A stretch of 64,000 bases of DNA, taken from contig NZ_AUIA01000011.1 in NCBI RefSeq assembly GCF_000423465.1, forward strand, positions 124,001-188,000, in the 5' to 3' direction. Below are positions 1-64,000 of the stretch, piece after piece (position 1 is the first letter of the stretch; the number at the start of each line of letters is the position of its first letter). Below the pieces are notes generated by a model, which had not been told where the DNA came from, did not search any database, and saw only the letters and a program-made list of their open reading frames with translations. This DNA is from Propionicicella superfundia DSM 22317 (GTDB lineage: Bacteria; Actinomycetota; Actinomycetes; Propionibacteriales; Propionibacteriaceae). The translations under genes were made by a program, and so were the position numbers.

Positions 1-1322
<1,322 letters not shown>

Positions 1323-1335
1323 CCGGCGCGCGCTC

Positions 1336-1395
1336 GCCGAGCGCTCTCAAAGTGCCGGTTTCGGGCGCGTTTCCGCGCATTCGGGAGCGTTCGGC
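1336..1395. repeat. 60-bp palindromic repeat, copy A
   Basis: Begins GCCGAGCGCTC and ends GGGAGCGTTCGGC, so the ends are inverted complements that can fold into a long stem. Two further copies of exactly the same length lie at 9704-9763 and 16390-16449. This copy sits between the convergent ahcY and sixA stop codons, where a bidirectional terminator would be expected. Confidence 0.8.
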
Positions 1396-1421
1396 GCACC
1401 TGCGGGACGTCGAACGGGCGG

Positions 1422-1931
1422 TCAGCCGCGCGGCGTCTGGAACGTCACGAGCCGCGCCGAGCCCGGGGCGAGGTCGGACCAGCCTCCGGTGAGGCCGAGC
1501 ACGGCCAGAGCACTGGTGCGGAAGCCCTGCGCGAAGCCGTCGGCGCCTCCCCGGCCGGTCGTGGGCCCGACCGCTGTGCGGCAGAACATCTCGACGGTGG
1601 GCTGGTGCCCGACCACGAGGACGCGACGCGTCTCGGCCGGCACCTCCCGCAGCAGCTCGAACAGGGTGCCGGCGCCGCCGTGGTAGATGTCGTCGGCGTA
1701 CTCCACCCGCACGGCCTGGACGCCGCCGTCGGCGAGCCGGCCCCACGTCTGCCGAGCCCTGATCGCCCCCGAGCAGTACACGAGGTCGAAGGCGAGCCCG
1801 GCGCCGGTCAGCCAGCGCGCGGCGGCGGCCGCGTCACGCCGCCCGCGGGAGGCGAGAGGACGCTCGATGTCGTCCTCTCCCGTGGACCACGACGACTTCG
1901 CGTGACGCATGACGGTCAGCAGACGCTCCAC
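1422..1931 (-). CDS. sixA: SixA-like histidine phosphatase
   Basis: A 169-residue single-domain histidine phosphatase (phosphoglycerate mutase fold) of the SixA type, which removes phosphate from phosphohistidine or small phosphoesters in the cytosol. The catalytic motif is at the N-terminus, LTVMRHAKSSW (RHxK, typical of SixA rather than RHGE). The second catalytic His is in VVGHQPTVE. The start is the GTG at 1931 because GGAGGT lies 6 nt upstream; in-frame sequence before it is low-complexity arginine-rich and not family-like. It begins 4 nt after the stop of the RDD gene, so the two are probably one transcript. The physiological substrate cannot be read from sequence. Confidence 0.9.
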   Translation of the reverse strand: MERLLTVMRHAKSSWSTGEDDIERPLASRGRRDAAAAARWLTGAGLAFDLVYCSGAIRARQTWGRLADGGVQAVRVEYADDIYHGGAGTLFELLREVPAETRRVLVVGHQPTVEMFCRTAVGPTTGRGGADGFAQGFRTSALAVLGLTGGWSDLAPGSARLVTFQTPRG

Positions 1932-1935
1932 CGCG

Positions 1936-2724
1936 TCACCTCCATCCCACGGGGAGTTCACCCGCGGACGGAACCGCCCGCGAGGCCTGCACTCTGAGCC
2001 CGGCGCGGCGCCGGTTCTCCCCGCACACGGCGGCGAGGAAGTCCTCCGGCGGGACACCGGGCGGGGGCAGCGGCGCGGTGCGTCGCGACACCTCGTAGGC
2101 AAGACGCCCGAGGAGCGCCGTCCGGAAGCTCTTGCGCATCAGCCGGTCGCGCTGCAGGGCGGTCCGGGCCGCCGCGAACTGCTCGTCGGTGACACGGCTC
2201 ATCTCCAGCGTCGCGGCCCACTCGACGAGGTGAGGCGGGATCTCCGGCAGGGCGCCCGCCGCGCGGGGTGCGCGCACGCGGATCACCAGCGTCCCGGCGA
2301 GGACGTCGCCGATCCGTTTCCCGTCGGGCTGGAGGATCGACACGATCGTGCCCAGCAGGAACCCGGTGTACAGGGAGTAGTCGACGAGCCAGAACGCCAG
2401 CCCGCGCATCAGCGCGTGCCGGAAGCGGATCGTGCCGCCGTCGTCGCGGACGGCCTGCAGCCCGACGACGTACGCGCCGGGGGTTCGTCCGCGCGTGAGG
2501 GTCTCGAAGCCGATCAGGTACCCGAACGAGATGATGATGTACCCGGCGAGGGCGACGGCCTGCTGGGCCGCGGCCGAGCCGCCGAAGGACGTCGTCAGCG
2601 TGTTCCAGCCCCAGGTGAGCAGGAGAATCGCGGAGATGTCGACGAGATCGGCGAGGATGCGGGTGGGGATCCGCGCCGGACGCAGGTCGAGCAGGACGGC
2701 GTCCCCCGTCACGATCTGGCTCAC
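1936..2724 (-). CDS. RDD family membrane protein
   Basis: A 262-residue integral membrane protein with an RDD domain in its N-terminal half: the signature Arg and Asp residues appear in LRPARIPTRILADLVDIS, followed by three hydrophobic segments and IGDVLAGTLVIRVRAP. The C-terminal third is soluble and basic. The start is taken as GTG 2724, since a TAGGCT -10 box sits 7 nt upstream. The family is widespread, and transport or ion-related roles have been proposed. It diverges from the SpoIIM-like gene. RDD and SpoIIM-type proteins are recurrent neighbours in actinomycetes, often with MoxR and DUF58 genes that are absent here. Confidence 0.88.
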   Translation of the reverse strand: MSQIVTGDAVLLDLRPARIPTRILADLVDISAILLLTWGWNTLTTSFGGSAAAQQAVALAGYIIISFGYLIGFETLTRGRTPGAYVVGLQAVRDDGGTIRFRHALMRGLAFWLVDYSLYTGFLLGTIVSILQPDGKRIGDVLAGTLVIRVRAPRAAGALPEIPPHLVEWAATLEMSRVTDEQFAAARTALQRDRLMRKSFRTALLGRLAYEVSRRTAPLPPPGVPPEDFLAAVCGENRRRAGLRVQASRAVPSAGELPVGWR

Positions 2725-2731
2725 AGCGGCC

Positions 2732-2737
2732 AGCCTA
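2732..2737 (-). promoter_or_regulatory. -10 box of RDD gene
   Basis: TAGGCT, 7 nt before the GTG at 2724; predicts a leaderless transcript. Confidence 0.55.
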
Positions 2738-2800
2738 ACCGCCTCGGGTGCCGCCCCGCAGCGCGCGGGCCCCAGGTCCACGAACCGCCCCGGCCGTCGA

Positions 2801-2806
2801 TAGGCT
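2801..2806 (+). promoter_or_regulatory. -10 box of SpoIIM-like gene
   Basis: TAGGCT followed by exactly 6 nt and the GTG at 2813. It is the mirror image of the box serving the divergent RDD gene. Confidence 0.6.
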
Positions 2807-2812
2807 GGCCCC

Positions 2813-3811
2813 GTGGATGTGGACGCCTACGTACTGGAGCACCGCGACACCTGGAACCGGCTCGACCGCCTGGTGAAGCGGCAGCGTCCCACGGGCGCCG
2901 AAGCGGACGAGATCGTCGATCTGTATCAGCGCACGGCCACGCATCTCGCCGTCATCAGGGGTTCCACGTACGACCCCACGCTGGAGGCCCGCCTCTCGAC
3001 GCTCGTCACCAACGCGCGCGCCGTCGTCACCGGCACGTCGGTGCCGCTCATGGCCGCGGTCGCGTACTTCTTCACCGCCACGTTCCCGGCGGCCGTGTAC
3101 CGGCTGCGCTGGGCGTGGATCGCCATCGCCGCGGTCAGCGTCCTGACGGCCTTCGGCATCGGATACCGGGTCGTCACCGTCCCGGGCCTGGAGCAGACGC
3201 TCATCTCGCCCGAGGCTCTGCAGTCGCTCCTCGACCACGACTTCGCCGCGTACTACAGCGAGAATCCCGCGGGCGATTTCGCGGCCCAGGTGTGGCTGAA
3301 CAACTCCGTCGTCGCCGCCACCTTCATGATCACGGGGATCGCGGTGTACCCGCTGGCGCTGGCGTGGTGGAGCAACATGCAGAACCTCGGCATCGTGGGC
3401 GGGCTCATGGTGGGCAACGGCCGGGCCGACGTCTTCTACGGACTGATCCTGCCGCACGGGCTGCTGGAGCTCACCTGCCTGTTCATCGCCGCCGCGGCCG
3501 GTCTGTCCCTGGCCTGGGCCGTCGTGTCGCCGGGCCCGCGGACACGGGCACGGGCGCTCGCCGAACAGGGACGCCGGGTCGGGGCGATCGCGGTCGGGCT
3601 CGCCTGCGCTCTGGCGGTGAGCGGCGTCCTCGAGGCGTTTCTCACGCCGTCCCGTCTGCCGGCCGCGGCGCGGCTGGCGATCGGCGCCGCCGTCTGGCTG
3701 GCCTTCCTGGCGTACGTCCTCATCCTCGGGCGGCTCGCGACCCGCGGCGGCGAGACGGGCGATGTCGACGCGGGGTCCGCCGGGTTCGATGCCCCGACCG
3801 AGGCGGCCTGA
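2813..3811 (+). CDS. Stage II sporulation protein M (SpoIIM/DUF95) family membrane protein
   Basis: A 332-residue membrane protein. A roughly 70-residue soluble N-terminal region (DVDAYVLEHRDTWNRLDRL, then a YQRTATHLA helix typical of the actinomycete subfamily) is followed by about six hydrophobic segments, including AAVAYFFTATFPAAVYRL and the FYGLILPHGLLELTC signature. The family is named after a Bacillus engulfment protein, but actinomycetes that do not form endospores keep homologues next to RDD proteins, probably for envelope work. Start GTG 2813 is set by the -10 box 6 nt upstream. The C-terminus (about residues 300-332) is polar and disordered-looking. Confidence 0.9.
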   Translation: MDVDAYVLEHRDTWNRLDRLVKRQRPTGAEADEIVDLYQRTATHLAVIRGSTYDPTLEARLSTLVTNARAVVTGTSVPLMAAVAYFFTATFPAAVYRLRWAWIAIAAVSVLTAFGIGYRVVTVPGLEQTLISPEALQSLLDHDFAAYYSENPAGDFAAQVWLNNSVVAATFMITGIAVYPLALAWWSNMQNLGIVGGLMVGNGRADVFYGLILPHGLLELTCLFIAAAAGLSLAWAVVSPGPRTRARALAEQGRRVGAIAVGLACALAVSGVLEAFLTPSRLPAAARLAIGAAVWLAFLAYVLILGRLATRGGETGDVDAGSAGFDAPTEAA

Positions 3812-3826
3812 GGGGCGGGGCGCACC

Positions 3827-3832
3827 TAGACT
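3827..3832 (+). promoter_or_regulatory. -10 box of DUF3039 gene
   Basis: TAGACT, 6 nt before ATG 3839. This spacing favours ATG 3839 over the GTG at 3833, which touches the box. Confidence 0.6.
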
Positions 3833-3838
3833 GTGGCC

Positions 3839-4111
3839 ATGACCGCAGAACCCCGCATCCGAACGCTCGCGGACGAACGCACCGAGGAGCGTCTCGACCC
3901 TCGCGTCGAGGAGGGTGATCACGATCGTTTCTCCCACTACGTCGAGAAGGCGAAGCTGACCGAGGCGATGGTCATGGGGACGCCGGTGATCGCGCTGTGC
4001 GGCAAGGTGTGGATCCCGAGCCGCAATCCCGACAGGTTCCCCGTGTGCCCCGACTGCCGGCGGGTCTGGGAGGGCCTCAAGCCCGGCGGGGACGATTCGG
4101 GCGACGAGTGA
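3839..4111 (+). CDS. DUF3039 domain protein
   Basis: A 90-residue soluble actinomycete protein of unknown function. The conserved core TEAMVMGTPVIALCGKVWIP (residues about 40-60) is followed by a second cysteine pair in FPVCPDCRRVWEGL. With the Cys of ALCGK this makes a three-cysteine knuckle that could bind a metal or Fe-S cluster; that is inference. The first 35 residues are charged (DERTEERLDPRVEE). Its TGA overlaps the GTG of the following MFS gene (GTGA), so the two are translationally coupled. Confidence 0.9.
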   Translation: MTAEPRIRTLADERTEERLDPRVEEGDHDRFSHYVEKAKLTEAMVMGTPVIALCGKVWIPSRNPDRFPVCPDCRRVWEGLKPGGDDSGDE

Positions 4112-5556
4112 CGCGCCGGCGACCGCTCATCGGGCGGTCGTCGGATATCGAGTTGCCCCGTCCGTCCGAACCTGATGGGCTGGCGGGCGTGTCCGAACGC
4201 TCCGGCCCGTCACGGGCGCTGACGATCAGCCTGCTCGTCTGCGTCCTCGCCATCGCGTTCGAGTCGCTGGCCGTGTACACGGTCATGCCGGTCGTCGCGA
4301 AGGAGCTCGGCGGCCTCGACTACTACGCGTGGGCGTTCACGCTCTTCATCATCGGGATGATGTTCGCGACCGTCGCCGCGGGTCGGCTCGCCGATCGCTT
4401 CGGCCCCGGGTACCCGCTGGCCGGCGGGCTGGTGCTGTTCGTCGTGGGCCTGCTCGCGGGCGGCTATGCGCCCAGTATGAGCGTTCTCCTGGTGGGACGG
4501 TTCGTGCAGGGGCTCGGCGCGGGCACGCTCAACCTCGCTGCGATGGTGCTCGTCGCCCGCCTGTACGCGCCGGTCGCACGGGCGCGGATCATGACCTGGA
4601 TGTCGGCGTGCTGGGTGTTGCCCGCGTTCTTCGCGCCCGCCATCGGGGCGTGGCTGGCCACCCACTTCGGCTGGCAGTGGGTGTTCCGGGCGGTGGTTCC
4701 GGGCGTCGTGATCGCAGGAATCGTCTCGGCCCGCCCCGTCCTGCGGCTGGGCCGCTCGCTCTCTCCCGCGGCCCCCGACCCGGCGGTGCGTCCTGTTCCC
4801 GTGTGGGCCGCGGCGGCCGTCGCGCTGGGCGCGGCCGGCATCCAGCTCGCCGGGCAGCACCTCGAACTGGCGTCGCTCGCCTCCCTCGCCGTGGCGGTCG
4901 TCCTGCTGGCGGTCTCACTGCCGCGGCTCATGCCGCGCCGGCACGGGTCCGGTCGGGATCTGTGGACGGTGATCGGCGTCCGGCTGCTGGCCGCCGGCGC
5001 GTTCTTCGGCGCGGAGTCGTTCACGCCGCTGATGCTGACCGAGACGCGCGGACTGGACACGCTCGCGGCCGGCACCGCGCTCACCGTCGGCTCGGTCGGG
5101 TGGACGATCGGATCGTGGCTCCAGGCCCGGCCGTGGATCACGCTGCGTCGCGACCGGCTGCTGCAGCTCGGCGGCGTGGTGCTCTGCGGCGGCGTGTGCG
5201 CCATGGCTCTCGGGGCCTACCTCGCGACCGTTCCGCTCGTGGTCATGGCGCTCGCCTGGACGTGCTGCGGGCTGGGCATGGGACTGATCGTGCCCGTGAC
5301 GACGCTGACGACGATCCAGTTGTCCGGCGATGCCGAGCAGGGCCGGAACAACTCGTCGCTGCAGGTCGGCGAGGCGCTCGGCAACAGTCTCTTCTCGGGT
5401 CTGGCGGGCACGATCTTCGCCGCCGTCCACGCGTCATGGCCCGTGAGCTCGACGTTCGGCGCCGTCATCGGCGCAATGGCCGGTGTCGGGCTGGCGCTGG
5501 TGATCCTGACGATGCGTCTGGGGCCGCTGGCCAACGAGGCGTCGGCGCCCGCCTGA
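4108..5556 (+). CDS. MFS transporter (drug/multifunction type)
   Basis: A 482-residue major facilitator with about 12 or more hydrophobic segments. Seen: the loop 2-3 motif AGRLADRFGPGYPLAGG, motif-B-like VGRFVQGLGAGTLNLAAMVLVARLY, and an ESFTPLMLTETRG segment opening the second half. The N-terminal 35 residues are cytoplasmic and charged. The GTG at 4108 overlaps the DUF3039 stop; a later GTG at 4189 (VSERSG) is an alternative start. The substrate is not predictable, and the overall look resembles drug-proton antiporters. It runs to within 6 nt of the convergent kinase gene's stop, leaving no room for a terminator. Confidence 0.9.
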   Translation: MTRRRPLIGRSSDIELPRPSEPDGLAGVSERSGPSRALTISLLVCVLAIAFESLAVYTVMPVVAKELGGLDYYAWAFTLFIIGMMFATVAAGRLADRFGPGYPLAGGLVLFVVGLLAGGYAPSMSVLLVGRFVQGLGAGTLNLAAMVLVARLYAPVARARIMTWMSACWVLPAFFAPAIGAWLATHFGWQWVFRAVVPGVVIAGIVSARPVLRLGRSLSPAAPDPAVRPVPVWAAAAVALGAAGIQLAGQHLELASLASLAVAVVLLAVSLPRLMPRRHGSGRDLWTVIGVRLLAAGAFFGAESFTPLMLTETRGLDTLAAGTALTVGSVGWTIGSWLQARPWITLRRDRLLQLGGVVLCGGVCAMALGAYLATVPLVVMALAWTCCGLGMGLIVPVTTLTTIQLSGDAEQGRNNSSLQVGEALGNSLFSGLAGTIFAAVHASWPVSSTFGAVIGAMAGVGLALVILTMRLGPLANEASAPA

Positions 5557-5562
5557 ACGACC

Positions 5563-6750
5563 TCAGCCGAAGAGGGCGATCGTCGCGAGGAGGGTCAGCA
5601 CGAACGCCAGCACCGCTCCGATCGCCAGCAGCAGGTAGAACGTCCCGGTGTGCCGTTCCTTCGCCTTCGCGGGCGCATAGGACGAGTCGGGCCCGAGGTA
5701 GCTCTGCAGCAGCGATGCCGGGGTCTCGGCGGGCGTCGCGATGGGCCCGTAGCTGCCGACCATCGCGACGGGGCTGGGGTAGGCCGCCTCGGCGGGGGCC
5801 TGGACGCCGCTGCCGACGGACGGCGAGGGCGGTGTGCTGCCCGGACCGCCGAGGCCGACGGTGTAGGCGGGGGACTGCTGGGCCGGCCCCGCGCCCCCGG
5901 CCGGCGGCAGCGGGCGCGGGGTGTAGGTCTCCCCGCCGGGCAGCAGGTCGGCGATCTGATCGAACGCGGTCGCGACGACCTCGGCGGTCTGCGGCCGCCG
6001 GCCCGGCTGCGGCGACAGCGCGGCCGCGAAGAGCTGGTCGAGCATGGGCGGCGCACCGATGGTGTCGGCGATGGGCGTCGGGTCGACGTTCGGGTTTCGT
6101 GCGAGCAGGTCCGGCAGCGTCCGCACCGGGAACGGCGGCCGGCCGGTGAGAAGTGCGTAGGCGACGGCCGCGATCGAGTAGATGTCGGCCCGCTGGTCGA
6201 GGGCGCCGACACCGGTCGCCTGTTCGAGCGCCATGTATGCCGGTGTGCCCGCCGTCATCGTCGCACCCTGCTGGCCGACCATCTTCTTGGCGACGCCGAG
6301 ATCGGCGAGCAGGACCCGGGTCTCGGCGCCCTCATGGGTGAGGAGGATGTTTCCGGGGGTGACGTCGCGGTGGATGACCCCGTTGCGGTGCAGCACCTCC
6401 AGCGCCCGCGCCGCCTCGGCGCACAGCCGCAGCGCGCGACCGGGTGCGACGAGATTGCGGCGCAGGTCTTCCAGCGAGCCGCCGTTGGCGAAGTCCATCA
6501 CGAAGTAGGGGCGGCCGTCCTCGGCGGTGCCGATGTCGTAGACGCGGACGATGCGTTCGTCCTGGATCTTGCGCAGCAGCCGCGCCTCGGCGAGGAACCT
6601 GTTCCGGACGTCGTCGTTGGACGCCCAGTTCTCGGCCAGGACCTTCACGGCGACGTCGACGTCGAGGTCGTCGTCGTGCCCGCGCCACACGGTCGCGAAA
6701 GAGCCGGCGCCGAGCCGCTGCCCCAGTCGATAACGTCCGATCTTCACCAT
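5563..6750 (-). CDS. Membrane-anchored serine/threonine protein kinase
   Basis: A 395-residue Hanks-type kinase. The kinase domain spans residues 1 to about 265: glycine loop LGAGSFATVWRG, VAVK lysine, catalytic loop HRDVTPGN, DLG in place of DFG, then GTPAYMALEQ. A proline-rich linker (about 270-365) leads to one C-terminal membrane helix (LLLAIGAVLAFVLTLLATIALFG) ending almost at the cell surface, so there is no extracellular sensor domain. The usual catalytic-loop lysine is threonine here, which also occurs in other bacterial kinases. The start is ATG 6750 with AGGAGG just upstream; in-frame sequence before it is not kinase-like. Substrates are unknown. Confidence 0.93.
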   Translation of the reverse strand: MVKIGRYRLGQRLGAGSFATVWRGHDDDLDVDVAVKVLAENWASNDDVRNRFLAEARLLRKIQDERIVRVYDIGTAEDGRPYFVMDFANGGSLEDLRRNLVAPGRALRLCAEAARALEVLHRNGVIHRDVTPGNILLTHEGAETRVLLADLGVAKKMVGQQGATMTAGTPAYMALEQATGVGALDQRADIYSIAAVAYALLTGRPPFPVRTLPDLLARNPNVDPTPIADTIGAPPMLDQLFAAALSPQPGRRPQTAEVVATAFDQIADLLPGGETYTPRPLPPAGGAGPAQQSPAYTVGLGGPGSTPPSPSVGSGVQAPAEAAYPSPVAMVGSYGPIATPAETPASLLQSYLGPDSSYAPAKAKERHTGTFYLLLAIGAVLAFVLTLLATIALFG

Positions 6751-6888
6751 GACCCTCCTAGTGTCCCCCAAGGAGGCGGGAATTGCCGCACCGGATCCGA
6801 TGGACAGACCACGGGGTTGGGATGTGACGTGTGCGACGAGGGCGTGGACGCCGGCGACGCGTCCCGGTCGATCGGCGAGGATGGGGTC

Positions 6889-7398
6889 GTGGGATTGAGT
6901 GAGGTCGACCGGATCATGTCCGCCTGGCGCACCGAGTTGCCCGGCCTCGATGTCGCCCCGCTGGCCGTGTTCTCGCGTCTGACGCGGCTCGCGCGGCACC
7001 TCGAGCTGGCCCGCCGGTCCGCGTTCGGCGGGCACGGGTTGGAGGAGTGGGAGTTCGACGTCCTCTCGGCGTTGCGTCGTGCGGGCGCACCCTACGAGCT
7101 GTCCCCGGGGGTGCTCGTGGAGCAGACGCTGGTGACGAGCGGCACGATGACCAACCGGATCGACCGGCTGGTCGGACGCGGCTACGTCGATCGCTTCCGG
7201 GACGCCGCCGACGGGCGGGCCGTCCGGGTCCGGCTCACCGAGTCGGGGCGGCAGGCCGTGGACGCGGCGATCGCCGGGCTCGTCGCCTACGAGCGAGGGT
7301 TGCTGGACGCGATGGACGAGCCGTCCCGGGAGGACCTTGCCCGACACCTCCAGACACTCCTGGATGGCTTCGAAGGAGCAGGTCCGGACCCTCGCTAG
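6889..7398 (+). CDS. MarR family transcriptional regulator
   Basis: A 169-residue winged-helix repressor. Helices around residues 20-45 (LAVFSRLTRLARHLELAR) lead into the DNA-binding part: LEEWEFDVLSALRRAG, recognition helix LVTSGTMTNRIDRLVGRGYV, and wing RFRDAADGRAVRVRLTESGRQAV. The GTG at 6889 is chosen because it lies just before the conserved N-terminal helix, with AGG about 8 nt upstream. It diverges from the kinase gene and is 34 nt upstream of malQ, whose promoter overlaps its 3' end. No palindromic operator is obvious nearby, so its target is unknown. Confidence 0.9.
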   Translation: MGLSEVDRIMSAWRTELPGLDVAPLAVFSRLTRLARHLELARRSAFGGHGLEEWEFDVLSALRRAGAPYELSPGVLVEQTLVTSGTMTNRIDRLVGRGYVDRFRDAADGRAVRVRLTESGRQAVDAAIAGLVAYERGLLDAMDEPSREDLARHLQTLLDGFEGAGPDPR

Positions 7399-7432
7399 AG
7401 TGGCGTCACGCACTCACCGGACTGGAGGCGTC

Positions 7433-9646
7433 ATGTCACTGGACGAGGCTGTCGCCGAGCTTGCTCGGGCGTATCGCATCGACACCGAGTTCTGGGACTG
7501 GAAAGGTCGCCGGGTCGAGGTTCCTCGGGGGACGATCGTGGCGGCACTGGCAGCGATGGACGTCGACGCGTCCACGCCCGAGGCCGCACGGGAGGCGCTG
7601 GCCGCCTTCGAGGCGCGCCCCTGGACACGGATGCTGCCGAGTTTCGTCGTGATGGAACAGGGACGCGGCCGGACGGTCGACGTTCATGTGCCCGTGGGCA
7701 GCGCCCTGTCGACGGTCGTGTCGGTGCGGCTGGAGGACGGCGGCGAGTGGCAGCTCTCCCAGGCCGACAACTGGGATCCGGATCGCGAGGTCGACGGCGT
7801 CCTGAAGGCGCGGATGAGCTACTGGCTGCCCGACAACCTGCCGCTGGGCTACCACCGGATCCAGGCGACTGCAGAAGCGGTGACCGCTGAGACGACGCTG
7901 CTCGTCAGCCCGCATTTCCTGGGCCTGCCCCCGCAGCTCGGCGATCGTCGCGTCTGGGGATACGGCCTGCAGCTCTACAGCGTCCACGGCCAGAACTCGT
8001 GGGAGATCGGCGATCTGCGCGATCTGCGCGACCTCGCGGTGTGGTCGGCGACGCAGCAGAACGCGGACTACCTCCTCATCAATCCGCTGCATGCGGCGCA
8101 GCCCGAGCCTCCGACCGAGCCGTCGCCGTACCTGCCGACCAGCCGGCGCTATGTCAACCCGCTGTACATCCGTGTCGAGGCGATCATGGAGTACGCGCTG
8201 CTCAGCGAGGAGGACCGGCGCGAGATCCGCCGGATCAAGGACGCCCTGCACCGGCGCCTGACCGGCAGCCCGCTCATCCAGCGCGACCCGATCCTGTCGG
8301 CGAAGCTCGAGGCGCTGCGCATCGTGTACGAGGCGGGCCTGCCTCCGGCCAGCCAGATGGCCAAGCAGGAGTTCGCCCGTCGCGAGGGGCGCGGGCTCAC
8401 GCAGTTCGCCACGTGGTGCGCCCTGGCGACCGAGTACGGGCCGCAGTGGCGGGGCTGGCCGGCGGAGTTGCAGCGGCCGTCGTCCCCGGCCGTGTCGGCC
8501 TGGGCGGCCGAGCACGCCGACGAGGTCGATTTCTACATCTGGATGCAGTGGATCGCCGATCAGCAACTGCGCCGGGCGCAGAGTTCGGCGCGCGACACCG
8601 GCATGGCGATCGGCATCGTCCACGACCTCGCCGTCGGCGTGTCGCCCGACTCGGCCGAGGCATGGTCGTTCCCCGATGTGTTCGCGCCGGGCGTGAGCGT
8701 CGGCGCGCCGCCGGATCCGTTCAACCAGTTCGGCCAGGACTGGGGTCAGATGCCGTGGCGGCCCGACCGGCTGGAGGAGTTGTCGTACGCGCCGTTCCGG
8801 ACCATGGTGTCCGGCATCCTGCGCCATGCCGGTGGGCTGCGCGTCGACCACGTGATGGGCCTGTTCCGGCTCTGGTGGGTGCCCGAGGGAGCCAAGCCCC
8901 ACGAGGGGACCTATGTCCGCTTCAACCACGAGGCGATGGTGGGCATCCTCGTGCTGGAGGCGTACCGGACGGGCGCGCTCGTCGTGGGGGAGGATCTGGG
9001 CACCGTCGAGCCGTGGGTCCGCGACTACCTGCGGGATCGGGGAATTCTCGGCACGTCGATCCTGTGGTTCGAGGAGGACGCCGCCGGGCCGCGTGATCCC
9101 GGGGCATGGCGCGACTACTGCATGGCGTCGGTGACGACCCACGACCTTCCGCCGACGGCCGGGTATCTGGCTCTGGACCATGTCCGCCTCCGCTCGGAGC
9201 TGGGCCTGCTGACCGAGAGCCTCGACCACGAGCTCGAGATCGCTCGGGCCGATCTGCAGCGGTGGATCGACAAGCTCGCGCAGTTGGGTCTGCTGCCGGG
9301 CGACGACGCCCTCGATCCGACGGAGAACCTGGTGCTCGCGCTGCACCGGTATCTGCACATGACACCCGCCCGGGTCCTGTGCGTGGCGCTCACCGACGCG
9401 GTGGGGGAGCGGCGCACCCAGAACCAGCCGGGCACCGTCGACGAGTACCCGAACTGGCGCGTGCCGCTCGGCGGTCCCGGTGGGGAGCCGTTGCTGTTGG
9501 AGGATCTGTTCCTCGCCGAGCGTCCGATGCGGATGTCGGCCCTGATGAACCGTTTTCGGAACGTGCCGCAGCCGTTTCGTCCGTTCGTGCCGGAGGCGAA
9601 GCGGAAGAAGAAGAGCCGCAAGCCGATCTGGGGTCTGTTCGGCTAG
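7433..9646 (+). CDS. malQ: 4-alpha-glucanotransferase (amylomaltase, GH77)
   Basis: A 737-residue cytosolic enzyme that transfers alpha-1,4-glucan segments between maltodextrins. It works in glycogen and maltose metabolism. The N-terminal 150 residues form the extra domain of the long MalQ subgroup. The catalytic GH77 part shows VWGYGLQLYSVHGQNSWEIG, LRVDHVMGLFRLWWVPEG (nucleophile Asp), VVGEDLGTVEPWVRDYL (acid/base Glu) and TTHDLPPTAGYL. The start is ATG 7433 with GGAGG 5-6 nt upstream; frames before it overlap marR. The C-terminus ends in a basic KRKKKSRK stretch. It stands alone, without malP or glg genes in view. Confidence 0.96.
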   Translation: MSLDEAVAELARAYRIDTEFWDWKGRRVEVPRGTIVAALAAMDVDASTPEAAREALAAFEARPWTRMLPSFVVMEQGRGRTVDVHVPVGSALSTVVSVRLEDGGEWQLSQADNWDPDREVDGVLKARMSYWLPDNLPLGYHRIQATAEAVTAETTLLVSPHFLGLPPQLGDRRVWGYGLQLYSVHGQNSWEIGDLRDLRDLAVWSATQQNADYLLINPLHAAQPEPPTEPSPYLPTSRRYVNPLYIRVEAIMEYALLSEEDRREIRRIKDALHRRLTGSPLIQRDPILSAKLEALRIVYEAGLPPASQMAKQEFARREGRGLTQFATWCALATEYGPQWRGWPAELQRPSSPAVSAWAAEHADEVDFYIWMQWIADQQLRRAQSSARDTGMAIGIVHDLAVGVSPDSAEAWSFPDVFAPGVSVGAPPDPFNQFGQDWGQMPWRPDRLEELSYAPFRTMVSGILRHAGGLRVDHVMGLFRLWWVPEGAKPHEGTYVRFNHEAMVGILVLEAYRTGALVVGEDLGTVEPWVRDYLRDRGILGTSILWFEEDAAGPRDPGAWRDYCMASVTTHDLPPTAGYLALDHVRLRSELGLLTESLDHELEIARADLQRWIDKLAQLGLLPGDDALDPTENLVLALHRYLHMTPARVLCVALTDAVGERRTQNQPGTVDEYPNWRVPLGGPGGEPLLLEDLFLAERPMRMSALMNRFRNVPQPFRPFVPEAKRKKKSRKPIWGLFG

Positions 9647-9703
9647 ACCGGACGGCACGCTACGCCGACGGTGCCGAGCGCTCCGTTCCTCGCGCCCGAC
9701 GGT

Positions 9704-9763
9704 GCCGAGCGCTCCGGAACTGCCGGAAAACCGGCGGAATCCGGGGGTTTGGGAGCGTTCGGC
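9704..9763. repeat. 60-bp palindromic repeat, copy B
   Basis: Full-length copy between the convergent malQ and pncA genes, with an additional inner hairpin GCCGG-aaaa-CCGGC. Its left arm is duplicated 30 bp upstream: GACGGTGCCGAGCGCTCC occurs at 9668-9685 and again at 9698-9715, as if a second half-copy had been added. Confidence 0.8.
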
Positions 9764-9793
9764 GCGTCCCCGATGGGGCGACGGGCCGGGCGC

Positions 9794-10375
9794 TCAGTCG
9801 GCCTCGGCTGCCGGACCCGACGCGGACTGGACCGCGACGCCCTTGCCGGCGAGCTTGAGCCAGACCTCGTCCAGCCTGGACGGGTCGACGGCCGCGGTGA
9901 GATCGGCGAGGACGGTGGTCGCGAAGCCGTAACAGGCCGCGGACAGAGCGGTCGCCTTCACGCAGTAGTCGGTCGCGATCCCGCACACGTCGACGGCGCG
10001 GATGCCCTCCTCGCGCAGGTACTCCACGAGCGGCTTGCCGCGGTGGGATCCCTCGAAGCCCGAATAGGCGGCGGTGTACTCGCCCTTGTCGAAGATCGCC
10101 GCGAAGACGGGATCGCCGAGGCCGGGGTGCAGGTCGGCGCCGGGCGTGCCGACGACGCAGTGCGGCGGCCAGGAGTCGACATAGTCGGGAGAATCCGAGA
10201 AGTGCGAGCCCGGGTCGATGTGGTGGTCGCGAGTCGCGACGACCAGGGCGTACCCGTGATCGCTGCGCAGGAGTTCGCCGATGCGGGCCGCGACGGACGC
10301 GCCGCCGGCGACCGCCAGCGAGCCTCCTTCGCAGAAGTCGTTCTGCACATCGACGACGATGAGTGCGGTGTTCAT
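9794..10375 (-). CDS. pncA: Nicotinamidase
   Basis: A 193-residue cysteine hydrolase of the isochorismatase fold that deamidates nicotinamide to nicotinate in NAD salvage. The catalytic triad is visible: Asp9 in LIVVDVQNDF, Lys in AIFDKGEY, and Cys in DVCGIATDYCVKAT. The metal-binding histidines are in ATRDHHID, with a further His in WPPHCVVG. The start codon ATG 10375 overlaps the pncB stop (ATGA), so pncB and pncA are coupled and together convert nicotinamide to nicotinate mononucleotide. The length matches the family. Confidence 0.95.
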   Translation of the reverse strand: MNTALIVVDVQNDFCEGGSLAVAGGASVAARIGELLRSDHGYALVVATRDHHIDPGSHFSDSPDYVDSWPPHCVVGTPGADLHPGLGDPVFAAIFDKGEYTAAYSGFEGSHRGKPLVEYLREEGIRAVDVCGIATDYCVKATALSAACYGFATTVLADLTAAVDPSRLDEVWLKLAGKGVAVQSASGPAAEAD

Positions 10376-11730
10376 GATTCGCTCACAACGTAGGGATTGT
10401 TGGTCGGTCGGCCGTGCTCGTCGAGCAGCACGGTCGGGATGGCCGGTTCGCCGCGTGACATCTTGCCAGCGGATACGGGCAACTCGGAACGGGAGCGGAC
10501 GTGGCGCTCCCGTGCCGCCGCCAGGGGCTCGCGGCCCACGACGGTCCCGTCGGTCATCAGTGGGACGAGAAGCGGCCGGTCGTTGTGGTCGCTGTCGGGT
10601 GCGGCGCCGATGCCGACGACCTCGGCCTCGGCGCGCCCGCGCTCGTCGAAACGACGGACGGCGAACTTCCGCCCGCCGATGGATGCCTTGGACGCGCTCT
10701 TCTTGGCCACGGGCACGAGCTCGGCGTCCGGGTCGTCGGAGGTCGCCCGGGCGACCAGCTTGTACACCAGGGCGCAGGTGGGCGCCCCGGAACCCGTCAC
10801 GAGGGACGTCCCGACGCCGAACCCGTCGACCGGCGCGCCGCGCAGGGCGGCGATCTGCCACTCGTCCAGATCGCTGGTCACGATGATCCTGGTGTGTGTC
10901 GCACCCAGGGAGTCGAGCAGCCGCCGGACGTCCCGGGCGGCCTCGGCGAGGTCGCCGGAGTCGATGCGGATCGCACCGAGGCGGCCGCCGGTGAGCTCGA
11001 CGCCGAGCCGCACCGCCTGCTCGACGTCGAAGGTGTCCACGAGCAGGGTGGTGTCCTCGCCGAGTGCGGCAAGCTGGGCGGCGAAGGCGTCCGACTCGGT
11101 GTCGTGGAGGAGTGTGAAGGCGTGTGCGGCGGTCCCTGTGGTCGGGATGCCGTGCGTGCGGCCCGCCTCCAGGTTGGAGGTCGCGACGAAGCCCGCGATA
11201 TAGGCCGCCCGTGCGGCCGCCACCGCGGCACCCTCGCTGATCCGGCGCGAACCCATCTCGATGCAGGGCCGGTCTCCGGCCATGAGGGTCATCCGCGAGG
11301 CCGCCGAGGTGACGGCCGAGTCGTAGTTGTAGATCGACAGCAGGACGGTCTCGAGGACGACGGCCTCGGCGAACGACCCCTCGACGATGAGCAGCGGGGA
11401 CCCGGGGAAGTACACCTCGCCCTCGGGGTATCCCCAGATGCTGCCCGTGAACCGGTAGGACGACAGCCAGTGGGCCGTGTCGTCGTCCACGACGTCGTGG
11501 GTGACGAGGAAGTCGAGTTCGGGTTCGCCGAACCGGAACGCCTCCACGGCGTCCAGTGCGCGCCCGACGCCGCCGACGACCCCGTACCGGCGGCCGGTCG
11601 GCAGCCGTCGGCCGAAGAGTTCGAAGATGCTGTGACGGAATGCCGTGCCGGACCGCAGTGCCGCCCTCACCATGGTCAGCTCGTAGTGGTCGGTCAGCAG
11701 CGCGGTCGTCGCGCCAAGCGCAAGGCTCAT
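10372..11730 (-). CDS. pncB: Nicotinate phosphoribosyltransferase
   Basis: A 452-residue enzyme that joins nicotinate and PRPP, with ATP hydrolysis, to form nicotinate mononucleotide. Seen: LLTDHYELTMVRAAL at the N-terminus, YPEGEVYFPGSPLLIVEG, MEMG-like IEMGSRRISEGAA, the phosphoribosyl-binding IRIDSGDL and DGFGVGTSLVT. Start ATG 11730 lies 6 nt after a TAGGCT -10 box. It leads the two-gene NAD salvage operon with pncA and diverges from clpS. Confidence 0.96.
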   Translation of the reverse strand: MSLALGATTALLTDHYELTMVRAALRSGTAFRHSIFELFGRRLPTGRRYGVVGGVGRALDAVEAFRFGEPELDFLVTHDVVDDDTAHWLSSYRFTGSIWGYPEGEVYFPGSPLLIVEGSFAEAVVLETVLLSIYNYDSAVTSAASRMTLMAGDRPCIEMGSRRISEGAAVAAARAAYIAGFVATSNLEAGRTHGIPTTGTAAHAFTLLHDTESDAFAAQLAALGEDTTLLVDTFDVEQAVRLGVELTGGRLGAIRIDSGDLAEAARDVRRLLDSLGATHTRIIVTSDLDEWQIAALRGAPVDGFGVGTSLVTGSGAPTCALVYKLVARATSDDPDAELVPVAKKSASKASIGGRKFAVRRFDERGRAEAEVVGIGAAPDSDHNDRPLLVPLMTDGTVVGREPLAAARERHVRSRSELPVSAGKMSRGEPAIPTVLLDEHGRPTNNPYVVSES

Positions 11731-11736
11731 GACGCC

Positions 11737-11742
11737 AGCCTA
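11737..11742 (-). promoter_or_regulatory. -10 box of pncB
   Basis: TAGGCT with 6 nt (ggcgtc) to the ATG at 11730. Confidence 0.6.
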
Positions 11743-11753
11743 GGCCGCAGTGA

Positions 11754-11759
11754 CATGAT
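11754..11759 (+). promoter_or_regulatory. Possible -10 box of clpS
   Basis: CATGAT followed by 6 nt and ATG 11766. It is weaker than the TAnnnT boxes elsewhere but keeps the same spacing. Confidence 0.35.
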
Positions 11760-11765
11760 GGGCGC

Positions 11766-12077
11766 ATGAGTGAGACACACGGCACCGAGCACGCCGAGCC
11801 CGGCACGGGTCTCCTCGAGCGTGCGGACGAGCAGGAGATCGGGCAGCACCCCTGGGCGACCATCGTGTGGGACGACCCGGTGACGCTCATGTCCTATGTC
11901 ACGTACGTGTTCGTCACCTACTTCCGCTACCCGCCGGCGCAGGCCGAGCGGCTCATGCTGAAGGTCCACAAGGAGGGGAAGGCCGTCGTGTCGAGCGGGA
12001 CCCGCGAGGAGGTGGAGCGAGACGTGGCCGCCATGCACTCCTACGGTCTCCAGGCGACGGTGAGTCGGGGCGAATGA
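11766..12077 (+). CDS. clpS: ATP-dependent Clp protease adaptor ClpS
   Basis: A 103-residue adaptor that delivers N-degron substrates to the Clp AAA+ unfoldase. After a 25-residue disordered N-terminus comes the core WATIVWDDPVTLMSYVTYVF, with the Asp-Asp of the substrate pocket. HKEGKAVVSSGTREEVE and the closing helix DVAAMHSYGLQATVS follow. Its stop overlaps the start of the DUF2017 gene (ATGA). The clpS-DUF2017 pairing is a recurrent actinomycete arrangement. Confidence 0.95.
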   Translation: MSETHGTEHAEPGTGLLERADEQEIGQHPWATIVWDDPVTLMSYVTYVFVTYFRYPPAQAERLMLKVHKEGKAVVSSGTREEVERDVAAMHSYGLQATVSRGE

Positions 12078-12622
12078 AGGTGTTCAACCGCGTCGGTGAC
12101 ATGTACGTCACCGAGCTGACCTCGTTCGAGGTCGAGCTGCTGTTCTCGCTCCTCGGTCAACTCGACGAGATCGTCGGCGTCGGTGCCGCGCCGGAGGGCG
12201 ACCCGCTGGCGGCGATGCAGCACGAGGCCGAAACGGAGCGACTGGACCGGTCGGACCCGCTCGTGGGCCGGTTGTTCCCCTCCGCCTACCCCGACGACGC
12301 CGAGGCGAGCGCCGACTTCGCGCGCTTCACCGAGTACGAGCAGCGGACACAGCTCGCCCACGACCTCGCCATCGTGACCGGGGGCCTGGCCGGCACCGAG
12401 GACGGAACCCTGCCGCTCCAGGTGTACGCCGATGAGGTCGTGGCATGGCTGCGGGCGCTCTCGGCGCTTCATCTCGCGCTCGCCGCCCGGCTCGAGATCG
12501 TCGACGAGGCATCGTTGGAGCGTCTCGACCTTCTGCCCGAGGACCACCCCGACGCGTTCGGATACGAGATCTTCGAGTGGCTGGGGTCGGTGATGGAGAG
12601 TCTGCTGCGGTCCGTCTCCTGA
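12074..12622 (+). CDS. DUF2017 family protein
   Basis: A 182-residue soluble, acidic actinomycete protein of unknown function. It opens MKVFNRVGDMYVTELTSFEVELLFSLL, then carries helices with DPLVGRLFPSAYPDDAEAS and a C-terminal EIFEWLGSVMESLLRSVS. There are no catalytic motifs or membrane segments. Translation is coupled to clpS through a 4-nt overlap, which suggests a role around Clp-mediated proteolysis; that is inference from context only. Confidence 0.9.
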   Translation: MKVFNRVGDMYVTELTSFEVELLFSLLGQLDEIVGVGAAPEGDPLAAMQHEAETERLDRSDPLVGRLFPSAYPDDAEASADFARFTEYEQRTQLAHDLAIVTGGLAGTEDGTLPLQVYADEVVAWLRALSALHLALAARLEIVDEASLERLDLLPEDHPDAFGYEIFEWLGSVMESLLRSVS

Positions 12623-12651
12623 GGGGTCGCTCCGCCGTCCCCGGCGTCAGG

Positions 12652-12819
12652 TCACCAGATCTGCGGCGGCCGTTCGGTGTCGCGGGTGGAGGCGGGGTCG
12701 ACCGGTGCCTGCTCCTTGGGGCGCCTCGCTCTGGCTCCCTGACCCCTGCGCAGCGCACGCTCCCACGCCAGCAGGGCCTGCCGCATGAGGTTGGTGGGCT
12801 CCAGTGGTGGGATCGGCAT
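12652..12819 (-). CDS. Small 55-residue hypothetical protein
   Basis: Opens [20 protein letters not shown] and ends DTERPPQIW; no membrane segment. AGGAGC sits 6 nt before the ATG, and the frame has a hydrophobic-basic amphipathic helix (residues 11-24) followed by a basic stretch, which random frames rarely give. It points away from murI and is convergent with DUF2017. I do not recognise a family. A DNA- or ribosome-associated role would fit the charge, but nothing more can be said. Confidence 0.55.
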
Positions 12820-12861
12820 CGCGCTCCTTCGCTGAGTTGGGTTCCATGATGCCTCAGGCCC

Positions 12862-12867
12862 TATTGT
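12862..12867 (+). promoter_or_regulatory. -10 box of murI operon
   Basis: TATTGT, 8 nt before GTG 12876, heading the five-gene murI-folA operon. Confidence 0.45.
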
Positions 12868-12875
12868 CGGTGGTT

Positions 12876-13679
12876 GTGAATGACGTGAATGCGCCGATCG
12901 GTGTGTTCGACTCCGGCTTCGGGGGGCTCACCGTGGCCCGCTCGATCTTCGACCTGATGCCCAACGAGGACATCGTCTACCTCGGGGACACCGCTCGGGC
13001 GCCGTACGGGCCGAAGCCCCTCAACGAGGTCCGCGAGTATGCGATCGAGTGCCTCGACCACCTCATGGCGCACGACGTGAAGGCCCTCGTCATCGCATGC
13101 AACTCGGCGAGCTCGGCGGTGTTGCGGGACGCCCGTGAGCGGTATGACGTGCCGGTCACCGAAGTCATCCTGCCGGCCGCCCGCCGCGCCGTCCGGGTGA
13201 CGAAGAACGGTCGCGTCGGCGTCATCTGCACCGCGGCGACCGCCACCTCCCGCTCCTACGACGATGCCCTGGCGGCCGTCCCCGGCGTCACCTTGCACAC
13301 CTCGGCGTGTCCGCTGTTCGTGGAGTTCGTCGAGGCGGGCGTCACGGGCGGTCCCGAGTTGCTGAACGTGGCCCGCGACTACCTCGCGCCGCTCCAGCGT
13401 GCCGATATCGACACGCTGATCCTCGGCTGTACGCACTACCCCCTGCTCGCGGGGCTCCTGACCTACGTCATGGGCGAGAAGGTCACCTTGGTGTCCTCGG
13501 CCGACGAGTGCGCGAAGGAGACGTTCGGCGTCCTCACCGACCACGGGCTGCTCCACGACCGTCCCCGGGACGCGGCGCGCACATTCCTCACCACGGGCAA
13601 CCCCGAGCGGTTCTCCGGCATCGCGCACCGCCTGCTCGGGAATTTCGTCACCGACAGCACCCAGGTGTACGCGGTATGA
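12876..13679 (+). CDS. murI: Glutamate racemase
   Basis: A 267-residue cytosolic enzyme that makes D-glutamate for peptidoglycan. Seen: the N-terminal [14 protein letters not shown] with the substrate Asp-Ser, the two catalytic cysteines in VIACNSASS and [11 protein letters not shown], and the [11 protein letters not shown] motif. GTG 12876 is chosen because it follows a -10 box and leads directly into the family sequence; an in-frame extension upstream is not conserved-looking. It is the first gene of an operon with rph, rdgB, thyA and folA. Confidence 0.96.
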
Positions 13680-13729
13680 ACCCGGCGACGGGCTGCCCGG
13701 CGTTGCCTGTCGATCGCGCGTCGGGTCGC

Positions 13730-13735
13730 TAGGGT
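13730..13735 (+). promoter_or_regulatory. -10 box of rph
   Basis: TAGGGT, 7 nt before GTG 13743. It gives the downstream four genes their own promoter in addition to that of murI. Confidence 0.55.
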
Positions 13736-13742
13736 GGGCTCC

Positions 13743-14468
13743 GTGAATGGCACCCGCATCGACGGAAGGCGCCCGGACGATCTTCGTCCCGTGCGCATCA
13801 CGCGCCACTGGCTGGACCATGCAGAGGGCTCTGTCCTCGTCGAGTTCGGACGGACGCGGGTGCTCGTCGCCGCCAGCGTCACCGAGGGAGTTCCCCGGTG
13901 GCGCAAGGGCTCCGGGCTCGGCTGGGTGACGGCCGAGTATGCGATGCTGCCGCGCGCCACGAACGAGCGCTCGCAGCGGGAGTCGACCAAGGGACGCGTC
14001 GGCGGGCGTACCCACGAGATCAGCCGCCTGGTGGGGCGGTCCCTGCGCGCGATCATCGACTACCGGGCGCTCGGGGAGAACACCATCGTGTTGGACTGCG
14101 ACGTGCTGCAGGCCGACGGGGGAACGCGGACGGCGTCCATCACGGGGGCCTACGTGGCACTCGCGGACGCGGTGTCGTGGCTGCGGGACAGGGGGGCGCT
14201 CGTCGCGGAGCCGCTCACCGGTTCGGTCTCCGCCGTCTCCGTCGGCGTCGTCGGCGGTGAGTGCCTCCTCGACCTGTGCTACGAGGAGGATTCGACCGCC
14301 GACGTGGACCTGAACGTCGTCCTCGCCGGGGACGGCCGGTTCATCGAGGTTCAAGGGACGGCCGAGGGCCAGCCCTTCGAGCGAGCGCTCCTGGATCGGC
14401 TTCTCGATCTGGGGGCGGCCGGGTGCGAACAGGTGAGTCGAGTCCAACAGGAGTCCCTGCAGAGATGA
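13743..14468 (+). CDS. rph: Ribonuclease PH
   Basis: A 241-residue phosphorolytic 3'-5' exoribonuclease that trims tRNA 3' ends, acting as a hexamer. Seen: [36 protein letters not shown] with [20 protein letters not shown]-type phosphate-binding arginines, and [20 protein letters not shown] carrying the catalytic Asp. Start GTG 13743 is set by the box 7 nt upstream. Its TGA overlaps the rdgB ATG. Confidence 0.96.
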
Positions 14469-15079
14469 AACAGATCGTTCTTGCGACGAACAACGACCAC
14501 AAGCTCGTCGAGCTCCGCCGCTTGTTCAAGAACGGCGGTCTCGAGGTCGAGGTGCTCGGCCTCGCCGATGTCCCGCCGTACGAGGTGCCGCCCGAGAACC
14601 GGCGCAGCTTCGAGGGCAACGCCCTGCTGAAGGCCCGGGCGGCCATGCATGCGACCGGCCTGCCGTCCCTGGCCGACGACTCCGGTCTGGAGGTCGATCT
14701 CCTGAACAACATGCCGGGCGTCCGGTCGTCCCGCTGGGCGGGTGTGGACGCCACCGACGAGGAGAACACCGCCCTGCTCGTGCGCCAGCTCGCCGACACC
14801 GAGGAGACGCAGCGGACGGCCCGCTTCGTCGCTGTGATCGCCGTCGTGATGCCGGACGGCCGCGAGGAGGTCGTGCGCGGCACGATGAACGGCCGCATCG
14901 TCCTCGAGCCTCGTGGCAGCTTCGGCTTCGGGTACGATCCGATCTTCGTCGCCGAGGAGTACGACGTGACGAACGCCGAGCTGCAGCCCGAGGTGAAGGA
15001 CGAGATCAGTCACCGCGGCAAGGCGATGCGGGCGGTCGGTCGGCGACTGCGCAAGCTCATGGACACGGAGCCCTTGTGA
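14465..15079 (+). CDS. rdgB: dITP/XTP pyrophosphatase (RdgB/HAM1 family)
   Basis: A 204-residue house-cleaning nucleotidase that hydrolyses non-canonical dITP and XTP to monophosphates, keeping them out of DNA and RNA. Seen: [18 protein letters not shown], the catalytic [12 protein letters not shown], and [10 protein letters not shown], with [10 protein letters not shown] at the C-terminus. It overlaps rph upstream (ATGA) and thyA downstream (GTGA). Grouping it with thyA and folA puts nucleotide-pool quality control and dTMP synthesis under one transcript. Confidence 0.96.
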
Positions 15080-15870
15080 AGGCCTATCTCGATCTGCTCG
15101 ACCGGATCCTCGCCGACGGCGTCCGGCGCGATGACCGCACCGGCACCGGCACGCTGAGCGTCTTCGGCCACCAGATGCGGTTCGACCTCCGCGAGGGGTT
15201 CCCGCTGCTGACGACGAAGAAGCTGCACACCCGCTCGATCTTCGCGGAGCTGCTGTGGTTCCTGCGGGGGGACACGAACCTCGCGTGGCTGCACGAGCAG
15301 AAGGTGACGATCTGGGACGAATGGGCCGACGAGGACGGCGACCTCGGGCCCATCTACGGTCATCAGTGGCGTTCCTGGCCGACGGCCGACGGCCGGACGA
15401 TCGACCAGATCGCCCGCCTCGTCGAGGCGTTGCGCTCCAATCCGGACTCGCGGCGGCACATCGTGTCGGCGTGGAACGTCGGCGATGTCGACGAGATGGC
15501 CCTGCCGCCCTGCCACACGTTGTGGCAGTGCTACGTCGCCGAGGGACGGCTGTCGGTGCAGTTGTACCAGCGGTCGGGCGACGTCTTCCTCGGCGTCCCG
15601 TTCAACATCGCCTCGTACGCCCTGCTCACGCACCTGCTCGCGCAGGTGAGCGGCCTGGAGGTCGGCGAGTTCGTCCACACGCTGGGCGACGCGCATCTGT
15701 ACCTCAACCATCTCGACCAGGCGAGGCTGCAACGGACACGCGAGCCGCGTCCGCTGCCGCGCATCCACATCAATCCCGAGGTGACGGCGATCGACGAGTT
15801 CGAGCTCAGCGACTTCGAGGTCGTCGGCTACGACCCTCACCCGAGCATCAAGGCACCCATCGCCGTATGA
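15076..15870 (+). CDS. thyA: Thymidylate synthase
   Basis: A 264-residue enzyme, the length of the Escherichia coli protein, that methylates dUMP to dTMP using methylene-tetrahydrofolate. Seen: [18 protein letters not shown], the active-site region [12 protein letters not shown] with its nucleophilic cysteine, [20 protein letters not shown], and the C-terminal KAPIAV that closes the site. GTG 15076 overlaps the rdgB stop. It is followed directly by dihydrofolate reductase, its functional partner. Confidence 0.97.
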
Positions 15871-16364
15871 CCCGGACACCGACCATGACCAAGACCGTGA
15901 CCGCCATCGCGGCGGTGGCCCGCAACGACGTGATCGGGGTCGGGCAGCGGATCCCGTGGCACCTCCCCGAGGACTGGGAGCGCTTCCAGGCCGTGACGAT
16001 CGGGAACATCCTCATCATGGGCCGCAAGACGTACGACTCCATCGGGGCTCCGCTGCCGGGCCGCACGACGATCGTCGTCAGCCGTTCTCGCCCGGAGCTG
16101 CCTGCGGGCGTCCGCGTCGTGGAGTCCCTGGACGCTGCGCTGGAGCTGGCCGAGTCCTTGCCGGGGAGGGTGTTCGTCGCCGGTGGCGCGGAGGTGTACC
16201 GGGCCGCCTGGCCGCGCCTCACGGACCTCGACCTGACGCTGGTGGACCAGGAGCCCGAGGGCGGGACGGCGTTCTTTCCCAGCGTGAATCCGTCCGAATG
16301 GGACGAGATCGCGACGGTGGCGCGCGAGGGCTACACGTTCGTGCGGTACCGCCGCCGCCGCTGA
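15867..16364 (+). CDS. folA: Dihydrofolate reductase
   Basis: A 165-residue enzyme that regenerates tetrahydrofolate consumed by thymidylate synthase. Seen: [22 protein letters not shown] (substrate Asp at the end), [23 protein letters not shown] for NADPH, and [18 protein letters not shown] 15867 overlaps the thyA stop; a second in-frame ATG at 15885 (MTKTV) is also possible. It is the last gene of the operon, followed by the third 60-bp repeat. Confidence 0.96.
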
Positions 16365-16389
16365 GGCGACCGTCGCGCCGCGCTCGCGC

Positions 16390-16449
16390 GTCGAACGCTC
16401 CACAACTGGCGGAATTCCGCTGGAATCCGGCAGTTCGGGAGCGCTCGGC
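16390..16449. repeat. 60-bp palindromic repeat, copy C
   Basis: Same 60-bp length and end arms as copies A and B (GTCGAACGCTCC at left, GGGAGCGCTCGGC at right). It has an inner palindrome GCGGAATTCCGC and an AACTG/CAGTT pair. It lies between convergent folA and the 348-residue membrane-protein gene. Confidence 0.8.
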
Positions 16450-16487
16450 GAGGTGCGCGGGGCTCGGACGTCGGCGACGACACCCCG

Positions 16488-17534
16488 TCAGGAGTTGTTC
16501 TTCGACTCCTGGACGGTCGCGGCGGCCGTCGCCACCGGGGTGCTGGTCTGCGTGGACACGCCGGCGGGACTCGTCCCCGAGGTGGGGGTCGTCCGGGTGG
16601 CCGACGGTGTCGCGGACGCGGTCGGCGTCGCCTCGGTGGAGGTCGTCGTGGTGGCGGACGCCGGGGTCGGGGTGACCGACGACGTGGAGGCCGGTTCCGT
16701 GCTGGACGCGCTCGTGCCCGTCTCGGTGGAGGTCGGTTCGGCGCTCGACCCGGAGCTCGACGTGGCGGTCGGCTCGGCGGCGACGGCCCTGCGCCCCTGC
16801 GCGATCTGCCCCAGCGACGTGCCCTGGCCGCCGGACAGCGATTCGCCGGTGAGTGCCTCGAAGCCGGTGATGGCTCCGAGGGAGATCGCGAAGGCGGCGG
16901 CCGCCGACGCCAGGGACGCGCCCACGAGGACCGGCCACCGCCGACGAGGAGGAGTCGTGCCGGCGGGCCGGGTCTTCTCGGCCGTCGTCACCGTGCCGTC
17001 CACGGGCAGGACGGTGGTGGCGTCCGGATCCGGGATGGGCAGGACGGTCGTCGCGTCCGGGTCGGCGGTGGGCAGGAGGACCGTCGCGTCCGTGTCGCCG
17101 GTCGAGGCGAGCGCCTCGGCGTCGTGCGGGGTCGCGTCGAGGACGATGCTGCCGGCTTCGGCCGGGTCCGCGGCCTGGGCGGCCGTCGTGTCCGTGGCGA
17201 GCGGTGCCGTCGCGGCGCGTGCCTCCTCCGTCGGCTCGATGCCGCGGATCCGCCGGGTTCCGAGCACGGTCAGGTGCTTGATGTGATGGTGGGTCTTCTC
17301 GATCCCGGCCTGGTAGACCGTGCCGGCCACCGCCGAGGCGACGCTGCCGACCGCGGCGCCGAACACCGTGCCGGCCACGCCGAGCTGGGAGCCGAGGATC
17401 GCGGCCGTGGCGGCGGCCATCGCACCGGCCGTGACCTGGGGTACCGAGATGCGGGGGGTCTTCTCTGTGGGTTCCGTGTCGTCCGTGCTGGTATCGCTCA
17501 AGATCTCGTTCGATTCCTTGCCGTTGTTCAGCAC
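16488..17534 (-). CDS. Hypothetical membrane protein with DATTVLP repeats
   Basis: A 348-residue protein I cannot assign. A polar N-terminus (1-30) is followed by a small-residue-rich hydrophobic stretch at about 33-75. A cytoplasmic segment at about 76-200 carries the near-tandem repeats DTDATVLLP, DPDATTVLP and DPDATTVLP. One clear membrane helix follows at about 212-232 (WPVLVGASLASAAAAFAISL), then a Ser/Thr/Pro/Ala-rich tail that is probably extracytoplasmic. The repeated acidic-Thr-Val-Leu-Pro sites resemble Ser/Thr-kinase targets; that is inference. The start is GTG 17534, preceded closely by TAGAAT. Confidence 0.75.
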   Translation of the reverse strand: MLNNGKESNEILSDTSTDDTEPTEKTPRISVPQVTAGAMAAATAAILGSQLGVAGTVFGAAVGSVASAVAGTVYQAGIEKTHHHIKHLTVLGTRRIRGIEPTEEARAATAPLATDTTAAQAADPAEAGSIVLDATPHDAEALASTGDTDATVLLPTADPDATTVLPIPDPDATTVLPVDGTVTTAEKTRPAGTTPPRRRWPVLVGASLASAAAAFAISLGAITGFEALTGESLSGGQGTSLGQIAQGRRAVAAEPTATSSSGSSAEPTSTETGTSASSTEPASTSSVTPTPASATTTTSTEATPTASATPSATRTTPTSGTSPAGVSTQTSTPVATAAATVQESKNNS

Positions 17535-17626
17535 TCCATTCTAGTCACCCGGCTAGAAAGTCCCTGATCATCGGCTGTGAGCCTCCTCAGGCTCGGTTCG
17601 GCCGCGCCCGAGCGATGACGCGTCGG

Positions 17627-17962
17627 TCAGGCCTCGTCCGCCTCGGGGGCGGGTGCCGGTGCGGGTTCCGCGAGCCGTTCCTGGATGCGAGCCTCGACGA
17701 GCTCGTCCAGCTTCTTCTGCGACGGCGCGAAGCGGGTCGGCAGGCTCAGGCCCACGCCGAGCGCCAGGCCGGCGCCTGCGGCGAGTGCCGCGATGACGAG
17801 CACCGTCTGACGCGGGTCCTTCAGACCGGAGGTCGTGCCGTAGCGGGTCGCGATCTCCCAGATGACCTTGATGTCGATCATCACGGTCATGAACAGCAGG
17901 GAACCGGCGATGATGAGCCCGATGAGGCCGACGGCGAGGAGGATGATCTTGAGCACCTTCAT
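17627..17962 (-). CDS. Small two-helix membrane protein
   Basis: A 111-residue protein of unknown function. It has a first hydrophobic helix (residues 4-30, LKIILLAVGLIGLIIAGSLL), a short loop, a second helix at about 55-78 (VLVIAALAAGAGLALGVGLSL), and a charged cytoplasmic tail with an EARIQERLAEP segment and Ala-Pro-rich end. A TATCCT box at 17969-17974, 6 nt before the ATG, supports the start. No homologue is recognised. Confidence 0.75.
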   Translation of the reverse strand: MKVLKIILLAVGLIGLIIAGSLLFMTVMIDIKVIWEIATRYGTTSGLKDPRQTVLVIAALAAGAGLALGVGLSLPTRFAPSQKKLDELVEARIQERLAEPAPAPAPEADEA

Positions 17963-17968
17963 GCCCGC

Positions 17969-17974
17969 AGGATA
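17969..17974 (-). promoter_or_regulatory. -10 box of small membrane protein gene
   Basis: TATCCT, 6 nt before ATG 17962. Confidence 0.5.
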
Positions 17975-18016
17975 GGGCCGCGCGGGGTGCGGCGGGGAGT
18001 GCCCGCGCCGGTTCCG

Positions 18017-18022
18017 TACACT
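18017..18022 (+). promoter_or_regulatory. -10 box of tRNA-Leu
   Basis: TACACT ending 10 nt before the mature 5' end; no convincing -35 is seen. Confidence 0.4.
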
Positions 18023-18032
18023 GAGGCCGGAA

Positions 18033-18113
18033 GCCGGAGTGGTGGAATGGCAGACACGCAGGATTTAGGTTCCTGTGCCGCAAGGCGTGAGGGTTCAAGT
18101 CCCTTCTCCGGCA
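18033..18113 (+). tRNA. tRNA-Leu (TAG)
   Basis: Acceptor GCCGGAG pairs with CTCCGGC, discriminator A, no encoded CCA. The anticodon loop TTTAGGT between CAGGA and TCCTG gives anticodon TAG (reads CUA). A long variable arm with TGCCGCAAGGCG is typical of class II leucine tRNA. The T-arm is GGGTTCAAGTCCC. Confidence 0.93.
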
Positions 18114-18256
18114 CGTCTTCTCCCGTGCGCGACGCGGCGGGCCGAGCCGGTGGCGTCGGCCGAGGTTCCGGCCTCGAGACCCTCCACGACTCTCTCGCCG
18201 GGGATGCGCCGGCACCCTCGCCCAGGCATCGCCCTCGAACGGGGGACCCTCCGGCC

Positions 18257-18285
18257 TTGATTATCTGATAGTCGTCTCTCAAAAT
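18257..18285 (+). promoter_or_regulatory. TetR-gene promoter with embedded TATC-t-GATA palindrome
   Basis: TTGATT (18257-18262), 17-nt spacer, CAAAAT (18280-18285), then 6 nt to GTG 18292. The spacer holds TATCTGATA (18262-18270), a palindrome well placed for autorepression by the TetR protein. The AT-rich stretch stands out from its surroundings. Confidence 0.55.
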
Positions 18286-18291
18286 GGGAGT

Positions 18292-18906
18292 GTGATATCA
18301 GTTCCAAAGCACGACGGCCGCTCGCCGCGGATCGATGCCCTGTCGAACATCGGGCGGATCACCGCTGCCGCCAGGCAGGCGTTCCGCGAATCGGCCGAGG
18401 CGACGCTGAGCGCCATCGCCCGCCGCGCGGGCGTGGGCGTCGCCACCTTGTACCGGCACTTCCCCAACAGGGAGAGCCTCGCCGGAGCAGTCATGGAGCA
18501 GGTCTTCCACGAAGAGGTGGAGCCCCTGCTGGCCGCGTTCTCCCGGACGGGTGCACGCCGGGAGGATCTGCTGGACGTCGCCGACCGGGTCGTGCAGGTC
18601 CTGGAGGGCGAGTGGGGAGTCGCGGCGTCCGTGGGCGACCTGCCCGCGTTCGCCGCCCGGCACCTGGCCGGACGCGAGGAGTTGCTGCAGACGGTCCACC
18701 GGGCGCAGGCCGCCGGGAACCTCCGCGCCGACCTCGATGTCGGGGACGTGCCGGTGCTGCTGGCGATGGTCATCACCGCCCCGGGGGTCGTCAACGCCGA
18801 GCCGGCCTCCCGGCGTCGCTATCTCAGCCTGCTCCTCGACGGGTTGAATCCGCATCACGCCGAGCCCCTGCCGGCCCGCACCGACAGCGAGGTGTCCGCG
18901 TCGTGA
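18292..18906 (+). CDS. TetR family transcriptional regulator
   Basis: A 204-residue repressor. The N-terminal helix-turn-helix (residues about 22-65) reads ITAAARQAFRESAEATLSAI, then ARRAGVGVATLYRHFPNRESL. The rest is an all-helical ligand domain resembling the SACE_7040/TetR_C_49 group, with ADLDVGDVPVLLAMV. The start is GTG 18292, six bases after the -10 box. It heads an operon with a patatin-like protein and a CmpB-type membrane protein (both overlaps are GTGA), which suggests it controls a lipid- or membrane-related response. Confidence 0.92.
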   Translation: MISVPKHDGRSPRIDALSNIGRITAAARQAFRESAEATLSAIARRAGVGVATLYRHFPNRESLAGAVMEQVFHEEVEPLLAAFSRTGARREDLLDVADRVVQVLEGEWGVAASVGDLPAFAARHLAGREELLQTVHRAQAAGNLRADLDVGDVPVLLAMVITAPGVVNAEPASRRRYLSLLLDGLNPHHAEPLPARTDSEVSAS

Positions 18907-19694
18907 CCGCGGGGCTGGGGCTCGCGCTCGGCGGGGGAGCGGTGCTCGGTGCCGCGCACCTCGGCGTCCTGCAGGCCCTTCATGCCCGCGGTCTGGTCCC
19001 CGAGGTCATCACCGGCACCAGCGCCGGTGCCCTCGTGGGCGCCGCCTACGCGGCCGGGCTGAGCCTCGACGAGATGGAGGACCGCATGCTCACCACCACC
19101 TGGGCGGCGGTCGGCCGCCTGACCCTGGCGCCGAGGTTCGGCCTGCTCGACTCCCGCGTCCTGGAGGACACCGTGCTGGAGATGGTGGGCAGCGCGGCGC
19201 TCGTCGAGTCGCTTCCGCGCCGCTTCGGCGCCGTGGCGACGGACCTGCTGACCCGCCGGGCCGTCGTGCTGGACTCCGGCCCGCTCGGCAGGAGCCTGCG
19301 GGCCAGCATCGCCGTGCCGGGCCTGTTCCCGCCGGTGGTGACAGGAGGGTGCGTCCTGGTCGACGGCGGCGTCGCGGCGAATCTGCCCATCGAGGCCTGC
19401 CGGCGGCTCGGCGGGCACACCGTCGTCGCGGTCCGGCTCCGCCCGGAGTGGGACATGGTGCCGCTGGTGCGCTCACGCGAATCCATCGCCCGCCTCGAAC
19501 AGGAGCCGGCCACGCTGGTGATCCGACCGGACGTGAAAGGCCTGTCCCAATGGACGCTGGCCGACGTCCCGCGACTCATCGACGCCGGGCGTCAGGCCGC
19601 CGACGAGTCGCTCGACGCCGCAGGCCTGTCGCCGGCGACCCGGCCGGGATCGCCGCCCGGTGAGGACCCCGGTTCCGTGGGGGGCTCGCTGTGA
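18903..19694 (+). CDS. Patatin-like phospholipase
   Basis: A 263-residue alpha/beta lipid acyl hydrolase, probably acting on membrane lipids or acyl esters at the inner face of the membrane. The catalytic dyad and oxyanion hole are visible: LALGGGAVLGAAHLG, nucleophile in VITGTSAGALVG, and Asp in VLVDGGVAANLPI. There is no signal peptide. It resembles the RssA-type bacterial subgroup. The start GTG 18903 overlaps the tetR stop, and its own stop overlaps the next gene. Confidence 0.93.
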   Translation: MTAGLGLALGGGAVLGAAHLGVLQALHARGLVPEVITGTSAGALVGAAYAAGLSLDEMEDRMLTTTWAAVGRLTLAPRFGLLDSRVLEDTVLEMVGSAALVESLPRRFGAVATDLLTRRAVVLDSGPLGRSLRASIAVPGLFPPVVTGGCVLVDGGVAANLPIEACRRLGGHTVVAVRLRPEWDMVPLVRSRESIARLEQEPATLVIRPDVKGLSQWTLADVPRLIDAGRQAADESLDAAGLSPATRPGSPPGEDPGSVGGSL

Positions 19695-20503
19695 CCGCCC
19701 TCGACGCGAGCGTGACGGCGCTGTGCTTTCTCGCGTACGGCTTCCTGGGCTGGGTGGCCGAGGGCGCGGTCGCGGTCTTCCAGCGCCGCTGGTTCGCGAA
19801 CCCGGGCTTCCTCGCCGGTCCGGTCGTGCCGATCTACGGGGTCGGCGCCCTGGCGATCCTCGTCGCGACGCGGCCGGTCGACGACGATCCGCTGCTGGTC
19901 TTCCTTCTCAGCGTCGCGATCGCCACGGCCGTCGAGTTCATCGGGCACCTGGCACTGGAGAAGACGCTGGGACTGGTGCTGTGGGACTACACGGGCCACG
20001 TGGGCAACATCCAGGGCCGGGTGTGCACGCTCAACTCCCTCGCCTTCGGCGTCGGGGGCGTGCTCGTCGTGTTCGTGTTCGACCCGTGGCTGCGGGGGTC
20101 GCTGGCCGCTCTCGGCGTAACCACCCTGGTCAGCATCGCCTCGGCGCTCGGAGCCCTGTTCGTCGCCGACCTCGCGCGTTCGGTGGTCGTCGTCGCCGCC
20201 TCGCGCCCGGAGGTTCGTGCCGCCTGGGCATCGCTCAGCGAGGTCAGGGCGCAGATCGAGCTGCAACTCGACCTCCTCAGCGACAGCCTCGAAGGACGCC
20301 GCCGCCGACAGCGGGTCCGGAGGCTGCGGCGGGCCAGCGAGGTGTTCGACCGGCTCGCGCGGGCGTTCCCGGCGGCGCGCGTCATCGCCACGCTTCCGCG
20401 GTCCGTCCGTGGCGAGCGTCCGCCTCTGACCGGGCCCGCTCACGATCCCATCCGGGCGCGCCCGGATCGGCCCCGGCGATCCGATACGGCTCTTCACAAC
20501 TGA
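19691..20503 (+). CDS. Putative ABC-transporter type IV (CmpB/DUF1113-like) membrane protein
   Basis: A 270-residue protein. The N-terminal two thirds have about five hydrophobic segments with family signatures FLAYGFLGWVAEGAV, LAGPVVPIYGVGALAI, EFIGHLALEKTLGLVLWDY and IQGRVCTLNSLAFGV. The last 90 residues are soluble, with a coiled-coil-like RAQIELQLDLLSDSLEGRR. Despite the family name no ATPase partner is nearby. It is coupled to the patatin gene through a 4-nt overlap. The function is unknown. Confidence 0.85.
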   Translation: MTALDASVTALCFLAYGFLGWVAEGAVAVFQRRWFANPGFLAGPVVPIYGVGALAILVATRPVDDDPLLVFLLSVAIATAVEFIGHLALEKTLGLVLWDYTGHVGNIQGRVCTLNSLAFGVGGVLVVFVFDPWLRGSLAALGVTTLVSIASALGALFVADLARSVVVVAASRPEVRAAWASLSEVRAQIELQLDLLSDSLEGRRRRQRVRRLRRASEVFDRLARAFPAARVIATLPRSVRGERPPLTGPAHDPIRARPDRPRRSDTALHN

Positions 20504-20575
20504 CGATGCGTCGCGGGATGCGGCGCGGGCTCCCGCCGCAGAGGCGTACCGTGTCGTGGGGTCACGGGAGGTCTG

Positions 20576-21832
20576 GTGGCGGATCCGGAGTTGCGCGCCC
20601 TGCTGCGGCGCCTGGTTCTGCCCGTCTACGTCCCGGCGGCCCTGTACGCGACAGGAGCGGCCGCCATCGTCCCGGTCATCCCCCTGGTCGGCCTTCGCCT
20701 CGGACTGAGCGTGCCGCAGGTCGCCCTGCTCACCACGATCGCCGGTCTCGTCACGGTCATCGGCCCGATTCCCACCGGGCAGCTCGTGGTTCGGATCGGC
20801 GAGCGTGCCGCGTTGATCATCGGAGGCGCGGTCTCGGTCGGGTCCGTGATCGCCTGTCTGGTCGCTGCGGGGACCTCCGACGCCCGGCCCGGCGCCATGG
20901 CCGCCCTCTTCTGCGTCGCGATCCTCGTCATGAGCCTGGGAGACCTGACCTGGGACCTGGGGCGGCAGACGTACGTCGCCGACGAGGTGCCGGCCCGGTT
21001 CCGCGCCCGGGCCATGACGCTGTTCGGTGGGACGATCCGGGTCGGGCGGATCGTCGGGCCGCTGCTGGGCGCGGGTGCCATCGCCCTCGGCGGTCTGGCC
21101 GCGCCCTTCGCCGTGCACCTGGTGGCAGCCGTCGCCTCCATCGTCCTCATCACGGTGTTCCTCGTGCCGGGCCCGGCCGCGGAGGACCCGGCGTCCCTGG
21201 ACGACGGCGGAGCGCCGCCGCTGAGCCGCCGGGACGTGGTGCGGCCCCTGATCCTCGTCGGGATCGCCCCGCTCGTGCTGACGGCGGTCCGCACCAACCG
21301 CGATCTGCTGCTGCCTCTGCTCGGGAACCACTTCGGACACTCCGAGTCCGTCGTCGCCCTGGTGTTCGGGGTCGCGGCGCTCGTCGAACTGGCGTTCATC
21401 TGGCCCGCAGGGCCGATCATGGACCGGTTCGGGCGTGCCGCGGTGCTCGTCCCGTGCCTCGTGATCACCGGCATCAGCTACCTGCTGGCCCCCCTCGCGG
21501 GGACCGTGGCCGGCTTCCTCCTCCTCTCGGTGGTCTTCGCCGTCGGCAACGGGCTCGGCGCCGGGATCGTGAAGACCTTGAGCGCGGACGTGACGCCACC
21601 CGAACGGCGGGCCGCGTGGATGGGTCTGTACAACAGCCTGGTGGGCACCGGAAGCCTCGTCGGCCCCGCCCTGGTCACCGTCGCGACCGGGATAGCGGGG
21701 ATCGTCACCGCAAGTTTCCTGACCGGCGGTCTCGCGCTGGCCGGCGCCGTATGGGCCGCCCACTGGGTGCCGCGGCTCATTCCTCGTCCCCGGCTCCGGG
21801 AGTCGCAGGGACCCCCGGTCGGTCACCTCTGA
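20576..21832 (+). CDS. MFS transporter
   Basis: A 418-residue major facilitator with 12 hydrophobic segments. Seen: GLVTVIGPIPTGQLVVRIGERAALI (loop 2-3 region), ARFRARAMTLFGGTIRVGRIVGPLLGAG, and a second-half copy of the loop motif, AGPIMDRFGRAAVL. The start is GTG 20576, with GGAGGT a few bases upstream. It is 72 nt behind the TetR operon and has its own ribosome site, so co-regulation is possible but not required. The substrate is unknown. Confidence 0.9.
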   Translation: MADPELRALLRRLVLPVYVPAALYATGAAAIVPVIPLVGLRLGLSVPQVALLTTIAGLVTVIGPIPTGQLVVRIGERAALIIGGAVSVGSVIACLVAAGTSDARPGAMAALFCVAILVMSLGDLTWDLGRQTYVADEVPARFRARAMTLFGGTIRVGRIVGPLLGAGAIALGGLAAPFAVHLVAAVASIVLITVFLVPGPAAEDPASLDDGGAPPLSRRDVVRPLILVGIAPLVLTAVRTNRDLLLPLLGNHFGHSESVVALVFGVAALVELAFIWPAGPIMDRFGRAAVLVPCLVITGISYLLAPLAGTVAGFLLLSVVFAVGNGLGAGIVKTLSADVTPPERRAAWMGLYNSLVGTGSLVGPALVTVATGIAGIVTASFLTGGLALAGAVWAAHWVPRLIPRPRLRESQGPPVGHL

Positions 21833-21870
21833 GAGCTGTCGACCGCTTTCGGCCGGCGGTCGGTCAGCTC
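21833..21870. terminator. Bidirectional hairpin overlapping the stop region of two genes
   Basis: GAGCTG-t-CGACCGC (21833-21846) pairs with GCGGTCG-gt-CAGCTC (21856-21870) around a 9-nt loop. It starts directly after the MFS stop and includes the stop codon of the convergent activase/dehydratase gene. No U-tract follows, as is usual in actinomycetes. Confidence 0.6.
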
Positions 21871-24800
21871 CCGCTCGGCACCGCCTGCGCACTCGGCGCC
21901 ACCTCGGCACCCACGAGCGCATGGTTCTTGTGGGCGCTCGCGACGACGAGCTTGATCCGGTTCAACTGGTTGACCTCACTGGCGCCGGGGTCGTAGTCGA
22001 TCGAGGTGATGTTGGCCTGCGGGTACAGACGTCGCAGCTCGCGGAACATGCCCTTGCCGACGACGTGGTTCGGCAGGCAGGCGAACGGCTGTGCACAGAT
22101 GATGTTGGGCGTGCCCGACTCGATGAGCTCCATCATCTCGGCCGTGAGCAGCCAGCCCTCGCCGGCGGTCGTCCCGAGCGAGATGACCTCCTGCGCGCGT
22201 TCGGCCATGGTCTCCATATCGGCCTGGACGTCGAACTTGCCGCCGCACGAGGCGAGCGCCTTGCGCACCGGAGCCTGATACTGCTCCAGCGCCCACAGCC
22301 CGATCTTCTTGGCCCGCACCGACTTCTCGCCGATCCCCAGGTTCCGCGCCTTCCAGTCGCCGGTGTACAGCGCCTGCCCGAAGAACTCCAGGAGGCCGGG
22401 CAGAACGGCCTCGCACCCCTCGTCCTCGATCACCTGGACGGCATGGTTGTTCGCGTCGGGGTGGAACTTCACGAGGATCTCGCCGACGAGGCCCACCCGC
22501 GGCTTGCGGGGGACGGGACGCAGCGGGAGCGCGTCGAACTCCGACACGATGTGCCGCACCAGCCAGCCGTACGTCACCCGGCGGCGCAGTGTTGCGGAGA
22601 ACCCGCCCTCGGTGAAGTACTCCTGGCAGATGGCGTCCCAGTGCGCGTACAACGCCTGCGCCGCGCCGGCCTCGGCCTCGTACGGGCGAACCCGCAGCAG
22701 GACGGTCTGCAGCAGGTCCCCGAGCACGAGGGCCTGGACGCCGCGATGGACGAGCGCCGGGGTGATCGAGAAGCCGGGGTTCTCCTCCAGCCCCTGCGCG
22801 CTCACCGCCACGACCGGGACCTGTTCGAAGCCGGCGTCCTTCAGCCCCTTGCGGAGCATGCCGGCGTAGTTGGTCGCGCGGCACATGCCGCCGGTCTGGG
22901 TGATGACGACACTGGAGTTGTCGGGGTCGGCGTCACCGGTGAGGAACTTGTTGATCAACTGCCCGATGACCATGATCGCCGGGTAGCAGGCGTCGTTGTT
23001 GACGAACGTGAGACCCGCCTCGATGTCCTCGGGCGTCGTCTTCTCCAGCAGTTCGATCTTGTAGCCCATGCGCTTCACGACAGCCGCGACGAGGCGGAAG
23101 TGGATGGGGGACATCTGCGGCGCGTACAACGTGTGCGTCTTCTTCGCCGCCTTCGTGAACACGGCCCGGGTGGCGACCCGCTCGTCGGTCGGGTACGTCG
23201 CGATCTCGGCGCTGTGACGACGCTCGGCCGCCGCGGCCTTCAGCGACCGCAGCCGGATGCGCGCGGCCCCGAGGTTGGACACCTCGTCGATCTTCAGCAC
23301 CGTGTACACGTTGTCGGAGGCCTCGAGGATCTCCTGCACCTGGTCGGTGGTGATCGCGTCGACACCGCAGCCGAACGAGTTGAGCTGGACGAGCTCGATC
23401 CGCGGGTCGGTGGTGGAGACCGCGGCCGCCTCGTACAGGCGTGTGTGGTAGGCCCACTGGTCCCGTACCCGCAGCGGACGCTCCAGGACGGGGTTGTCGA
23501 TCACGCTGTCCTCGGTGAGGACGGCCATGCCGAGCCCGGCGATGAGCTCGGGGATGCCGTGGTTGATCTCGGGATCGACGTGGTAGGGCCGTCCGGCGAG
23601 GATGATGCCGCGGGCGTCGTGCTCGTCGATCCACTCCATCGCGCGGCGCCCTTCGGCGCGGACGTCGGCTTTCGCCGCCGCGTCCTCCTCCAGTCCGGCC
23701 GCGACCGCGGTCTGGGCCTCGGCGAGGGTGACGCCGTCGGACGCGAACACCTCCGTCAGCCGTCGCGCCAGCAGCTCGGGCTGGTCCAGGTTGAGGAACG
23801 GCGCGAGGTAGCGGACGCCCTCCTCGGCCAGCCGGGGGATGTTCTTCTCCAGCACCTGGGGGTAGAACGCGACGATCGGGCAGTTGAAGTGGTTGTCCGC
23901 ACCGGCGAAGTGCTGCCGCTCGTACGGGACGCAGGGGAAGAAGATCGTCCGGACGCCGCGGTCGAGCAGGTCCTCGATGTGGCCGTGGCTGAGCTTGGCC
24001 GGGTAGCACACGTTCTCGGACGGGATCGACTCGGCTCCGCGCGCCAGCGTGTCGTGGCCGGACCGCCCCGAGATCATCACGCGGAAGCCGAGCTTCGTGA
24101 GCACCGTGAACCAGAACGGGAAGTTCTCGTACATGTTGAGCACGCGCGGGATGCCGATGTCGCCCCGGGTTGCGGCCTTCTCGGTGAGGCGACGGTAGCT
24201 GAACAGACGCCGGTACTTGTAGTCGTACAGGTTCGGCACCTCGGACTTCTTCGGGATCCGCTCGGTGCTCGCGCCGCGCTCGCACCGGTTGCCCGAGACG
24301 TGCCGGGTGCCGTCGCCGAACATCGAGATCGTGAGCTGGCAGTGGTTCTGGCACAGCCGGCACGTGTCGAGGGTCGTCTCGACGGAGAAGGCGTCGAGCT
24401 CGGACGGTCCCATGATCTCGGAGTGCTCGCCGGGCACGTACTGGTGGCTGGCCGTCAGGGCGGCGCCGAACGCCCCCATGAGCCCGGCGATGACGGGTCG
24501 GACGACGGTCGTCTTCGTGAGCAGCTCGAACGCCCGCAGCACCGCGTCGTTGAGGAAGGTGCCGCCCTGGACGACGACCTTCTCGCCGAGCTGGGACGCG
24601 TTCTTGAGCTTGATGACCTTGTAGAGGGCGTTCCGCACGACGGAGTAGGACAACCCCGCGGAGATGTCGGCGACGCCCGAGCCCTCCTTCTGGGCCTGCT
24701 TCACCGACGAGTTCATGAACACGGTGCAGCGGCTGCCCAGGTCGACGGGGTGGGTCGCCTCCGTCGCCAGTTTCGCGAAGCTGGCGACGTCCGTCCCCAT

Positions 24801-26264
24801 CGTCTCGGCGAAGGTCTGCAGGAAGGATCCGCACCCCGACGAGCACGCCTCGTTGACCGCGATGGAGTCGACCACGCCACCCCGGATCTTCAGGTACTTC
24901 ATGTCCTGGCCGCCGATGTCGATGACGGAGGTCACGCCAGGGCTGATGTGCTCGGCGGCGCGATAGTGCGCCATCGTCTCGACCTCGCCGTCGTCCACGC
25001 GCAACGCGGCCTGGATCAGCCCCTCGCCGTACCCGGTGACGCAGGCCCGGCCGAGCCAGGCGGCCGGCGGGATCTCGGCGTGCACCTGCCGGACGATGTC
25101 GACGGCGGCCGCGACGGGATCGCCCCTGTTGGAGGCGTAGTGGCTGAACAGCAGCCGGTCCTCGCCGTCGAGAAGGACGGCCTTGATCGTCGTCGAGCCG
25201 GCGTCGATGCCGAGGAAACACGGCCCGGTCGCCTCCGAGAGGAGGGCGCGCGGGACGTCGGCGGCCGCATGCCGTGCGGTGAACTCGGTGCGCTCGTCCT
25301 CGTCGGCGAACAGGGGCCGCAGGGCAGGCGTGGCGAGGGCGAGCGGGATGACGACGCGGGTGAGTCCGGCCAGCAGGTCGGACACCGTCCGGGCCTTGCC
25401 GCCGGCCAGCAGCGCCGCGCCGATCGCGACGAAGAGCTGGGCGTTGTCGGGCGTCGTGAACGAGTCCACCATGCCGTCGAGCGCCCTCTTGTAGGCCTCG
25501 CGCAGTTGCGGCAGGAAGTGCAGCGGGCCTCCGAGGAAGACGAGGTTGCCGCGGATGGGATGTCCGCACGCGAGGCCCGAGATCGTCTGCAGCGCGACCG
25601 CCTGGAACACGGACGCGGCGAGGTCGGTGTGCGGGGCGCCCTGGTTGATGAGGGGCTGCAGATCGGACTTCGCGAACACTCCGCAGCGGGAGGCGATCGG
25701 GTAGAGATTGCGGTAGCGGGAGGCGAGGTCGTCCAGGCCGGCGGCGTCGGTCTGCAGGAGGGACGCCATCTGGTCGATGAACGCGCCGGTGCCTCCGGCG
25801 CAGGTGCCGTTCATCCGCTGCTCGGGGGTCGGGCGCAGATAGGTGATCTTCGCGTCCTCGCCGCCGAGTTCGATGACGACGTCGGCGGCGGGCAGGAACT
25901 GCTGCACGGCCTCGGTGCTGGCGATGACCTCCTGGACGAAGTCCGTCCCCATCAGGTCGGCGACGACCAGCCCGCCCGAACCGGTGACGGCGGCGTGGAA
26001 CTCGGTGACGGGGAACTGCTCGCCGATCGAGCGCAGCAGGTTCTTCAGCTCGCCGCGGACGTCGGCGTTGTGCCGTCGGTAGTCGCTGAATACGACCTCG
26101 GTTCCGCGGAGGATGACGGCCTTCACCGTTGTGGAACCGATGTCCAGGCCGAGCGCGAGGGGGGCCTCGGAGTGTGCGGGCGGCTCCGTGAGGCCGTCGG
26201 GCGCGCCCGCGAGGGTCGCGCAGGCCGGACTGTCAGACGCGGCGGGCCCGGGCACAGCTCTCAT
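21864..26264 (-). CDS. Fused 2-hydroxyacyl-CoA dehydratase activase / dehydratase-like Fe-S protein
   Basis: A 1466-residue fusion. Two BadF/BcrA-type ATPase modules come first: LGLDIGSTTVKAVIL at about 38 with cysteines in NGTCAGGTGAF and IASRCGVF, and LGIDAGSTTIKAVLLD near 350 with NEACSSGCGSF and GSRCTVFMNSS. These cysteines should hold a [4Fe-4S] cluster shared in an activator dimer. After TCRLCQNHC come a DUF2229-type domain (ENVCYPAKLSHGH, FPCVPYE) and an HgdB/double-cubane-like region (NDACYPAIM, GGMCRATNY, AQPFACLPN). The family couples ATP hydrolysis to very low-potential electron transfer; the substrate here is unknown. It is oxygen-sensitive by analogy. ATG 26264 has AGGATGAGGA upstream. 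Confidence 0.9.
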   Translation of the reverse strand: MRAVPGPAASDSPACATLAGAPDGLTEPPAHSEAPLALGLDIGSTTVKAVILRGTEVVFSDYRRHNADVRGELKNLLRSIGEQFPVTEFHAAVTGSGGLVVADLMGTDFVQEVIASTEAVQQFLPAADVVIELGGEDAKITYLRPTPEQRMNGTCAGGTGAFIDQMASLLQTDAAGLDDLASRYRNLYPIASRCGVFAKSDLQPLINQGAPHTDLAASVFQAVALQTISGLACGHPIRGNLVFLGGPLHFLPQLREAYKRALDGMVDSFTTPDNAQLFVAIGAALLAGGKARTVSDLLAGLTRVVIPLALATPALRPLFADEDERTEFTARHAAADVPRALLSEATGPCFLGIDAGSTTIKAVLLDGEDRLLFSHYASNRGDPVAAAVDIVRQVHAEIPPAAWLGRACVTGYGEGLIQAALRVDDGEVETMAHYRAAEHISPGVTSVIDIGGQDMKYLKIRGGVVDSIAVNEACSSGCGSFLQTFAETMGTDVASFAKLATEATHPVDLGSRCTVFMNSSVKQAQKEGSGVADISAGLSYSVVRNALYKVIKLKNASQLGEKVVVQGGTFLNDAVLRAFELLTKTTVVRPVIAGLMGAFGAALTASHQYVPGEHSEIMGPSELDAFSVETTLDTCRLCQNHCQLTISMFGDGTRHVSGNRCERGASTERIPKKSEVPNLYDYKYRRLFSYRRLTEKAATRGDIGIPRVLNMYENFPFWFTVLTKLGFRVMISGRSGHDTLARGAESIPSENVCYPAKLSHGHIEDLLDRGVRTIFFPCVPYERQHFAGADNHFNCPIVAFYPQVLEKNIPRLAEEGVRYLAPFLNLDQPELLARRLTEVFASDGVTLAEAQTAVAAGLEEDAAAKADVRAEGRRAMEWIDEHDARGIILAGRPYHVDPEINHGIPELIAGLGMAVLTEDSVIDNPVLERPLRVRDQWAYHTRLYEAAAVSTTDPRIELVQLNSFGCGVDAITTDQVQEILEASDNVYTVLKIDEVSNLGAARIRLRSLKAAAAERRHSAEIATYPTDERVATRAVFTKAAKKTHTLYAPQMSPIHFRLVAAVVKRMGYKIELLEKTTPEDIEAGLTFVNNDACYPAIMVIGQLINKFLTGDADPDNSSVVITQTGGMCRATNYAGMLRKGLKDAGFEQVPVVAVSAQGLEENPGFSITPALVHRGVQALVLGDLLQTVLLRVRPYEAEAGAAQALYAHWDAICQEYFTEGGFSATLRRRVTYGWLVRHIVSEFDALPLRPVPRKPRVGLVGEILVKFHPDANNHAVQVIEDEGCEAVLPGLLEFFGQALYTGDWKARNLGIGEKSVRAKKIGLWALEQYQAPVRKALASCGGKFDVQADMETMAERAQEVISLGTTAGEGWLLTAEMMELIESGTPNIICAQPFACLPNHVVGKGMFRELRRLYPQANITSIDYDPGASEVNQLNRIKLVVASAHKNHALVGAEVAPSAQAVPSGS

Positions 26265-26670
26265 TCCTCATCCTCACTTCCCGCGACACGGCGGCCTCGG
26301 CATGTCACGGGACCGGGGGTGCATCCCACTACGACGGACCGATGCTGCCATCGTAAGCCCCTGTTTCCGCACCGGCGGGGGGAGCCCAGCACGCATGTCC
26401 CCCGCGGGGCACAGATGTGCAGGGCGCTCGTCGGCGTGCCATGCCGGACGGGTGGCCGCATCGGGGCAGGGGTCGCGGACGTGAGGGGCGAGAGCGAGCG
26501 CGTCACCTGTCGATCCTCGGCCCGATCCGTCGGCAGGTCAACCCCTGATGAAATTCTCGACGGTGCGTATCGCGCGCCGTGCCACAGGGGAGAAAGGACG
26601 AGGGCGGCCCTGTTCGGGAAAGGTGATGAATTGCCGGGATGTGTCCCGGGAGCGCGCTGGATCCGCGGCA
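26265..26670. other. Intergenic region, no gene seen
   Basis: About 400 bases between two minus-strand genes. Possible minus-strand -10 box TACGAT at 26355-26350 for the activase gene, beside a short inverted repeat CGATG-ctgc-CATCG. A 6-bp hairpin CCGGGA-tgtg-TCCCGG (26634-26649) lies just after the Rieske stop and may end its transcript. No open frame with coding character was found on either strand. Confidence 0.4.
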
Positions 26671-27159
26671 CTAGCCCAGGTAGACCTGGCCGTTCGCCAC
26701 GGTGATCGTCCTCGTCTCCAGCGCCTGGGTGGCCGGGCCCTGCAGAACGGCGCCGGTCAGGTCGAACTCGCTGTTGTGGCACGGGCAGATGATCTTGCCG
26801 TCGGTGATCGAGCCGACCGGGCACTGCTGGTGCGGGCAGATCGTGGACAGTCCGACGAACGTGCCCGCCGCCGGCTGCGTGACGACGAGTTCGTCGGCGG
26901 ACAGGATCACCCCGCCCCCCACGGGGACGTCCGTGGTTGCGACGACGCCGGGGCTGCTCCCCGCGGAGGCGCTGGTCGCGTTTCCGCCGGTGCTCGGGGA
27001 CGTCGCCCCCGTCGCGTCGGCGGAGGGTGTGGTCGTCGTGGCGGGCGCCCCGGATGTCTGTGTCGTGTCGGCGCATCCCGCGGCGATCAGCAGCGCTCCT
27101 GCCGCGCCGGCGCTGAGGACGACGCGGCGGGACACCCCGCCTGGTTCCAGCAGTTCCAT
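26671..27159 (-). CDS. Rieske [2Fe-2S] lipoprotein
   Basis: A 162-residue exported protein. The N-terminus has a twin-arginine-like SRRVVLSAGAAGALLIAAGC ending in a lipobox (LIAAGC), so it is probably Tat-exported and lipid-anchored. A Ser/Thr/Gly-rich linker (30-75) leads to the Rieske domain, with cluster ligands in STICPHQQCPV and IICPCHNSEF (Cys-His pairs plus the stabilising disulfide cysteines). There is no cytochrome partner or oxygenase next to it, so its redox partner is unknown. ATG 27159 follows GGAGGGG. Confidence 0.92.
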   Translation of the reverse strand: MELLEPGGVSRRVVLSAGAAGALLIAAGCADTTQTSGAPATTTTPSADATGATSPSTGGNATSASAGSSPGVVATTDVPVGGGVILSADELVVTQPAAGTFVGLSTICPHQQCPVGSITDGKIICPCHNSEFDLTGAVLQGPATQALETRTITVANGQVYLG

Positions 27160-27247
27160 GTCTCATCCCCTCCGTGCCCGTGTGTGGGGGCCATCCTGCC
27201 AAACCGGTCGGGCGAACCACGAAGGGCGGGCTCGACCCACAGAAGGC

Positions 27248-28090
27248 TCACAGGTGCCTGATGGCTCCGTCGGTCCCGTCGTCCCCGGTGGCCACCGGAC
27301 GTGTCGGGTCGGCGATCCACTCGCTCCACGACCCCACGTACACGCCGACCGGGATGCCCGCCTCGGCCAGCGCCAGCGCCACCTGGGCCGCGGTGATGCC
27401 GGATCCGCAGGAGGTCGCGTCACCGGCGGAGAGCCCGAGCGCCGCGGCGTGCCGGCGAATGCGATCGGCGGGCAGGAAGCGACCGGAGGGGTCCTGGAAG
27501 TCCCCTGCCGGGGCGTTGCGCGCGCCCGGGATGTGCCCGGCGACCGTGTCGACAGGCTCGGCCTCGCCCCGATAGCGCTGTGGGGTGCGGACGTCCCACA
27601 GCCGTCCGGCGGCGGCAGCGGCGGCGGCGCCGGCGGCGTCCAGCAGCGGCAGGTGCCCGGGTGTGAGGCGAACGCTGCCGGGGGCGGTGCCGGGGACCTC
27701 GGTGGTGACCGGGCCGCCCAGCTCGACCCACGCGTCCATGCCGCCGTCGAGGACGCGGACGGCGTCGAAGCCGAAATAGCGCAGCACCCACCAGGCGCGG
27801 GCGGCCGAGAGGGACGTCCGTCTGTCGTACACGACGACGTCGTCGCCGTCGCGGACCCCGCACCTCTCCAGCGCCGCCGTCACGGCCTCCGCCGGCGGCA
27901 GCGGGTGACGCCCGTGTTCGCCGGGTGCCGCGGACAGGTCGCCGTCGACGGCGAGGTGGCGCGCGCCTGGCAGGTGAGCGGTGCGGTACTCGTCGCCGCT
28001 GGGCGGTCCGCCGAGGGTGAACTGCACGTCCAGCACGACGTGGTCGGCGTAGGTCTCGCGGAGTTCCGCGGCACCGATGAGAGCGGTCAT
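27248..28090 (-). CDS. sseA: Thiosulfate/3-mercaptopyruvate sulfurtransferase (tandem rhodanese)
   Basis: A 280-residue two-domain rhodanese. The N-terminal inactive domain reads VVLDVQFTLG...AHLPGARHLAVD. The C-terminal active domain has LWDVRTPQRYRGE, HIPGARNAPA and the catalytic loop TSCGSGITAAQVALAL with its persulfide-forming cysteine. The loop fits mercaptopyruvate or thiosulfate sulfurtransferases; sequence alone does not separate them. Start ATG 28090 lies 6 nt after a TAGGGT box. Confidence 0.93.
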   Translation of the reverse strand: MTALIGAAELRETYADHVVLDVQFTLGGPPSGDEYRTAHLPGARHLAVDGDLSAAPGEHGRHPLPPAEAVTAALERCGVRDGDDVVVYDRRTSLSAARAWWVLRYFGFDAVRVLDGGMDAWVELGGPVTTEVPGTAPGSVRLTPGHLPLLDAAGAAAAAAAGRLWDVRTPQRYRGEAEPVDTVAGHIPGARNAPAGDFQDPSGRFLPADRIRRHAAALGLSAGDATSCGSGITAAQVALALAEAGIPVGVYVGSWSEWIADPTRPVATGDDGTDGAIRHL

Positions 28091-28096
28091 GGCGTC

Positions 28097-28102
28097 ACCC
28101 TA
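28097..28102 (-). promoter_or_regulatory. -10 box of sseA
   Basis: TAGGGT, 6 nt before ATG 28090. Confidence 0.6.
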
Positions 28103-28137
28103 ACCGGCGGGTGCGCCGTCCGTGGGCGCCGATGCGG

Positions 28138-28488
28138 TCAGTCGCCGGCGGGCGTCGTCGCGTGCAGGACGGCCTCGAGCACCGACGCCTGGGCGTCGCC
28201 GGGCGTCGCGGGCAGCATCGGGATCCGCATCCGGTGGAGCATCCGTCGCATCCCCTCGCCGACATGGTCGACGACGATGCCGTCGATGTCGTTGTCGAGC
28301 AGGAACCGCACCACCCGGGCGTGGTGTGCGCCGTGGCCGCCCGAGTCGTGGAGGACGTCCCAGGACACCTCGTGGACCTGCCAGTCGGCGATGTGTTCGT
28401 GCTGGACGTCGGCGACGGCGATCCAGTGAGCCCGCCCCCAGGCGGTGGCGGAGTTCCCGGCCGCGTCGACGGGCGTTGCGATCTTCAT
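28138..28488 (-). CDS. NifX/NifB-type dinitrogenase iron-molybdenum cofactor domain protein
   Basis: A 116-residue single-domain protein of the PF02579 family. It reads MKIATPVDAAGNSATAWGRAHW (His in place of the more usual pattern), then VVDHVGEGMRRMLHRMRIPML, where the family puts a helix after a conserved Gly. In other bacteria such stand-alone proteins bind or carry Fe-S or Fe-Mo clusters, but no nitrogenase genes are present. The start is ATG 28488 with GGAGG 4 nt upstream; in-frame codons before it are out of family. A role in Fe-S or redox housekeeping is only a guess. Confidence 0.85.
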   Translation of the reverse strand: MKIATPVDAAGNSATAWGRAHWIAVADVQHEHIADWQVHEVSWDVLHDSGGHGAHHARVVRFLLDNDIDGIVVDHVGEGMRRMLHRMRIPMLPATPGDAQASVLEAVLHATTPAGD

Positions 28489-28549
28489 GGGGCCTCCTGA
28501 CGTCGGTTCGACTGTACCCGTGACCGGCGACGGTCGGGTTGGGGGCCGC

Positions 28550-29044
28550 CTAACCCGCGATGGCGTCGAGGCCGAACTCGCGGCGTAGCCGGGCCACGTG
28601 CCCGGTCGCCCGCACGTTGTACTGCGCGAGGGCGATCGCGCCCGTGCCGTCGGCCGCGACATCGACGAGGAACGTCGAGCGGATCACGCCCTCCACCGAC
28701 TTCCCGTACAGCATCTTGGAGCCGTACGCCGCGTAGGCGCGCAGGACGTCCTTGCCGGGATCGGACAGCAGGACGATGTCGTCCAGGCCGGACTCGGCGC
28801 GGAACCGGGCGATCTTGGCCACGGGATCGGGGGAGATGCCGATGATCTGCAGTCCCTGCGCGGCGAAGTCCCCGGCGGCGTCGCGAAAGTCGATCGCTTC
28901 GCGCGTGCAGCCGGGCGTCATGGCGGCGGGATAGAAGTAGACCACCACACGGCTCCCGGCGAAGTCGGAGAGCGACACTGCGGTGCCCGACCAGTCGGGA
29001 AGGGCGAAGGCGGGGGCCGTGTCGCCGGCGACGAGTCTGTCCAT
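28550..29044 (-). CDS. bcp: Peroxiredoxin, Bcp/PrxQ type
   Basis: A 164-residue cytosolic thiol peroxidase. The peroxidatic cysteine is in FYPAAMTPGCTREAIDF. The position four residues later, usually a resolving Cys in Bcp proteins, is isoleucine, so this is a one-cysteine version. VIRSTFLVDVAADG and a C-terminal helix complete the fold. ATG 29044 is set by a -10 box 6 nt upstream. It lies upstream of the NifX-like and sulfurtransferase genes on the same strand but with separate promoters. Confidence 0.93.
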   Translation of the reverse strand: MDRLVAGDTAPAFALPDWSGTAVSLSDFAGSRVVVYFYPAAMTPGCTREAIDFRDAAGDFAAQGLQIIGISPDPVAKIARFRAESGLDDIVLLSDPGKDVLRAYAAYGSKMLYGKSVEGVIRSTFLVDVAADGTGAIALAQYNVRATGHVARLRREFGLDAIAG

Positions 29045-29050
29045 GCCGAA

Positions 29051-29056
29051 ACCCTA
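29051..29056 (-). promoter_or_regulatory. -10 box of bcp
   Basis: TAGGGT, 6 nt before ATG 29044. Confidence 0.6.
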
Positions 29057-29122
29057 GCGTGGGACGCACACCGGGGGTTTCGCTATAGGCTGGCTCTGCC
29101 AGGCGAGCGTGGGAGGTAGTCC

Positions 29123-29530
29123 GTGACCGAGACCGATGCGAAGGTTCCTCCGAAGACGAAGGAACAGTTGCAGGCCGATGTCGCCGCCATCCGCGCCCGA
29201 CTGTCGGGGAACGTCGAATCGCTGATCGGGCAGGTGCACCCCAAGTCGATCGCGAATCGAGCTGTCAACGACGCGCGTGACCTGCTCGACGCCGAGGCGA
29301 CGAGCGCGCGCCGCAAACTCGACGAGGCCGTGTCCACGGTGCGCGGCTTCGTCGGCCCCAAGGTGGACGACGCGGCCGATTTCGTCAAGGACGAGCACGG
29401 CTGGCGGACCGATCGGCTGATGCTGCTCGGCGGCGTCCTCGCCGGGCTCGTGACGCTGGTGCTGCCGATCGTCGCCGCGTCGATCGCCATCGGCCGTGCC
29501 GTGCGGGCGCACAAGAAGTCGGCGCGGTAG
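29123..29530 (+). CDS. DUF3618 family membrane-associated protein
   Basis: A 135-residue actinomycete protein of unknown function. The N-terminal half is a charged amphipathic helix array (TKEQLQADVAAIRARLSGNVESL is the DUF3618 signature), then RRKLDEAVSTVRGFVG. One membrane helix lies near residues 100-123 (LLGGVLAGLVTLVLPIVAAS), with a short basic tail. GTG 29123 follows GGGAGGT. Its stop is 2 nt before the GroES-like gene, so the two are co-transcribed. Confidence 0.88.
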   Translation: MTETDAKVPPKTKEQLQADVAAIRARLSGNVESLIGQVHPKSIANRAVNDARDLLDAEATSARRKLDEAVSTVRGFVGPKVDDAADFVKDEHGWRTDRLMLLGGVLAGLVTLVLPIVAASIAIGRAVRAHKKSAR

Positions 29531-29532
29531 AG

Positions 29533-29859
29533 GTGGCGGACGCCGGAGAGCTCCCGATCAGGATGCTGCACGATCGCATCCTGGTGAGCATGGAGGTCGA
29601 AGCGGGGGAGCGGCGCAGCGGTGGTGGCATCCTCATCCCGGCCACGGTGCAGCTCGGACGGCGGCTGACGTGGGCCAAGGTCGTGGCCATCGGCGCGAGC
29701 GTGCGTCAGGTGAAGACCGAGGACCGCGTCCTCTTCGATCCCGAGGACAGGGCAGAGGTCGAGTTGCGCGGTGAGATGTACGTGTTGCTGCGCGAGCGGG
29801 ATCTGCATGCGGTGGCGGCCGAGCGGCTGCAGGACGGCTCGACCGGTCTGTACCTGTGA
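29533..29859 (+). CDS. GroES-like co-chaperonin fold protein
   Basis: A 108-residue protein with the GroES beta-barrel pattern: PIRMLHDRILVSMEVEAGERRSGGGILIP, a KVVAIGASV strand, GDRV-like EDRVLFDPEDRAEVELRG and YVLLRERDLHAVA. The mobile-loop region RRSGGGILIPATVQLG is present. No groEL is adjacent, and an actinomycete normally has its groES elsewhere, so this is probably a paralogue of unclear partner. It is co-transcribed with the DUF3618 gene. Confidence 0.8.
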   Translation: MADAGELPIRMLHDRILVSMEVEAGERRSGGGILIPATVQLGRRLTWAKVVAIGASVRQVKTEDRVLFDPEDRAEVELRGEMYVLLRERDLHAVAAERLQDGSTGLYL

Positions 29860-29899
29860 CGCCGCCCCTCGGGAGCGCGAACGGTCTCTGGAAGGCGCA

Positions 29900-29926
29900 A
29901 AGCCCATCCGGAGACCGGATGGGCTT
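29900..29926. terminator. 12-bp hairpin between GroES-like gene and tRNA-Lys
   Basis: AAGCCCATCCGG (29900-29911), 3-nt loop, CCGGATGGGCTT (29915-29926). The perfect stem begins with AA and ends with TT. It sits after the + strand gene and directly 3' of the minus-strand tRNA, so it can stop both. Confidence 0.8.
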
Positions 29927-29930
29927 GTCG

Positions 29931-30003
29931 TGCGCCGCCAGGGACTCGAACCCCGAACCCGCTAGTTAAGAGCCAGCTGCTCTGCCAGTTGAGCTAGCGG
30001 CGC
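29931..30003 (-). tRNA. tRNA-Lys (CTT)
   Basis: On the minus strand, acceptor GCGCCGC pairs with GCGGCGC, discriminator A. D-arm GCTC...GAGC; anticodon arm GCTGG-CTCTTAA-CTAGC gives CTT; T-arm CGGGGTTCGAGTCCCTG. It is 73 nt long with no encoded CCA. Confidence 0.95.
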
Positions 30004-30094
30004 GCGGCTCCCAACGTTAGCGCATCGCGGGCGCCGAGGCGAAATCGTCCGACCGGCCGCGGCCGGTCCCCGATCGTTTCGGCGCCACCCGCTC

Positions 30095-30814
30095 TCAGCG
30101 CCGTCCGCGGACGTGGGCGAATCGCTGCGCGCGCAGGGTGTCGAGCTCGGGCAGCGGGAGCGGATCGAGCCCGTGGCCGAGGGCGCGTTCGAGCAGGTGG
30201 TCGGCCAGGTCGGGGTTGCGGGCCAGGACGGGCCCGTGCGGGTATGTCCCGATCACGTTGTCCTGGACGGCTCCTTCGCTGCCGTCGCCGTTGCCGACGC
30301 CCACCTCGACCGTGGCGAGCGGTGCCGCATCGGGCCCGACGGTCGTGAAGCCGCCGTGGTTCTCGAAGCCGGTGATGAGGCTCTGCGAGCCGTCGGGCCT
30401 CGCCCACCGGGTGAGGATCTCGCCGACGGCCCGTTCGGGACCGCGGCGGGTCGTGACGTCGAGCAGGCCGAGCCCGTCGATGACCTCGTCGCGCTCGCCG
30501 ATGGTGAACGTGCGTCCGCAGATCTGGTAGCCCGCGCAGACGGCGAACAGCACCGCGCCGCGGTCGAGGGCGCGGAACAGGTTGCCGTCGGCCTTCAGGG
30601 CGGACACGGCCGACACCTGTGCGGCGTCCTCGCCGCCGCCCAGGAGATACACCGAGCCGGTCGCGGGGACCTCCTGGCCGGGCTCGACGATGCGGAGTGC
30701 CGCCTCGATGCCGCGCCACTGGAGCCGTTTGACGAGGACGGCCGCGTTGCCCCGGTCGCCGTAGATGCCGAGCAGCGACTGGTAGACGAGGACGATCTCG
30801 ACGGGTGCGCTCAT
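30095..30814 (-). CDS. gatD: Lipid II isoglutaminyl synthase, glutamine amidotransferase subunit
   Basis: A 239-residue class I glutaminase that supplies ammonia to MurT for amidating the D-glutamate of lipid II. Seen: VYQSLLGIYGDRGNAAVLVKR, the nucleophile Cys93 in LFAVCAGYQICG, and the catalytic His in IGTYPHGPVLARNP. ATG 30814 overlaps the murT stop (ATGA), matching a strict two-subunit complex. Amidation affects cross-linking and is essential in several Gram-positives. Confidence 0.95.
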   Translation of the reverse strand: MSAPVEIVLVYQSLLGIYGDRGNAAVLVKRLQWRGIEAALRIVEPGQEVPATGSVYLLGGGEDAAQVSAVSALKADGNLFRALDRGAVLFAVCAGYQICGRTFTIGERDEVIDGLGLLDVTTRRGPERAVGEILTRWARPDGSQSLITGFENHGGFTTVGPDAAPLATVEVGVGNGDGSEGAVQDNVIGTYPHGPVLARNPDLADHLLERALGHGLDPLPLPELDTLRAQRFAHVRGRR

Positions 30815-32118
30815 CGGAGGCCTGCCATCTTGAGGAGCTTCTGGAACGGGGTGTAGGTGGCGATCACGTCCACGGGGGCGGTGTGCCCGGCGAGCGCCTC
30901 GCCCGGCTCCGGGACGACGGTGTGCTCGACACCTGCGTAGGTGAGCCGGACCGCCAGGTCGTGGGCCCGCGGGCCAGTCGCGATCACCCTCCGGCCGGCC
31001 AACTGCTCGTACTCGACGTCCCACAGCCAGGACACGTCCTTGCCGTCGGCGGCCACGGAGTCGATGGCGAGGACGACCGGATCCGTCTCCAGCAGCGGCA
31101 GCGCCTCGGCCCAGCCGGCCGGGTTCTTGGCGAGGATGAGGCGGGCGGTGGTGGTTCCGAACGTCGCGGTCGCGAATCGCCCGGCCGGGGCCTCGACCGT
31201 GCGCATCCCGCGCAGCGCGGTCTCGACCGGCACACCCCAGACGGCCGCCGCGGCGAGCGCGCACGCCGCGTTGTTGACGTTGAATCGCCCGGGAACCCTC
31301 AACTCGGGGTCCCAGGCCGTCCCGGCAGGGTCGACGATCCGGCCGCCGACCACCCGCCACGGCGCCTCGGGCTCGGTGAGGTCGCACCCGGGGCAGTCCC
31401 AGTGGGACGCGTCCGCTCCGGCTCCTCCGGTGCGGGTGAGCACCGTGCCGCAGGCGGGGCACAGGGCGGAGTCGGCGGACCACAGGGTCTCGGCGGCCAC
31501 CCAGACCACCTCGTGGGCCGTCCCGGAGGCCCAGACGACGAGCGGATCGTCGGCATTGGCGACGATGACCGGGCCGGACGTGCCCGCGTCGCCGAGCGCC
31601 TCCCGCCACGCCTGGGCGAGCGCCTTGATCTCGTGGTGCCGGTCCAACTGGTCGCGACTGAAGTTGAGGAACACGAGGACTTCGGGGGCGCCGTGGGTGA
31701 TGAGGTCCTTCACGACGCGCTCGTCGGTCTCCAGCACGGCCAGGTCGGCCGCGGGAGCCTTCGCGAGCGCGCTCGCGATGCCGTAGTGGAGGTTCGCGCC
31801 GTCGGCGTTCGTGACGACCCGGTCCGCGTCGCGCACGCCGGCGCGGACGGCGGCGGCGAGCAGATGCGTGGACGTCGTCTTGCCGTTCGTCCCGCTCACC
31901 GCGGCGATCCGGCGTCCCTTCACGAGCTTGCGGAACGCGAGCGGGTCGATCCGGGTCATGACCTGGCCGCGGATGGAGGCTCCGGACCCTTTGCCGGCAA
32001 GTCGTGAGCCGAGCGCGGCGGCGTCGCCGGCGAGGATCGCGGCGCGCAACCGCAGGCGTGCGGCGAACCGAAGCCCGGCGGGAGCGGCGTGTCGTTCGAG
32101 CGGTGCGGGCACGATCAC
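30811..32118 (-). CDS. murT: Lipid II isoglutaminyl synthase, MurT ligase subunit
   Basis: A 435-residue Mur-ligase-like enzyme. ATP motif SGTNGKTTSTHLL (loop at residues 76-82), TNADGANLHYGIASAL, and a central four-cysteine zinc ribbon (LCPACGTVL with DCPGCDL) characteristic of MurT. The C-terminal DUF1727 part reads RLILAKNPAGWAEAL and AIDSVAADGKDVSWLWD. GTG 32118 overlaps the preceding gene's TGA (GTGA); a second GTG at 32112 has a better-spaced GGAG and may be the true start. It works with gatD at the inner membrane face. Confidence 0.95.
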   Translation of the reverse strand: MIVPAPLERHAAPAGLRFAARLRLRAAILAGDAAALGSRLAGKGSGASIRGQVMTRIDPLAFRKLVKGRRIAAVSGTNGKTTSTHLLAAAVRAGVRDADRVVTNADGANLHYGIASALAKAPAADLAVLETDERVVKDLITHGAPEVLVFLNFSRDQLDRHHEIKALAQAWREALGDAGTSGPVIVANADDPLVVWASGTAHEVVWVAAETLWSADSALCPACGTVLTRTGGAGADASHWDCPGCDLTEPEAPWRVVGGRIVDPAGTAWDPELRVPGRFNVNNAACALAAAAVWGVPVETALRGMRTVEAPAGRFATATFGTTTARLILAKNPAGWAEALPLLETDPVVLAIDSVAADGKDVSWLWDVEYEQLAGRRVIATGPRAHDLAVRLTYAGVEHTVVPEPGEALAGHTAPVDVIATYTPFQKLLKMAGLR

Positions 32119-32381
32119 CTCTCCTCGGCGAGGGTGAGCAGGTCGGCGAAGAAGTCGGTCGCGTCCCCGAAGTCGCCGCGCGCGACGGCCGCGCGGACGA
32201 GGTCGCTCTCGGTGCAGGTCAGCAGCCCGCGCGGGTGGCAGTACTCGACGACGTCCATCGCCAGCCGTGCCCATTCGGCGTCGTCGGCGAGCATGCGCCC
32301 GGTGCGGCGCAGCGTCGAGGGCAGGTCTGTCACGTGGGCATGCCACAGGCGTTCGCCGAGGTCGGTTAGGAGGACCGTCAC
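32115..32381 (-). CDS. Small conserved-looking protein coupled to murT
   Basis: An 88-residue acidic soluble protein I do not recognise. It opens VTVLLTDLGERLWHAHVTDL and carries LRRTGRMLADDAEWARLAMDV, a Cys pair (EYCHPRGLLTC) and an all-helical C-terminus (DATDFFADLLTLAEER). A TACGAT -10 box lies 7 nt before GTG 32381, which favours that start over ATG 32390, since that ATG overlaps the box. The 4-nt overlap with murT suggests a cell-wall-linked accessory role, unproven. Confidence 0.7.
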   Translation of the reverse strand: MTVLLTDLGERLWHAHVTDLPSTLRRTGRMLADDAEWARLAMDVVEYCHPRGLLTCTESDLVRAAVARGDFGDATDFFADLLTLAEER

Positions 32382-32388
32382 ACCCTGC

Positions 32389-32394
32389 ATCGTA
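32389..32394 (-). promoter_or_regulatory. -10 box of murT-gatD operon
   Basis: TACGAT, 7 nt before GTG 32381. Confidence 0.5.
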
Positions 32395-32451
32395 CGAGTT
32401 CGCAGCCGCCGGGCCGCGCAGGCCGTCGGGCGCGGACCGGGTTCCCGCGGT

Positions 32452-33279
32452 TCAGACGGGCCGGGCCTCCTGCGGTGCGGGCGGGACGAGGTCGGCATCG
32501 GCGACGTCTTCCAGCGTGGGCCTTTTCGCGGTCCGGCCCGCGCCCGAGGACGTTCGGCGGAGGCGCCGGCCGATCCACGGCAGCATGTGCTCGCGTGCCC
32601 ACACGGAGTCCGCCCGCAGCCTCTCGGTTCGTGAGGCGGGGGGCCGCGGCTCCGCCGGACGGTCCCAGTCGGGGTCCGACGGTTCCAGCCCGAGCCCGAC
32701 GAGCGCGCATTCGGCCACGCGCCGGTGTCCCTCGGAACTGAAGTGGATACGGTCGTCCGCCCACATGCGCGGGTCGTGCAGACTGCGCATCCCCCAGACG
32801 TCGAGGACCCGGGCGCCGGTGCGGCGCGCGATGGACCACAGGTTGGCCGAGTACACCGCGGCGCGGCCCCGGGTGAGCTCCAGGACGGGGGTGCCTCCCG
32901 AGTCGACGCCGAGGCCGATCAGCACGTCGGCGCCGGTGGCGCGGATCGTGACGACCGCGTCCTCCACGGCTGCGGCGAGCCTGTCGGGGTCGGCGTTGGG
33001 GCGCAGCGTGTCGTTGCCGCCACCCCACAGGCTGACGAGGTCGGGCTGGAGCGCGAGCGCCTGGGGAAGCTGCTCGGTGAGGATCGCGGACAGGAGGCGG
33101 CCGCGGATGGCGAGATTGGCGTACTGGAACGGCCGGCCGAGCCGTCGTTCGCGGAGCACCGCGGCGAGACGGTCGGCCCAACCGGCGTACGAGCCGTCGG
33201 GCCGCGCGTCCATGAGGCCCTCGGTGACGGAGTCGCCGATCGCCACGTAGCGGGTCCAGGGGATCGGGGGGGTTTCCAC
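32452..33279 (-). CDS. SGNH/GDSL hydrolase
   Basis: A 275-residue esterase/lipase-fold protein. The four blocks are visible: YVAIGDSVTEGLMD (Ser), NLAIRGRLLSAI (Gly/Asn region), LWGGGNDTL, and the Asp-His pair in ADDRIHFSSEGHRRVAE. There is no signal peptide, so it acts in the cytosol. About 60 residues after the domain are basic and disordered. The substrate is unknown. GTG 33279 is fixed by a -10 box 6 nt upstream. Confidence 0.92.
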   Translation of the reverse strand: METPPIPWTRYVAIGDSVTEGLMDARPDGSYAGWADRLAAVLRERRLGRPFQYANLAIRGRLLSAILTEQLPQALALQPDLVSLWGGGNDTLRPNADPDRLAAAVEDAVVTIRATGADVLIGLGVDSGGTPVLELTRGRAAVYSANLWSIARRTGARVLDVWGMRSLHDPRMWADDRIHFSSEGHRRVAECALVGLGLEPSDPDWDRPAEPRPPASRTERLRADSVWAREHMLPWIGRRLRRTSSGAGRTAKRPTLEDVADADLVPPAPQEARPV

Positions 33280-33285
33280 CCGGTC

Positions 33286-33291
33286 AGTCTA
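33286..33291 (-). promoter_or_regulatory. -10 box of GDSL hydrolase gene
   Basis: TAGACT, 6 nt before GTG 33279. Confidence 0.6.
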
Positions 33292-33367
33292 GGAGCGTCC
33301 GGGCGAGGGGATCGGGGCGTTCACGTGGAGGACCCGACCGCCGGCGCGGGTCCTCCACCGGGTGCCG

Positions 33368-33988
33368 TCAGGAGAAGATGACCGCTCCGTACTTCCAGAA
33401 GATGAGCGCGACGACCACGCCCAGCCAGACCGTGACGATGAGCGCGTCGAGACCGAGTCGCAGCCCGGCGGCGGCCTTCGCCTGCGCCCGCGGTGGCAGG
33501 AAGAGGTTGCCGTCGCGGATGTTGACATGCGTGAGGGACGTGAACACGAGCGTCGTCGACAAGGTGACGAGCAGGCACCACGGGCACAGCGCGCCGATCA
33601 CGAACATGGCTTCGAAGAACAGCCAGTAGGCGAAGATCACGCCGAGCGTGTAGACGATCTGCGCGGCGAGCATGAACCCGCGCGGGAACCTGACCCCCGC
33701 GAGGCTGGCGACGGCGATCGTGATGACGACCGGTTCGCACACGAGGCCGAGGAACGCGTTGGGGAATCCGAACAGGCGGGCCTGCCAGGACACCCCGACC
33801 GTCCCGCAACTGATCGCGGCGTTGATGTTGCAGGAGAGCTGCGCGTTCGGGTCGCGGGCGAGTTCGACGGCGTCGATGGACAAGACGAAGGACGCGAGCA
33901 GGCTCAGGCAGGCCGACACGAGCATCGTCGAGAAGATCCACGCGTTGGACTGCCGGAACCCGTGGACGCGGTCGAGGACGTCGGTCAC
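33368..33988 (-). CDS. Vitamin K epoxide reductase (VKOR) family protein
   Basis: A 206-residue membrane protein with four or five helices that re-oxidises a DsbA-type partner and passes electrons to menaquinone. The loop cysteines are in AQLSCNINAAISCGTVGVS and the active-site CxxC is in VIGALCPWCLLV. NAFLGLVCEPVVI is a typical actinomycete VKOR segment. GTG 33988 overlaps the stop of the thioredoxin-like gene (GTGA), so the oxidase and its regenerator are co-translated. It replaces DsbB in this lineage. Confidence 0.94.
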   Translation of the reverse strand: MTDVLDRVHGFRQSNAWIFSTMLVSACLSLLASFVLSIDAVELARDPNAQLSCNINAAISCGTVGVSWQARLFGFPNAFLGLVCEPVVITIAVASLAGVRFPRGFMLAAQIVYTLGVIFAYWLFFEAMFVIGALCPWCLLVTLSTTLVFTSLTHVNIRDGNLFLPPRAQAKAAAGLRLGLDALIVTVWLGVVVALIFWKYGAVIFS

Positions 33989-34752
33989 TTGCTCGCGGCT
34001 TCTTGGGCGGCGGCCTTCAGCACGCCCGCCGTGTACAGGTCGCCGGAGAACTTCTCGCCGTTGATCTTGATGGTCGGCGTCGAGTCCACGCCCTCGTCGA
34101 AGGCCGCCTGCGTCGCCTTGCCCACCCAGTCGGCGTAGAGCTGGCTCTTGAACAGGTTGATCGTCGTCTCGCTCACGCCGGCCTGCGCGGCGAAGTCTGC
34201 GATCTGGTCGTCGCTCAGCCCGTCGGTGCCCTCGGCGGGCTGGTTCGCGAACAGGATCGCGTTCATCGCCAGGGTCTTGTCGGGCTCGTTGTTGTACACC
34301 GTGACGAGGGCGTTGGCCGCGCGGGTCGAGAACTTGGTGCCGTTGGACGACTCGTCCAGGAACGCCATCGGATGGAGCTGCACCTTGGCCGTGGCGTCGG
34401 AGACGAGGCTCTGCAGGTCGCTGGTGTTGGTGCGCTCGAACTGGCCGCAGTAGGGGCACATGTAGTCCTGGTAGATGTCGATGGTCACCGGGGCGCTGGC
34501 CTCGCCGACGGTCAGGACGTATTCGGAGGTCGCGCCGCTGGCGACCGGGTTGGCCGTCTGCCGCTGCTGGTTGAAGGCGCTGACGATGACGTAGACGAGG
34601 GTGGCGACGAGGGCCACGACGACCACGCCGACGATGCTGAAGGTGATGATGTTGCGAGTGCGCCTCTCGCGCGCAGCCTTCTCCTGCTGCTGGCGGAGGA
34701 GTTCGCGGCGGCTGCCGCCGGAGGGATTCGGCTTGTTCGGCTTCTTGGCCAT
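33985..34752 (-). CDS. Membrane-anchored DsbA-like thiol oxidoreductase
   Basis: A 255-residue protein. The N-terminal 35 residues are basic and cytoplasmic (RRELLRQQQEKAARERR). One membrane helix (36-60, IITFSIVGVVVVALVATLVY) precedes an extracytoplasmic thioredoxin-fold domain with active site YQDYMCPYCGQFE and cis-Pro region DSTPTIKING. It introduces disulfides into exported proteins. It is co-translated with the VKOR-family gene that should recharge it. ATG 34752 has GAAGGA upstream. Confidence 0.95.
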   Translation of the reverse strand: MAKKPNKPNPSGGSRRELLRQQQEKAARERRTRNIITFSIVGVVVVALVATLVYVIVSAFNQQRQTANPVASGATSEYVLTVGEASAPVTIDIYQDYMCPYCGQFERTNTSDLQSLVSDATAKVQLHPMAFLDESSNGTKFSTRAANALVTVYNNEPDKTLAMNAILFANQPAEGTDGLSDDQIADFAAQAGVSETTINLFKSQLYADWVGKATQAAFDEGVDSTPTIKINGEKFSGDLYTAGVLKAAAQEAASK

Positions 34753-34838
34753 GGGTCTGTCCTTCGTGTGGTGATGCGGTGCCGGTCGCCGGGCAGAGGG
34801 CGAGGACGGTGCGGCGACCGATGGATGCGCGGGCGTCC

Positions 34839-35342
34839 TCAGCAGGACGCCGGCGGCGGACCACGGCGAAGGCGGGGCTGGCTGGCGTAGCGGGGTGGGT
34901 GGACCGGGACGGGCAGCATCGCCGGCTGCCGGCGCGGCAGGACCGGGACGCGCGCGAGGCCGGGGATCAGTGCGAGGCGCACACGGAACCAGGTGCGCAG
35001 CGAACGCACCAGTCGGTGCGCCCACACGCTGGTTCCGACGGCCACGAGAAGCCCGAGCAGCCCGACGAGGAGCGTCGACAGCGACAGGGCGAAGGTCGCG
35101 GTTGCGATGGTCGCGAAGTGCGGGCCGGGCCCGTAGGAGCCGTCGGGGCAGTGGGACACCGGCGCGAGCAGATGGAGGTGCAGTCCGATGCGTGCGAGCC
35201 CGGGGGACTGCGTGATGCAGGTCGGGAGCGTCGCCGTGACCGATGCCTGGGCCAGCGGTGTCGACAGCGTCGCGGCACCCAGCCCGATCAGGAGCCCTGA
35301 CCGGGTGATGGACCGAACGACGTGGTGACGCATGTCCCGCAT
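34839..35342 (-). CDS. Secreted or membrane hypothetical protein upstream of DsbA-VKOR
   Basis: A 167-residue protein with no recognised family. A signal-peptide-like N-terminus (SGLLIGLGAATLSTPLAQAS) precedes an extracytoplasmic stretch with two cysteines (LPTCITQSPG and VSHCPDGSYG). A membrane helix lies at about 85-107 (LSLSTLLVGLLGLLVAVG). The tail is basic and proline-rich, with a terminal Cys. The cysteine pair and the position before dsbA suggest a disulfide-containing substrate or subunit. The start is uncertain: ATG 35342 or ATG 35333 (MRHHVVRS). Confidence 0.65.
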   Translation of the reverse strand: MRDMRHHVVRSITRSGLLIGLGAATLSTPLAQASVTATLPTCITQSPGLARIGLHLHLLAPVSHCPDGSYGPGPHFATIATATFALSLSTLLVGLLGLLVAVGTSVWAHRLVRSLRTWFRVRLALIPGLARVPVLPRRQPAMLPVPVHPPRYASQPRLRRGPPPASC

Positions 35343-35446
35343 TCTCGTGGTGGACGCATGGATGCTGGAGCGAGTCTACCCCGTGCCCTGTGCCAAGGCG
35401 ATTCCGCGGGTTCATCGCGTCGCTGCCTGCGGTGACGTCCCGCGAG

Positions 35447-35452
35447 TAGCAT
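35447..35452 (+). promoter_or_regulatory. -10 box of MDMPI gene
   Basis: TAGCAT, 6 nt (cgtccc) before ATG 35459. Confidence 0.6.
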
Positions 35453-35458
35453 CGTCCC

Positions 35459-36256
35459 ATGAACGTCACGCAGGGTCGCGTCGCGTCTGTGCCGGGCCCG
35501 CCGTCCGCGCTGCCTCTCGCAGCCCCGGACCATCTTGCCTCGCTGGCGGCCGAGGCCGCCGCCTTCTCCCAGGCCCTGGCCGGGGAGCCGTGGGAGCTTC
35601 GCGTTCCCATGTCCGCCGACTGGACGCTGCGTGATCTCACGCGTCATCTCGGAGGGATCCACCGATGGGGCGCCGCGGTCGTCGCCTCGGGCCGCGAGGA
35701 GCCCCGGCCCGAGGAGGCCGTGGACGACGACGCCCTGGGGGGTTGGTTCGCCGAGGGCGCCGACCTTCTCGTCGCGGCCCTGGCGCAGGCCGACCCGCAG
35801 TCCCCGTGCTGGACGTTCGGCCCCGAGCAGACCGTCGCGTTCTGGTTCCGGCGGCAGGCCAACGAGACCGCGGTCCATCGCGTGGACGCCCAGGATGCCA
35901 TCGGTGCGGCCGGATCGATCGCACCGCTGCGCGCCGCGGACGCGGTCGACGAGTTGTTCTCGGTGTCCGTGCCGCGGGCGGCGTCCCGGTGGGATGCGTC
36001 GCCGAGGCTTCCGGCGCCGGTGCTGCTGTCGGCGACCGACACGGGGCATGCCTGGCTCCTCGTCGACGACCCGGCGCGCCGTCTGCCCGCCGCCAGGCTC
36101 GTCACCGGCGTCGTGCCGGAGGCGGCGGCGGTCCTGTCGGGGACGGCGTCCGACCTGCTCCTGGCGCTGTGGCGGCGGCGTCCCCCGTCGATCCTCGGTC
36201 ACGAGGGCGATGCGGCCGTTTCCGACCTGCTCTTCTCCGGGCGGCTCACGAACTGA
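35459..36256 (+). CDS. Maleylpyruvate isomerase family mycothiol-dependent enzyme
   Basis: A 265-residue protein of the DinB-like MDMPI fold. The helical N-terminal domain carries the metal-site histidine in TLRDLTRHLGGIHRW and the Glu/His pair in RRQANETAVHRVDAQ. A C-terminal alpha/beta domain ends VLSGTASDLLLALWRRR. Members use mycothiol or divalent metal in transferase or isomerase chemistry; the reaction here is unknown. It is good supporting evidence for an actinomycete that makes mycothiol. ATG 35459 is fixed by the -10 box 6 nt upstream. Confidence 0.9.
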   Translation: MNVTQGRVASVPGPPSALPLAAPDHLASLAAEAAAFSQALAGEPWELRVPMSADWTLRDLTRHLGGIHRWGAAVVASGREEPRPEEAVDDDALGGWFAEGADLLVAALAQADPQSPCWTFGPEQTVAFWFRRQANETAVHRVDAQDAIGAAGSIAPLRAADAVDELFSVSVPRAASRWDASPRLPAPVLLSATDTGHAWLLVDDPARRLPAARLVTGVVPEAAAVLSGTASDLLLALWRRRPPSILGHEGDAAVSDLLFSGRLTN

Positions 36257-36471
36257 CGTCCCTGCGCGATCCGGCGCACCGGTGGCGACGGGTCGTCCGC
36301 CGAGGACGCCGGACGGGGGTTCGCGGCCGCCGGACGTTACCCTGCTCCTAGGAGCCTGCTGAACGGTCGCGGCCCGGTCGCCGCGGTTCGTCCCGCCGGA
36401 CGTGCCCTTCGCTCGGCGCAGGGTCGTCCAGCACGCTCCCAGCGCCCGTTTCGAGCCGGAGGTGTCCGTCC

Positions 36472-39400
36472 TTGTCCTCGTTCGTGCTGACCGCTCTTGC
36501 GGGATCCAACGCGTTGTCGCCCTTCCGGGCCGCCGCACTCGTGGCGTCGCTCCGGCAGGCCGCGCCCTCGGTCACCGCGGTGAGCGCCCGTCACGTCCAC
36601 TGGGTCGTGACCGGTGGTGTGCTCGACGCCGAGACCGGTGACACGGTCCGGCGACTGCTGACCTACGGCCCGCCGGCGGGATCACCCGCGACGGGCGGCC
36701 ACACCACGACCATCGTGGTGGCCCCGCGGCTGGGAACGCTGTCGCCGTGGGCGTCCAAGGCGACCGACATCGCACACAGTTGCGGGGTCGCCGTGCGGCG
36801 CGTCGAGCGCGTCGCCGAGTACACGGTGGCGTCGGACGCCCCGCTGACCGAGACCGAATGGACCGCCTGCGCGGCGTTGCTGCACGACCGGATGACCGAG
36901 TCGGTCTTCGCGGCCGTGGCCGACTCGGCCGCGCTGTTCGACGAGCGGGACGCCGAGCCCATGGTGCGCGTCGACGTCCTCGGACGCGGACGGTCGGCGA
37001 TCGAGGAGGCGAATGTCGCCTTCGGCCTGGCGCTGTCGGACGACGAGATCGACTACCTCGTGACGTCGTTCCGCGGGCTCGGACGCAACCCCACCGACGT
37101 GGAGCTGACGATGTTCGCGCAGGCGAACTCCGAGCACTGTCGCCACAAGATCTTCAACGCCGATTTCGTCGTCGACGGCGAACCCCAGTCGAGGTCGCTG
37201 TTCGCGATGATCCGCCACACCGAGGCGGTCGCCGGGCAGGGCACCGTCGTCGCCTACAAGGACAATGCGTCGATCATGGAGGGCGGCCCGGTGACGCGCT
37301 GGCTGCCGGAGGGCGACGAGGGCCCCAGCCGGTACGTCGCCCGGCCCGACGAGGTCCACGTCCTGATGAAGGTCGAGACCCACAACCATCCGACGGCGAT
37401 CAGTCCCTTCCCGGGTGCCGCCACCGGCGCCGGCGGCGAGATCCGCGACGAGGGCGCCACCGGGCGCGGCTCGCAGCCGAAGGCGGGCCTCACGGGGTTC
37501 GCCGTGTCCAACCTGAACCTGCCGGGCACCGCCGAGCCGTGGGAGGCCGATCCGTACGGCGCGCCCGGACACATCGCGTCCCCGCTCGAGATCATGACGG
37601 CGGGGCCCCTCGGCGCGGCCGCCTTCAACAACGAGTTCGGACGTCCGGGGCTGGGTGGCTTCTTCCGTGTGTTCGAGCAGACGGTCGACGGTGTCCGGCG
37701 CGGGTACCACAAGCCGATCATGAGCGCCGGCGGCCTCGGGTCCATCAGCGCGTCCCAGACGGAGAAGGTCGCGTACGCGCCCGGGACCCTGTTGGTGCAG
37801 ATCGGCGGGCCCGGCATGCGGATCGGCATGGGCGGCGGCGCGGCGTCCTCGATGGCGGCGGGCGCGAACGCGGCCGAGCTCGACTTCGACTCGGTGCAGC
37901 GCGGCAACCCCGAGATCCAGCGGCGTGGCCAGGAGGTCATCAACCACTGCTGGAGTCTCGGCGCCGACAACCCGATCCTGTCGATCCACGATGTCGGCGC
38001 GGGTGGCTTGTCGAACGCGTTCCCCGAGATCGTCGACGGTGCGGGGCTCGGTGCCCGGTTCGACCTGTCGGCGGTCCCGGTCGAGGAGTCGGGGCTGGCG
38101 CCGAAGGAGATCTGGTGCAACGAGAGCCAGGAGCGCTACGTCCTGGCGATCGCACCCAGGTCGCTGGAGCGGTTCGCGGCGCTGTGCGAGCGTGAGCGTT
38201 GCCCCTACGCCGTCGTGGGGGTCGCGCGCGACGACGGGGGGCTGGTGCTGGCCCCCGGTGCCGAGGACGTGCCGGGTGACGACCGGCCGATCGACATGCC
38301 GATGGAGGTGCTGCTGGGCAAGCCGCCGCGGATGACCCGGGACGTCGTGCGTGTCCCGCGCAGCGCCCCGCCGCTGGACCTCACGGGCGTCGATCTGCGG
38401 GCTGCGGCGTATGCGATCCTGCGGCACCCGTCGGTCGCGTCGAAGCGCTTCCTCATCACGATCGCGGACCGGACCGTCGGGGGACTGTCCCACCGCGACC
38501 AGATGGTCGGCCCCTGGCAGGTCCCGGTCTCCGACGTGGCCGTGACGCTGGCCGATCACGCCGGGCTGGCCGGCGAGGCCATGGCGTCGGGGGAGCGGAT
38601 GCCGCTGGCGGCGGTGAACGCGCCGGCCTCGGGCCGCATGGCGGTCGGCGAGGCGCTGACGAACCTGTTCGCCGCGCCGGTGACGCTGTCCGGCGTCAAG
38701 CTGTCGTGCAACTGGATGGCGGCCTGCGGCGAGACGGGGGAGGACGCCGCCCTGTACGACACGGTCGCGGCGGTCGCCATGGAGTTGTGCCCGGCGCTCG
38801 GCATCTCGGTGCCGGTCGGCAAGGACTCCCTGTCGATGCGCACGCGGTGGACGGGCGACGACGGTGCCGAGCGCCAGGTCACCTCGCCGGTCTCGCTGGT
38901 GGTGTCGGCGTTCGCGGCGGTGCCCGATGTCAGCGGTACGTGGACGCCGCAGGTGCACGACGGCTCCGCGCTGATCCTCGTCGACCTCGGTGCCGGCCGG
39001 GATCGCCTCGGCGGGTCGATCCTCGCTCAGGTCACGGGCCAGTTCGGCGACGTCGTGCCCGACCTGGACGACCCGTCCCGCCTTGTCGCGCTGGCGTCGG
39101 CGCTGACCCGGCTGCGGGCGGAGGGGCTGGTCACGGCCTACCACGATCGTTCCGACGGCGGTCTGTGGGCGACGGTGTGCGAGCTGGCGTTCGCGGGCGG
39201 CGTGGGCGTGCAGGTGGACGTGCCGTCGGTCGCGGCCCTGTTCGGTGAGGAGCTCGGCGTCGTCCTCGGGGTGCCGGCCGAGGCGGCGGGGCGCGTGCTG
39301 TCGGTGCTCGCCGATCACGGCCTGGGCAACCTGAGTGCCGTCGTCGGCCGGACGTCCCCCGATCGCCGGGTCCACGTCGACCTGGCCGGGGAGCGGCTGC

Positions 39401-40353
39401 TCGACGAGGACCTGGGCGAGCTCGCGCAGGCGTGGGACGAGGTGTCGTGGCGGATCGCGCGGCTGCGGGACAACCCGGCGTGCGCCGACGAGGAGCATGC
39501 TGCGATCGGCGTCGCGACGCCGACGCTCGTCGTGGCGCCGTCGTTCGACCCGTCCGAGGACGTCGCGGCCCCCTACATCGCGACGGGGGCGCGGCCGAAG
39601 GTGGCGATCCTGCGGGAGCAGGGTGTCAACAGCCATGTCGAGACGGCCTGGGCGTTCGACCGCGCCGGTTTCGACGCCTACGACGTCCACATGACCGACC
39701 TGCAGGCGGGCCGGTTCGATCTGAGCGATGTCGTGGGGCTCGTCGCCTGCGGCGGGTTCTCCTACGGCGACACGCTCGGCGCGGGGGAGGGGTGGGCCCG
39801 ATCGGTGCTGTTCAATCCGCGGCTCACCGAGGCGTTCGCCGCGTTCTTCGCGCGTTCCGACACATTCGGTCTGGGCATCTGCAACGGCTGCCAGATGTTC
39901 GGGGCGTTGGCCGGCCTGATCCCGGGGGCGGAGGCGTGGCCCCTGTTCACCCGCAACCGGTCGGAGCAGTTCGAGGCGCGATTGAGCCTCGTCGAGGTGC
40001 TGGACTCGCCGTCGATCCTCCTGTCCGGCATGGCCGGGAGCCTGATCCCGATCGCCGTCGCGCACGGGGAGGGTTTCGCGGACTTCGCCGCGCGCGGCGA
40101 CGAGCAGCAGGTCGTACGCGCCGCCCGTTTCGCCCTGCCCGACCGGACGCCTGCCGTCGCGTACCCGGCGAACCCGAACGGGTCGCCGGCGGGCCTGACG
40201 GCGGTGACCACCCCCGATGGCCGGTTCACCGCGATGATGCCTCACCCCGAGCGGGTGTCCCGCAATGCGCAACTGTCGTGGTCCGACGCGCCGCCCGCGG
40301 ACGAGAGCCCGTGGCTGCGCCTGTTCCGCAACGCCCGGGTGTGGGTCGGCTGA
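36472..40353 (+). CDS. purL: Phosphoribosylformylglycinamidine synthase, single-chain (large PurL)
   Basis: A 1293-residue enzyme of purine synthesis that converts FGAR and glutamine to FGAM with ATP. The N-terminal PurS-like part ([20 protein letters not shown]) is followed by the two AIR-synthase-like halves ([56 protein letters not shown]). The C-terminal glutaminase from about 1040 has [30 protein letters not shown], nucleophile Cys1137 in LGICNGCQM and the catalytic His in [19 protein letters not shown] 36472 is used, with GGAGGT 8 nt upstream. Most actinomycetes split this into PurS, PurQ and PurL. Confidence 0.96.
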
Positions 40354-40393
40354 GGCGGTCTGCCGTCCTGCCCTTCGGGGCCGGGCAGCGTTC

Positions 40394-40430
40394 GACGCGT
40401 GAGGGGCTCCTCGGGAACCCCTCACGCGTC
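40394..40430. terminator. 13-bp hairpin after purL
   Basis: GACGCGTGAGGGG (40394-40406), 11-nt loop, CCCCTCACGCGTC (40418-40430). Perfect stem between convergent purL and the cyclase-family gene, able to serve both. Confidence 0.8.
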
Positions 40431-40477
40431 GCCGGTGTCCTGGCGATCAGGGCGACTGAACCGCCGGGACGGGTCTC

Positions 40478-41416
40478 TCAGACGATGGCCACCGGGCGGA
40501 CCCACGACCCGGTCGCGCCGCGGATGCGCAGCGGCAGGCACACGAAGAGGAACTCCGTGACCTTGTCGCGCGCCAGGTCGTCGAGGTAGGCGTTCTCCAG
40601 CAGGTGGATGCCGCGCTCGACGAGCATCTCGATGTGAACCGGGTGCGGGTTGTTCAGATCCGGCGAGGGATCCGCCTCGACGGTGCCCTGGTCCGCACCC
40701 AGCACGACGGCGCCGTGATCTGCCGCGTACTCGGCGATGGCCAGCGACACGCCCGCGCCGATGTGCTTCGACGTGACGTCGGAGTCCTCGGTCCACACGG
40801 TGAGCCAGCCCGTGTTGATCAGCACGGCGTCACCGGGCTGGAACGTGATGCCGTTCTCGGCGACCACAGCGAGGAAGTCGTCCAGCGACACGACGTGGCC
40901 GGCGGGCAGGGGGCCCGTGCCGCGTGTCATGTCGACCAGGATGCCGCGGGTCACGATCGGCGCGATCGAGGACGCTTCAGCGCGCGTCGGGCCGAAGTCG
41001 CCGAGCGCTTCGGCGTTCTTGTAGCCGGAGTAGGCGTGATTGTCGTCGCCGCAGGTGATGTGGTAGAGCGCGTCGAGGTGCGTGCCGGTGTGGGTCGTGC
41101 CCATCACCATCTCGGTGTTGACGGCCATGTGCACGGGGTTCGCGCCGCGCCACTCGTCCATGTCGCCGACGACGTCCATACCGCTGGCGCTGCGGTAGGT
41201 GATGACCTGGAACGGCGGATGGACGGCCATGAGGGGCATGCCGTTCCAGCGCCCGCAGTCGAGGTCGTAGATCTTGCCCTGTTTCACCAGCCCGAGCGCC
41301 GCCACCAGTTGGGCGGCGGTCAGACTGGCGACCCGGCCGAACTCGTCGTCGTTGTACTCCACACCCGGCAACGCGGCGCGCCGCTCGGGTGCCCACGCCT
41401 TGGTCGAATCTGCCAT
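40478..41416 (-). CDS. Cyclase family protein (kynurenine-formamidase-like metal hydrolase)
   Basis: A 312-residue cytosolic hydrolase of the PF04199 family. The metal-binding signature HTGTHLDALYH lies near residue 110, followed by GILVDMTRGTGPLP, VLINTGWLTVW and VLGADQGTVEADP with NPHPVHIEMLVERGIHLLENA. Members hydrolyse amides, lactones or cyclic substrates, so the exact substrate is open. ATG 41416 is used because AGGAGT sits 4 nt upstream; the GTG at 41422 abuts that site. It diverges from an acid-sugar kinase operon and shares its control region, which suggests it feeds that pathway. Confidence 0.88.
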   Translation of the reverse strand: MADSTKAWAPERRAALPGVEYNDDEFGRVASLTAAQLVAALGLVKQGKIYDLDCGRWNGMPLMAVHPPFQVITYRSASGMDVVGDMDEWRGANPVHMAVNTEMVMGTTHTGTHLDALYHITCGDDNHAYSGYKNAEALGDFGPTRAEASSIAPIVTRGILVDMTRGTGPLPAGHVVSLDDFLAVVAENGITFQPGDAVLINTGWLTVWTEDSDVTSKHIGAGVSLAIAEYAADHGAVVLGADQGTVEADPSPDLNNPHPVHIEMLVERGIHLLENAYLDDLARDKVTEFLFVCLPLRIRGATGSWVRPVAIV

Positions 41417-41488
41417 AGCCACTCCTTTGTCGTCTTGGCGGAGAGGGTCGCGCCCGCGTCATCGGATGGGGCTCCCGCTCGTGACTGC

Positions 41489-41539
41489 AACGTAACACGG
41501 ATTGCGTGATGTGCGCAATGGTGTTAGCGTGAATCACGC
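41489..41539. promoter_or_regulatory. Divergent promoter/operator of cyclase and acid-sugar operon
   Basis: Perfect inverted repeat ATTGCG-N7-CGCAAT (41501-41519), then palindrome GCGTGA-A-TCACGC (41527-41539). Rightward promoter: TTGCGT (41502-41507), 17 nt, TAGCGT (41525-41530). Leftward promoter: TTGCGC (41518-41513), 18 nt, TACGTT (41494-41489). The repeat arms are themselves the -35 boxes of both promoters, so one bound regulator could shut both. The DeoR-family product of the operon is the obvious candidate. Confidence 0.65.
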
Positions 41540-41615
41540 GGAAGAGCCGTTGCCGCAGTGACGTCCGGGCGTCATCGCCGCCCACCGCACGAACCGTTCG
41601 GAGAAGAGGGGTCCC

Positions 41616-42920
41616 ATGTCCGCACCGCGCACGGTCGTCGTCGCCGACGACCTGACCGGGGCCGTGGAGTCCGCCGCCGCGCTGGCGGGACTGTCGGGGC
41701 CTGTCCCGGCCGCCGCCGAGGTGGTGCTGGATGTGGCCGCCCTGCGGGAGCCCGATGCATCGGGAACCGGTGGTTCCGACGTGGGGCGCGGGCCGGCCGG
41801 CGGGCGGGGCGGTGAGCATGAGGAACCGCCCTGGCAAGCCACTATTGTCTCCTTGGACCTCGATTCTCGCGCCGTGGCGCCGCAGGTCGCCACGGTGAGA
41901 CTGCTGTCGGCCCTCGAAGCCGCGCGGCGCTGCGCCGGGCCGGGCGGAAGGGTGATCAAGAAGATCGATTCCCTGTGGCGCGGCAACACGGCCGCCGAGG
42001 TCCGGACGCTGATCGGAAAGGGGCCCGCCGTCATCGTGCCCGCCCTTCCCGCGCTCGGACGGACCGTGCGCGACGGGGTGCTGCACGGTGTGGCGGACGG
42101 GGCTCCCGACCCTGCCGGACGATGCGATCTCGTGCATCTCCTGGAGCCACACGTCCGCTCCGTCCGCTGTGTTGATCTGCGCGTTGTGCGCAGTCGTCGT
42201 GGCGAGTGTGTGCGCATGCTCGCCGGCATCGTGAATGCGGGCGGCGTGGCCCTGGTCGACGCGGAGACGGACGACGACCTCGATCTCGTCGCGGCAGCGC
42301 TCGCCGGCCTGCCCGACGAGCTGATCATCAGCACGGGCGGGCTCGCCGCCGCGCTCGGCAGGCGGGCGCGCCGCGAGCGCCCCGAGCAGGCGGCGTCCCC
42401 GATGCCGTCGGCGGCGCCGGGGCCGGCCGAACGCGATGCCGCCGTGCCCCGGCGGATCGCCGTGCTGGTCGGCTCGACGGAGCCGGCCGCCCGCGCCCAG
42501 ATCGGCCACCTCGCCGAGGCGGGCGTCCCCGTGATCGAAGTGACGGGACCCGACGCGGGCGCCTCGTCGAGCCTCGCGCCGGTCGTGGTGCTGACCACCC
42601 CCGCAGCGGGGGATCGTCCCTGCGAGGACGGCTCGTGGGCGCGGGCGCTCGTCGACTGTGCGCTTGCGCGGTACGGCGACGCCGATTTCGTGGCGACCGG
42701 CGGTGCCACGGCCCGTGCGCTCGTCGACGGCCTCGGCCTCTCCCGCCTACAGCCCCTGGCGGAGGCGTACCCGGGCGCCGTCGTCAGCCGGACCCCGAGC
42801 GGGCGCTTCATCGCGACCCGCCCCGGCAGCTTCGGCGGGCTCGACTCGCTCGCCGTCCTGGTGCAGCGCACCAGCGCCATCAGGCTCTCCATGCCTCCCG
42901 ACAGAAAGGCCGACCGATGA
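41616..42920 (+). CDS. Four-carbon acid sugar kinase family protein (DUF1537)
   Basis: A 434-residue kinase of the family shown to phosphorylate D-threonate, D-erythronate and related acid sugars. The N-terminal substrate domain reads TVVVADDLTGAVESAAALAG and VIKKIDSLWRGNTAAEV (the family's K-x-D-S motif). The C-terminal nucleotide domain has FVATGGATARALVDGLGL. A low-complexity insert near residues 50-70 and another near 265-280 are unusual. ATG 41616 follows AGAAGAGGGG. Its TGA overlaps the pdxA2 ATG. The exact sugar acid (threonate or erythronate type) is not determinable here. Confidence 0.9.
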   Translation: MSAPRTVVVADDLTGAVESAAALAGLSGPVPAAAEVVLDVAALREPDASGTGGSDVGRGPAGGRGGEHEEPPWQATIVSLDLDSRAVAPQVATVRLLSALEAARRCAGPGGRVIKKIDSLWRGNTAAEVRTLIGKGPAVIVPALPALGRTVRDGVLHGVADGAPDPAGRCDLVHLLEPHVRSVRCVDLRVVRSRRGECVRMLAGIVNAGGVALVDAETDDDLDLVAAALAGLPDELIISTGGLAAALGRRARRERPEQAASPMPSAAPGPAERDAAVPRRIAVLVGSTEPAARAQIGHLAEAGVPVIEVTGPDAGASSSLAPVVVLTTPAAGDRPCEDGSWARALVDCALARYGDADFVATGGATARALVDGLGLSRLQPLAEAYPGAVVSRTPSGRFIATRPGSFGGLDSLAVLVQRTSAIRLSMPPDRKADR

Positions 42921-43912
42921 ACCTCCCGCTGATTGCTGTGACCATGGGCGACGGGGCCGGGGTGGGCCCCGAGGTCACGGTCGCCGCGTGTCTCGATCCG
43001 GCCGTCCTCGCTCACTGCAGGCCGGTCGTCATCGGCGATGCCGAGCGCCTCCGGCAGGCCCTCGCGGTGCAGGGGCGGTCCGCGTCGATCGTGACCATCG
43101 CCGATCCGGCCGAGGCCGCCCCGGCCTTCGACCGGCTGTGCGTCATCGACCTGGCGCTCCTGCCGTCCGATCTTCCGTGGGGCCGGCTCAGTGCTGCGGC
43201 CGGCGAGGCGGCCTACCGCTACATCGAGAAGGCGGCCGAGCTCACCGTCGCGGGACGGGTCGATGCGATCTGCACCGCGCCGATCAACAAGGCCGCGCTG
43301 AAGCTGGCCGGTCACGACTTCCCCGGTCACACGGAGCTTCTCGCTCATCTCACCGGCACTCCGGAGGTGTGGATGATGCTGGCCACCGAGAAGCTGAAGG
43401 TCATCCACGTCACCACGCACATGGGCCTCATCGACGCGATCCACTCGATCGAGCCGGGCCGGGTCTTCCGCACGATCGTCGAAGGGGACAAGACGCTGCG
43501 CCGGGCCGGCCTGACGCGGCGGATCGGCGTCTGCGCCATCAACCCTCATGCTGGCGAGAACGGGCTGTTCGGCGACGGCGAGGAGGAGCGTCAGATCGCC
43601 CCCGGCATCGCACAGGCACAGGAGGCGGGGATCGACGTGGTCGGGCCGCTGCCCGCGGATTCCCTGTTCTTCCTCGCCGTGCGCGGCGACTTCGACCTCG
43701 TCGTCGCGATGTATCACGATCAGGGGCATTGCCCGGTCAAGGTCCTCGGTATCGAGGCCGGGGTGAACATCACGGTCGGGCTGCCGGTGATCCGGACGTC
43801 CGTGGATCATGGAACCGCCTTCGACATCGCCGGCCGGGGCACCGTCGATCCGCGGAGTATGATCGAGGCGATGCGCCAGGCCACCTCCTTGGCCGGGTCG
43901 AACCCAGTCTGA
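42917..43912 (+). CDS. pdxA2: 4-hydroxythreonine-4-phosphate dehydrogenase homologue PdxA2
   Basis: A 331-residue NAD- and metal-dependent oxidoreductase. In acid-sugar pathways PdxA2 oxidises and decarboxylates the 4-phosphosugar acid made by the DUF1537 kinase, giving dihydroxyacetone phosphate. Seen: AVTMGDGAGVGPEVTVAA, TAPINKAALKLAGHDFPGHTE, the metal histidines in VAMYHDQGHCPVK and SVDHGTAFDIAG. The context (kinase upstream, DeoR downstream) argues for PdxA2 rather than the vitamin B6 enzyme. It overlaps the kinase gene by 4 nt. Confidence 0.93.
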   Translation: MNLPLIAVTMGDGAGVGPEVTVAACLDPAVLAHCRPVVIGDAERLRQALAVQGRSASIVTIADPAEAAPAFDRLCVIDLALLPSDLPWGRLSAAAGEAAYRYIEKAAELTVAGRVDAICTAPINKAALKLAGHDFPGHTELLAHLTGTPEVWMMLATEKLKVIHVTTHMGLIDAIHSIEPGRVFRTIVEGDKTLRRAGLTRRIGVCAINPHAGENGLFGDGEEERQIAPGIAQAQEAGIDVVGPLPADSLFFLAVRGDFDLVVAMYHDQGHCPVKVLGIEAGVNITVGLPVIRTSVDHGTAFDIAGRGTVDPRSMIEAMRQATSLAGSNPV

Positions 43913-43925
43913 CGAGGGAGCCGCG

Positions 43926-44720
43926 ATGTCGCCCCGTGATGCCGCCAGCAGGCGCCGCGGCATCATCGAGTGGGCGAGCACCAGCGGCGAGGCGAACGTG
44001 GAGGTGCTGGCTCAGCACTTCGGCGTCACCCCGTCGACGATCCGGCGGGATCTTGCGCGGCTGACCGAGACGGGCCAGATCGCCCGGACCTACGGCGGCG
44101 CCATCCCGCTGGCCGCCGCGCACCAGGAGCTGTCGTTGCGGCAGCGGCTGGGCGAGGCCGCGGCCGCGAAGCGCGCGATGGCGAAATGGGCCCGGCGGCA
44201 GGTGGCGCCCGGCGACACGGTGTTCCTCGACGGCGGATCGTCCGTCGCGGCCCTCGCGCACGAGCTTCGCGATGCGACCAGTCTGACCGCCGTGACCGTC
44301 TCGCTCACGTCCATGCACGAGTTGGGCGACGTCCCGGGGATCAACGTCGACTGCCTCGGCGGTCGGCTTCGGCCGATCAGCCAGGCGTTCGTGGGTCCGA
44401 TCACCGAAGCCGCGCTGGATCGCCTCACCTTCGACGTGGCGTTCCTCGGAACCGACGGGGTCAGCGCCGACCGTGGCCTCTGCGAGGCCGATCTCACCCA
44501 GACCCGTCTCAAGGAGCAGGTCGCCGCCCGCACGGGGCGGCTCTTCGTCCTGGCGCATGCCGCCAAGGTCGGGGCCACGCCGTTCCATGCCTGGGCGCGC
44601 ATCCCCACGCCGTGGACGCTCGTCACCGACGACTCCCTGACCGAGGAACAGGCCGCGCCGTTCGCGGACTCCGCGATCGAGCTCGTCATGGTCGCCGTCC
44701 CCGATCACCCGGTCAGGTGA
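43926..44720 (+). CDS. DeoR/GlpR family transcriptional regulator
   Basis: A 264-residue sugar-responsive repressor. N-terminal winged helix: RRRGIIEWASTSGEANVEVL, AQHFGVTPSTIRRDLARLTETGQIARTYGG. The C-terminal DeoRC sensor domain has TVFLDGGSSVAALAHEL, LGGRLRPISQAFVG and DVAFLGTDGVSADRGLCE, with a late Lys at VLAHAAKVG as in ligand-binding members. It starts 13 nt after pdxA2 in the same operon and is the likely ligand-responsive regulator of the divergent promoters at 41.5 kb. Confidence 0.94.
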   Translation: MSPRDAASRRRGIIEWASTSGEANVEVLAQHFGVTPSTIRRDLARLTETGQIARTYGGAIPLAAAHQELSLRQRLGEAAAAKRAMAKWARRQVAPGDTVFLDGGSSVAALAHELRDATSLTAVTVSLTSMHELGDVPGINVDCLGGRLRPISQAFVGPITEAALDRLTFDVAFLGTDGVSADRGLCEADLTQTRLKEQVAARTGRLFVLAHAAKVGATPFHAWARIPTPWTLVTDDSLTEEQAAPFADSAIELVMVAVPDHPVR

Positions 44721-44894
44721 GGCCCTGGCGGACGTCGGGGTGACCGTCGCCGAGCCGTCGTGCGACGACCCGAGGCCGGTCACCCGGCTGCCGGGGTAGC
44801 CGGACACGGCCGAGGTCTCCTACGCTCGCGGCGTGAGCCGTGCGGCTTCGCCGGGAGCCGGTGGGCGGCTCCCCGTCCGACGAAGGGGGCAGGA

Positions 44895-45260
44895 ATGGCA
44901 CGGCATCGGATCTTCGCGACCAGTTTCGCCAGCATCTACCCGCTCTATGTGGCCAAGGCCGAGCGTAAGAATCGCAGCAGAGAAGACGTGGACCAGGTCA
45001 TCTCCTGGCTCACGGGCTACGACGCCGCCGGGCTGGAGGAGGCCATCGCCCGTGAGGTCGACCTGGAGACCTTCTTCGCCGAGGCCCCCGGCATCAATCC
45101 GCAGGCGTCCCTCATCACGGGCGTGATCTGCGGCCATCGCGTGGAGGAGATCGAGGACCCGCTGATGCAGCAGATCCGCTACATGGACAAACTGGTCGAC
45201 GAACTGGCGCGCGGAAAGAAGATGGCGACGATCCTGCGGGACGGCACCGTCGGCACGTAG
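44895..45260 (+). CDS. DUF2200 family protein
   Basis: A 121-residue soluble protein of a widespread uncharacterised family. It opens [21 protein letters not shown], then [42 protein letters not shown] and [21 protein letters not shown]. The helical pattern and family length match. ATG 44895 has AGGGGG about 7 nt upstream. It stands alone between the acid-sugar operon and a MerR regulator, with no evident link to either. Confidence 0.9.
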
Positions 45261-45399
45261 CTGCGATCCCGTCGGCAGGCCGTCGGACTCGGCCCGGCCG
45301 CCTGACTCCGTCGTCCGCAGGCCGGGTCCGGGTCGGGGCGTGCGTGACTCCGCCGTCGTGTCTTGCATCTGCCATGGTGTGAGGGTGTGTGCTCAGGGT

Positions 45400-46227
45400 A
45401 TGGATCGCAACGACGACAGCCTGCTGCGAATCGGCGCCTTCTCGACGATGTCGAGGATCAGCGTGCGGATGCTCCGCCACTACCAGGAGCACGGCGTGCT
45501 CATCCCGGCTCGGGTCGATCCCTTCAGCGGGTATCGGTACTACCGGGCCGAGCAGTTGGCCGACGCCAATCTGGCGGTCCAACTGCGTGATGCCGGGTTC
45601 TCGGTCGAGAAGATCGCCCAGCTCCTGGAGTCGACCGATCCTGCCATGGTCGAGGCTGCCATCGACGCCCGGCGTCGGGAACTCTCGCGTCAGCGCGAGG
45701 ACCTCCATGCGCAGCTCATCGCCCTGGACCGCGTCAGCACCACGTTGAAAGGACGACCCGAAATGACCGAAGTGACCGTCACGACGCTGCCGGAGATGGA
45801 GATCGCAGCTCTGCGCAAGATCATCCCCGGCTATGGGGACGAGGGCATTCTGTGGCAGGAGATCATGCCTCTGCTGCAGCAGTCGGGCGCCTCGTTCCCG
45901 GCGGGTGGGATCTCGGGTGCCACCTTCCATGACCCCGAGCACCGCGAGGCCGACGTCGACGTCGAGGTCTGGATCCAGGTCGCCGGGCCGTTCACGCCGG
46001 TGGCGCCCCTGGACCGACGACACCAGCCCTCCCAGGAGATCGTCACCGCGACGCTGACCGGCGACTACTCCCAGATGCCCTCGATCACCGGCGCGATCGG
46101 CGTGTACATCGCCGGGCACCGCCTCCGAACGGGACCGATGTTCAACATCTATCGCGTCAGCCCGGCCCAGAACCCCGACCCCAGCAGTTGGATCACGGAC
46201 GTCTGCTTCCCGATCCTCGGGCGGTAG
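45400..46227 (+). CDS. MerR family regulator with GyrI-like effector domain
   Basis: A 275-residue regulator of the BmrR/BltR multidrug-sensor type. N-terminal MerR helix-turn-helix: LLRIGAFSTMSRISVRMLRH, YQEHGVLIPARVDPFSGYRYY. A long dimerisation helix follows (AIDARRRELSRQREDLHAQL). The C-terminal GyrI-like ligand-binding fold has VTTLPEMEIAALRKIIPGYG to the end. ATG 45400 precedes the conserved domain by 8 residues; frames before it are not family-like. No efflux gene is directly adjacent, though a MarR-MFS pair lies downstream. Confidence 0.92.
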   Translation: MDRNDDSLLRIGAFSTMSRISVRMLRHYQEHGVLIPARVDPFSGYRYYRAEQLADANLAVQLRDAGFSVEKIAQLLESTDPAMVEAAIDARRRELSRQREDLHAQLIALDRVSTTLKGRPEMTEVTVTTLPEMEIAALRKIIPGYGDEGILWQEIMPLLQQSGASFPAGGISGATFHDPEHREADVDVEVWIQVAGPFTPVAPLDRRHQPSQEIVTATLTGDYSQMPSITGAIGVYIAGHRLRTGPMFNIYRVSPAQNPDPSSWITDVCFPILGR

Positions 46228-46324
46228 TCCCGGCTCCGGGAGAGGCCGGCCGGGAGGTTCCGGTCGGCCTCGCGCACCTCGGGCCGGATGAGGCGCGAGA
46301 CGTCCCGGGGAGGCCGCGAAATAA

Positions 46325-46352
46325 CTATCTGATCATAGTGATGATGAGATAG
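46325..46352. promoter_or_regulatory. Candidate MarR operator upstream of marR-MFS pair
   Basis: CTATCT (46325-46330) and AGATAG (46347-46352) form an inverted repeat around a 16-nt spacer that includes TGATCA. The AT-rich stretch ends 17 nt before GTG 46370 and overlaps the expected promoter, fitting autorepression. Confidence 0.5.
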
Positions 46353-46369
46353 GTATATCGTTGCTGACC

Positions 46370-46867
46370 GTGAACAAGCCGATGAGAATCGACCCCGACG
46401 TCGCGGACCTCGCGGATCTGGTCCTGAACGTCGCACGCAAGATCACGGTCCGCGGGCACAGCGACGTCGACGTGATTCCCCTGACTCCTCTGGAGAGCCT
46501 GGTGATGCGGTACGTCCATCAGCATCCCGGAACCTCTCCCTCGCGGGTCGCGGCCGACGTCGGGCTGGCGGCGAGCAATATGAGCGCGGCCCTGCGCTCG
46601 CTCGACGCGAAGGGCCTGGTGGGTCGCTCGACCGACCCGCACGACCGGCGAGGGGTTCGGCTGTCGCCGACGCCCCTGGCGGACCAGAACCTGGAGCGGA
46701 TCCGCAGCGAGTGGACACGGCTCTTGATGCCCGTCGTCGGCGGGAGGGCGGAGCTGCCCGAGGTCAACCGGCTGCTGCGCGACCTGGACAGGCGGCTGGG
46801 CGTCGCCGCGGAGGCAGGAGATCGCGAGCCGGGGCCCGTGGCCGTGGAGCGGGGTTCGGGTGCATAG
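46370..46867 (+). CDS. MarR family transcriptional regulator
   Basis: A 165-residue winged-helix protein. Helix 1 reads DVADLADLVLNVARKITVRG. The DNA-binding part is LTPLESLVMRYVHQHPGTSP, SRVAADVGLAASNMSAALRSLDAKGLVGRS and wing DPHDRRGVRLSPTPLAD. GTG 46370 (VNKPMRID) is preferred over the in-frame TTG at 46361, which is very close to the -10 region; ATG 46382 is a third option. Its stop lies inside the 5' end of the MFS gene, so it probably represses that pump. Confidence 0.9.
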   Translation: MNKPMRIDPDVADLADLVLNVARKITVRGHSDVDVIPLTPLESLVMRYVHQHPGTSPSRVAADVGLAASNMSAALRSLDAKGLVGRSTDPHDRRGVRLSPTPLADQNLERIRSEWTRLLMPVVGGRAELPEVNRLLRDLDRRLGVAAEAGDREPGPVAVERGSGA

Positions 46868-48122
46868 GCGCGGGGCAGTGGCCGATGTGCGGCAGTGGTG
46901 GGAGCTCGGACCCGCCGCGGGGGCCGTCGCGCTGACACTGTCACCGGCGGTGCTGGCGACCATTGCGCTGCTGGGGGCGGTCGCGCCGCTGGCGACCGAC
47001 CTCTATCTGCCGGTCTTCCCTCAGGTCGCCGCCGAGTTCGGGACGTCCTCGGCGTCGGTGCAACTGACGCTGACCGTGTTCATGATCGGAATGGGGATCG
47101 GGCAGCTCTGCTGGGGTCCGATCTCCGATCGCTTCGGACGGCGCCGCCCCCTCATCATCGCGGGCGCGCTGTTCGTGGTGGCCAGCGTGATCGCGCCGAT
47201 GTCCGGCTCGATCGGCGTGCTCGTGGCGGCACGGTTCCTGCAGGGATTCACCGGATCGGTCGGGCCCGTCCTGGGACGCGCCATCGCCCGGGACCTCGCC
47301 CATGGCGTCGAGTTGGCGAAGGCGCTGAGCGTCCTGGGAATCATCACCGGCCTCGCTCCGATCGCAGCACCGGTGCTCGGCGGTGTGCTGGCCGAACCCG
47401 TCGGGTGGCGCGGGATCCTGTGGGTGCTCGCCGGCATCTCGGTCGTGATGCTGGCGTGTGCGGCGTCGATCGTGGGGGAGTCGCTGCCCGCCGGGCGGCG
47501 CGTCAGCGGCGGCCTTGGAGATGTCGGGCGGAGCATTCGCACGGTTCTCACCGACCGCGTCTTCGTCGGGTACGTGCTGACGCAGGCGTTCGGCCTCGGT
47601 GTCCTGTTCGCCTTCATCTCCGGGTCGTCCTTCGTCCTGCAGACCGAGTACGGGCTGGGGTCGCTCCACTACTCGCTGCTGTTCGCCCTGAACGCACTGG
47701 TGCTGATCGTCGGCGGCCTGCTCAACAATCGGCTGGTCGTGCGCCATTCACCGAAACGGATCCTCGTCATCGGCCTGCTGGTGAGCGTGGTGGCCGCGGT
47801 CGCCGCCGCGACGATCACCGGAGCCATGGGGCATCCGCCTCTGTGGGTGCTGCTGTTCCTGGTGGCGTTGGCGTCGGCCTGCAACGCGCCGGTGCTGGCC
47901 AACACCACGACGCTGGGCCTCGATCGCCACGGCGCCAATGCCGGGATGGCGTCGGCGGTCATGGGAGCGGTGCAGTCGGCTGTGGCCGGGGGAGTGGCGC
48001 AACTCGTCGCGATCACCGGCCAGACGAGCGCCGTGTCGATGACGTTGGTGATGGGAGGCTCGGCGGTCGCAGCCGGGGCCGCCTACCTGTTTCTCTGCCG
48101 CCGTGGCGACGCGACGGCGTGA
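46860..48122 (+). CDS. MFS drug-resistance transporter (Bcr/CflA type)
   Basis: A 420-residue exporter with 12 hydrophobic segments. Seen: APLATDLYLPVFPQVAAEFG (typical Bcr/CflA helix 1), GMGIGQLCWGPISDRFGRRR (loop 2-3), ARFLQGFTGSVGPVLGRAIARDL and GRAIARDL-type motif D. GTG 46860 overlaps the marR stop by 8 nt; a second GTG at 46878 is possible. The tight coupling to a MarR repressor predicts induction by a toxic small molecule. Confidence 0.92.
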   Translation: MHRRGAVADVRQWWELGPAAGAVALTLSPAVLATIALLGAVAPLATDLYLPVFPQVAAEFGTSSASVQLTLTVFMIGMGIGQLCWGPISDRFGRRRPLIIAGALFVVASVIAPMSGSIGVLVAARFLQGFTGSVGPVLGRAIARDLAHGVELAKALSVLGIITGLAPIAAPVLGGVLAEPVGWRGILWVLAGISVVMLACAASIVGESLPAGRRVSGGLGDVGRSIRTVLTDRVFVGYVLTQAFGLGVLFAFISGSSFVLQTEYGLGSLHYSLLFALNALVLIVGGLLNNRLVVRHSPKRILVIGLLVSVVAAVAAATITGAMGHPPLWVLLFLVALASACNAPVLANTTTLGLDRHGANAGMASAVMGAVQSAVAGGVAQLVAITGQTSAVSMTLVMGGSAVAAGAAYLFLCRRGDATA

Positions 48123-48223
48123 GGACCCGGCCAGCGCAGGATACGCCCGCCCGTCGAAGCTGAATCGCTGCGCCGAGGTCTGTGGGCGGCCCCGGAGTGC
48201 GGAGCACAGGTTCGGGGGATCGA

Positions 48224-48267
48224 CATGTTCACATCGCGTCCGTATTCGAACATGCTCTGTGGATGTG
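48224..48267. repeat. Interlocking inverted repeats between MFS gene and jetD
   Basis: CATGTTC (48224-48230) matches GAACATG (48248-48254), and CACATC (48230-48235) matches GATGTG (48262-48267). The 177-base gap they lie in holds no gene. It marks the edge of the Wadjet-type cassette. Confidence 0.45.
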
Positions 48268-48299
48268 TTCATGACGTGCGCATGTCGTGCACTGGGACG

Positions 48300-49493
48300 T
48301 CAGGCCGTCGGTGGTGACGCGCCGAGGTCGAGGAGGAGGTCGTCGAGGACCTCCTCCTCGTAGGCGCTGAGACCGGCGGGCATCCGCCAGGATTCGGCCC
48401 CGGGGAGCTCCAGGAGCCGACTCACGATCGACCAGCCGACCGCGTCGCCGTCGGCACGGACGCGGAGCCTCGTCGACGGTGCGAGGGCGGTCAAGAGGGT
48501 GGTTGCCGCGAGGTTGGGGAGGCCGAACGTACACACCAACGGTCCGCTGGCCGCACCGAATGCATCGGCCGCGGCTTCCACGACGGCGGGGTTCTCGCAG
48601 ACGAACACCTCAGGCGTGCCGTCGGCCAGCGCGAACGGGTGCCGCAGAGTCCGCAGCGTGAGCCATACCGGCTCGCCCGTGACAGCGCACAGCCGGGCCG
48701 CCGGGCCGTCGCCGATCAGCGGCAGGTTCAGCACAAGCACCAGCGCGGAAACCCCGTCGCAGACGACACCCACCGAGGCCCACGCCTCGCGCCAGGCGGC
48801 CGCGTCGCCGACGGGGTCGGCATATGGGCGCTCGGGTGTCGCAGCCCGCCCGCAGGCGAAGCGGACGACGGCGCGGCCCAGCCCAGCGGAGCGGTCCAGC
48901 GCATGCGCGTCACCGAACAGTTCCGCGGCGAGCACACCCAGCCGGACGGGTTGCTCCGTGGGCGAAATGCTCGCGTGTGCGTCGAGGCGGCGGATCACTC
49001 TCGTGATCTGCTCGGCGCGATTCACCTTGTCGTCGGCGCCGACCAGGCAGCGCTCCAACACAGCCGGATCCATCACTGTGGGAGACAGGGACGCGAGCAG
49101 GGCGAGAGCGCTCTGGCGGTTCGAGACGCGTGCCGCTCGCGCCTCGGCCCGCTCGGAGCGCAGGTCGCGCAGCGGCCCGCCGACTGTGGTGAGCAGGTCC
49201 TCCAGCGTGACGCCGTGGTCGTCGAGTGCCCGGCGCAGCTCGAGCGCCGACACCGGGTCGCCGGACGCCGCCCAGGACGGTGCCAGCATCTGGCCGACCT
49301 CGGCTCGCTCCGCTGGAGTGAGGTCGAGCTCCAGCTTCGCTCGCGACCCCAGCCGTCCGGATTCCACGCGGACTCGTGCTGCCGCAAGCACCTTGGCCGG
49401 ACCGGGCCGCGCCGCCCAGTCGAGGAGGAATGGCGGCACCGTGACGCTCGACCCCTCGGCCGTCCCTGGGACGGGCCGACCCGGCCGCGTCAT
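48300..49493 (-). CDS. jetD: JetD-like Toprim nuclease subunit (TIGR02679/DUF2399)
   Basis: A 397-residue protein, the last gene of a Wadjet/Ept anti-plasmid cassette. The N-terminal two thirds are helical (LRRALDDHGVTLEDLLTTVG). The C-terminal Toprim-like domain carries Glu300 in FVCENPAVVEAA and the Asp pair 348/350 in RVRADGDAVGWS, the residues expected for metal-dependent DNA cleavage. In characterised systems this subunit cuts circular DNA trapped by the SMC motor. ATG 49493 overlaps the jetC stop (ATGA). The catalytic residues are intact. Confidence 0.88.
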   Translation of the reverse strand: MTRPGRPVPGTAEGSSVTVPPFLLDWAARPGPAKVLAAARVRVESGRLGSRAKLELDLTPAERAEVGQMLAPSWAASGDPVSALELRRALDDHGVTLEDLLTTVGGPLRDLRSERAEARAARVSNRQSALALLASLSPTVMDPAVLERCLVGADDKVNRAEQITRVIRRLDAHASISPTEQPVRLGVLAAELFGDAHALDRSAGLGRAVVRFACGRAATPERPYADPVGDAAAWREAWASVGVVCDGVSALVLVLNLPLIGDGPAARLCAVTGEPVWLTLRTLRHPFALADGTPEVFVCENPAVVEAAADAFGAASGPLVCTFGLPNLAATTLLTALAPSTRLRVRADGDAVGWSIVSRLLELPGAESWRMPAGLSAYEEEVLDDLLLDLGASPPTA

Positions 49494-52400
49494 AGCAGCG
49501 CGTCCTGGTCGGGCGGGACGGCGGGCGACGGCTCGAGCCAGGACAGAGGTAGGTCGATCGCCTCCAGCGTGCCGCCCGCCCACAGCTCAAGGGTCAGGTC
49601 GGCACCGGGGACGGGCTCGGGGGCGCGGACGACCTGGTAGATCGCCGCCGCCGGAACCACCGCCACGTTGACCAGCCGGCCGGGCCCGGCGACCAGAACG
49701 TCGAAGTCGAACTCGCGCAGCAGGTCCATCACCATCGACCGGTTAGGCACGTCGAGACCGTCGAATGCCTCGTCGAGCCAGAGCGGACGAGGGGCTCCGG
49801 ACATCTCCTGGTAGAGCGCGGACAGCGTCGCGACGAGGGGCAGCATCAGCATCACGGCGCGGGCTCCGCCCGACAGCAGGGCGAAGCTGCGCGTGTTCAG
49901 CGGACCCCAGTTGCCACCCTTGCCGACGCGCCGCTCAAGGTGGATCTCGTACCAGGCGCGGTAGTCGAGTTGGCGCGCGAGTGCGTCGCGCCAGTCCGCC
50001 TGACCCTCGTCGGTGGCCTGACGCTTGGCTTCGTCGACCCGAGTACGGAGGAAGTCGCGAACCTGACCCGCGACGTCGGGGTCGAGCAGGCCGCCCTTCC
50101 GGCGGAATGTGTCGAGCACGGCCCTGTTCTGCCCGGGCTCGAGCCGGATGCGCAACGCGGTGTCGCTGGTGGAGGTGGCGTGCTGCAGCAGCACGATGTT
50201 GATGTCGTGAATGAGTTTCTCGGTCCGGCCGATCCGCTCGCGCATGTGCTCCAGGAAAGTGGAGCCCAACAGGTCGTCGAGTGTCTGCTGAACCCTGGCA
50301 TCATATGCCTCGGACAACATGGTGACGGTGTTCGAAAGGGTGGTGGTCGCTTCCCGAAGGGGCTGCGTGGTGCCGTTCGAGTTGACCGTTACCTCGATCC
50401 GGACGAGATCGTCGGCCGGCTCGAGCTGCAGCGAGCGACCGCCTTGCTCCAGTTCGTCCCGGGCCTCGCGTGCGTCGCCCTCGAGCCCCGACCGCAGCCG
50501 CTGGAGGACGTGGGCGTTGGCTTCGGGATCGCCGTCGCGCCACTGCCGGCCGGGATTGACCGCGCGACGCACCTCGGCCACCTGCGCCCGGACGTGCTCC
50601 ACGCTCGACGAGTGGGGCTCCGTCAGGGGGAGTCCCAGATCGTCGGCGACCCCGCGGTCGATCAGCGAGCGGAAGCGACGATAGGCCCGGTCCCTTTCCC
50701 TGGTGGCCGACTGGCGTAGCTCTTCGACGCTGCGGAGGTGTTCCCTGGCGGCGCCCACGTCGGCCGACACCTTGATCCGTTCGGTCTCGTGCCGACCTGC
50801 TTCGTCGGAGGCATCCTTCGCCGTCCTCTGCAGCCGGCCCAGCTCGTCGAGCACGGTCTGGTCGTCGGCGTCGACGGCCGAGCGCATCGCCTCGGACCGA
50901 GCTTCCGCCACCCCCAGCGCTCGTTCTGCTTCCGCGTGGCGTCTCTGTGCTTCGGCACGTTCGTCCTGCAGCTCTTCGAGCTTCGACCGAGCGTGGTCGG
51001 CGCGCCGCTCGGAGAGGGCAACGGCTTCGTTCTCGCGTTGCAGCGTCCGAAGCGCGGCGCGCAGGTCCTGGAGCGCAGCGACGACCTGGCTGATGTCTTC
51101 TCTCGTGTGCGGCAGCCGGTGCTCGTTTGCGAACCGCAGCAGCTCGGCCTGGCGGGTCTCGGCGGACGCCCGCGCGTCACGAGCCCGCTCCTGGCTCTTG
51201 GCCGCCGCAGCCCGGGCCTCCTCGGCCACGTCGGCCAGAATGCCTGTGGCGCCGAGTCGTCGCCGCAATTCGGCGTCCGACGGTGCGTGGCGGACGGCAC
51301 CGGCCACGGCGTCCAGCGCGGCCTGCGCCTCGGCCCGCCCCGCCTCATGCGCGGCGGCTTCCTCCTCGGCCGTCGCGATCTGGGCGGTGAGCTCCGTCAA
51401 CCGACGACGACGCTGTGCCTCGCGCGCCGACTCACCCAGCCACTCGGCGGCCTCGTGGGTGGGAGCGGCGGTGCCTTCGAGTGCGGAGTTGCGCCATCGG
51501 CCGTCGACGGCGACCGCGACGCCCGCAGCGGGCAGCGACTCGTCCGCGCGCCGCAGTGCCACTCCGTCCAGCACCGCCTGCGCGGCAGCGCCGAGGGAGC
51601 CCGCATCGTCGGCGACGCACAGCAACGCGGACAGCCGGAGACCGTCACCCGGATTGTCGGGGGAGACCGCGAATGTGTCGAGCCCGTGTGCTCCGCCCGG
51701 CTCGACCCAGGCGTCCAGCAGCCCGGCTGCTGCCAGCGCCGCCTCAATGTGCGCCACCTCCGCGTCGGTCGCCGCCGGCACGGGATTCAGCAGGCGCCAC
51801 AGAGGCGCACCCGACACCCCTGCGCGGGAGCGACGGTGCCACAACGTGGGCGATGGCGGCGGCGCCACGCCCGCGCCTTTCAGTTCCGAGATGTCGTGCC
51901 GCAGACGGTTGGCTTCGGTGAGGGCGGATTCCTTCGCGGTCGCTGCGGCAACCCGTCGCTGCTCGAACTCTGTTCGGAGCGGTTCATACCATTCGGCGCG
52001 AATGATGTCTGTGAGAAGTGGGGCTGACAGGTCCCCGGTGGCGCGGGGCAGCGCCTCGATCCAGGCCGCGAACCTGTGCACGGGTTGTGGCGCGATGGCC
52101 GCCCACGCCTCGATATTGGCCACGAGCGCCTCGTGCTCGGCCTCCGCGTCGGCCCATGCTCCCTCGGCTTTGGTGTTCGCCTCGTCGGCACTGGTGGCTG
52201 CCGCCCCGGCGAGGGCCTCCTGCTGGGCGGCCGCGGACTGAGCGTCCTCTGCCACGCGCAGCAGTCCCAGGGCGCGATCCGTCGCCTGCCGGCGTTGCTC
52301 CGTGCTCTGCAGCAGTCGACCCGGGTCGAGCGTCTCCGATGGCGGCATGCCGGCGAGTCCGGCTGTTCGGCGTACCTCGCCCGCCGCGCCTTGCGCCTGC

Positions 52401-53638
52401 TGCCGGGCCTCATCCGCGAGGTCCACCTCCGTCTGGGCAGCCTCCGCCGCATCGGCCGCCCGCTTGTCCGCGCGATGCGCGCCGTCTCGGGCCGCATCGC
52501 GGTCCGATCCCGCGCGGCGCATGTCCTCCTCGGCGCGGCGAGCGTTCTCAATGCGGGTGCTGGCGTCCTTGTAGGCGGCCGATTCGAGCAGTTGCTCGGC
52601 CGCCGCTCTCACGGAGGCCGCGCTCAGGGAAGCGGCGTCCGCGAGACGCGCGAGGTCGCTGTCTCTAGCCTCTGCCGTCGTCAGGGTAGCCTTCGCGGTC
52701 TCCTCCTCGCGCGTCACCCGGTCGAACCCGGTGCGCTGGGCCGCGGCGTCGTCGGCGTCGATCCGGAGCCGCGCACGCAACCAGGGCCGCCACGATCGTT
52801 CGGCGAGGCGCGCCACACGTTCGGCGGCCCGGCGGGCCCGCTCCAGATCGTTGCGGATCTGGTCGAGCTGGTCCCAGCCCTGGGCGAGTTGGTCGATCTC
52901 GCCCTGCCGCAACGCCGGCAGCGAATCGCGGAGGTGATCCGTCACGAACCGGACATCGAGTTGCGCGCCCAGCTTCGGAGTCCGGGTCACCTTCAGGATC
53001 TTGCCGATGGTCTCGAGCCGGTCGACTGTGGAGCCCAGCAGGCGCTCGGCTACCGCCGCCTTGTAGAGCTGCCCGGAGGGATACGGGAAGAAACCGGGCG
53101 CCTCGATGGCCTTCGGTGGCAGGACGTCGCGGCCGGCGGTGAGACGCAGCGCCTCACGCACGCGACTGGACTCGCAGGTGCACCATTCGAGGGCGACCTT
53201 CTGGCTCCCGGTACGCGCCGACGAATACAGCAGCGTGGTGAAGAACCGCGGGCCCGTATCGGTGACCCGGCCGTATTCCACCCACAGCCAGCCGTGGAAG
53301 AACGACGCGGAGGCGTCCCGCCGGTCGCCGTCGGTGCCGATGGGCCGCACATAGTAGGCGAACTGCTTGCCAGACCGGCCGAGGGTGTCGATGTTGGTGC
53401 TGGAGGTGTCGCCGAGCCAGGGGATCAGCGTGGTGAGGGCCATCAGAGAGGACTTGCCGGTCTCGTTGCGGCCCATCAGTTGCGCCCAGCCGTCGGCGTA
53501 CCAATACTCGGCGACCTCGAACTCCCACAGGTTGACCACGCCGGCCCGTAGCGGCTGCCAGCGCTTTCGGGTCGGGGTCGGGAACCCGCCGGATCGGGCG
53601 GCATCGCGCCAGGCCCGCAGATCGTCGTCGGTCCTCAC
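49490..53638 (-). CDS. jetC: JetC-like SMC ATPase (TIGR02680)
   Basis: A 1382-residue SMC-like motor. The N-terminal head has VVNLWEFEVAEYWYADG and Walker A GRNETGKS (56-63). Two long coiled-coil arms (about 250-560 and 770-1020, very rich in Ala/Glu/Arg) flank a hinge-like globular region near 600-720. The C-terminal head has signature LSGGARAV (from 1255), Walker B PLWLDEA (1285-1291) and D-loop FDGLD. It extrudes DNA loops to recognise small circular DNA in known relatives. GTG 53638 overlaps the jetB stop. All ATPase motifs are intact. Confidence 0.92.
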   Translation of the reverse strand: MRTDDDLRAWRDAARSGGFPTPTRKRWQPLRAGVVNLWEFEVAEYWYADGWAQLMGRNETGKSSLMALTTLIPWLGDTSSTNIDTLGRSGKQFAYYVRPIGTDGDRRDASASFFHGWLWVEYGRVTDTGPRFFTTLLYSSARTGSQKVALEWCTCESSRVREALRLTAGRDVLPPKAIEAPGFFPYPSGQLYKAAVAERLLGSTVDRLETIGKILKVTRTPKLGAQLDVRFVTDHLRDSLPALRQGEIDQLAQGWDQLDQIRNDLERARRAAERVARLAERSWRPWLRARLRIDADDAAAQRTGFDRVTREEETAKATLTTAEARDSDLARLADAASLSAASVRAAAEQLLESAAYKDASTRIENARRAEEDMRRAGSDRDAARDGAHRADKRAADAAEAAQTEVDLADEARQQAQGAAGEVRRTAGLAGMPPSETLDPGRLLQSTEQRRQATDRALGLLRVAEDAQSAAAQQEALAGAAATSADEANTKAEGAWADAEAEHEALVANIEAWAAIAPQPVHRFAAWIEALPRATGDLSAPLLTDIIRAEWYEPLRTEFEQRRVAAATAKESALTEANRLRHDISELKGAGVAPPPSPTLWHRRSRAGVSGAPLWRLLNPVPAATDAEVAHIEAALAAAGLLDAWVEPGGAHGLDTFAVSPDNPGDGLRLSALLCVADDAGSLGAAAQAVLDGVALRRADESLPAAGVAVAVDGRWRNSALEGTAAPTHEAAEWLGESAREAQRRRRLTELTAQIATAEEEAAAHEAGRAEAQAALDAVAGAVRHAPSDAELRRRLGATGILADVAEEARAAAAKSQERARDARASAETRQAELLRFANEHRLPHTREDISQVVAALQDLRAALRTLQRENEAVALSERRADHARSKLEELQDERAEAQRRHAEAERALGVAEARSEAMRSAVDADDQTVLDELGRLQRTAKDASDEAGRHETERIKVSADVGAAREHLRSVEELRQSATRERDRAYRRFRSLIDRGVADDLGLPLTEPHSSSVEHVRAQVAEVRRAVNPGRQWRDGDPEANAHVLQRLRSGLEGDAREARDELEQGGRSLQLEPADDLVRIEVTVNSNGTTQPLREATTTLSNTVTMLSEAYDARVQQTLDDLLGSTFLEHMRERIGRTEKLIHDINIVLLQHATSTSDTALRIRLEPGQNRAVLDTFRRKGGLLDPDVAGQVRDFLRTRVDEAKRQATDEGQADWRDALARQLDYRAWYEIHLERRVGKGGNWGPLNTRSFALLSGGARAVMLMLPLVATLSALYQEMSGAPRPLWLDEAFDGLDVPNRSMVMDLLREFDFDVLVAGPGRLVNVAVVPAAAIYQVVRAPEPVPGADLTLELWAGGTLEAIDLPLSWLEPSPAVPPDQDALL

Positions 53639-54783
53639 GCGTCCTCCGGGAAGAGCGGGTCGTCGGGAATGGAGAGGTCGGCGTCGCGATAGCGGCCGGC
53701 CAACGGGGTGAGCCGCCAGGCGCCGTCGGACAGCACGTGCAGCAGGCCCAACGCGGTGAGCCGCTCCTGGGCGGCGACCAGTACCGCAGACGGCGACTCC
53801 TGGAGGGCCTTGGTGAGGTGTCTGCTGCTGGAGGCGTGCAGGTCGGTGGCGAGCCGGCGTACCTTCTCCGCAGGGCAGACGCGGAACGATCCGGTGTCCT
53901 CCCGCGCGGCGCCCTCCAGGAGGTGCAGCGAGACCCAGTCGACGGTGGTTGCGGAGGGGAAGTCGACCTGGAGGTCGGCGGGGAGGTCACGGTCGGCGGG
54001 CAGGACGAGGGTGATGGCATCGCTTCGGATCTCCACCGAGCCGCCCGTCATCTCCTCGGCACGCGACGCCAGTCGGGTCCGCTGCCCGCTGAGGTAAGCC
54101 CGCGAGGACTCCGGCAACTCGTCGACGAGGATGGCCTGGGTCTCCACCAGCGCGCGCAGCAACTCGACACCGCGAGTGTCATCCTCGGGCTCGCCTCTTC
54201 GGGCAAGCGCCAGGTCGACGTCGCCGGTGTCGATCAGCATCATCAGCGCGTCGCGGTGGAGCAGGTAGCCGGCACCGATGCCTTCGCCCGAACGCTCCCA
54301 GCCTTCCACCAACTGCTCGTCGGTGCGGGGCTCCAGTACTCCGTGCCCGACGAGCAGGCGCACCGCCGCGATCAGACTCTGACGGTGCGGGCGCAGGTTC
54401 GGGTCGTAGGGCCAGCGGCCGAGTCCAGCGGTCGCCAGCCGGACGACGTCGGAGAGTTCTTGCAGCGTTATGGCGTCTTCGTGATGATCGTCGAGGCACG
54501 CTGCCGCGTACAGCGTGAGAAGCAGCACAGCCCGGCGCGGGGCCTCGCCGTCGGGGACCGCGACACCGCCGTCGAGAGGGACGCGCCGGAGCCGATAGCA
54601 GCGGTCGAGGTGGACCAGTCGGTAGTCGAGTCGGCCGCACCACGTGGTGAGGGTTGCGGCGTGCCGGTGGACCAGCGGGTAGAGCGCCGGGTGCGACCAG
54701 GGTGTGACGACCTGGGACGACAGCAAGCCCAGGAAGGCGCGCTGCTTGTCCGCGTCGTCCGCGCGCCGCATGGACTCGGTCAT
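53635..54783 (-). CDS. jetB: JetB-like subunit (TIGR02678/DUF2398)
   Basis: A 382-residue protein of the DUF2398 family, the KITE-like partner that bridges kleisin and SMC heads in Wadjet-type complexes. It opens with DADKQRAFLGLLSSQVVTPW and carries VHRHAATLTTWCGRLDYRLV, AVLLLTLYAAACLDDHHEDA, then winged-helix-like stretches (LRALVETQAILVDELPESS) and ends PLFPEDA. The length is normal for the family and there is no internal stop. ATG 54783 overlaps the jetA stop (ATGA). It is translationally dependent on jetA, whose frameshift may reduce its expression. Confidence 0.88.
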   Translation of the reverse strand: MTESMRRADDADKQRAFLGLLSSQVVTPWSHPALYPLVHRHAATLTTWCGRLDYRLVHLDRCYRLRRVPLDGGVAVPDGEAPRRAVLLLTLYAAACLDDHHEDAITLQELSDVVRLATAGLGRWPYDPNLRPHRQSLIAAVRLLVGHGVLEPRTDEQLVEGWERSGEGIGAGYLLHRDALMMLIDTGDVDLALARRGEPEDDTRGVELLRALVETQAILVDELPESSRAYLSGQRTRLASRAEEMTGGSVEIRSDAITLVLPADRDLPADLQVDFPSATTVDWVSLHLLEGAAREDTGSFRVCPAEKVRRLATDLHASSSRHLTKALQESPSAVLVAAQERLTALGLLHVLSDGAWRLTPLAGRYRDADLSIPDDPLFPEDA

Positions 54784-56211
54784 GTGCCGAACTCCACATC
54801 CGCGTCGGGCATGGCGAGCCGGCCGTCGGGGATCGTCAGCACAGCGGACCCCGGGCGGGGACGGAGGATCAGGCTCCAGCGGCCGTCGGCGCTCCGTCCT
54901 GTGCTCACGCCGTCACCGGAGCGCTGGTTACGGGCGATCGAGACCAGTTCGAGGAAGAGCTCCGCCTCGGTCGCGCCGAGCGCGCCCCAGGCGCTGAGCG
55001 GGGTCCCGGAGCGGGCGGCCAGGGAGGATCCGGCCCGCTCCAGATCAGCCTGAGCCCGGGCCGCCAGCAGGCGGGCCTCGGCCCGGGCCGCCGAGGTGTC
55101 GGCGATGCGGGTGGCTCGCCCGGTCAACGCGCGAGCGCCTTGCGTTCGCAGTCGGCGCGAGATCGCGGCCGGAGGTGCATCCCAGGTGGAGGTCTGTGGT
55201 CCCGCAGCGATATCGGGCGTCTCCCAGGTGACGTGCCGAGCGGAGTACAGGCCGGTGGAGGTGCACCACAGGCGCCAGGCGTCGTCGTCGGTGTCGGCCC
55301 GTTCGAGCGCGGCGGCCAGGCGGAGCAGATCGGCTTTACGCGAGACGGTGCCGCCCACGGCCAGCAGAGTGCGGTGGCTGCGCAGCACGGGGGTGACGGC
55401 GTCGCGGATCTGCCGCCGCAGCCGTTGTGCTTGGGGGTGATCGCCGGAGAACCACGTGGCCAGAGTGTGGACCACCGCGCGCATCTCCTCGGCGGCATCG
55501 GTCAGCGCGATCTCGGCGGCCTCAGCTCCGAGCCGCGCCAGAGCCATGGCCCGCCAGTCCGGCGCGGGCACCTCGCGGAGCCGGGGCAGGGTGGCGGCGA
55601 TGTCGTCGGTCCACGCGTCGACTCCGGAGCCCCACGCCTCGACGTAGGAGAGGATCGTCTCGAGCAGGCGGGTGACCTTCTGCTCGGTCGGTGCCCCGCC
55701 GAGTGCCGCGGTCAAGAGCCGCGAGAGTCGCAGTGAGGCGCTCCACGAGAGTGACTGGCGCCAGCAGCACGGCGGTCGACGTCGTGCCGAGGTCTGCCTC
55801 GATGCGCCGCGCCGCCGCGTTGAAGGCGGAGCCGGCCTCCGTCAACTGGTAGCGGTGGCGGTTGCGGAGGAAGTCCGGCTGGGACTCGGCGCGGTCCTGC
55901 CATGACTCGCAGGTGCCCCAGTCGACGAGTTGACGCATGCGGCTGTCGAGGTCGAGGTCGGAGAGGAGGCCCCGGGTGGCGTCGCCGGGGAGCCGCGCGC
56001 GGACGAGTGCCTCGAGCTCGTCGTGCCCGATGCCCGTGAGCGAGTGCATGCGCTCGTCGTCGAGGATGTCGACGATGAGGCGATACTGCTTCGCCAAGGG
56101 GCCGGTGAGATAGGACGCAGCGGTCACAGCTCCCGGCAAGGACAGGAGCTGCCAGGGGGTCGGTGCTGGGACGTCCACCATCGCCTCCGTCGTCTCGCCA
56201 GGTTCCGACAT
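54780..56211 (-). pseudogene. jetA: JetA-like subunit (TIGR02677/DUF2397), split by a frameshift
   Basis: Kleisin-like first subunit of the cassette, readable only by changing frame. The N-terminal part (from ATG 56211; alternatives ATG 56181, GTG 56178 with GGAGG) runs SYLTGPLAKQYRLIVDILDD, VDWGTCESWQDR and RHRYQLTEAG to VTLVERLTATLAALDRG. The family then continues one frame over from about 55715 as LGGAPTEQKVTRLLETILSY through HPQAQRLRRQIRDAVTPVLR and STGLYSARHVTW to the stop at 54780. The shift lies at CCGCGG (55706-55711); a lost CG dinucleotide would explain it. Restored length is about 477 residues, normal for the family. Either genuine inactivation or a sequencing error. Confidence 0.8.
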
Positions 56212-56545
56212 TCTAAGCTTCGCCACCGGGCGAGAGCTTGCGCGGGCCTGAGCCGTCTCCATCTTGGGAGGGATCGTGAGGATGATGAACGGGCTCCGCT
56301 TCACCGGGACCCCCCGACAAGGCATTTCGGAACTCAGCAGTCGCGTAGCCCGATGGCGATTCAACCGGTGGAGCCTCCGGCCAGAAGGTCGCCGCAGACA
56401 TCTGACCGGATGGCAGGCCCTTGGGCGTCCCAGCCGCCTGACTGCTGACCGATGGGCACTGCCCCGTCCCGACGTGCTGGCCCGTGAATGTCCGGGCCAT
56501 CGCCTACTGTAGCGGTGAGGTCGCGACGGAGGAGGCCGACGAAAG
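56212..56545. other. Intergenic region between divergent jetA and DUF262 remnant
   Basis: About 330 bases with no convincing gene on either strand. Minus side: TAGAAT touches the jetA ATG. Plus side: TACTGT just upstream of GGAGG before the DUF262 GTG. It is a plausible home for both promoters, and nothing else is recognised. Confidence 0.4.
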
Positions 56546-57166
56546 GTGACCGAGATCGCCACTCGGACCAGGGCCGGGGTGTACCGGATCGAGGATCTCG
56601 CGAGCCTCGTCGCGCAGGGGCGCCTCCGCGTGCCAGAGTTTCAGCGGAACTTCCGCTGGGTGCGCAAAGACGTTCTGAACCTCTTCGACAGCATTCTCAA
56701 GGGCTATCCGATCGGCAGCTTGTTGCTGTGGAGCCGGCCAGCCGGAGCAGCCCAGGTGAGGCTGGGCGAGTTGAGCATCCCGGCGCCCGAGACCACCGAG
56801 GCGATGTGGGTCGTCGACGGCCAGCAGCGCATCACGGCCATTGCGAACGCAGTCGACCAGCTTGCCTACGACGCTTCCGAGCGCTTCCGGATCGACTTCG
56901 ATCTGGCCAAGAACGAGTTCGTCCCGGGTGGCGGCGGAGGCGACGAGCCGCGGGTACCGCTTCCGGTGCTGTTCGATCTGCGACGCCTGCTGGAATGGGC
57001 GCAGGCCCGGCCGGACGCCGCATGCGCCATGTTGGCCCCCTACGTAAGCCCAGCCCAGGACGGTCGAGACAGCGACACCCCGCTTCGCCGACCGTCGGCG
57101 CGTGGAGGCGCGGCATCTGCTCTGAGCTCGTCAGCCTGCTCTCGGCGGGACGGGCCGCGGTGTTGA
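56546..57166 (+). pseudogene. DUF262 (GmrSD N-terminal type) protein, truncated
   Basis: The first 155 or so residues are a clear DUF262 ParB-like nuclease domain: IEDLASLVAQGRLRVPEFQR, FRWVRKDVLNLFDSILKGYP, IGSLLLWSRP and VVDGQQRITAIANAV with the DGQQR motif. Family members run on for hundreds of residues. Here homology stops near LRRLLEWAQARPDAA (about 57,030) and the frame ends in 50 residues of low-complexity out-of-family sequence. The breakpoint marks a deletion or recombination joint. Intact relatives include type IV restriction enzymes, so this is a dead defence gene beside the Wadjet cassette. Confidence 0.78.
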
Positions 57167-57278
57167 GCCCGGAAGGTGCATGCGGTGGACTACGGAGGAG
57201 GGGCGCGATCCGGCACGATTTCGTCCGTTCCGCAGGCGGCCCGGCGAGGGCGACTACGTAGCGCGTGGCACAGGCTGC

Positions 57279-57284
57279 TATGCA
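57279..57284 (+). promoter_or_regulatory. -10 box of ABC transporter operon
   Basis: TATGCA, 6 nt before GTG 57291. It lies inside an imperfect inverted repeat GGCTGC-tat-GCAAGCC that could be an operator. Confidence 0.45.
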
Positions 57285-57290
57285 AGCCCT

Positions 57291-58202
57291 GTGAATCCTG
57301 TGTGTGCTACAGCCGCAATCGTCCTGCGGAACGTCCACAAACGCTTCGGTGACGTCGAAGCGGTGAAGGGCGTCGACCTGGAGATCCCCGCAGGCGAGGT
57401 GGTCGCCCTGCTGGGCCCCAACGGTGCGGGCAAGACCACCATCATTGACATGGTGCTGGGCCTGTCGATGCCCACATCGGGCTCGGTCACGGTTCGCGGA
57501 ATGACCGCCCGGGAAGCGGTGGATGCCGGTCTGGTGGCCGCGGTCACCCAGACGGGCGGGCTGCTGAACGACATCGCAGTGGGTGACCATGTGCGCATCG
57601 TCGCCGATATCTTCGGCTACGGGAAGCAGCGTGCCGATGAGGTCATGGCGCAGGTGGGAATTGCCGGCATCGCGCACCGCAAGACCCAGATGTGCTCCGG
57701 CGGGGAGAAGCAACGCCTCAAGTTCGCCATGGCGCTGATCCCGAACCCGGAACTGATCATCCTCGACGAGCCGACCACCGGGATGGACGTGGCTGCTCGT
57801 AAGGCGTTCTGGGGGGATATCCACGACCAGGCGCTCTCTGGTCGAACGGTCCTGTTCGCGACGCATTACCTGGAGGAGGCCGACGAGTACGCCGACCGCG
57901 TGGTCGTGATCGCGGAGGGAGTCGTTGTCGCCGACGGGACAACGGCCGAGATCCGCAACCTGGCCGCGGGACGTACCGTTCAGGCTGACTTCCCCTCCGG
58001 TGAGGCGGCAGCGACGGCCGCGGCGCAGGTGCGGGACGGCAGCATCGTGTGCGAACTCCAGGGTCCCCGGCTGATCGTCCACACCCAGGATTCCGACCGC
58101 GTCGTCGCGGCCCTGAGCACAGCCGGAGGACGCAACCTGACAGTGACCTCCGAGTCCCTGGAAGCCGCCTTCCTCAAGCTCACCGAACGGAGCAACGCAT
58201 GA
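57291..58202 (+). CDS. ABC transporter ATP-binding protein (drug-efflux type)
   Basis: A 303-residue ATPase. Walker A LLGPNGAGKTTIIDMVLGL, Q-loop AVTQTGGLLNDI, signature MCSGGEKQRLKFAMALI (CSGGE, slightly off LSGGQ), Walker B LIILDEPTTGMD and H-loop VLFATHYLEEADEYADRV. The last 90 residues are the regulatory tail typical of DrrA-like exporters. GTG 57291 is preferred because a -10 box lies 6 nt before it and the domain starts directly after. Its TGA overlaps the permease ATG. Confidence 0.94.
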   Translation: MNPVCATAAIVLRNVHKRFGDVEAVKGVDLEIPAGEVVALLGPNGAGKTTIIDMVLGLSMPTSGSVTVRGMTAREAVDAGLVAAVTQTGGLLNDIAVGDHVRIVADIFGYGKQRADEVMAQVGIAGIAHRKTQMCSGGEKQRLKFAMALIPNPELIILDEPTTGMDVAARKAFWGDIHDQALSGRTVLFATHYLEEADEYADRVVVIAEGVVVADGTTAEIRNLAAGRTVQADFPSGEAAATAAAQVRDGSIVCELQGPRLIVHTQDSDRVVAALSTAGGRNLTVTSESLEAAFLKLTERSNA

Positions 58203-59032
58203 CGGCCACCACTGTTTCGCGTCGCACGGCCGAGGACGGAGCCGATCGATCCCGCGTGTCCCCTCGCCCTGTGAGCTTGGTCTACCTGGGTGTCGAACTC
58301 AAGCGGATGGGCACGCGGGCGGTCACCCTCCTGTTCTGCGGTGCCATGCCCGTCGTCTTCTACTTCCTGTTCGGTTCCATGCAGGGTATGGACCAGATGT
58401 CAGGGCGTGGCAACGGCAACGCCGTCCTGCTGTGCTTCATGGCGTTCTACGGGGCCTGCATGACCGCCGCCACCGAGGCGATGACGATCGCCCACGAGCG
58501 TCCACTGGGCTGGAACCGGACGCTGCGCCTCACCCCCCTTCGGCCATGGAGCTACATCGTCGTCAAGTCGGGCTCCGCAGTCATCGGCGCTCTGGGCAGC
58601 GTGGCCGTGCTCTACGTCGTCGCCGCGATCTGGCACCAGGCCGTCATGCCCGGTTGGATCTGGCTGGCGGCGGTCGGCATCGCACTGCTCGGTGCGCTCA
58701 CTTTCGCCGCGATCGGACAGATCCTGTGCCTGCTGCTCAACCCCGACCGGAGCACCGGCCTGCTCGTTCCGGTCATCCTGTTCTGCAGCTTCCTCTCCGG
58801 CGTGTTCACCCTTCCGTTGAGCGGAGATTTCTTCGCCGTCCTGCAGCAGATCGTCCCGATGGGGGGCATGGTCAACCTCGTGCTCGCCCTGTTCGGCCCC
58901 GATGCGAAGATCAACGACCTCGGCGGCATGGCGGTGGGCGACTGGCGGATCTGGGCGAACCTCACCGGCTGGATCGTCGTCGGCTTCGCGGTCGCTGCCT
59001 GGGCCTGGCGGCGCGACACCAAGCGCCAGTAG
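58199..59032 (+). CDS. ABC-2 type transporter permease
   Basis: A 277-residue permease with six membrane segments: TLLFCGAMPVVFYFLFGSM, NAVLLCFMAFYGACMTAATEA, IVVKSGSAVIGALGSVAVLY, GIALLGALTFAAIGQILCLL, LLVPVILFCSFLSGVFTLPL and a last helix ending AWAWRRDTKRQ. ERPLGWNRTLRLTPLRPWSY is the coupling-helix region seen in ABC-2 permeases. It forms an exporter with the overlapping ATPase. No sensor kinase is present, and the MarR gene at 59.4 kb is the nearest regulator. Confidence 0.93.
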   Translation: MTATTVSRRTAEDGADRSRVSPRPVSLVYLGVELKRMGTRAVTLLFCGAMPVVFYFLFGSMQGMDQMSGRGNGNAVLLCFMAFYGACMTAATEAMTIAHERPLGWNRTLRLTPLRPWSYIVVKSGSAVIGALGSVAVLYVVAAIWHQAVMPGWIWLAAVGIALLGALTFAAIGQILCLLLNPDRSTGLLVPVILFCSFLSGVFTLPLSGDFFAVLQQIVPMGGMVNLVLALFGPDAKINDLGGMAVGDWRIWANLTGWIVVGFAVAAWAWRRDTKRQ

Positions 59033-59081
59033 CCACGACGGTCCGGACGATGAGCAGGCACAGGTTCGGTTCCTCACATCT

Positions 59082-59235
59082 CTGAACCGCGCTGGGTTCT
59101 TTGGAGGCTCGTGATCTTGGAGACGAGGATGAGCACGTGCCGAAGGAGCAGGTGCCCGGGAAGCCGCAGACGCGGCGCTATACCCCGGCGAAGGTCGGCG
59201 CGAACGTCAGGCCGGTGACCCACATCTGGGACCGT
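59082..59235 (+). mobile_element. IS3-family insertion sequence remnant (left end and start of orfA)
   Basis: TGAACCGCGCTGGGTT followed by TTTGGAGGCTC (59082-59109) looks like an IS3-type left end. From GTG 59136 the frame reads VPKEQVPGKPQTRRYTP, the usual beginning of an IS3 orfA transposase, then loses similarity after about 25 codons. No orfB or right end is present. It is a scar, not a functional element. Confidence 0.6.
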
Positions 59236-59400
59236 GCGCCCGTCACCTCGAACTCCGCGAGAGCCGCGAGAGCCGCGAGAGGACCATCGCCCGATACCCG
59301 GCGGGGCGTGACACTGACGCTGCGGCGGAATGGACGGGCCGCGAAATCAGGATCACCCCCAGCCCGGGCGACAATATCTCAGGTAGCTTATTCTAGTTAG

Positions 59401-59913
59401 ATGACTGACAGTGATGCCTCGGGGTTCTGCCTTCCTGCGCCTCGCCGGGGTGAGGTGGAGTTCGTTGCGGACTTGGGGGCTCGGCTGGGGTCGCATATCA
59501 AGGCGGCGGAGCAGGCGATGATCGCGGCGAAGGCGGAGGCGTTGCGTCCGTTTGAGTTGACGGTGGCGCAGTACGCGGCTCTGGTGTCGCTGTACTACGT
59601 CCCGGGGCAGTCGTCGGCGCAGTTGGCTCGGGTGGCGGCGGTGACGCCGCAGACGATGGGCACGACGCTGGACAAGCTGGAGGCCAAGGGGCTGGTGCGG
59701 AGGGAGCCGTCGTCGTTGCACCGCAAGGTGCTTGTGGTGACGTTGACGCCGGCGGGTGAAGCGTTGGTACTGCGTGCGGATGAGGTCGCGCGGGCGGTCG
59801 AGCAGCGGCTGGGTGAGGCGTTCAGCGAGCAGGAGCGCACGCTGCTGCGCGACCTGTTGCAGCGGGCCGCGACGGCGCTGCGCGGCGACCCTGCTGCGGC
59901 GGTCGATCAGTAG
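59401..59913 (+). CDS. MarR family transcriptional regulator
   Basis: A 170-residue winged-helix protein. Core: FVADLGARLGSHIKAAEQAM, FELTVAQYAALVSLYYVPG, SSAQLARVAAVTPQTMGTTLDKLEAKGLV and wing RREPSSLHRKVLVVTLTPAGEA. The sequence just before ATG 59401 is AT-rich (TTATTCTAGTTAG) and includes TATTCT as a possible -10 box. Its stop runs a few bases into the 3' end of the decayed aldo/keto reductase gene on the other strand. It may govern the ABC pair upstream or the quinone oxidoreductase downstream. Confidence 0.92.
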   Translation: MTDSDASGFCLPAPRRGEVEFVADLGARLGSHIKAAEQAMIAAKAEALRPFELTVAQYAALVSLYYVPGQSSAQLARVAAVTPQTMGTTLDKLEAKGLVRREPSSLHRKVLVVTLTPAGEALVLRADEVARAVEQRLGEAFSEQERTLLRDLLQRAATALRGDPAAAVDQ

Positions 59914-60263
59914 CGGGAACCGTATGCTGCAGGAGGCCTGGTCAGGCGGTCTCGTTCATCGGCAGTGAGGCGGATGTCGAGGGCGGCGAGGTTGTCTGCG
60001 AGGTGGATGCTGCTTCGGGTGCCGGGGATCGGGATCACGTTGCCGGCGAGGTCGAGCAGCCAGGCCAGCGCGATCTGTGCCGGTGTTGTGTGGTGCGCGG
60101 GGGTGATGCGTGCGACTTCTTCGGATGGCACGGTTTCGGTCGAACGCTTCGGTGATGAACCGTGCGTTGCCGGCGCGGAAATCCCCGTCCTCGAAGCTGT
60201 CGGCGGTGAGGGTGCCGGTGGCGTCACTCGCGGCCCGCCGGAACCGAGTTCGCGCTTGTCCAT
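59907..60263 (-). pseudogene. Aldo/keto reductase, internally deleted and frameshifted
   Basis: ATG 60263 opens MDKRELGSGGPRV, a normal aldo/keto reductase N-terminus. The next family-like segment is GTLTADSFEDGDFRAGNARF then ITEAFDRN in another frame, which in intact enzymes lies about 200 residues later. A further shift returns to TTPAQIALAWLLDLAGNVIP, IPGTRSSIHLADNLAALDIRL to the stop. So the middle of the barrel, including the catalytic Tyr/Lys region, is gone and at least two frame changes are needed. It is non-functional and diverges from the intact oxidoreductase. Confidence 0.8.
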
Positions 60264-60285
60264 CTCGTCTCCATTCTCAGCATGA

Positions 60286-60317
60286 ATCAGTACGCTGATA
60301 CTATGTAGGGTACTGAT
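60286..60317. promoter_or_regulatory. Candidate operator between the reductase remnant and the oxidoreductase
   Basis: Perfect inverted repeat ATCAGTAC (60286-60293) and GTACTGAT (60310-60317) around a 16-nt spacer. Within it CTGATAC recurs (60295-60301 and 60314-60320). It ends 25 nt before ATG 60343, overlapping any promoter there. Confidence 0.6.
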
Positions 60318-60342
60318 ACTCGCCATTGGGGAGGCGTGCCGG

Positions 60343-61311
60343 ATGAAGGCGATGCAGATCACGAGTTACGACGGGCCCGATGGGCTGAGCTACCGCGAGA
60401 TGCCCGCGCCCGTGCCGGGAGCGGGGCAGGTCGCGTTGGATGTGGAGTTCGCCGGCGCGAACTATGTGGAGGCACTGTTCGCGGGAGGCTTCGTCAACAT
60501 CCCCTTGCCGTGGGTGCCCGGCATCGAGGCGTCCGGACGCATCCGGGTGCTCGGCGGGGGCGTGACCGGGCTCGCACCCGGCCGGCCGGTCGCGGCGTTG
60601 ACCATCAACGCCGGCGGCGGTTACGGGCAGGTCGCGGTCACCCATGCCGGCCTGGTCGCGCCCCTGCCGCCAGGAATGGACCCGGCTCTGGCAGCGGCGG
60701 TGCCCTCGAACACCACGACGGCTCTGCTCGTGCTCGAACGAGTCGCCCACCTCCAACCCGGTGAGCACGTCCTGGTGCACGCCGCCGCCGGAGGCCTGGG
60801 GTCGCAGTTCGGGCAGATCGCCCGCCTCCTCGGCGCCGCGCGAGTGGTCGGGGTCGTCGGCAGCGAACACAAACGACAAACCGCGCTCGACCTGGGCTAC
60901 GACGACGTGTGGATGCGCGCCGACCTTGCAGACCAAGAGCCCGGACAGTTCAACGTCATCGCCGATCCCGTCTCCGGGGCAGGCCGACAGGCAAGCCTCG
61001 GGCTGCTGCGCCTGGGCGGACGACTGCTCGCCGTAGGCGACGCCGCCCAGGACGGGGACCAGCAGATCGCCAGCAACACACTCTGGTTCGGCGGGATCGG
61101 CGTACTCGGCTTCAACCTCGGTGCACTCTCCGCCGCGCAACCGCACACCGTGGGCACCTACCTGCGGCGCGCCCTCGCGCTCGTGGCCTCCGGCGAGGTG
61201 ACCGTACACGTCGCCGAGCAAGCACCGATCCAAGACGCGCCCCGTATCCTCGCCGCGCTGCGCGACGGCACGACGATCGGCAAGACCGTCCTGGTCCACG
61301 AGACCGCCTGA
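60343..61311 (+). CDS. Zinc-independent NADPH:quinone oxidoreductase (MDR family)
   Basis: A 322-residue medium-chain dehydrogenase/reductase of the quinone oxidoreductase type. The GroES-like N-terminal domain reads MKAMQITSYDGPDGLSYREM, VEFAGANYVEALFAGG and WVPGIEASGRIRVLG. The Rossmann domain has VLVHAAAGGLGSQFGQIARLLGA and VVGVVGSEHKRQTALDLGYD. Structural zinc cysteines are absent. It probably reduces quinones or reactive enones with NADPH. GGGGAGG lies about 10 nt before ATG 60343. It is intact, unlike its divergent neighbour. Confidence 0.92.
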   Translation: MKAMQITSYDGPDGLSYREMPAPVPGAGQVALDVEFAGANYVEALFAGGFVNIPLPWVPGIEASGRIRVLGGGVTGLAPGRPVAALTINAGGGYGQVAVTHAGLVAPLPPGMDPALAAAVPSNTTTALLVLERVAHLQPGEHVLVHAAAGGLGSQFGQIARLLGAARVVGVVGSEHKRQTALDLGYDDVWMRADLADQEPGQFNVIADPVSGAGRQASLGLLRLGGRLLAVGDAAQDGDQQIASNTLWFGGIGVLGFNLGALSAAQPHTVGTYLRRALALVASGEVTVHVAEQAPIQDAPRILAALRDGTTIGKTVLVHETA

Positions 61312-61430
61312 CTCACCCCAAGCTCAGCCCCGTACGCCCGGGCTGGGCACTCCACAGGAAGCACAAGAAGCCGATGAATGATCGTGTCGCGTCGCCGCTG
61401 TCTTGCTCAGAACAGCGCTGCCCACGATGA

Positions 61431-61760
61431 ACAGCAGTCGGCGGCCAACGAGGTCGCCCATCTGCGTTCGTCCGCACCAGCCTCGACGACTCGCTGATCC
61501 TGCTGTCGAACGTCACAGACATCCACGCGAACGCCGACTACGCTATCCGCCGGCTATGCAACCAGGCTCTGTTCAAGGCGATCTACGTCGATGAGGACAA
61601 CGGCATCCGGGTTGGTTACCGGTCGCCCCACGACGGGCTCAGCATTGCCGAGTTGCAGGCCGATGCGTTGACCTGGGCGGCCGAGGCAAAGAAAACGGGT
61701 CAGGCGGGAACTTCCTCCAAGGGCGGGCCCTTGGTCGCACGTTCACACTTGACCCATTTG
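61431..61760 (+). pseudogene. Serine recombinase, C-terminal fragment
   Basis: An open frame without a start codon, following a stop at 61428. It reads RTSLDDSLILLSNVTDIHAN, ADYAIRRLCNQALFKAIYVD, EDNGIRVGYRSPHDGLSIAE, then a polar tail. This is the pattern of the last part of large serine recombinases (helical coiled region, then the NQALFKAIYVDED strand pair). The catalytic domain is absent. The frame runs on antisense into tRNA-His before stopping at 61821-61823. It is the likely remnant of an element that integrated at or near the tRNA 3' end. Confidence 0.6.
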
Positions 61761-61761
61761 G

Positions 61762-61835
61762 GGTGGATGACGGGACTCGAACCCGCAACGTCTTGGACCA
61801 CAACCAAGTGCTCTGCCAATTGAACTACACCCACC
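61762..61835 (-). tRNA. tRNA-His (GTG)
   Basis: On the minus strand, G-1 plus acceptor GTGGGTG pairs with CATCCAC-C, including the extra G-1:C73 pair unique to histidine tRNA. D-arm GTTC...GAGC; anticodon loop TTGTGGT gives GTG; T-arm GCGGGTTCGAGTCCCGT. The 3' end faces the serine-recombinase fragment. Confidence 0.95.
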
Positions 61836-61904
61836 ACGCCCCCCGAGGCGTACCCCGTAGGGCCAGCAAAGTCTATCCGAGGCGGCGCGTGGGAGGGAAA
61901 TCGA

Positions 61905-62612
61905 TTAGCCCGCGGCCGACGTGCCCGCACCCGGCGTGGCGGACGCGTCCTCACCGTTCGCCGACGAGGCGCTCTCGTCGGGTTGCGGCGCGGCGGGGAT
62001 CGCGAGCCCGGCCGTGAGGGATGCCTCGTGCCGGGAGGAGATCTCCTTCAACTCGTCGGTCGTGAGGCCGGGTTCGGAACGGAACAGGGCCTCACGGTAG
62101 TACCGCAGTTCCTCGATGGACTCGGCGATGTCGGCCAGCGCCCGGTGGCCGCCGTTCTTGGCGGGGGCGTTGAAGTAGACCCGCGGGAACCAGCGCCGGG
62201 CCAGTTCCTTCACCGACGAGACGTCGACGTTGCGGTAGTGGACGTGCCCCTCCAGGGCCGGCATGTACTTGGCGAGGAACGCCCGGTCGGTGCCGATCGT
62301 GTTGCCCGCGAGCGGTGCCTTGCGGGCCTCGGGGACGTATGCGCGGACGTACTCGAGCACCTGCGCCTCGGCGGCGCCGACGTCCACGCCGAACTCCCAT
62401 GCATCCGACAGGCCCGACTGCGCGTGCATGTTCGTCACGAAATCGTCCATCTGTGCGACGGCGGCGGCACTGGGCCGGATGATGACGTCCACACCCTCGC
62501 CGAGGACATTGAGGTCGCCATCGGTGACGAGCGCGCCGATTTCGCACAACTCGTCCGTGTCGATGTTCAGCCCGGTCATCTCGCAGTCGATCCACACCAA
62601 CAGATCCTTCAC
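61905..62612 (-). CDS. orn: Oligoribonuclease
   Basis: A 235-residue DEDDh exonuclease that degrades 2-5-nt RNA (and pGpG) to mononucleotides. Seen: [20 protein letters not shown] (first Asp/Glu), [36 protein letters not shown] (Asp) and [18 protein letters not shown] (His/Asp). A 45-residue Ala/Ser/Pro-rich tail after the domain is extra relative to short relatives. GTG 62612 begins [11 protein letters not shown] and is preceded by a TAGTGT box at 8 nt; an in-frame GTG at 62624 overlaps that box. Confidence 0.95.
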
Positions 62613-62620
62613 GTAAGTAA

Positions 62621-62626
62621 ACACTA
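62621..62626 (-). promoter_or_regulatory. -10 box of orn
   Basis: TAGTGT, 8 nt before GTG 62612. Confidence 0.45.
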
Positions 62627-62698
62627 GCCCTCACCTGCGGGCAGGGGTCGTCCGGATGGATAGGCTGGATACGATCAGAACTCGGCGGTGGGGGTGTT

Positions 62699-63640
62699 AT
62701 GACGGATCTGGAGAAGCTCATCGATCCCTACGAGGACGTCGGGAACGAGGAGCGGGAGAACCTGCGCGAGTTCATCGACAAGCTGATCGCCGGCGGGTAC
62801 ACGGTCGGCGACCCCGAGGGCCCCGATCCGGAGCTCATCGACCCGGGCGGCCGGGCCGTCGAGACCTGGCGGCAGGACTACCCGTACGACGAGCTGATGC
62901 CGCGCGACGCGTATGAGGCCGAGAAATACCTGCTCCAGGTCGAGTTGCTGAAACTGCAGTACTGGGGCCAGGACAACGACATCCGCCACATCATCATCTT
63001 CGAGGGACGCGACGCCGCCGGGAAGGGCGGCACGATCAAGCGGTTCACCGAGCACCTGAACCCGCGGACGTGCCGTGTCGTGGCGCTGAACAAGCCCACG
63101 ACCACCGAGCAGGGGCAGTGGTACTTCCAGCGCTACATCCAGCACTTCCCGACATTCGGCGAGATGGTGCTCTACGACCGCTCCTGGTACAACCGTGCGG
63201 GCGTCGAGCGCGTCATGGGCTTCGTCAACGAAGAGGACTACCACGTCTTCATGCAGCAGGCACCCGACTTCGAGCGGATGATCGTGGACAGCGGCATCCA
63301 CCTGACCAAGTTCTGGTTCTCGGTGACGCAGCGCGAGCAGCGGACCAGGTTCGCGATCCGGCAGATCGACCCCGTCCGGCGCTGGAAGCTGTCACCGATG
63401 GATCTCGAGTCGCTCGACCGGTGGGAGGACTACACCGCCGCCAAGGAGCGAATGATGGAGGTCACCGACACCGACCGCGCCCCGTGGACGGTGATCCGCA
63501 GCAACGACAAGAAGCGTGCCCGCATCAACACCATGCGGTTCTTCCTCAACCAGTTCGACTACGAGGGCAAGGATCCGTCGGTCGTGTTCGATCCCGACCC
63601 GCTCATCGTGCAGCGGGCCAAGGACGTCATCGGGGACTGA
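62699..63640 (+). CDS. ppk2: Polyphosphate kinase 2
   Basis: A 313-residue kinase that uses polyphosphate to phosphorylate nucleotides (or the reverse). Walker A FEGRDAAGKGGTIKRFTEHL, then KPTTTEQGQWYFQRYIQHFP, Walker B VLYDRSWYNRAGVERVMGF, lid FSVTQREQRTRFAIRQIDP and the closing KKRARINTMRFFL. Single-domain length fits class I PPK2, which favours nucleoside diphosphates. A TAGGCT box about 30 nt upstream and a GGTGGGGG stretch before ATG 62699 suggest a transcript with a short leader. It diverges from orn. Confidence 0.95.
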   Translation: MTDLEKLIDPYEDVGNEERENLREFIDKLIAGGYTVGDPEGPDPELIDPGGRAVETWRQDYPYDELMPRDAYEAEKYLLQVELLKLQYWGQDNDIRHIIIFEGRDAAGKGGTIKRFTEHLNPRTCRVVALNKPTTTEQGQWYFQRYIQHFPTFGEMVLYDRSWYNRAGVERVMGFVNEEDYHVFMQQAPDFERMIVDSGIHLTKFWFSVTQREQRTRFAIRQIDPVRRWKLSPMDLESLDRWEDYTAAKERMMEVTDTDRAPWTVIRSNDKKRARINTMRFFLNQFDYEGKDPSVVFDPDPLIVQRAKDVIGD

Positions 63641-63734
63641 CGGGCCCGTCCGAGGGCTCGACGGGCACTGCCGGCAAGACGACGACGCCTTGCTGTGGGC
63701 GTGTTGTGTGCGTTCCCGCTACCATCGGTGCGAT

Positions 63735-63807
63735 GCCCCCGTAGCTCAGCGGATAGAGCAGCAGCTTTCTAATCTGTCGCGCGCAGGTTCGAGTCCTGCC
63801 GGGGGCA
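63735..63807 (+). tRNA. tRNA-Arg (TCT)
   Basis: Acceptor GCCCCCG pairs with CGGGGGC, discriminator A. D-arm GCTC...GAGC; anticodon loop TTTCTAA gives TCT (reads AGA); T-arm GCAGGTTCGAGTCCTGC. The anticodon stem GCAGC/TCTGT has a G-U pair at the top and a C-U mismatch next to the loop (positions 31 and 39), weaker than usual. A TACCAT -10 box lies at 63720-63725. Confidence 0.9.
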
Positions 63808-64000
63808 CTTTTTCAGACGTACTAGAACCTGAGACATCGCGAGATGTCTCAGGTGAGGTGATGGCGGCGAGGGGTTCGGTGAGGCGGATCGTGGCCTCGC
63901 CGTCTTCTCCGAGGTCGATGCCGCCCGTGAGCGCCTGGTTCGCGAGGCGCTTGCCGTGGTCATCGGTGCGCGCGTACATGGTGGCGCAGTCGATCAGCAG
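63746..64000 (-). CDS. Serine recombinase, C-terminal end (5' part beyond window)
   Basis: The frame is open from the right edge and reads LLIDCATMYARTDDHGKRLA, NQALTGGIDLGEDGEATIRL and TEPLAAI, the end of a large serine recombinase (helix, then the NQAL strand pair and TEPL). The remaining residues are translated from the hairpin at 63828-63853 and from the antisense of tRNA-Arg, ending at TGA 63748-63746 inside the tRNA. The catalytic domain should lie beyond base 64000. It differs in sequence from the fragment at 61.4-61.8 kb. It is either an intact integrase or another remnant. Confidence 0.6.
   Translation of the reverse strand: MLIDCATMYARTDDHGKRLANQALTGGIDLGEDGEATIRLTEPLAAITSPETSRDVSGSSTSEKVPPAGLEPARDRLESCCSIR
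63828..63853. terminator. 11-bp hairpin after tRNA-Arg
   Basis: CCTGAGACATC (63828-63838), loop gcga, GATGTCTCAGG (63843-63853): a perfect stem 20 nt after the tRNA and after a run of five T. It may terminate the tRNA transcript. Being between the tRNA and a recombinase, it could also be part of an attachment site. Confidence 0.6.

Follow-up and report, generated by a model that had tools for sequence, protein, structure and literature searches.

The window analysed here, a 64,000-nucleotide stretch of the genome of Propionicicella superfundia DSM 22317, carries on its minus strand, at 48300-56211, the anti-plasmid Wadjet gene set jetA (in two pieces), jetB, jetC and jetD. Judging from its sequence, this type II Wadjet cassette has most likely been disabled recently through the loss of some 98 bases from within jetA, which makes it a broken member of its type. 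An initial annotation of this DNA had offered three options for the frameshifted jetA (recent inactivation, reversible on/off control by slippage of a CG dinucleotide, or a sequencing error), and recent inactivation is the best supported of them. The Wadjet identity and the broken first gene proposed there were borne out by our analysis, but CG slippage and the assignment to type III were not.

The cassette begins with the 5' piece of jetA (55522-56211, minus strand), composed of about 167 native codons (56211 to ~55711) followed by about 62 out-of-frame codons and a TGA at 55522. The 3' piece (54780-55715, minus strand) lies in another frame, is open over 311 codons and encodes the C-terminal part of DUF2397. 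On the same strand come jetB (53635-54783, DUF2398), which we take from the published assignment to be the KITE subunit, jetC (49490-53638), the SMC ATPase gene (TIGR02680/SbcC_Walker_B), and jetD (48300-49493), the Toprim nuclease gene (DUF3323 and DUF2399), all three with an intact open frame. Consecutive genes overlap, the stop of jetA with the ATG of jetB, the stop of jetB with the GTG of jetC and the stop of jetC with the ATG of jetD at 49493; this last start is not proven, as GTG 49583 and GTG 49439 are also in frame, and the C-terminus of JetD ends at the same place as in relatives. The motifs expected in JetC are present (GRNETGKS at 56-63, LSGG at 1255 and LWLDEAF from 1286, where Walker B had been placed at 1285), as are E300, D348 and D350 of JetD in the numbering from ATG 49493, and from general knowledge of SMC and Toprim proteins we take these positions to be catalytic.

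The family assignment is consistent across three collections of models. As had been proposed, the best NCBIfam matches of the four genes were TIGR02677 (for both jetA pieces), TIGR02678, TIGR02680 and TIGR02679, all under the NCBI curated cut-offs, and strong Pfam matches were obtained for DUF2397 (jetA), DUF2398 (jetB), SbcC_Walker_B (jetC) and DUF3323 with DUF2399 (jetD). PADLOC returned with high scores the type II models JetA2, JetB2, JetC2 and JetD2: both halves of jetA matched PDLC00534 as well as DUF2397, jetB matched PDLC00544 (405 bits, residues 8-374), jetC PDLC00553 (652 bits) and jetD PDLC00557 (209 bits). The PADLOC matches were of type II throughout, with a weak type I match for JetC as the sole extra. 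Type I (MksBEFG) was rejected, the JetC1 model scoring 16.9 bits against 652 bits for JetC2, and no match to JetC1 (PDLC00516) was found in the organism's own genome. Type III was likewise rejected, as PADLOC matched none of the four genes to a type III model at E <= 0.001. The designation "Ept (type III)" given at first is thus not supported by the PADLOC models or by the best solved structure, the Wadjet-II JetA of Neobacillus vireti. In an excerpt of one paper, the Mycobacterium smegmatis operon is drawn beside MksBEFG of Corynebacterium glutamicum, the latter termed type I (PMC10123090). The cassette of P. superfundia has jetA2 at the head of the operon, an adjoining JetB2, a JetC2 with its motifs and a JetD2 with its Toprim residues, but its jetA2 lies in two frames, lacks about 98 bases and is not able to give a full kleisin; it is therefore classed as a broken type II Wadjet cassette and not as a working member.

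The frame change is seen where it was first reported, near 55711, at the CCGCGG of 55706-55711, and the size of the lesion emerges from comparison with intact genes. The two jetA pieces cover positions 9-158 and 191-504 of the 511 positions of PDLC00534, leaving 159-190 in neither. In 14 out of 14 close relatives from the Propionibacteriaceae (51-76% identical in the N-terminal part, jetA_N, and 53-67% in the C-terminal part, jetA_C), exactly 93 bases, or 31 codons, lie in frame between the counterpart of residue 167 and the point where the 3' piece begins. Because the pieces are 93 bases apart in the relatives and overlap by 5 bases in the window, about 98 bases (32 codons plus 2) are absent, a size estimated from relatives and not from the ancestral sequence. 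The junction lies at 55706-55716 (minus strand), its ends being defined to within a few bases. Its 11-base sequence is commonplace, with 6 matches at one mismatch or fewer (itself included) against 3.66 expected, a number reached by 14 of 100 shuffles. The short repeats found near the junction fall into eight families, four direct and four inverted; no copy of a direct repeat touches the junction, and one inverted arm (55694-55707) does.

These measurements change the reading of the lesion. It had been thought that a single missing CG separated the gene from a normal protein of ~477 residues; all 14 close relatives, however, carry 31 further codons in this slot, and a two-base change cannot give a normal protein because these codons, invariant in length among the relatives, are absent. 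That jetA is switched on and off reversibly by CG slippage at CCGCGG, which would fit the frame offset taken alone, is contradicted by the presence of just two CG units at the site and by the 98-base deficit relative to all 14 close relatives, with the loss of conserved codons; there is no repeat tract whose change by a unit restores a normal jetA, and we regard such a switch as scarcely conceivable.

The missing slot is equivalent to residues 157-187 in the JetA of Tessaracoccus bendigoensis (L036) and includes, in that numbering, T173, M177, A181, W184 and Q185, which are invariant in 16 of 16 aligned full JetA proteins. In an AlphaFold2 model of the T. bendigoensis protein (mean pLDDT 74.7 and pTM 0.47, for which local structure alone is trusted), the slot falls mostly in a helix at 160-193, after the N-terminal winged-helix-like part. 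The protein might still be thought to work as two polypeptides, or through translational frameshifting, given that the 3' piece has stayed open with its conserved residues kept and that start-like codons occur in frame at 55571, 55547, 55484 and 55475. Either way, however, the 31 codons with their invariant residues would be absent, and from established SMC biology a split kleisin is not expected to bridge the SMC heads. The surrounding order also speaks against this arrangement. JetA matches at E <= 1e-20 were found in 33 of 391 genomes (with at most three candidates scored per genome), and in 31 of the 33 one open frame of at least 499 amino acids underlies the match (which in 13 of these 31 spans about half to 60% of the model, at its C-terminal end); this genome and that designated G037 are the two that depart from the rule. 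A JetA functional in pieces is accordingly judged highly improbable.

The rest of the cassette carries little trace of decay. At sites otherwise invariant, the window shows changes at 1/41 in jetA_N, 1/72 in jetA_C, 2/83 in jetB, 12/303 in jetC and 1/97 in jetD, and the relatives show 0-5, 0-6, 0-9, 0-24 and 0-13, respectively, with similar totals (15, 15, 13, 11 and 8 sequences compared, including four mutually close relatives, which lowers their counts). GC content at the third codon position is 0.84-0.88 in the native pieces (0.88 in the 5' piece of jetA) versus 0.58 in the out-of-frame tail. Since the conserved sites appear uneroded, the lesion should be either young or an assembly error, two cases that these data cannot separate.

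The second case, in which jetA would be intact in the organism and about 98 bases were dropped from the assembly, has several points in its favor: the deletion is read from one draft assembly, in 23 contigs, of a genus that this genome alone represents in the set (1/1), the coding sequence around the break is free of decay, and a Micromonospora draft (L054) has one-base losses in jetA and jetC that resemble draft errors. On the other hand, a clean loss of 98 bases is untypical of base-calling errors, and the collapse of a repeat is not expected, since in the 14 relatives sequences spaced 98 bases apart near the junction match over 4 nt at most, although the letters of the ancestor may differ. 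The sequencing error proposed at the outset thus survives as an unlikely option, and as a loss of 98 bases instead of an extra or missing CG. The same assembly, which is 98% complete, gave one match for jetA and one for jetB, so no spare copy is evident in it.

If the deletion in jetA is genuine, its consequences can be anticipated from what is known of the complex. As the kleisin of the complex, JetA bridges the SMC heads, and its N-terminal part joins two motors. Without it, JetB and JetC would form no DNA-extruding ring and JetD would not be brought to circular DNA, so that, from this kleisin role, restriction is expected to be lost: plasmids would no longer be restricted, a predicted loss of function. 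Upstream of jetB, the premature stop would also leave about 740 bases untranslated, and expression of the overlapping downstream genes may be reduced as a result. According to an excerpt of work on Bacillus subtilis, all four subunits are required there to suppress plasmid transformation, and JetA is regarded as a MukF-like kleisin (PMC10586767).

Divergent from jetA lies a 3'-truncated DUF262 (GmrSD_N) gene (56546-57166, plus strand), cut after about 157 residues. Its homology ends near 57000-57031 in comparison with six of its seven best relatives and at 57076 with the seventh, and these seven have open frames of 554-617 amino acids; no further significant piece of the gene was found within 2.5 kb (one match at E 1.5), and no DUF262 gene was found near jet in the loci of the 14 relatives. 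Beyond this remnant are an ABC transporter pair and a MarR regulator, and beyond jetD an MFS transporter and another MarR regulator. The flanking ABC gene was matched in 139 of 197 family genomes (E <= 1e-40) and the MFS gene in 4 of 197 (E <= 1e-80), so neither flank served to define an empty site.

How other members of the family have fared was followed across 198 genomes, 20 of which match the jetA 3' piece at E <= 0.001, 15 strongly (this genome and the 14 other Propionibacteriaceae used above, with T. bendigoensis as the nearest) and five weakly. A first scan of contigs with jetA_C of the window alone gave 63 pattern matches, none confirmed, and an alignment-based scan yielded 28 loci. 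The family cassettes number 17, namely those of the window, the 14 relatives, G037 (L107) and an uncultured Arachnia (L046), a count that leaves aside the five weak-match genomes (G009, G114, G057, G106 and G068). Four cassettes run off contig ends (L024, L025, L028 and L029) and were not judged whole. Among the 13 that were, eight carry each of the four genes in a single frame (L021, L022, L023, L027, L030, L032, L034 and L046) and five are broken. Besides the window, the broken ones are L026 (G167, Raineyella antarctica), whose jetD is split between two frames at 15393-17209; L031 (G034), whose jetD at 4111-4939 is about 430 bases shorter than that of L034, overlaps by 17 bases at the break and changes frame once more; L033 (G028), where no jetD was found downstream of jetC (~5048) within the extracted stretch; and G037. 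In this last genome (L107, 7134-7652 onward), jetA breaks off after residue 167 and continues into DNA that in T. bendigoensis lies beyond jetD, with the loss of about 7.95 kb. The flanks of the G037 locus are 99.9% identical to those of T. bendigoensis over 2782 nt on the left and 94.4% identical over 1912 nt on the right, which hints at an exchange between species as well as a deletion. A second jetD-like fragment, 73% identical over 59 residues, was observed at 6-179 of L032, near the edge of the locus.

Outside the family, 16 loci (L048-L063) were judged for jetA alone, jetD being often too diverged to find. Both jetA halves lie in one frame at 15 of the 16 (with L061 truncated at the end of its contig), and a single base splits the gene in L054. 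At this locus of Micromonospora sp. CB01531 (7398-14272), jetA has lost one base in a run of C, and jetC another, relative to L050; both losses are probably draft errors. Some of the breaks within the family, above all that of L026, could be draft errors of the same kind. We hold it possible, if rather doubtful, that type II Wadjet cassettes of the Propionibacteriaceae have been disabled repeatedly and recently by independent deletions, as costly systems cycling between gain and loss.

Several known systems place the cassette in context. Gene order is the same as in jetABCD of T. bendigoensis DSM 12906 (L021/L036), which among the 14 relatives is the most similar in jetA_C (67%), jetB (65%), jetD (62%) and, counting full-length matches, jetC (59%), and in which, unlike in the window, jetA lies in one frame. 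A profile of 16 intact JetA relatives matched JetA of the N. vireti Wadjet-II structure (9qe0_E) over positions 25-504 of 508, with E 6.8e-17. By Foldseek, the top match of the T. bendigoensis model was again the N. vireti Wadjet-II JetA (PDB 9qe0, 9qe1; E 4.2e-11), with a TM of only 0.20, so that the overall fold arrangement was not recovered; chains from MukBEF and MukE-MukF structures followed. This ranking accords with the published reading of JetA as a MukF-like kleisin. A search of the PDB with JetD gave no match, and no paper naming 9QE0 was found in the literature searched. As an excerpt on the N. vireti system reports, that complex cleaves naked circular DNA (PMC12647877), whereas the window jetA is about 98 bases short. 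In plasmid records, we found only distant relatives of JetC (18 records, the best places at <31% identity and at most 48% covered).

Losses of this kind have precedents. Excerpts of two papers describe jetA and jetC pseudogenes in some strains of Xylella fastidiosa (PMC9148166) and, as an example of the PADLOC authors, a frameshifted jetC of type I (PMC9252829). As in the window, single jet genes are inactivated there with the rest of the cassette present, but the lesion of the window is an internal shortfall of 98 bases, affects a type II jetA and occurs in another organism, whereas the PADLOC example is of type I. Another excerpt describes the ept null of M. smegmatis, in which an anti-plasmid SMC system has been lost naturally from a strain that is used because it takes up plasmids better (PMC10586767), with the mutation in the SMC subunit EptC, whereas the lesion of the window is in jetA. 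The parts of the literature on Wadjet systems that were available contained no report of the present cassette. Broken Wadjet genes are thus already in print, and this cassette adds a new case to a type of event already known. The main value of the finding is a correction: what looked like dinucleotide slippage in a known defence system is a shortfall of about 98 bases. Should cassettes of the family indeed break repeatedly, they would provide intact and broken type II forms in related bacteria, suited to measuring what the system costs and how it affects plasmid carriage.
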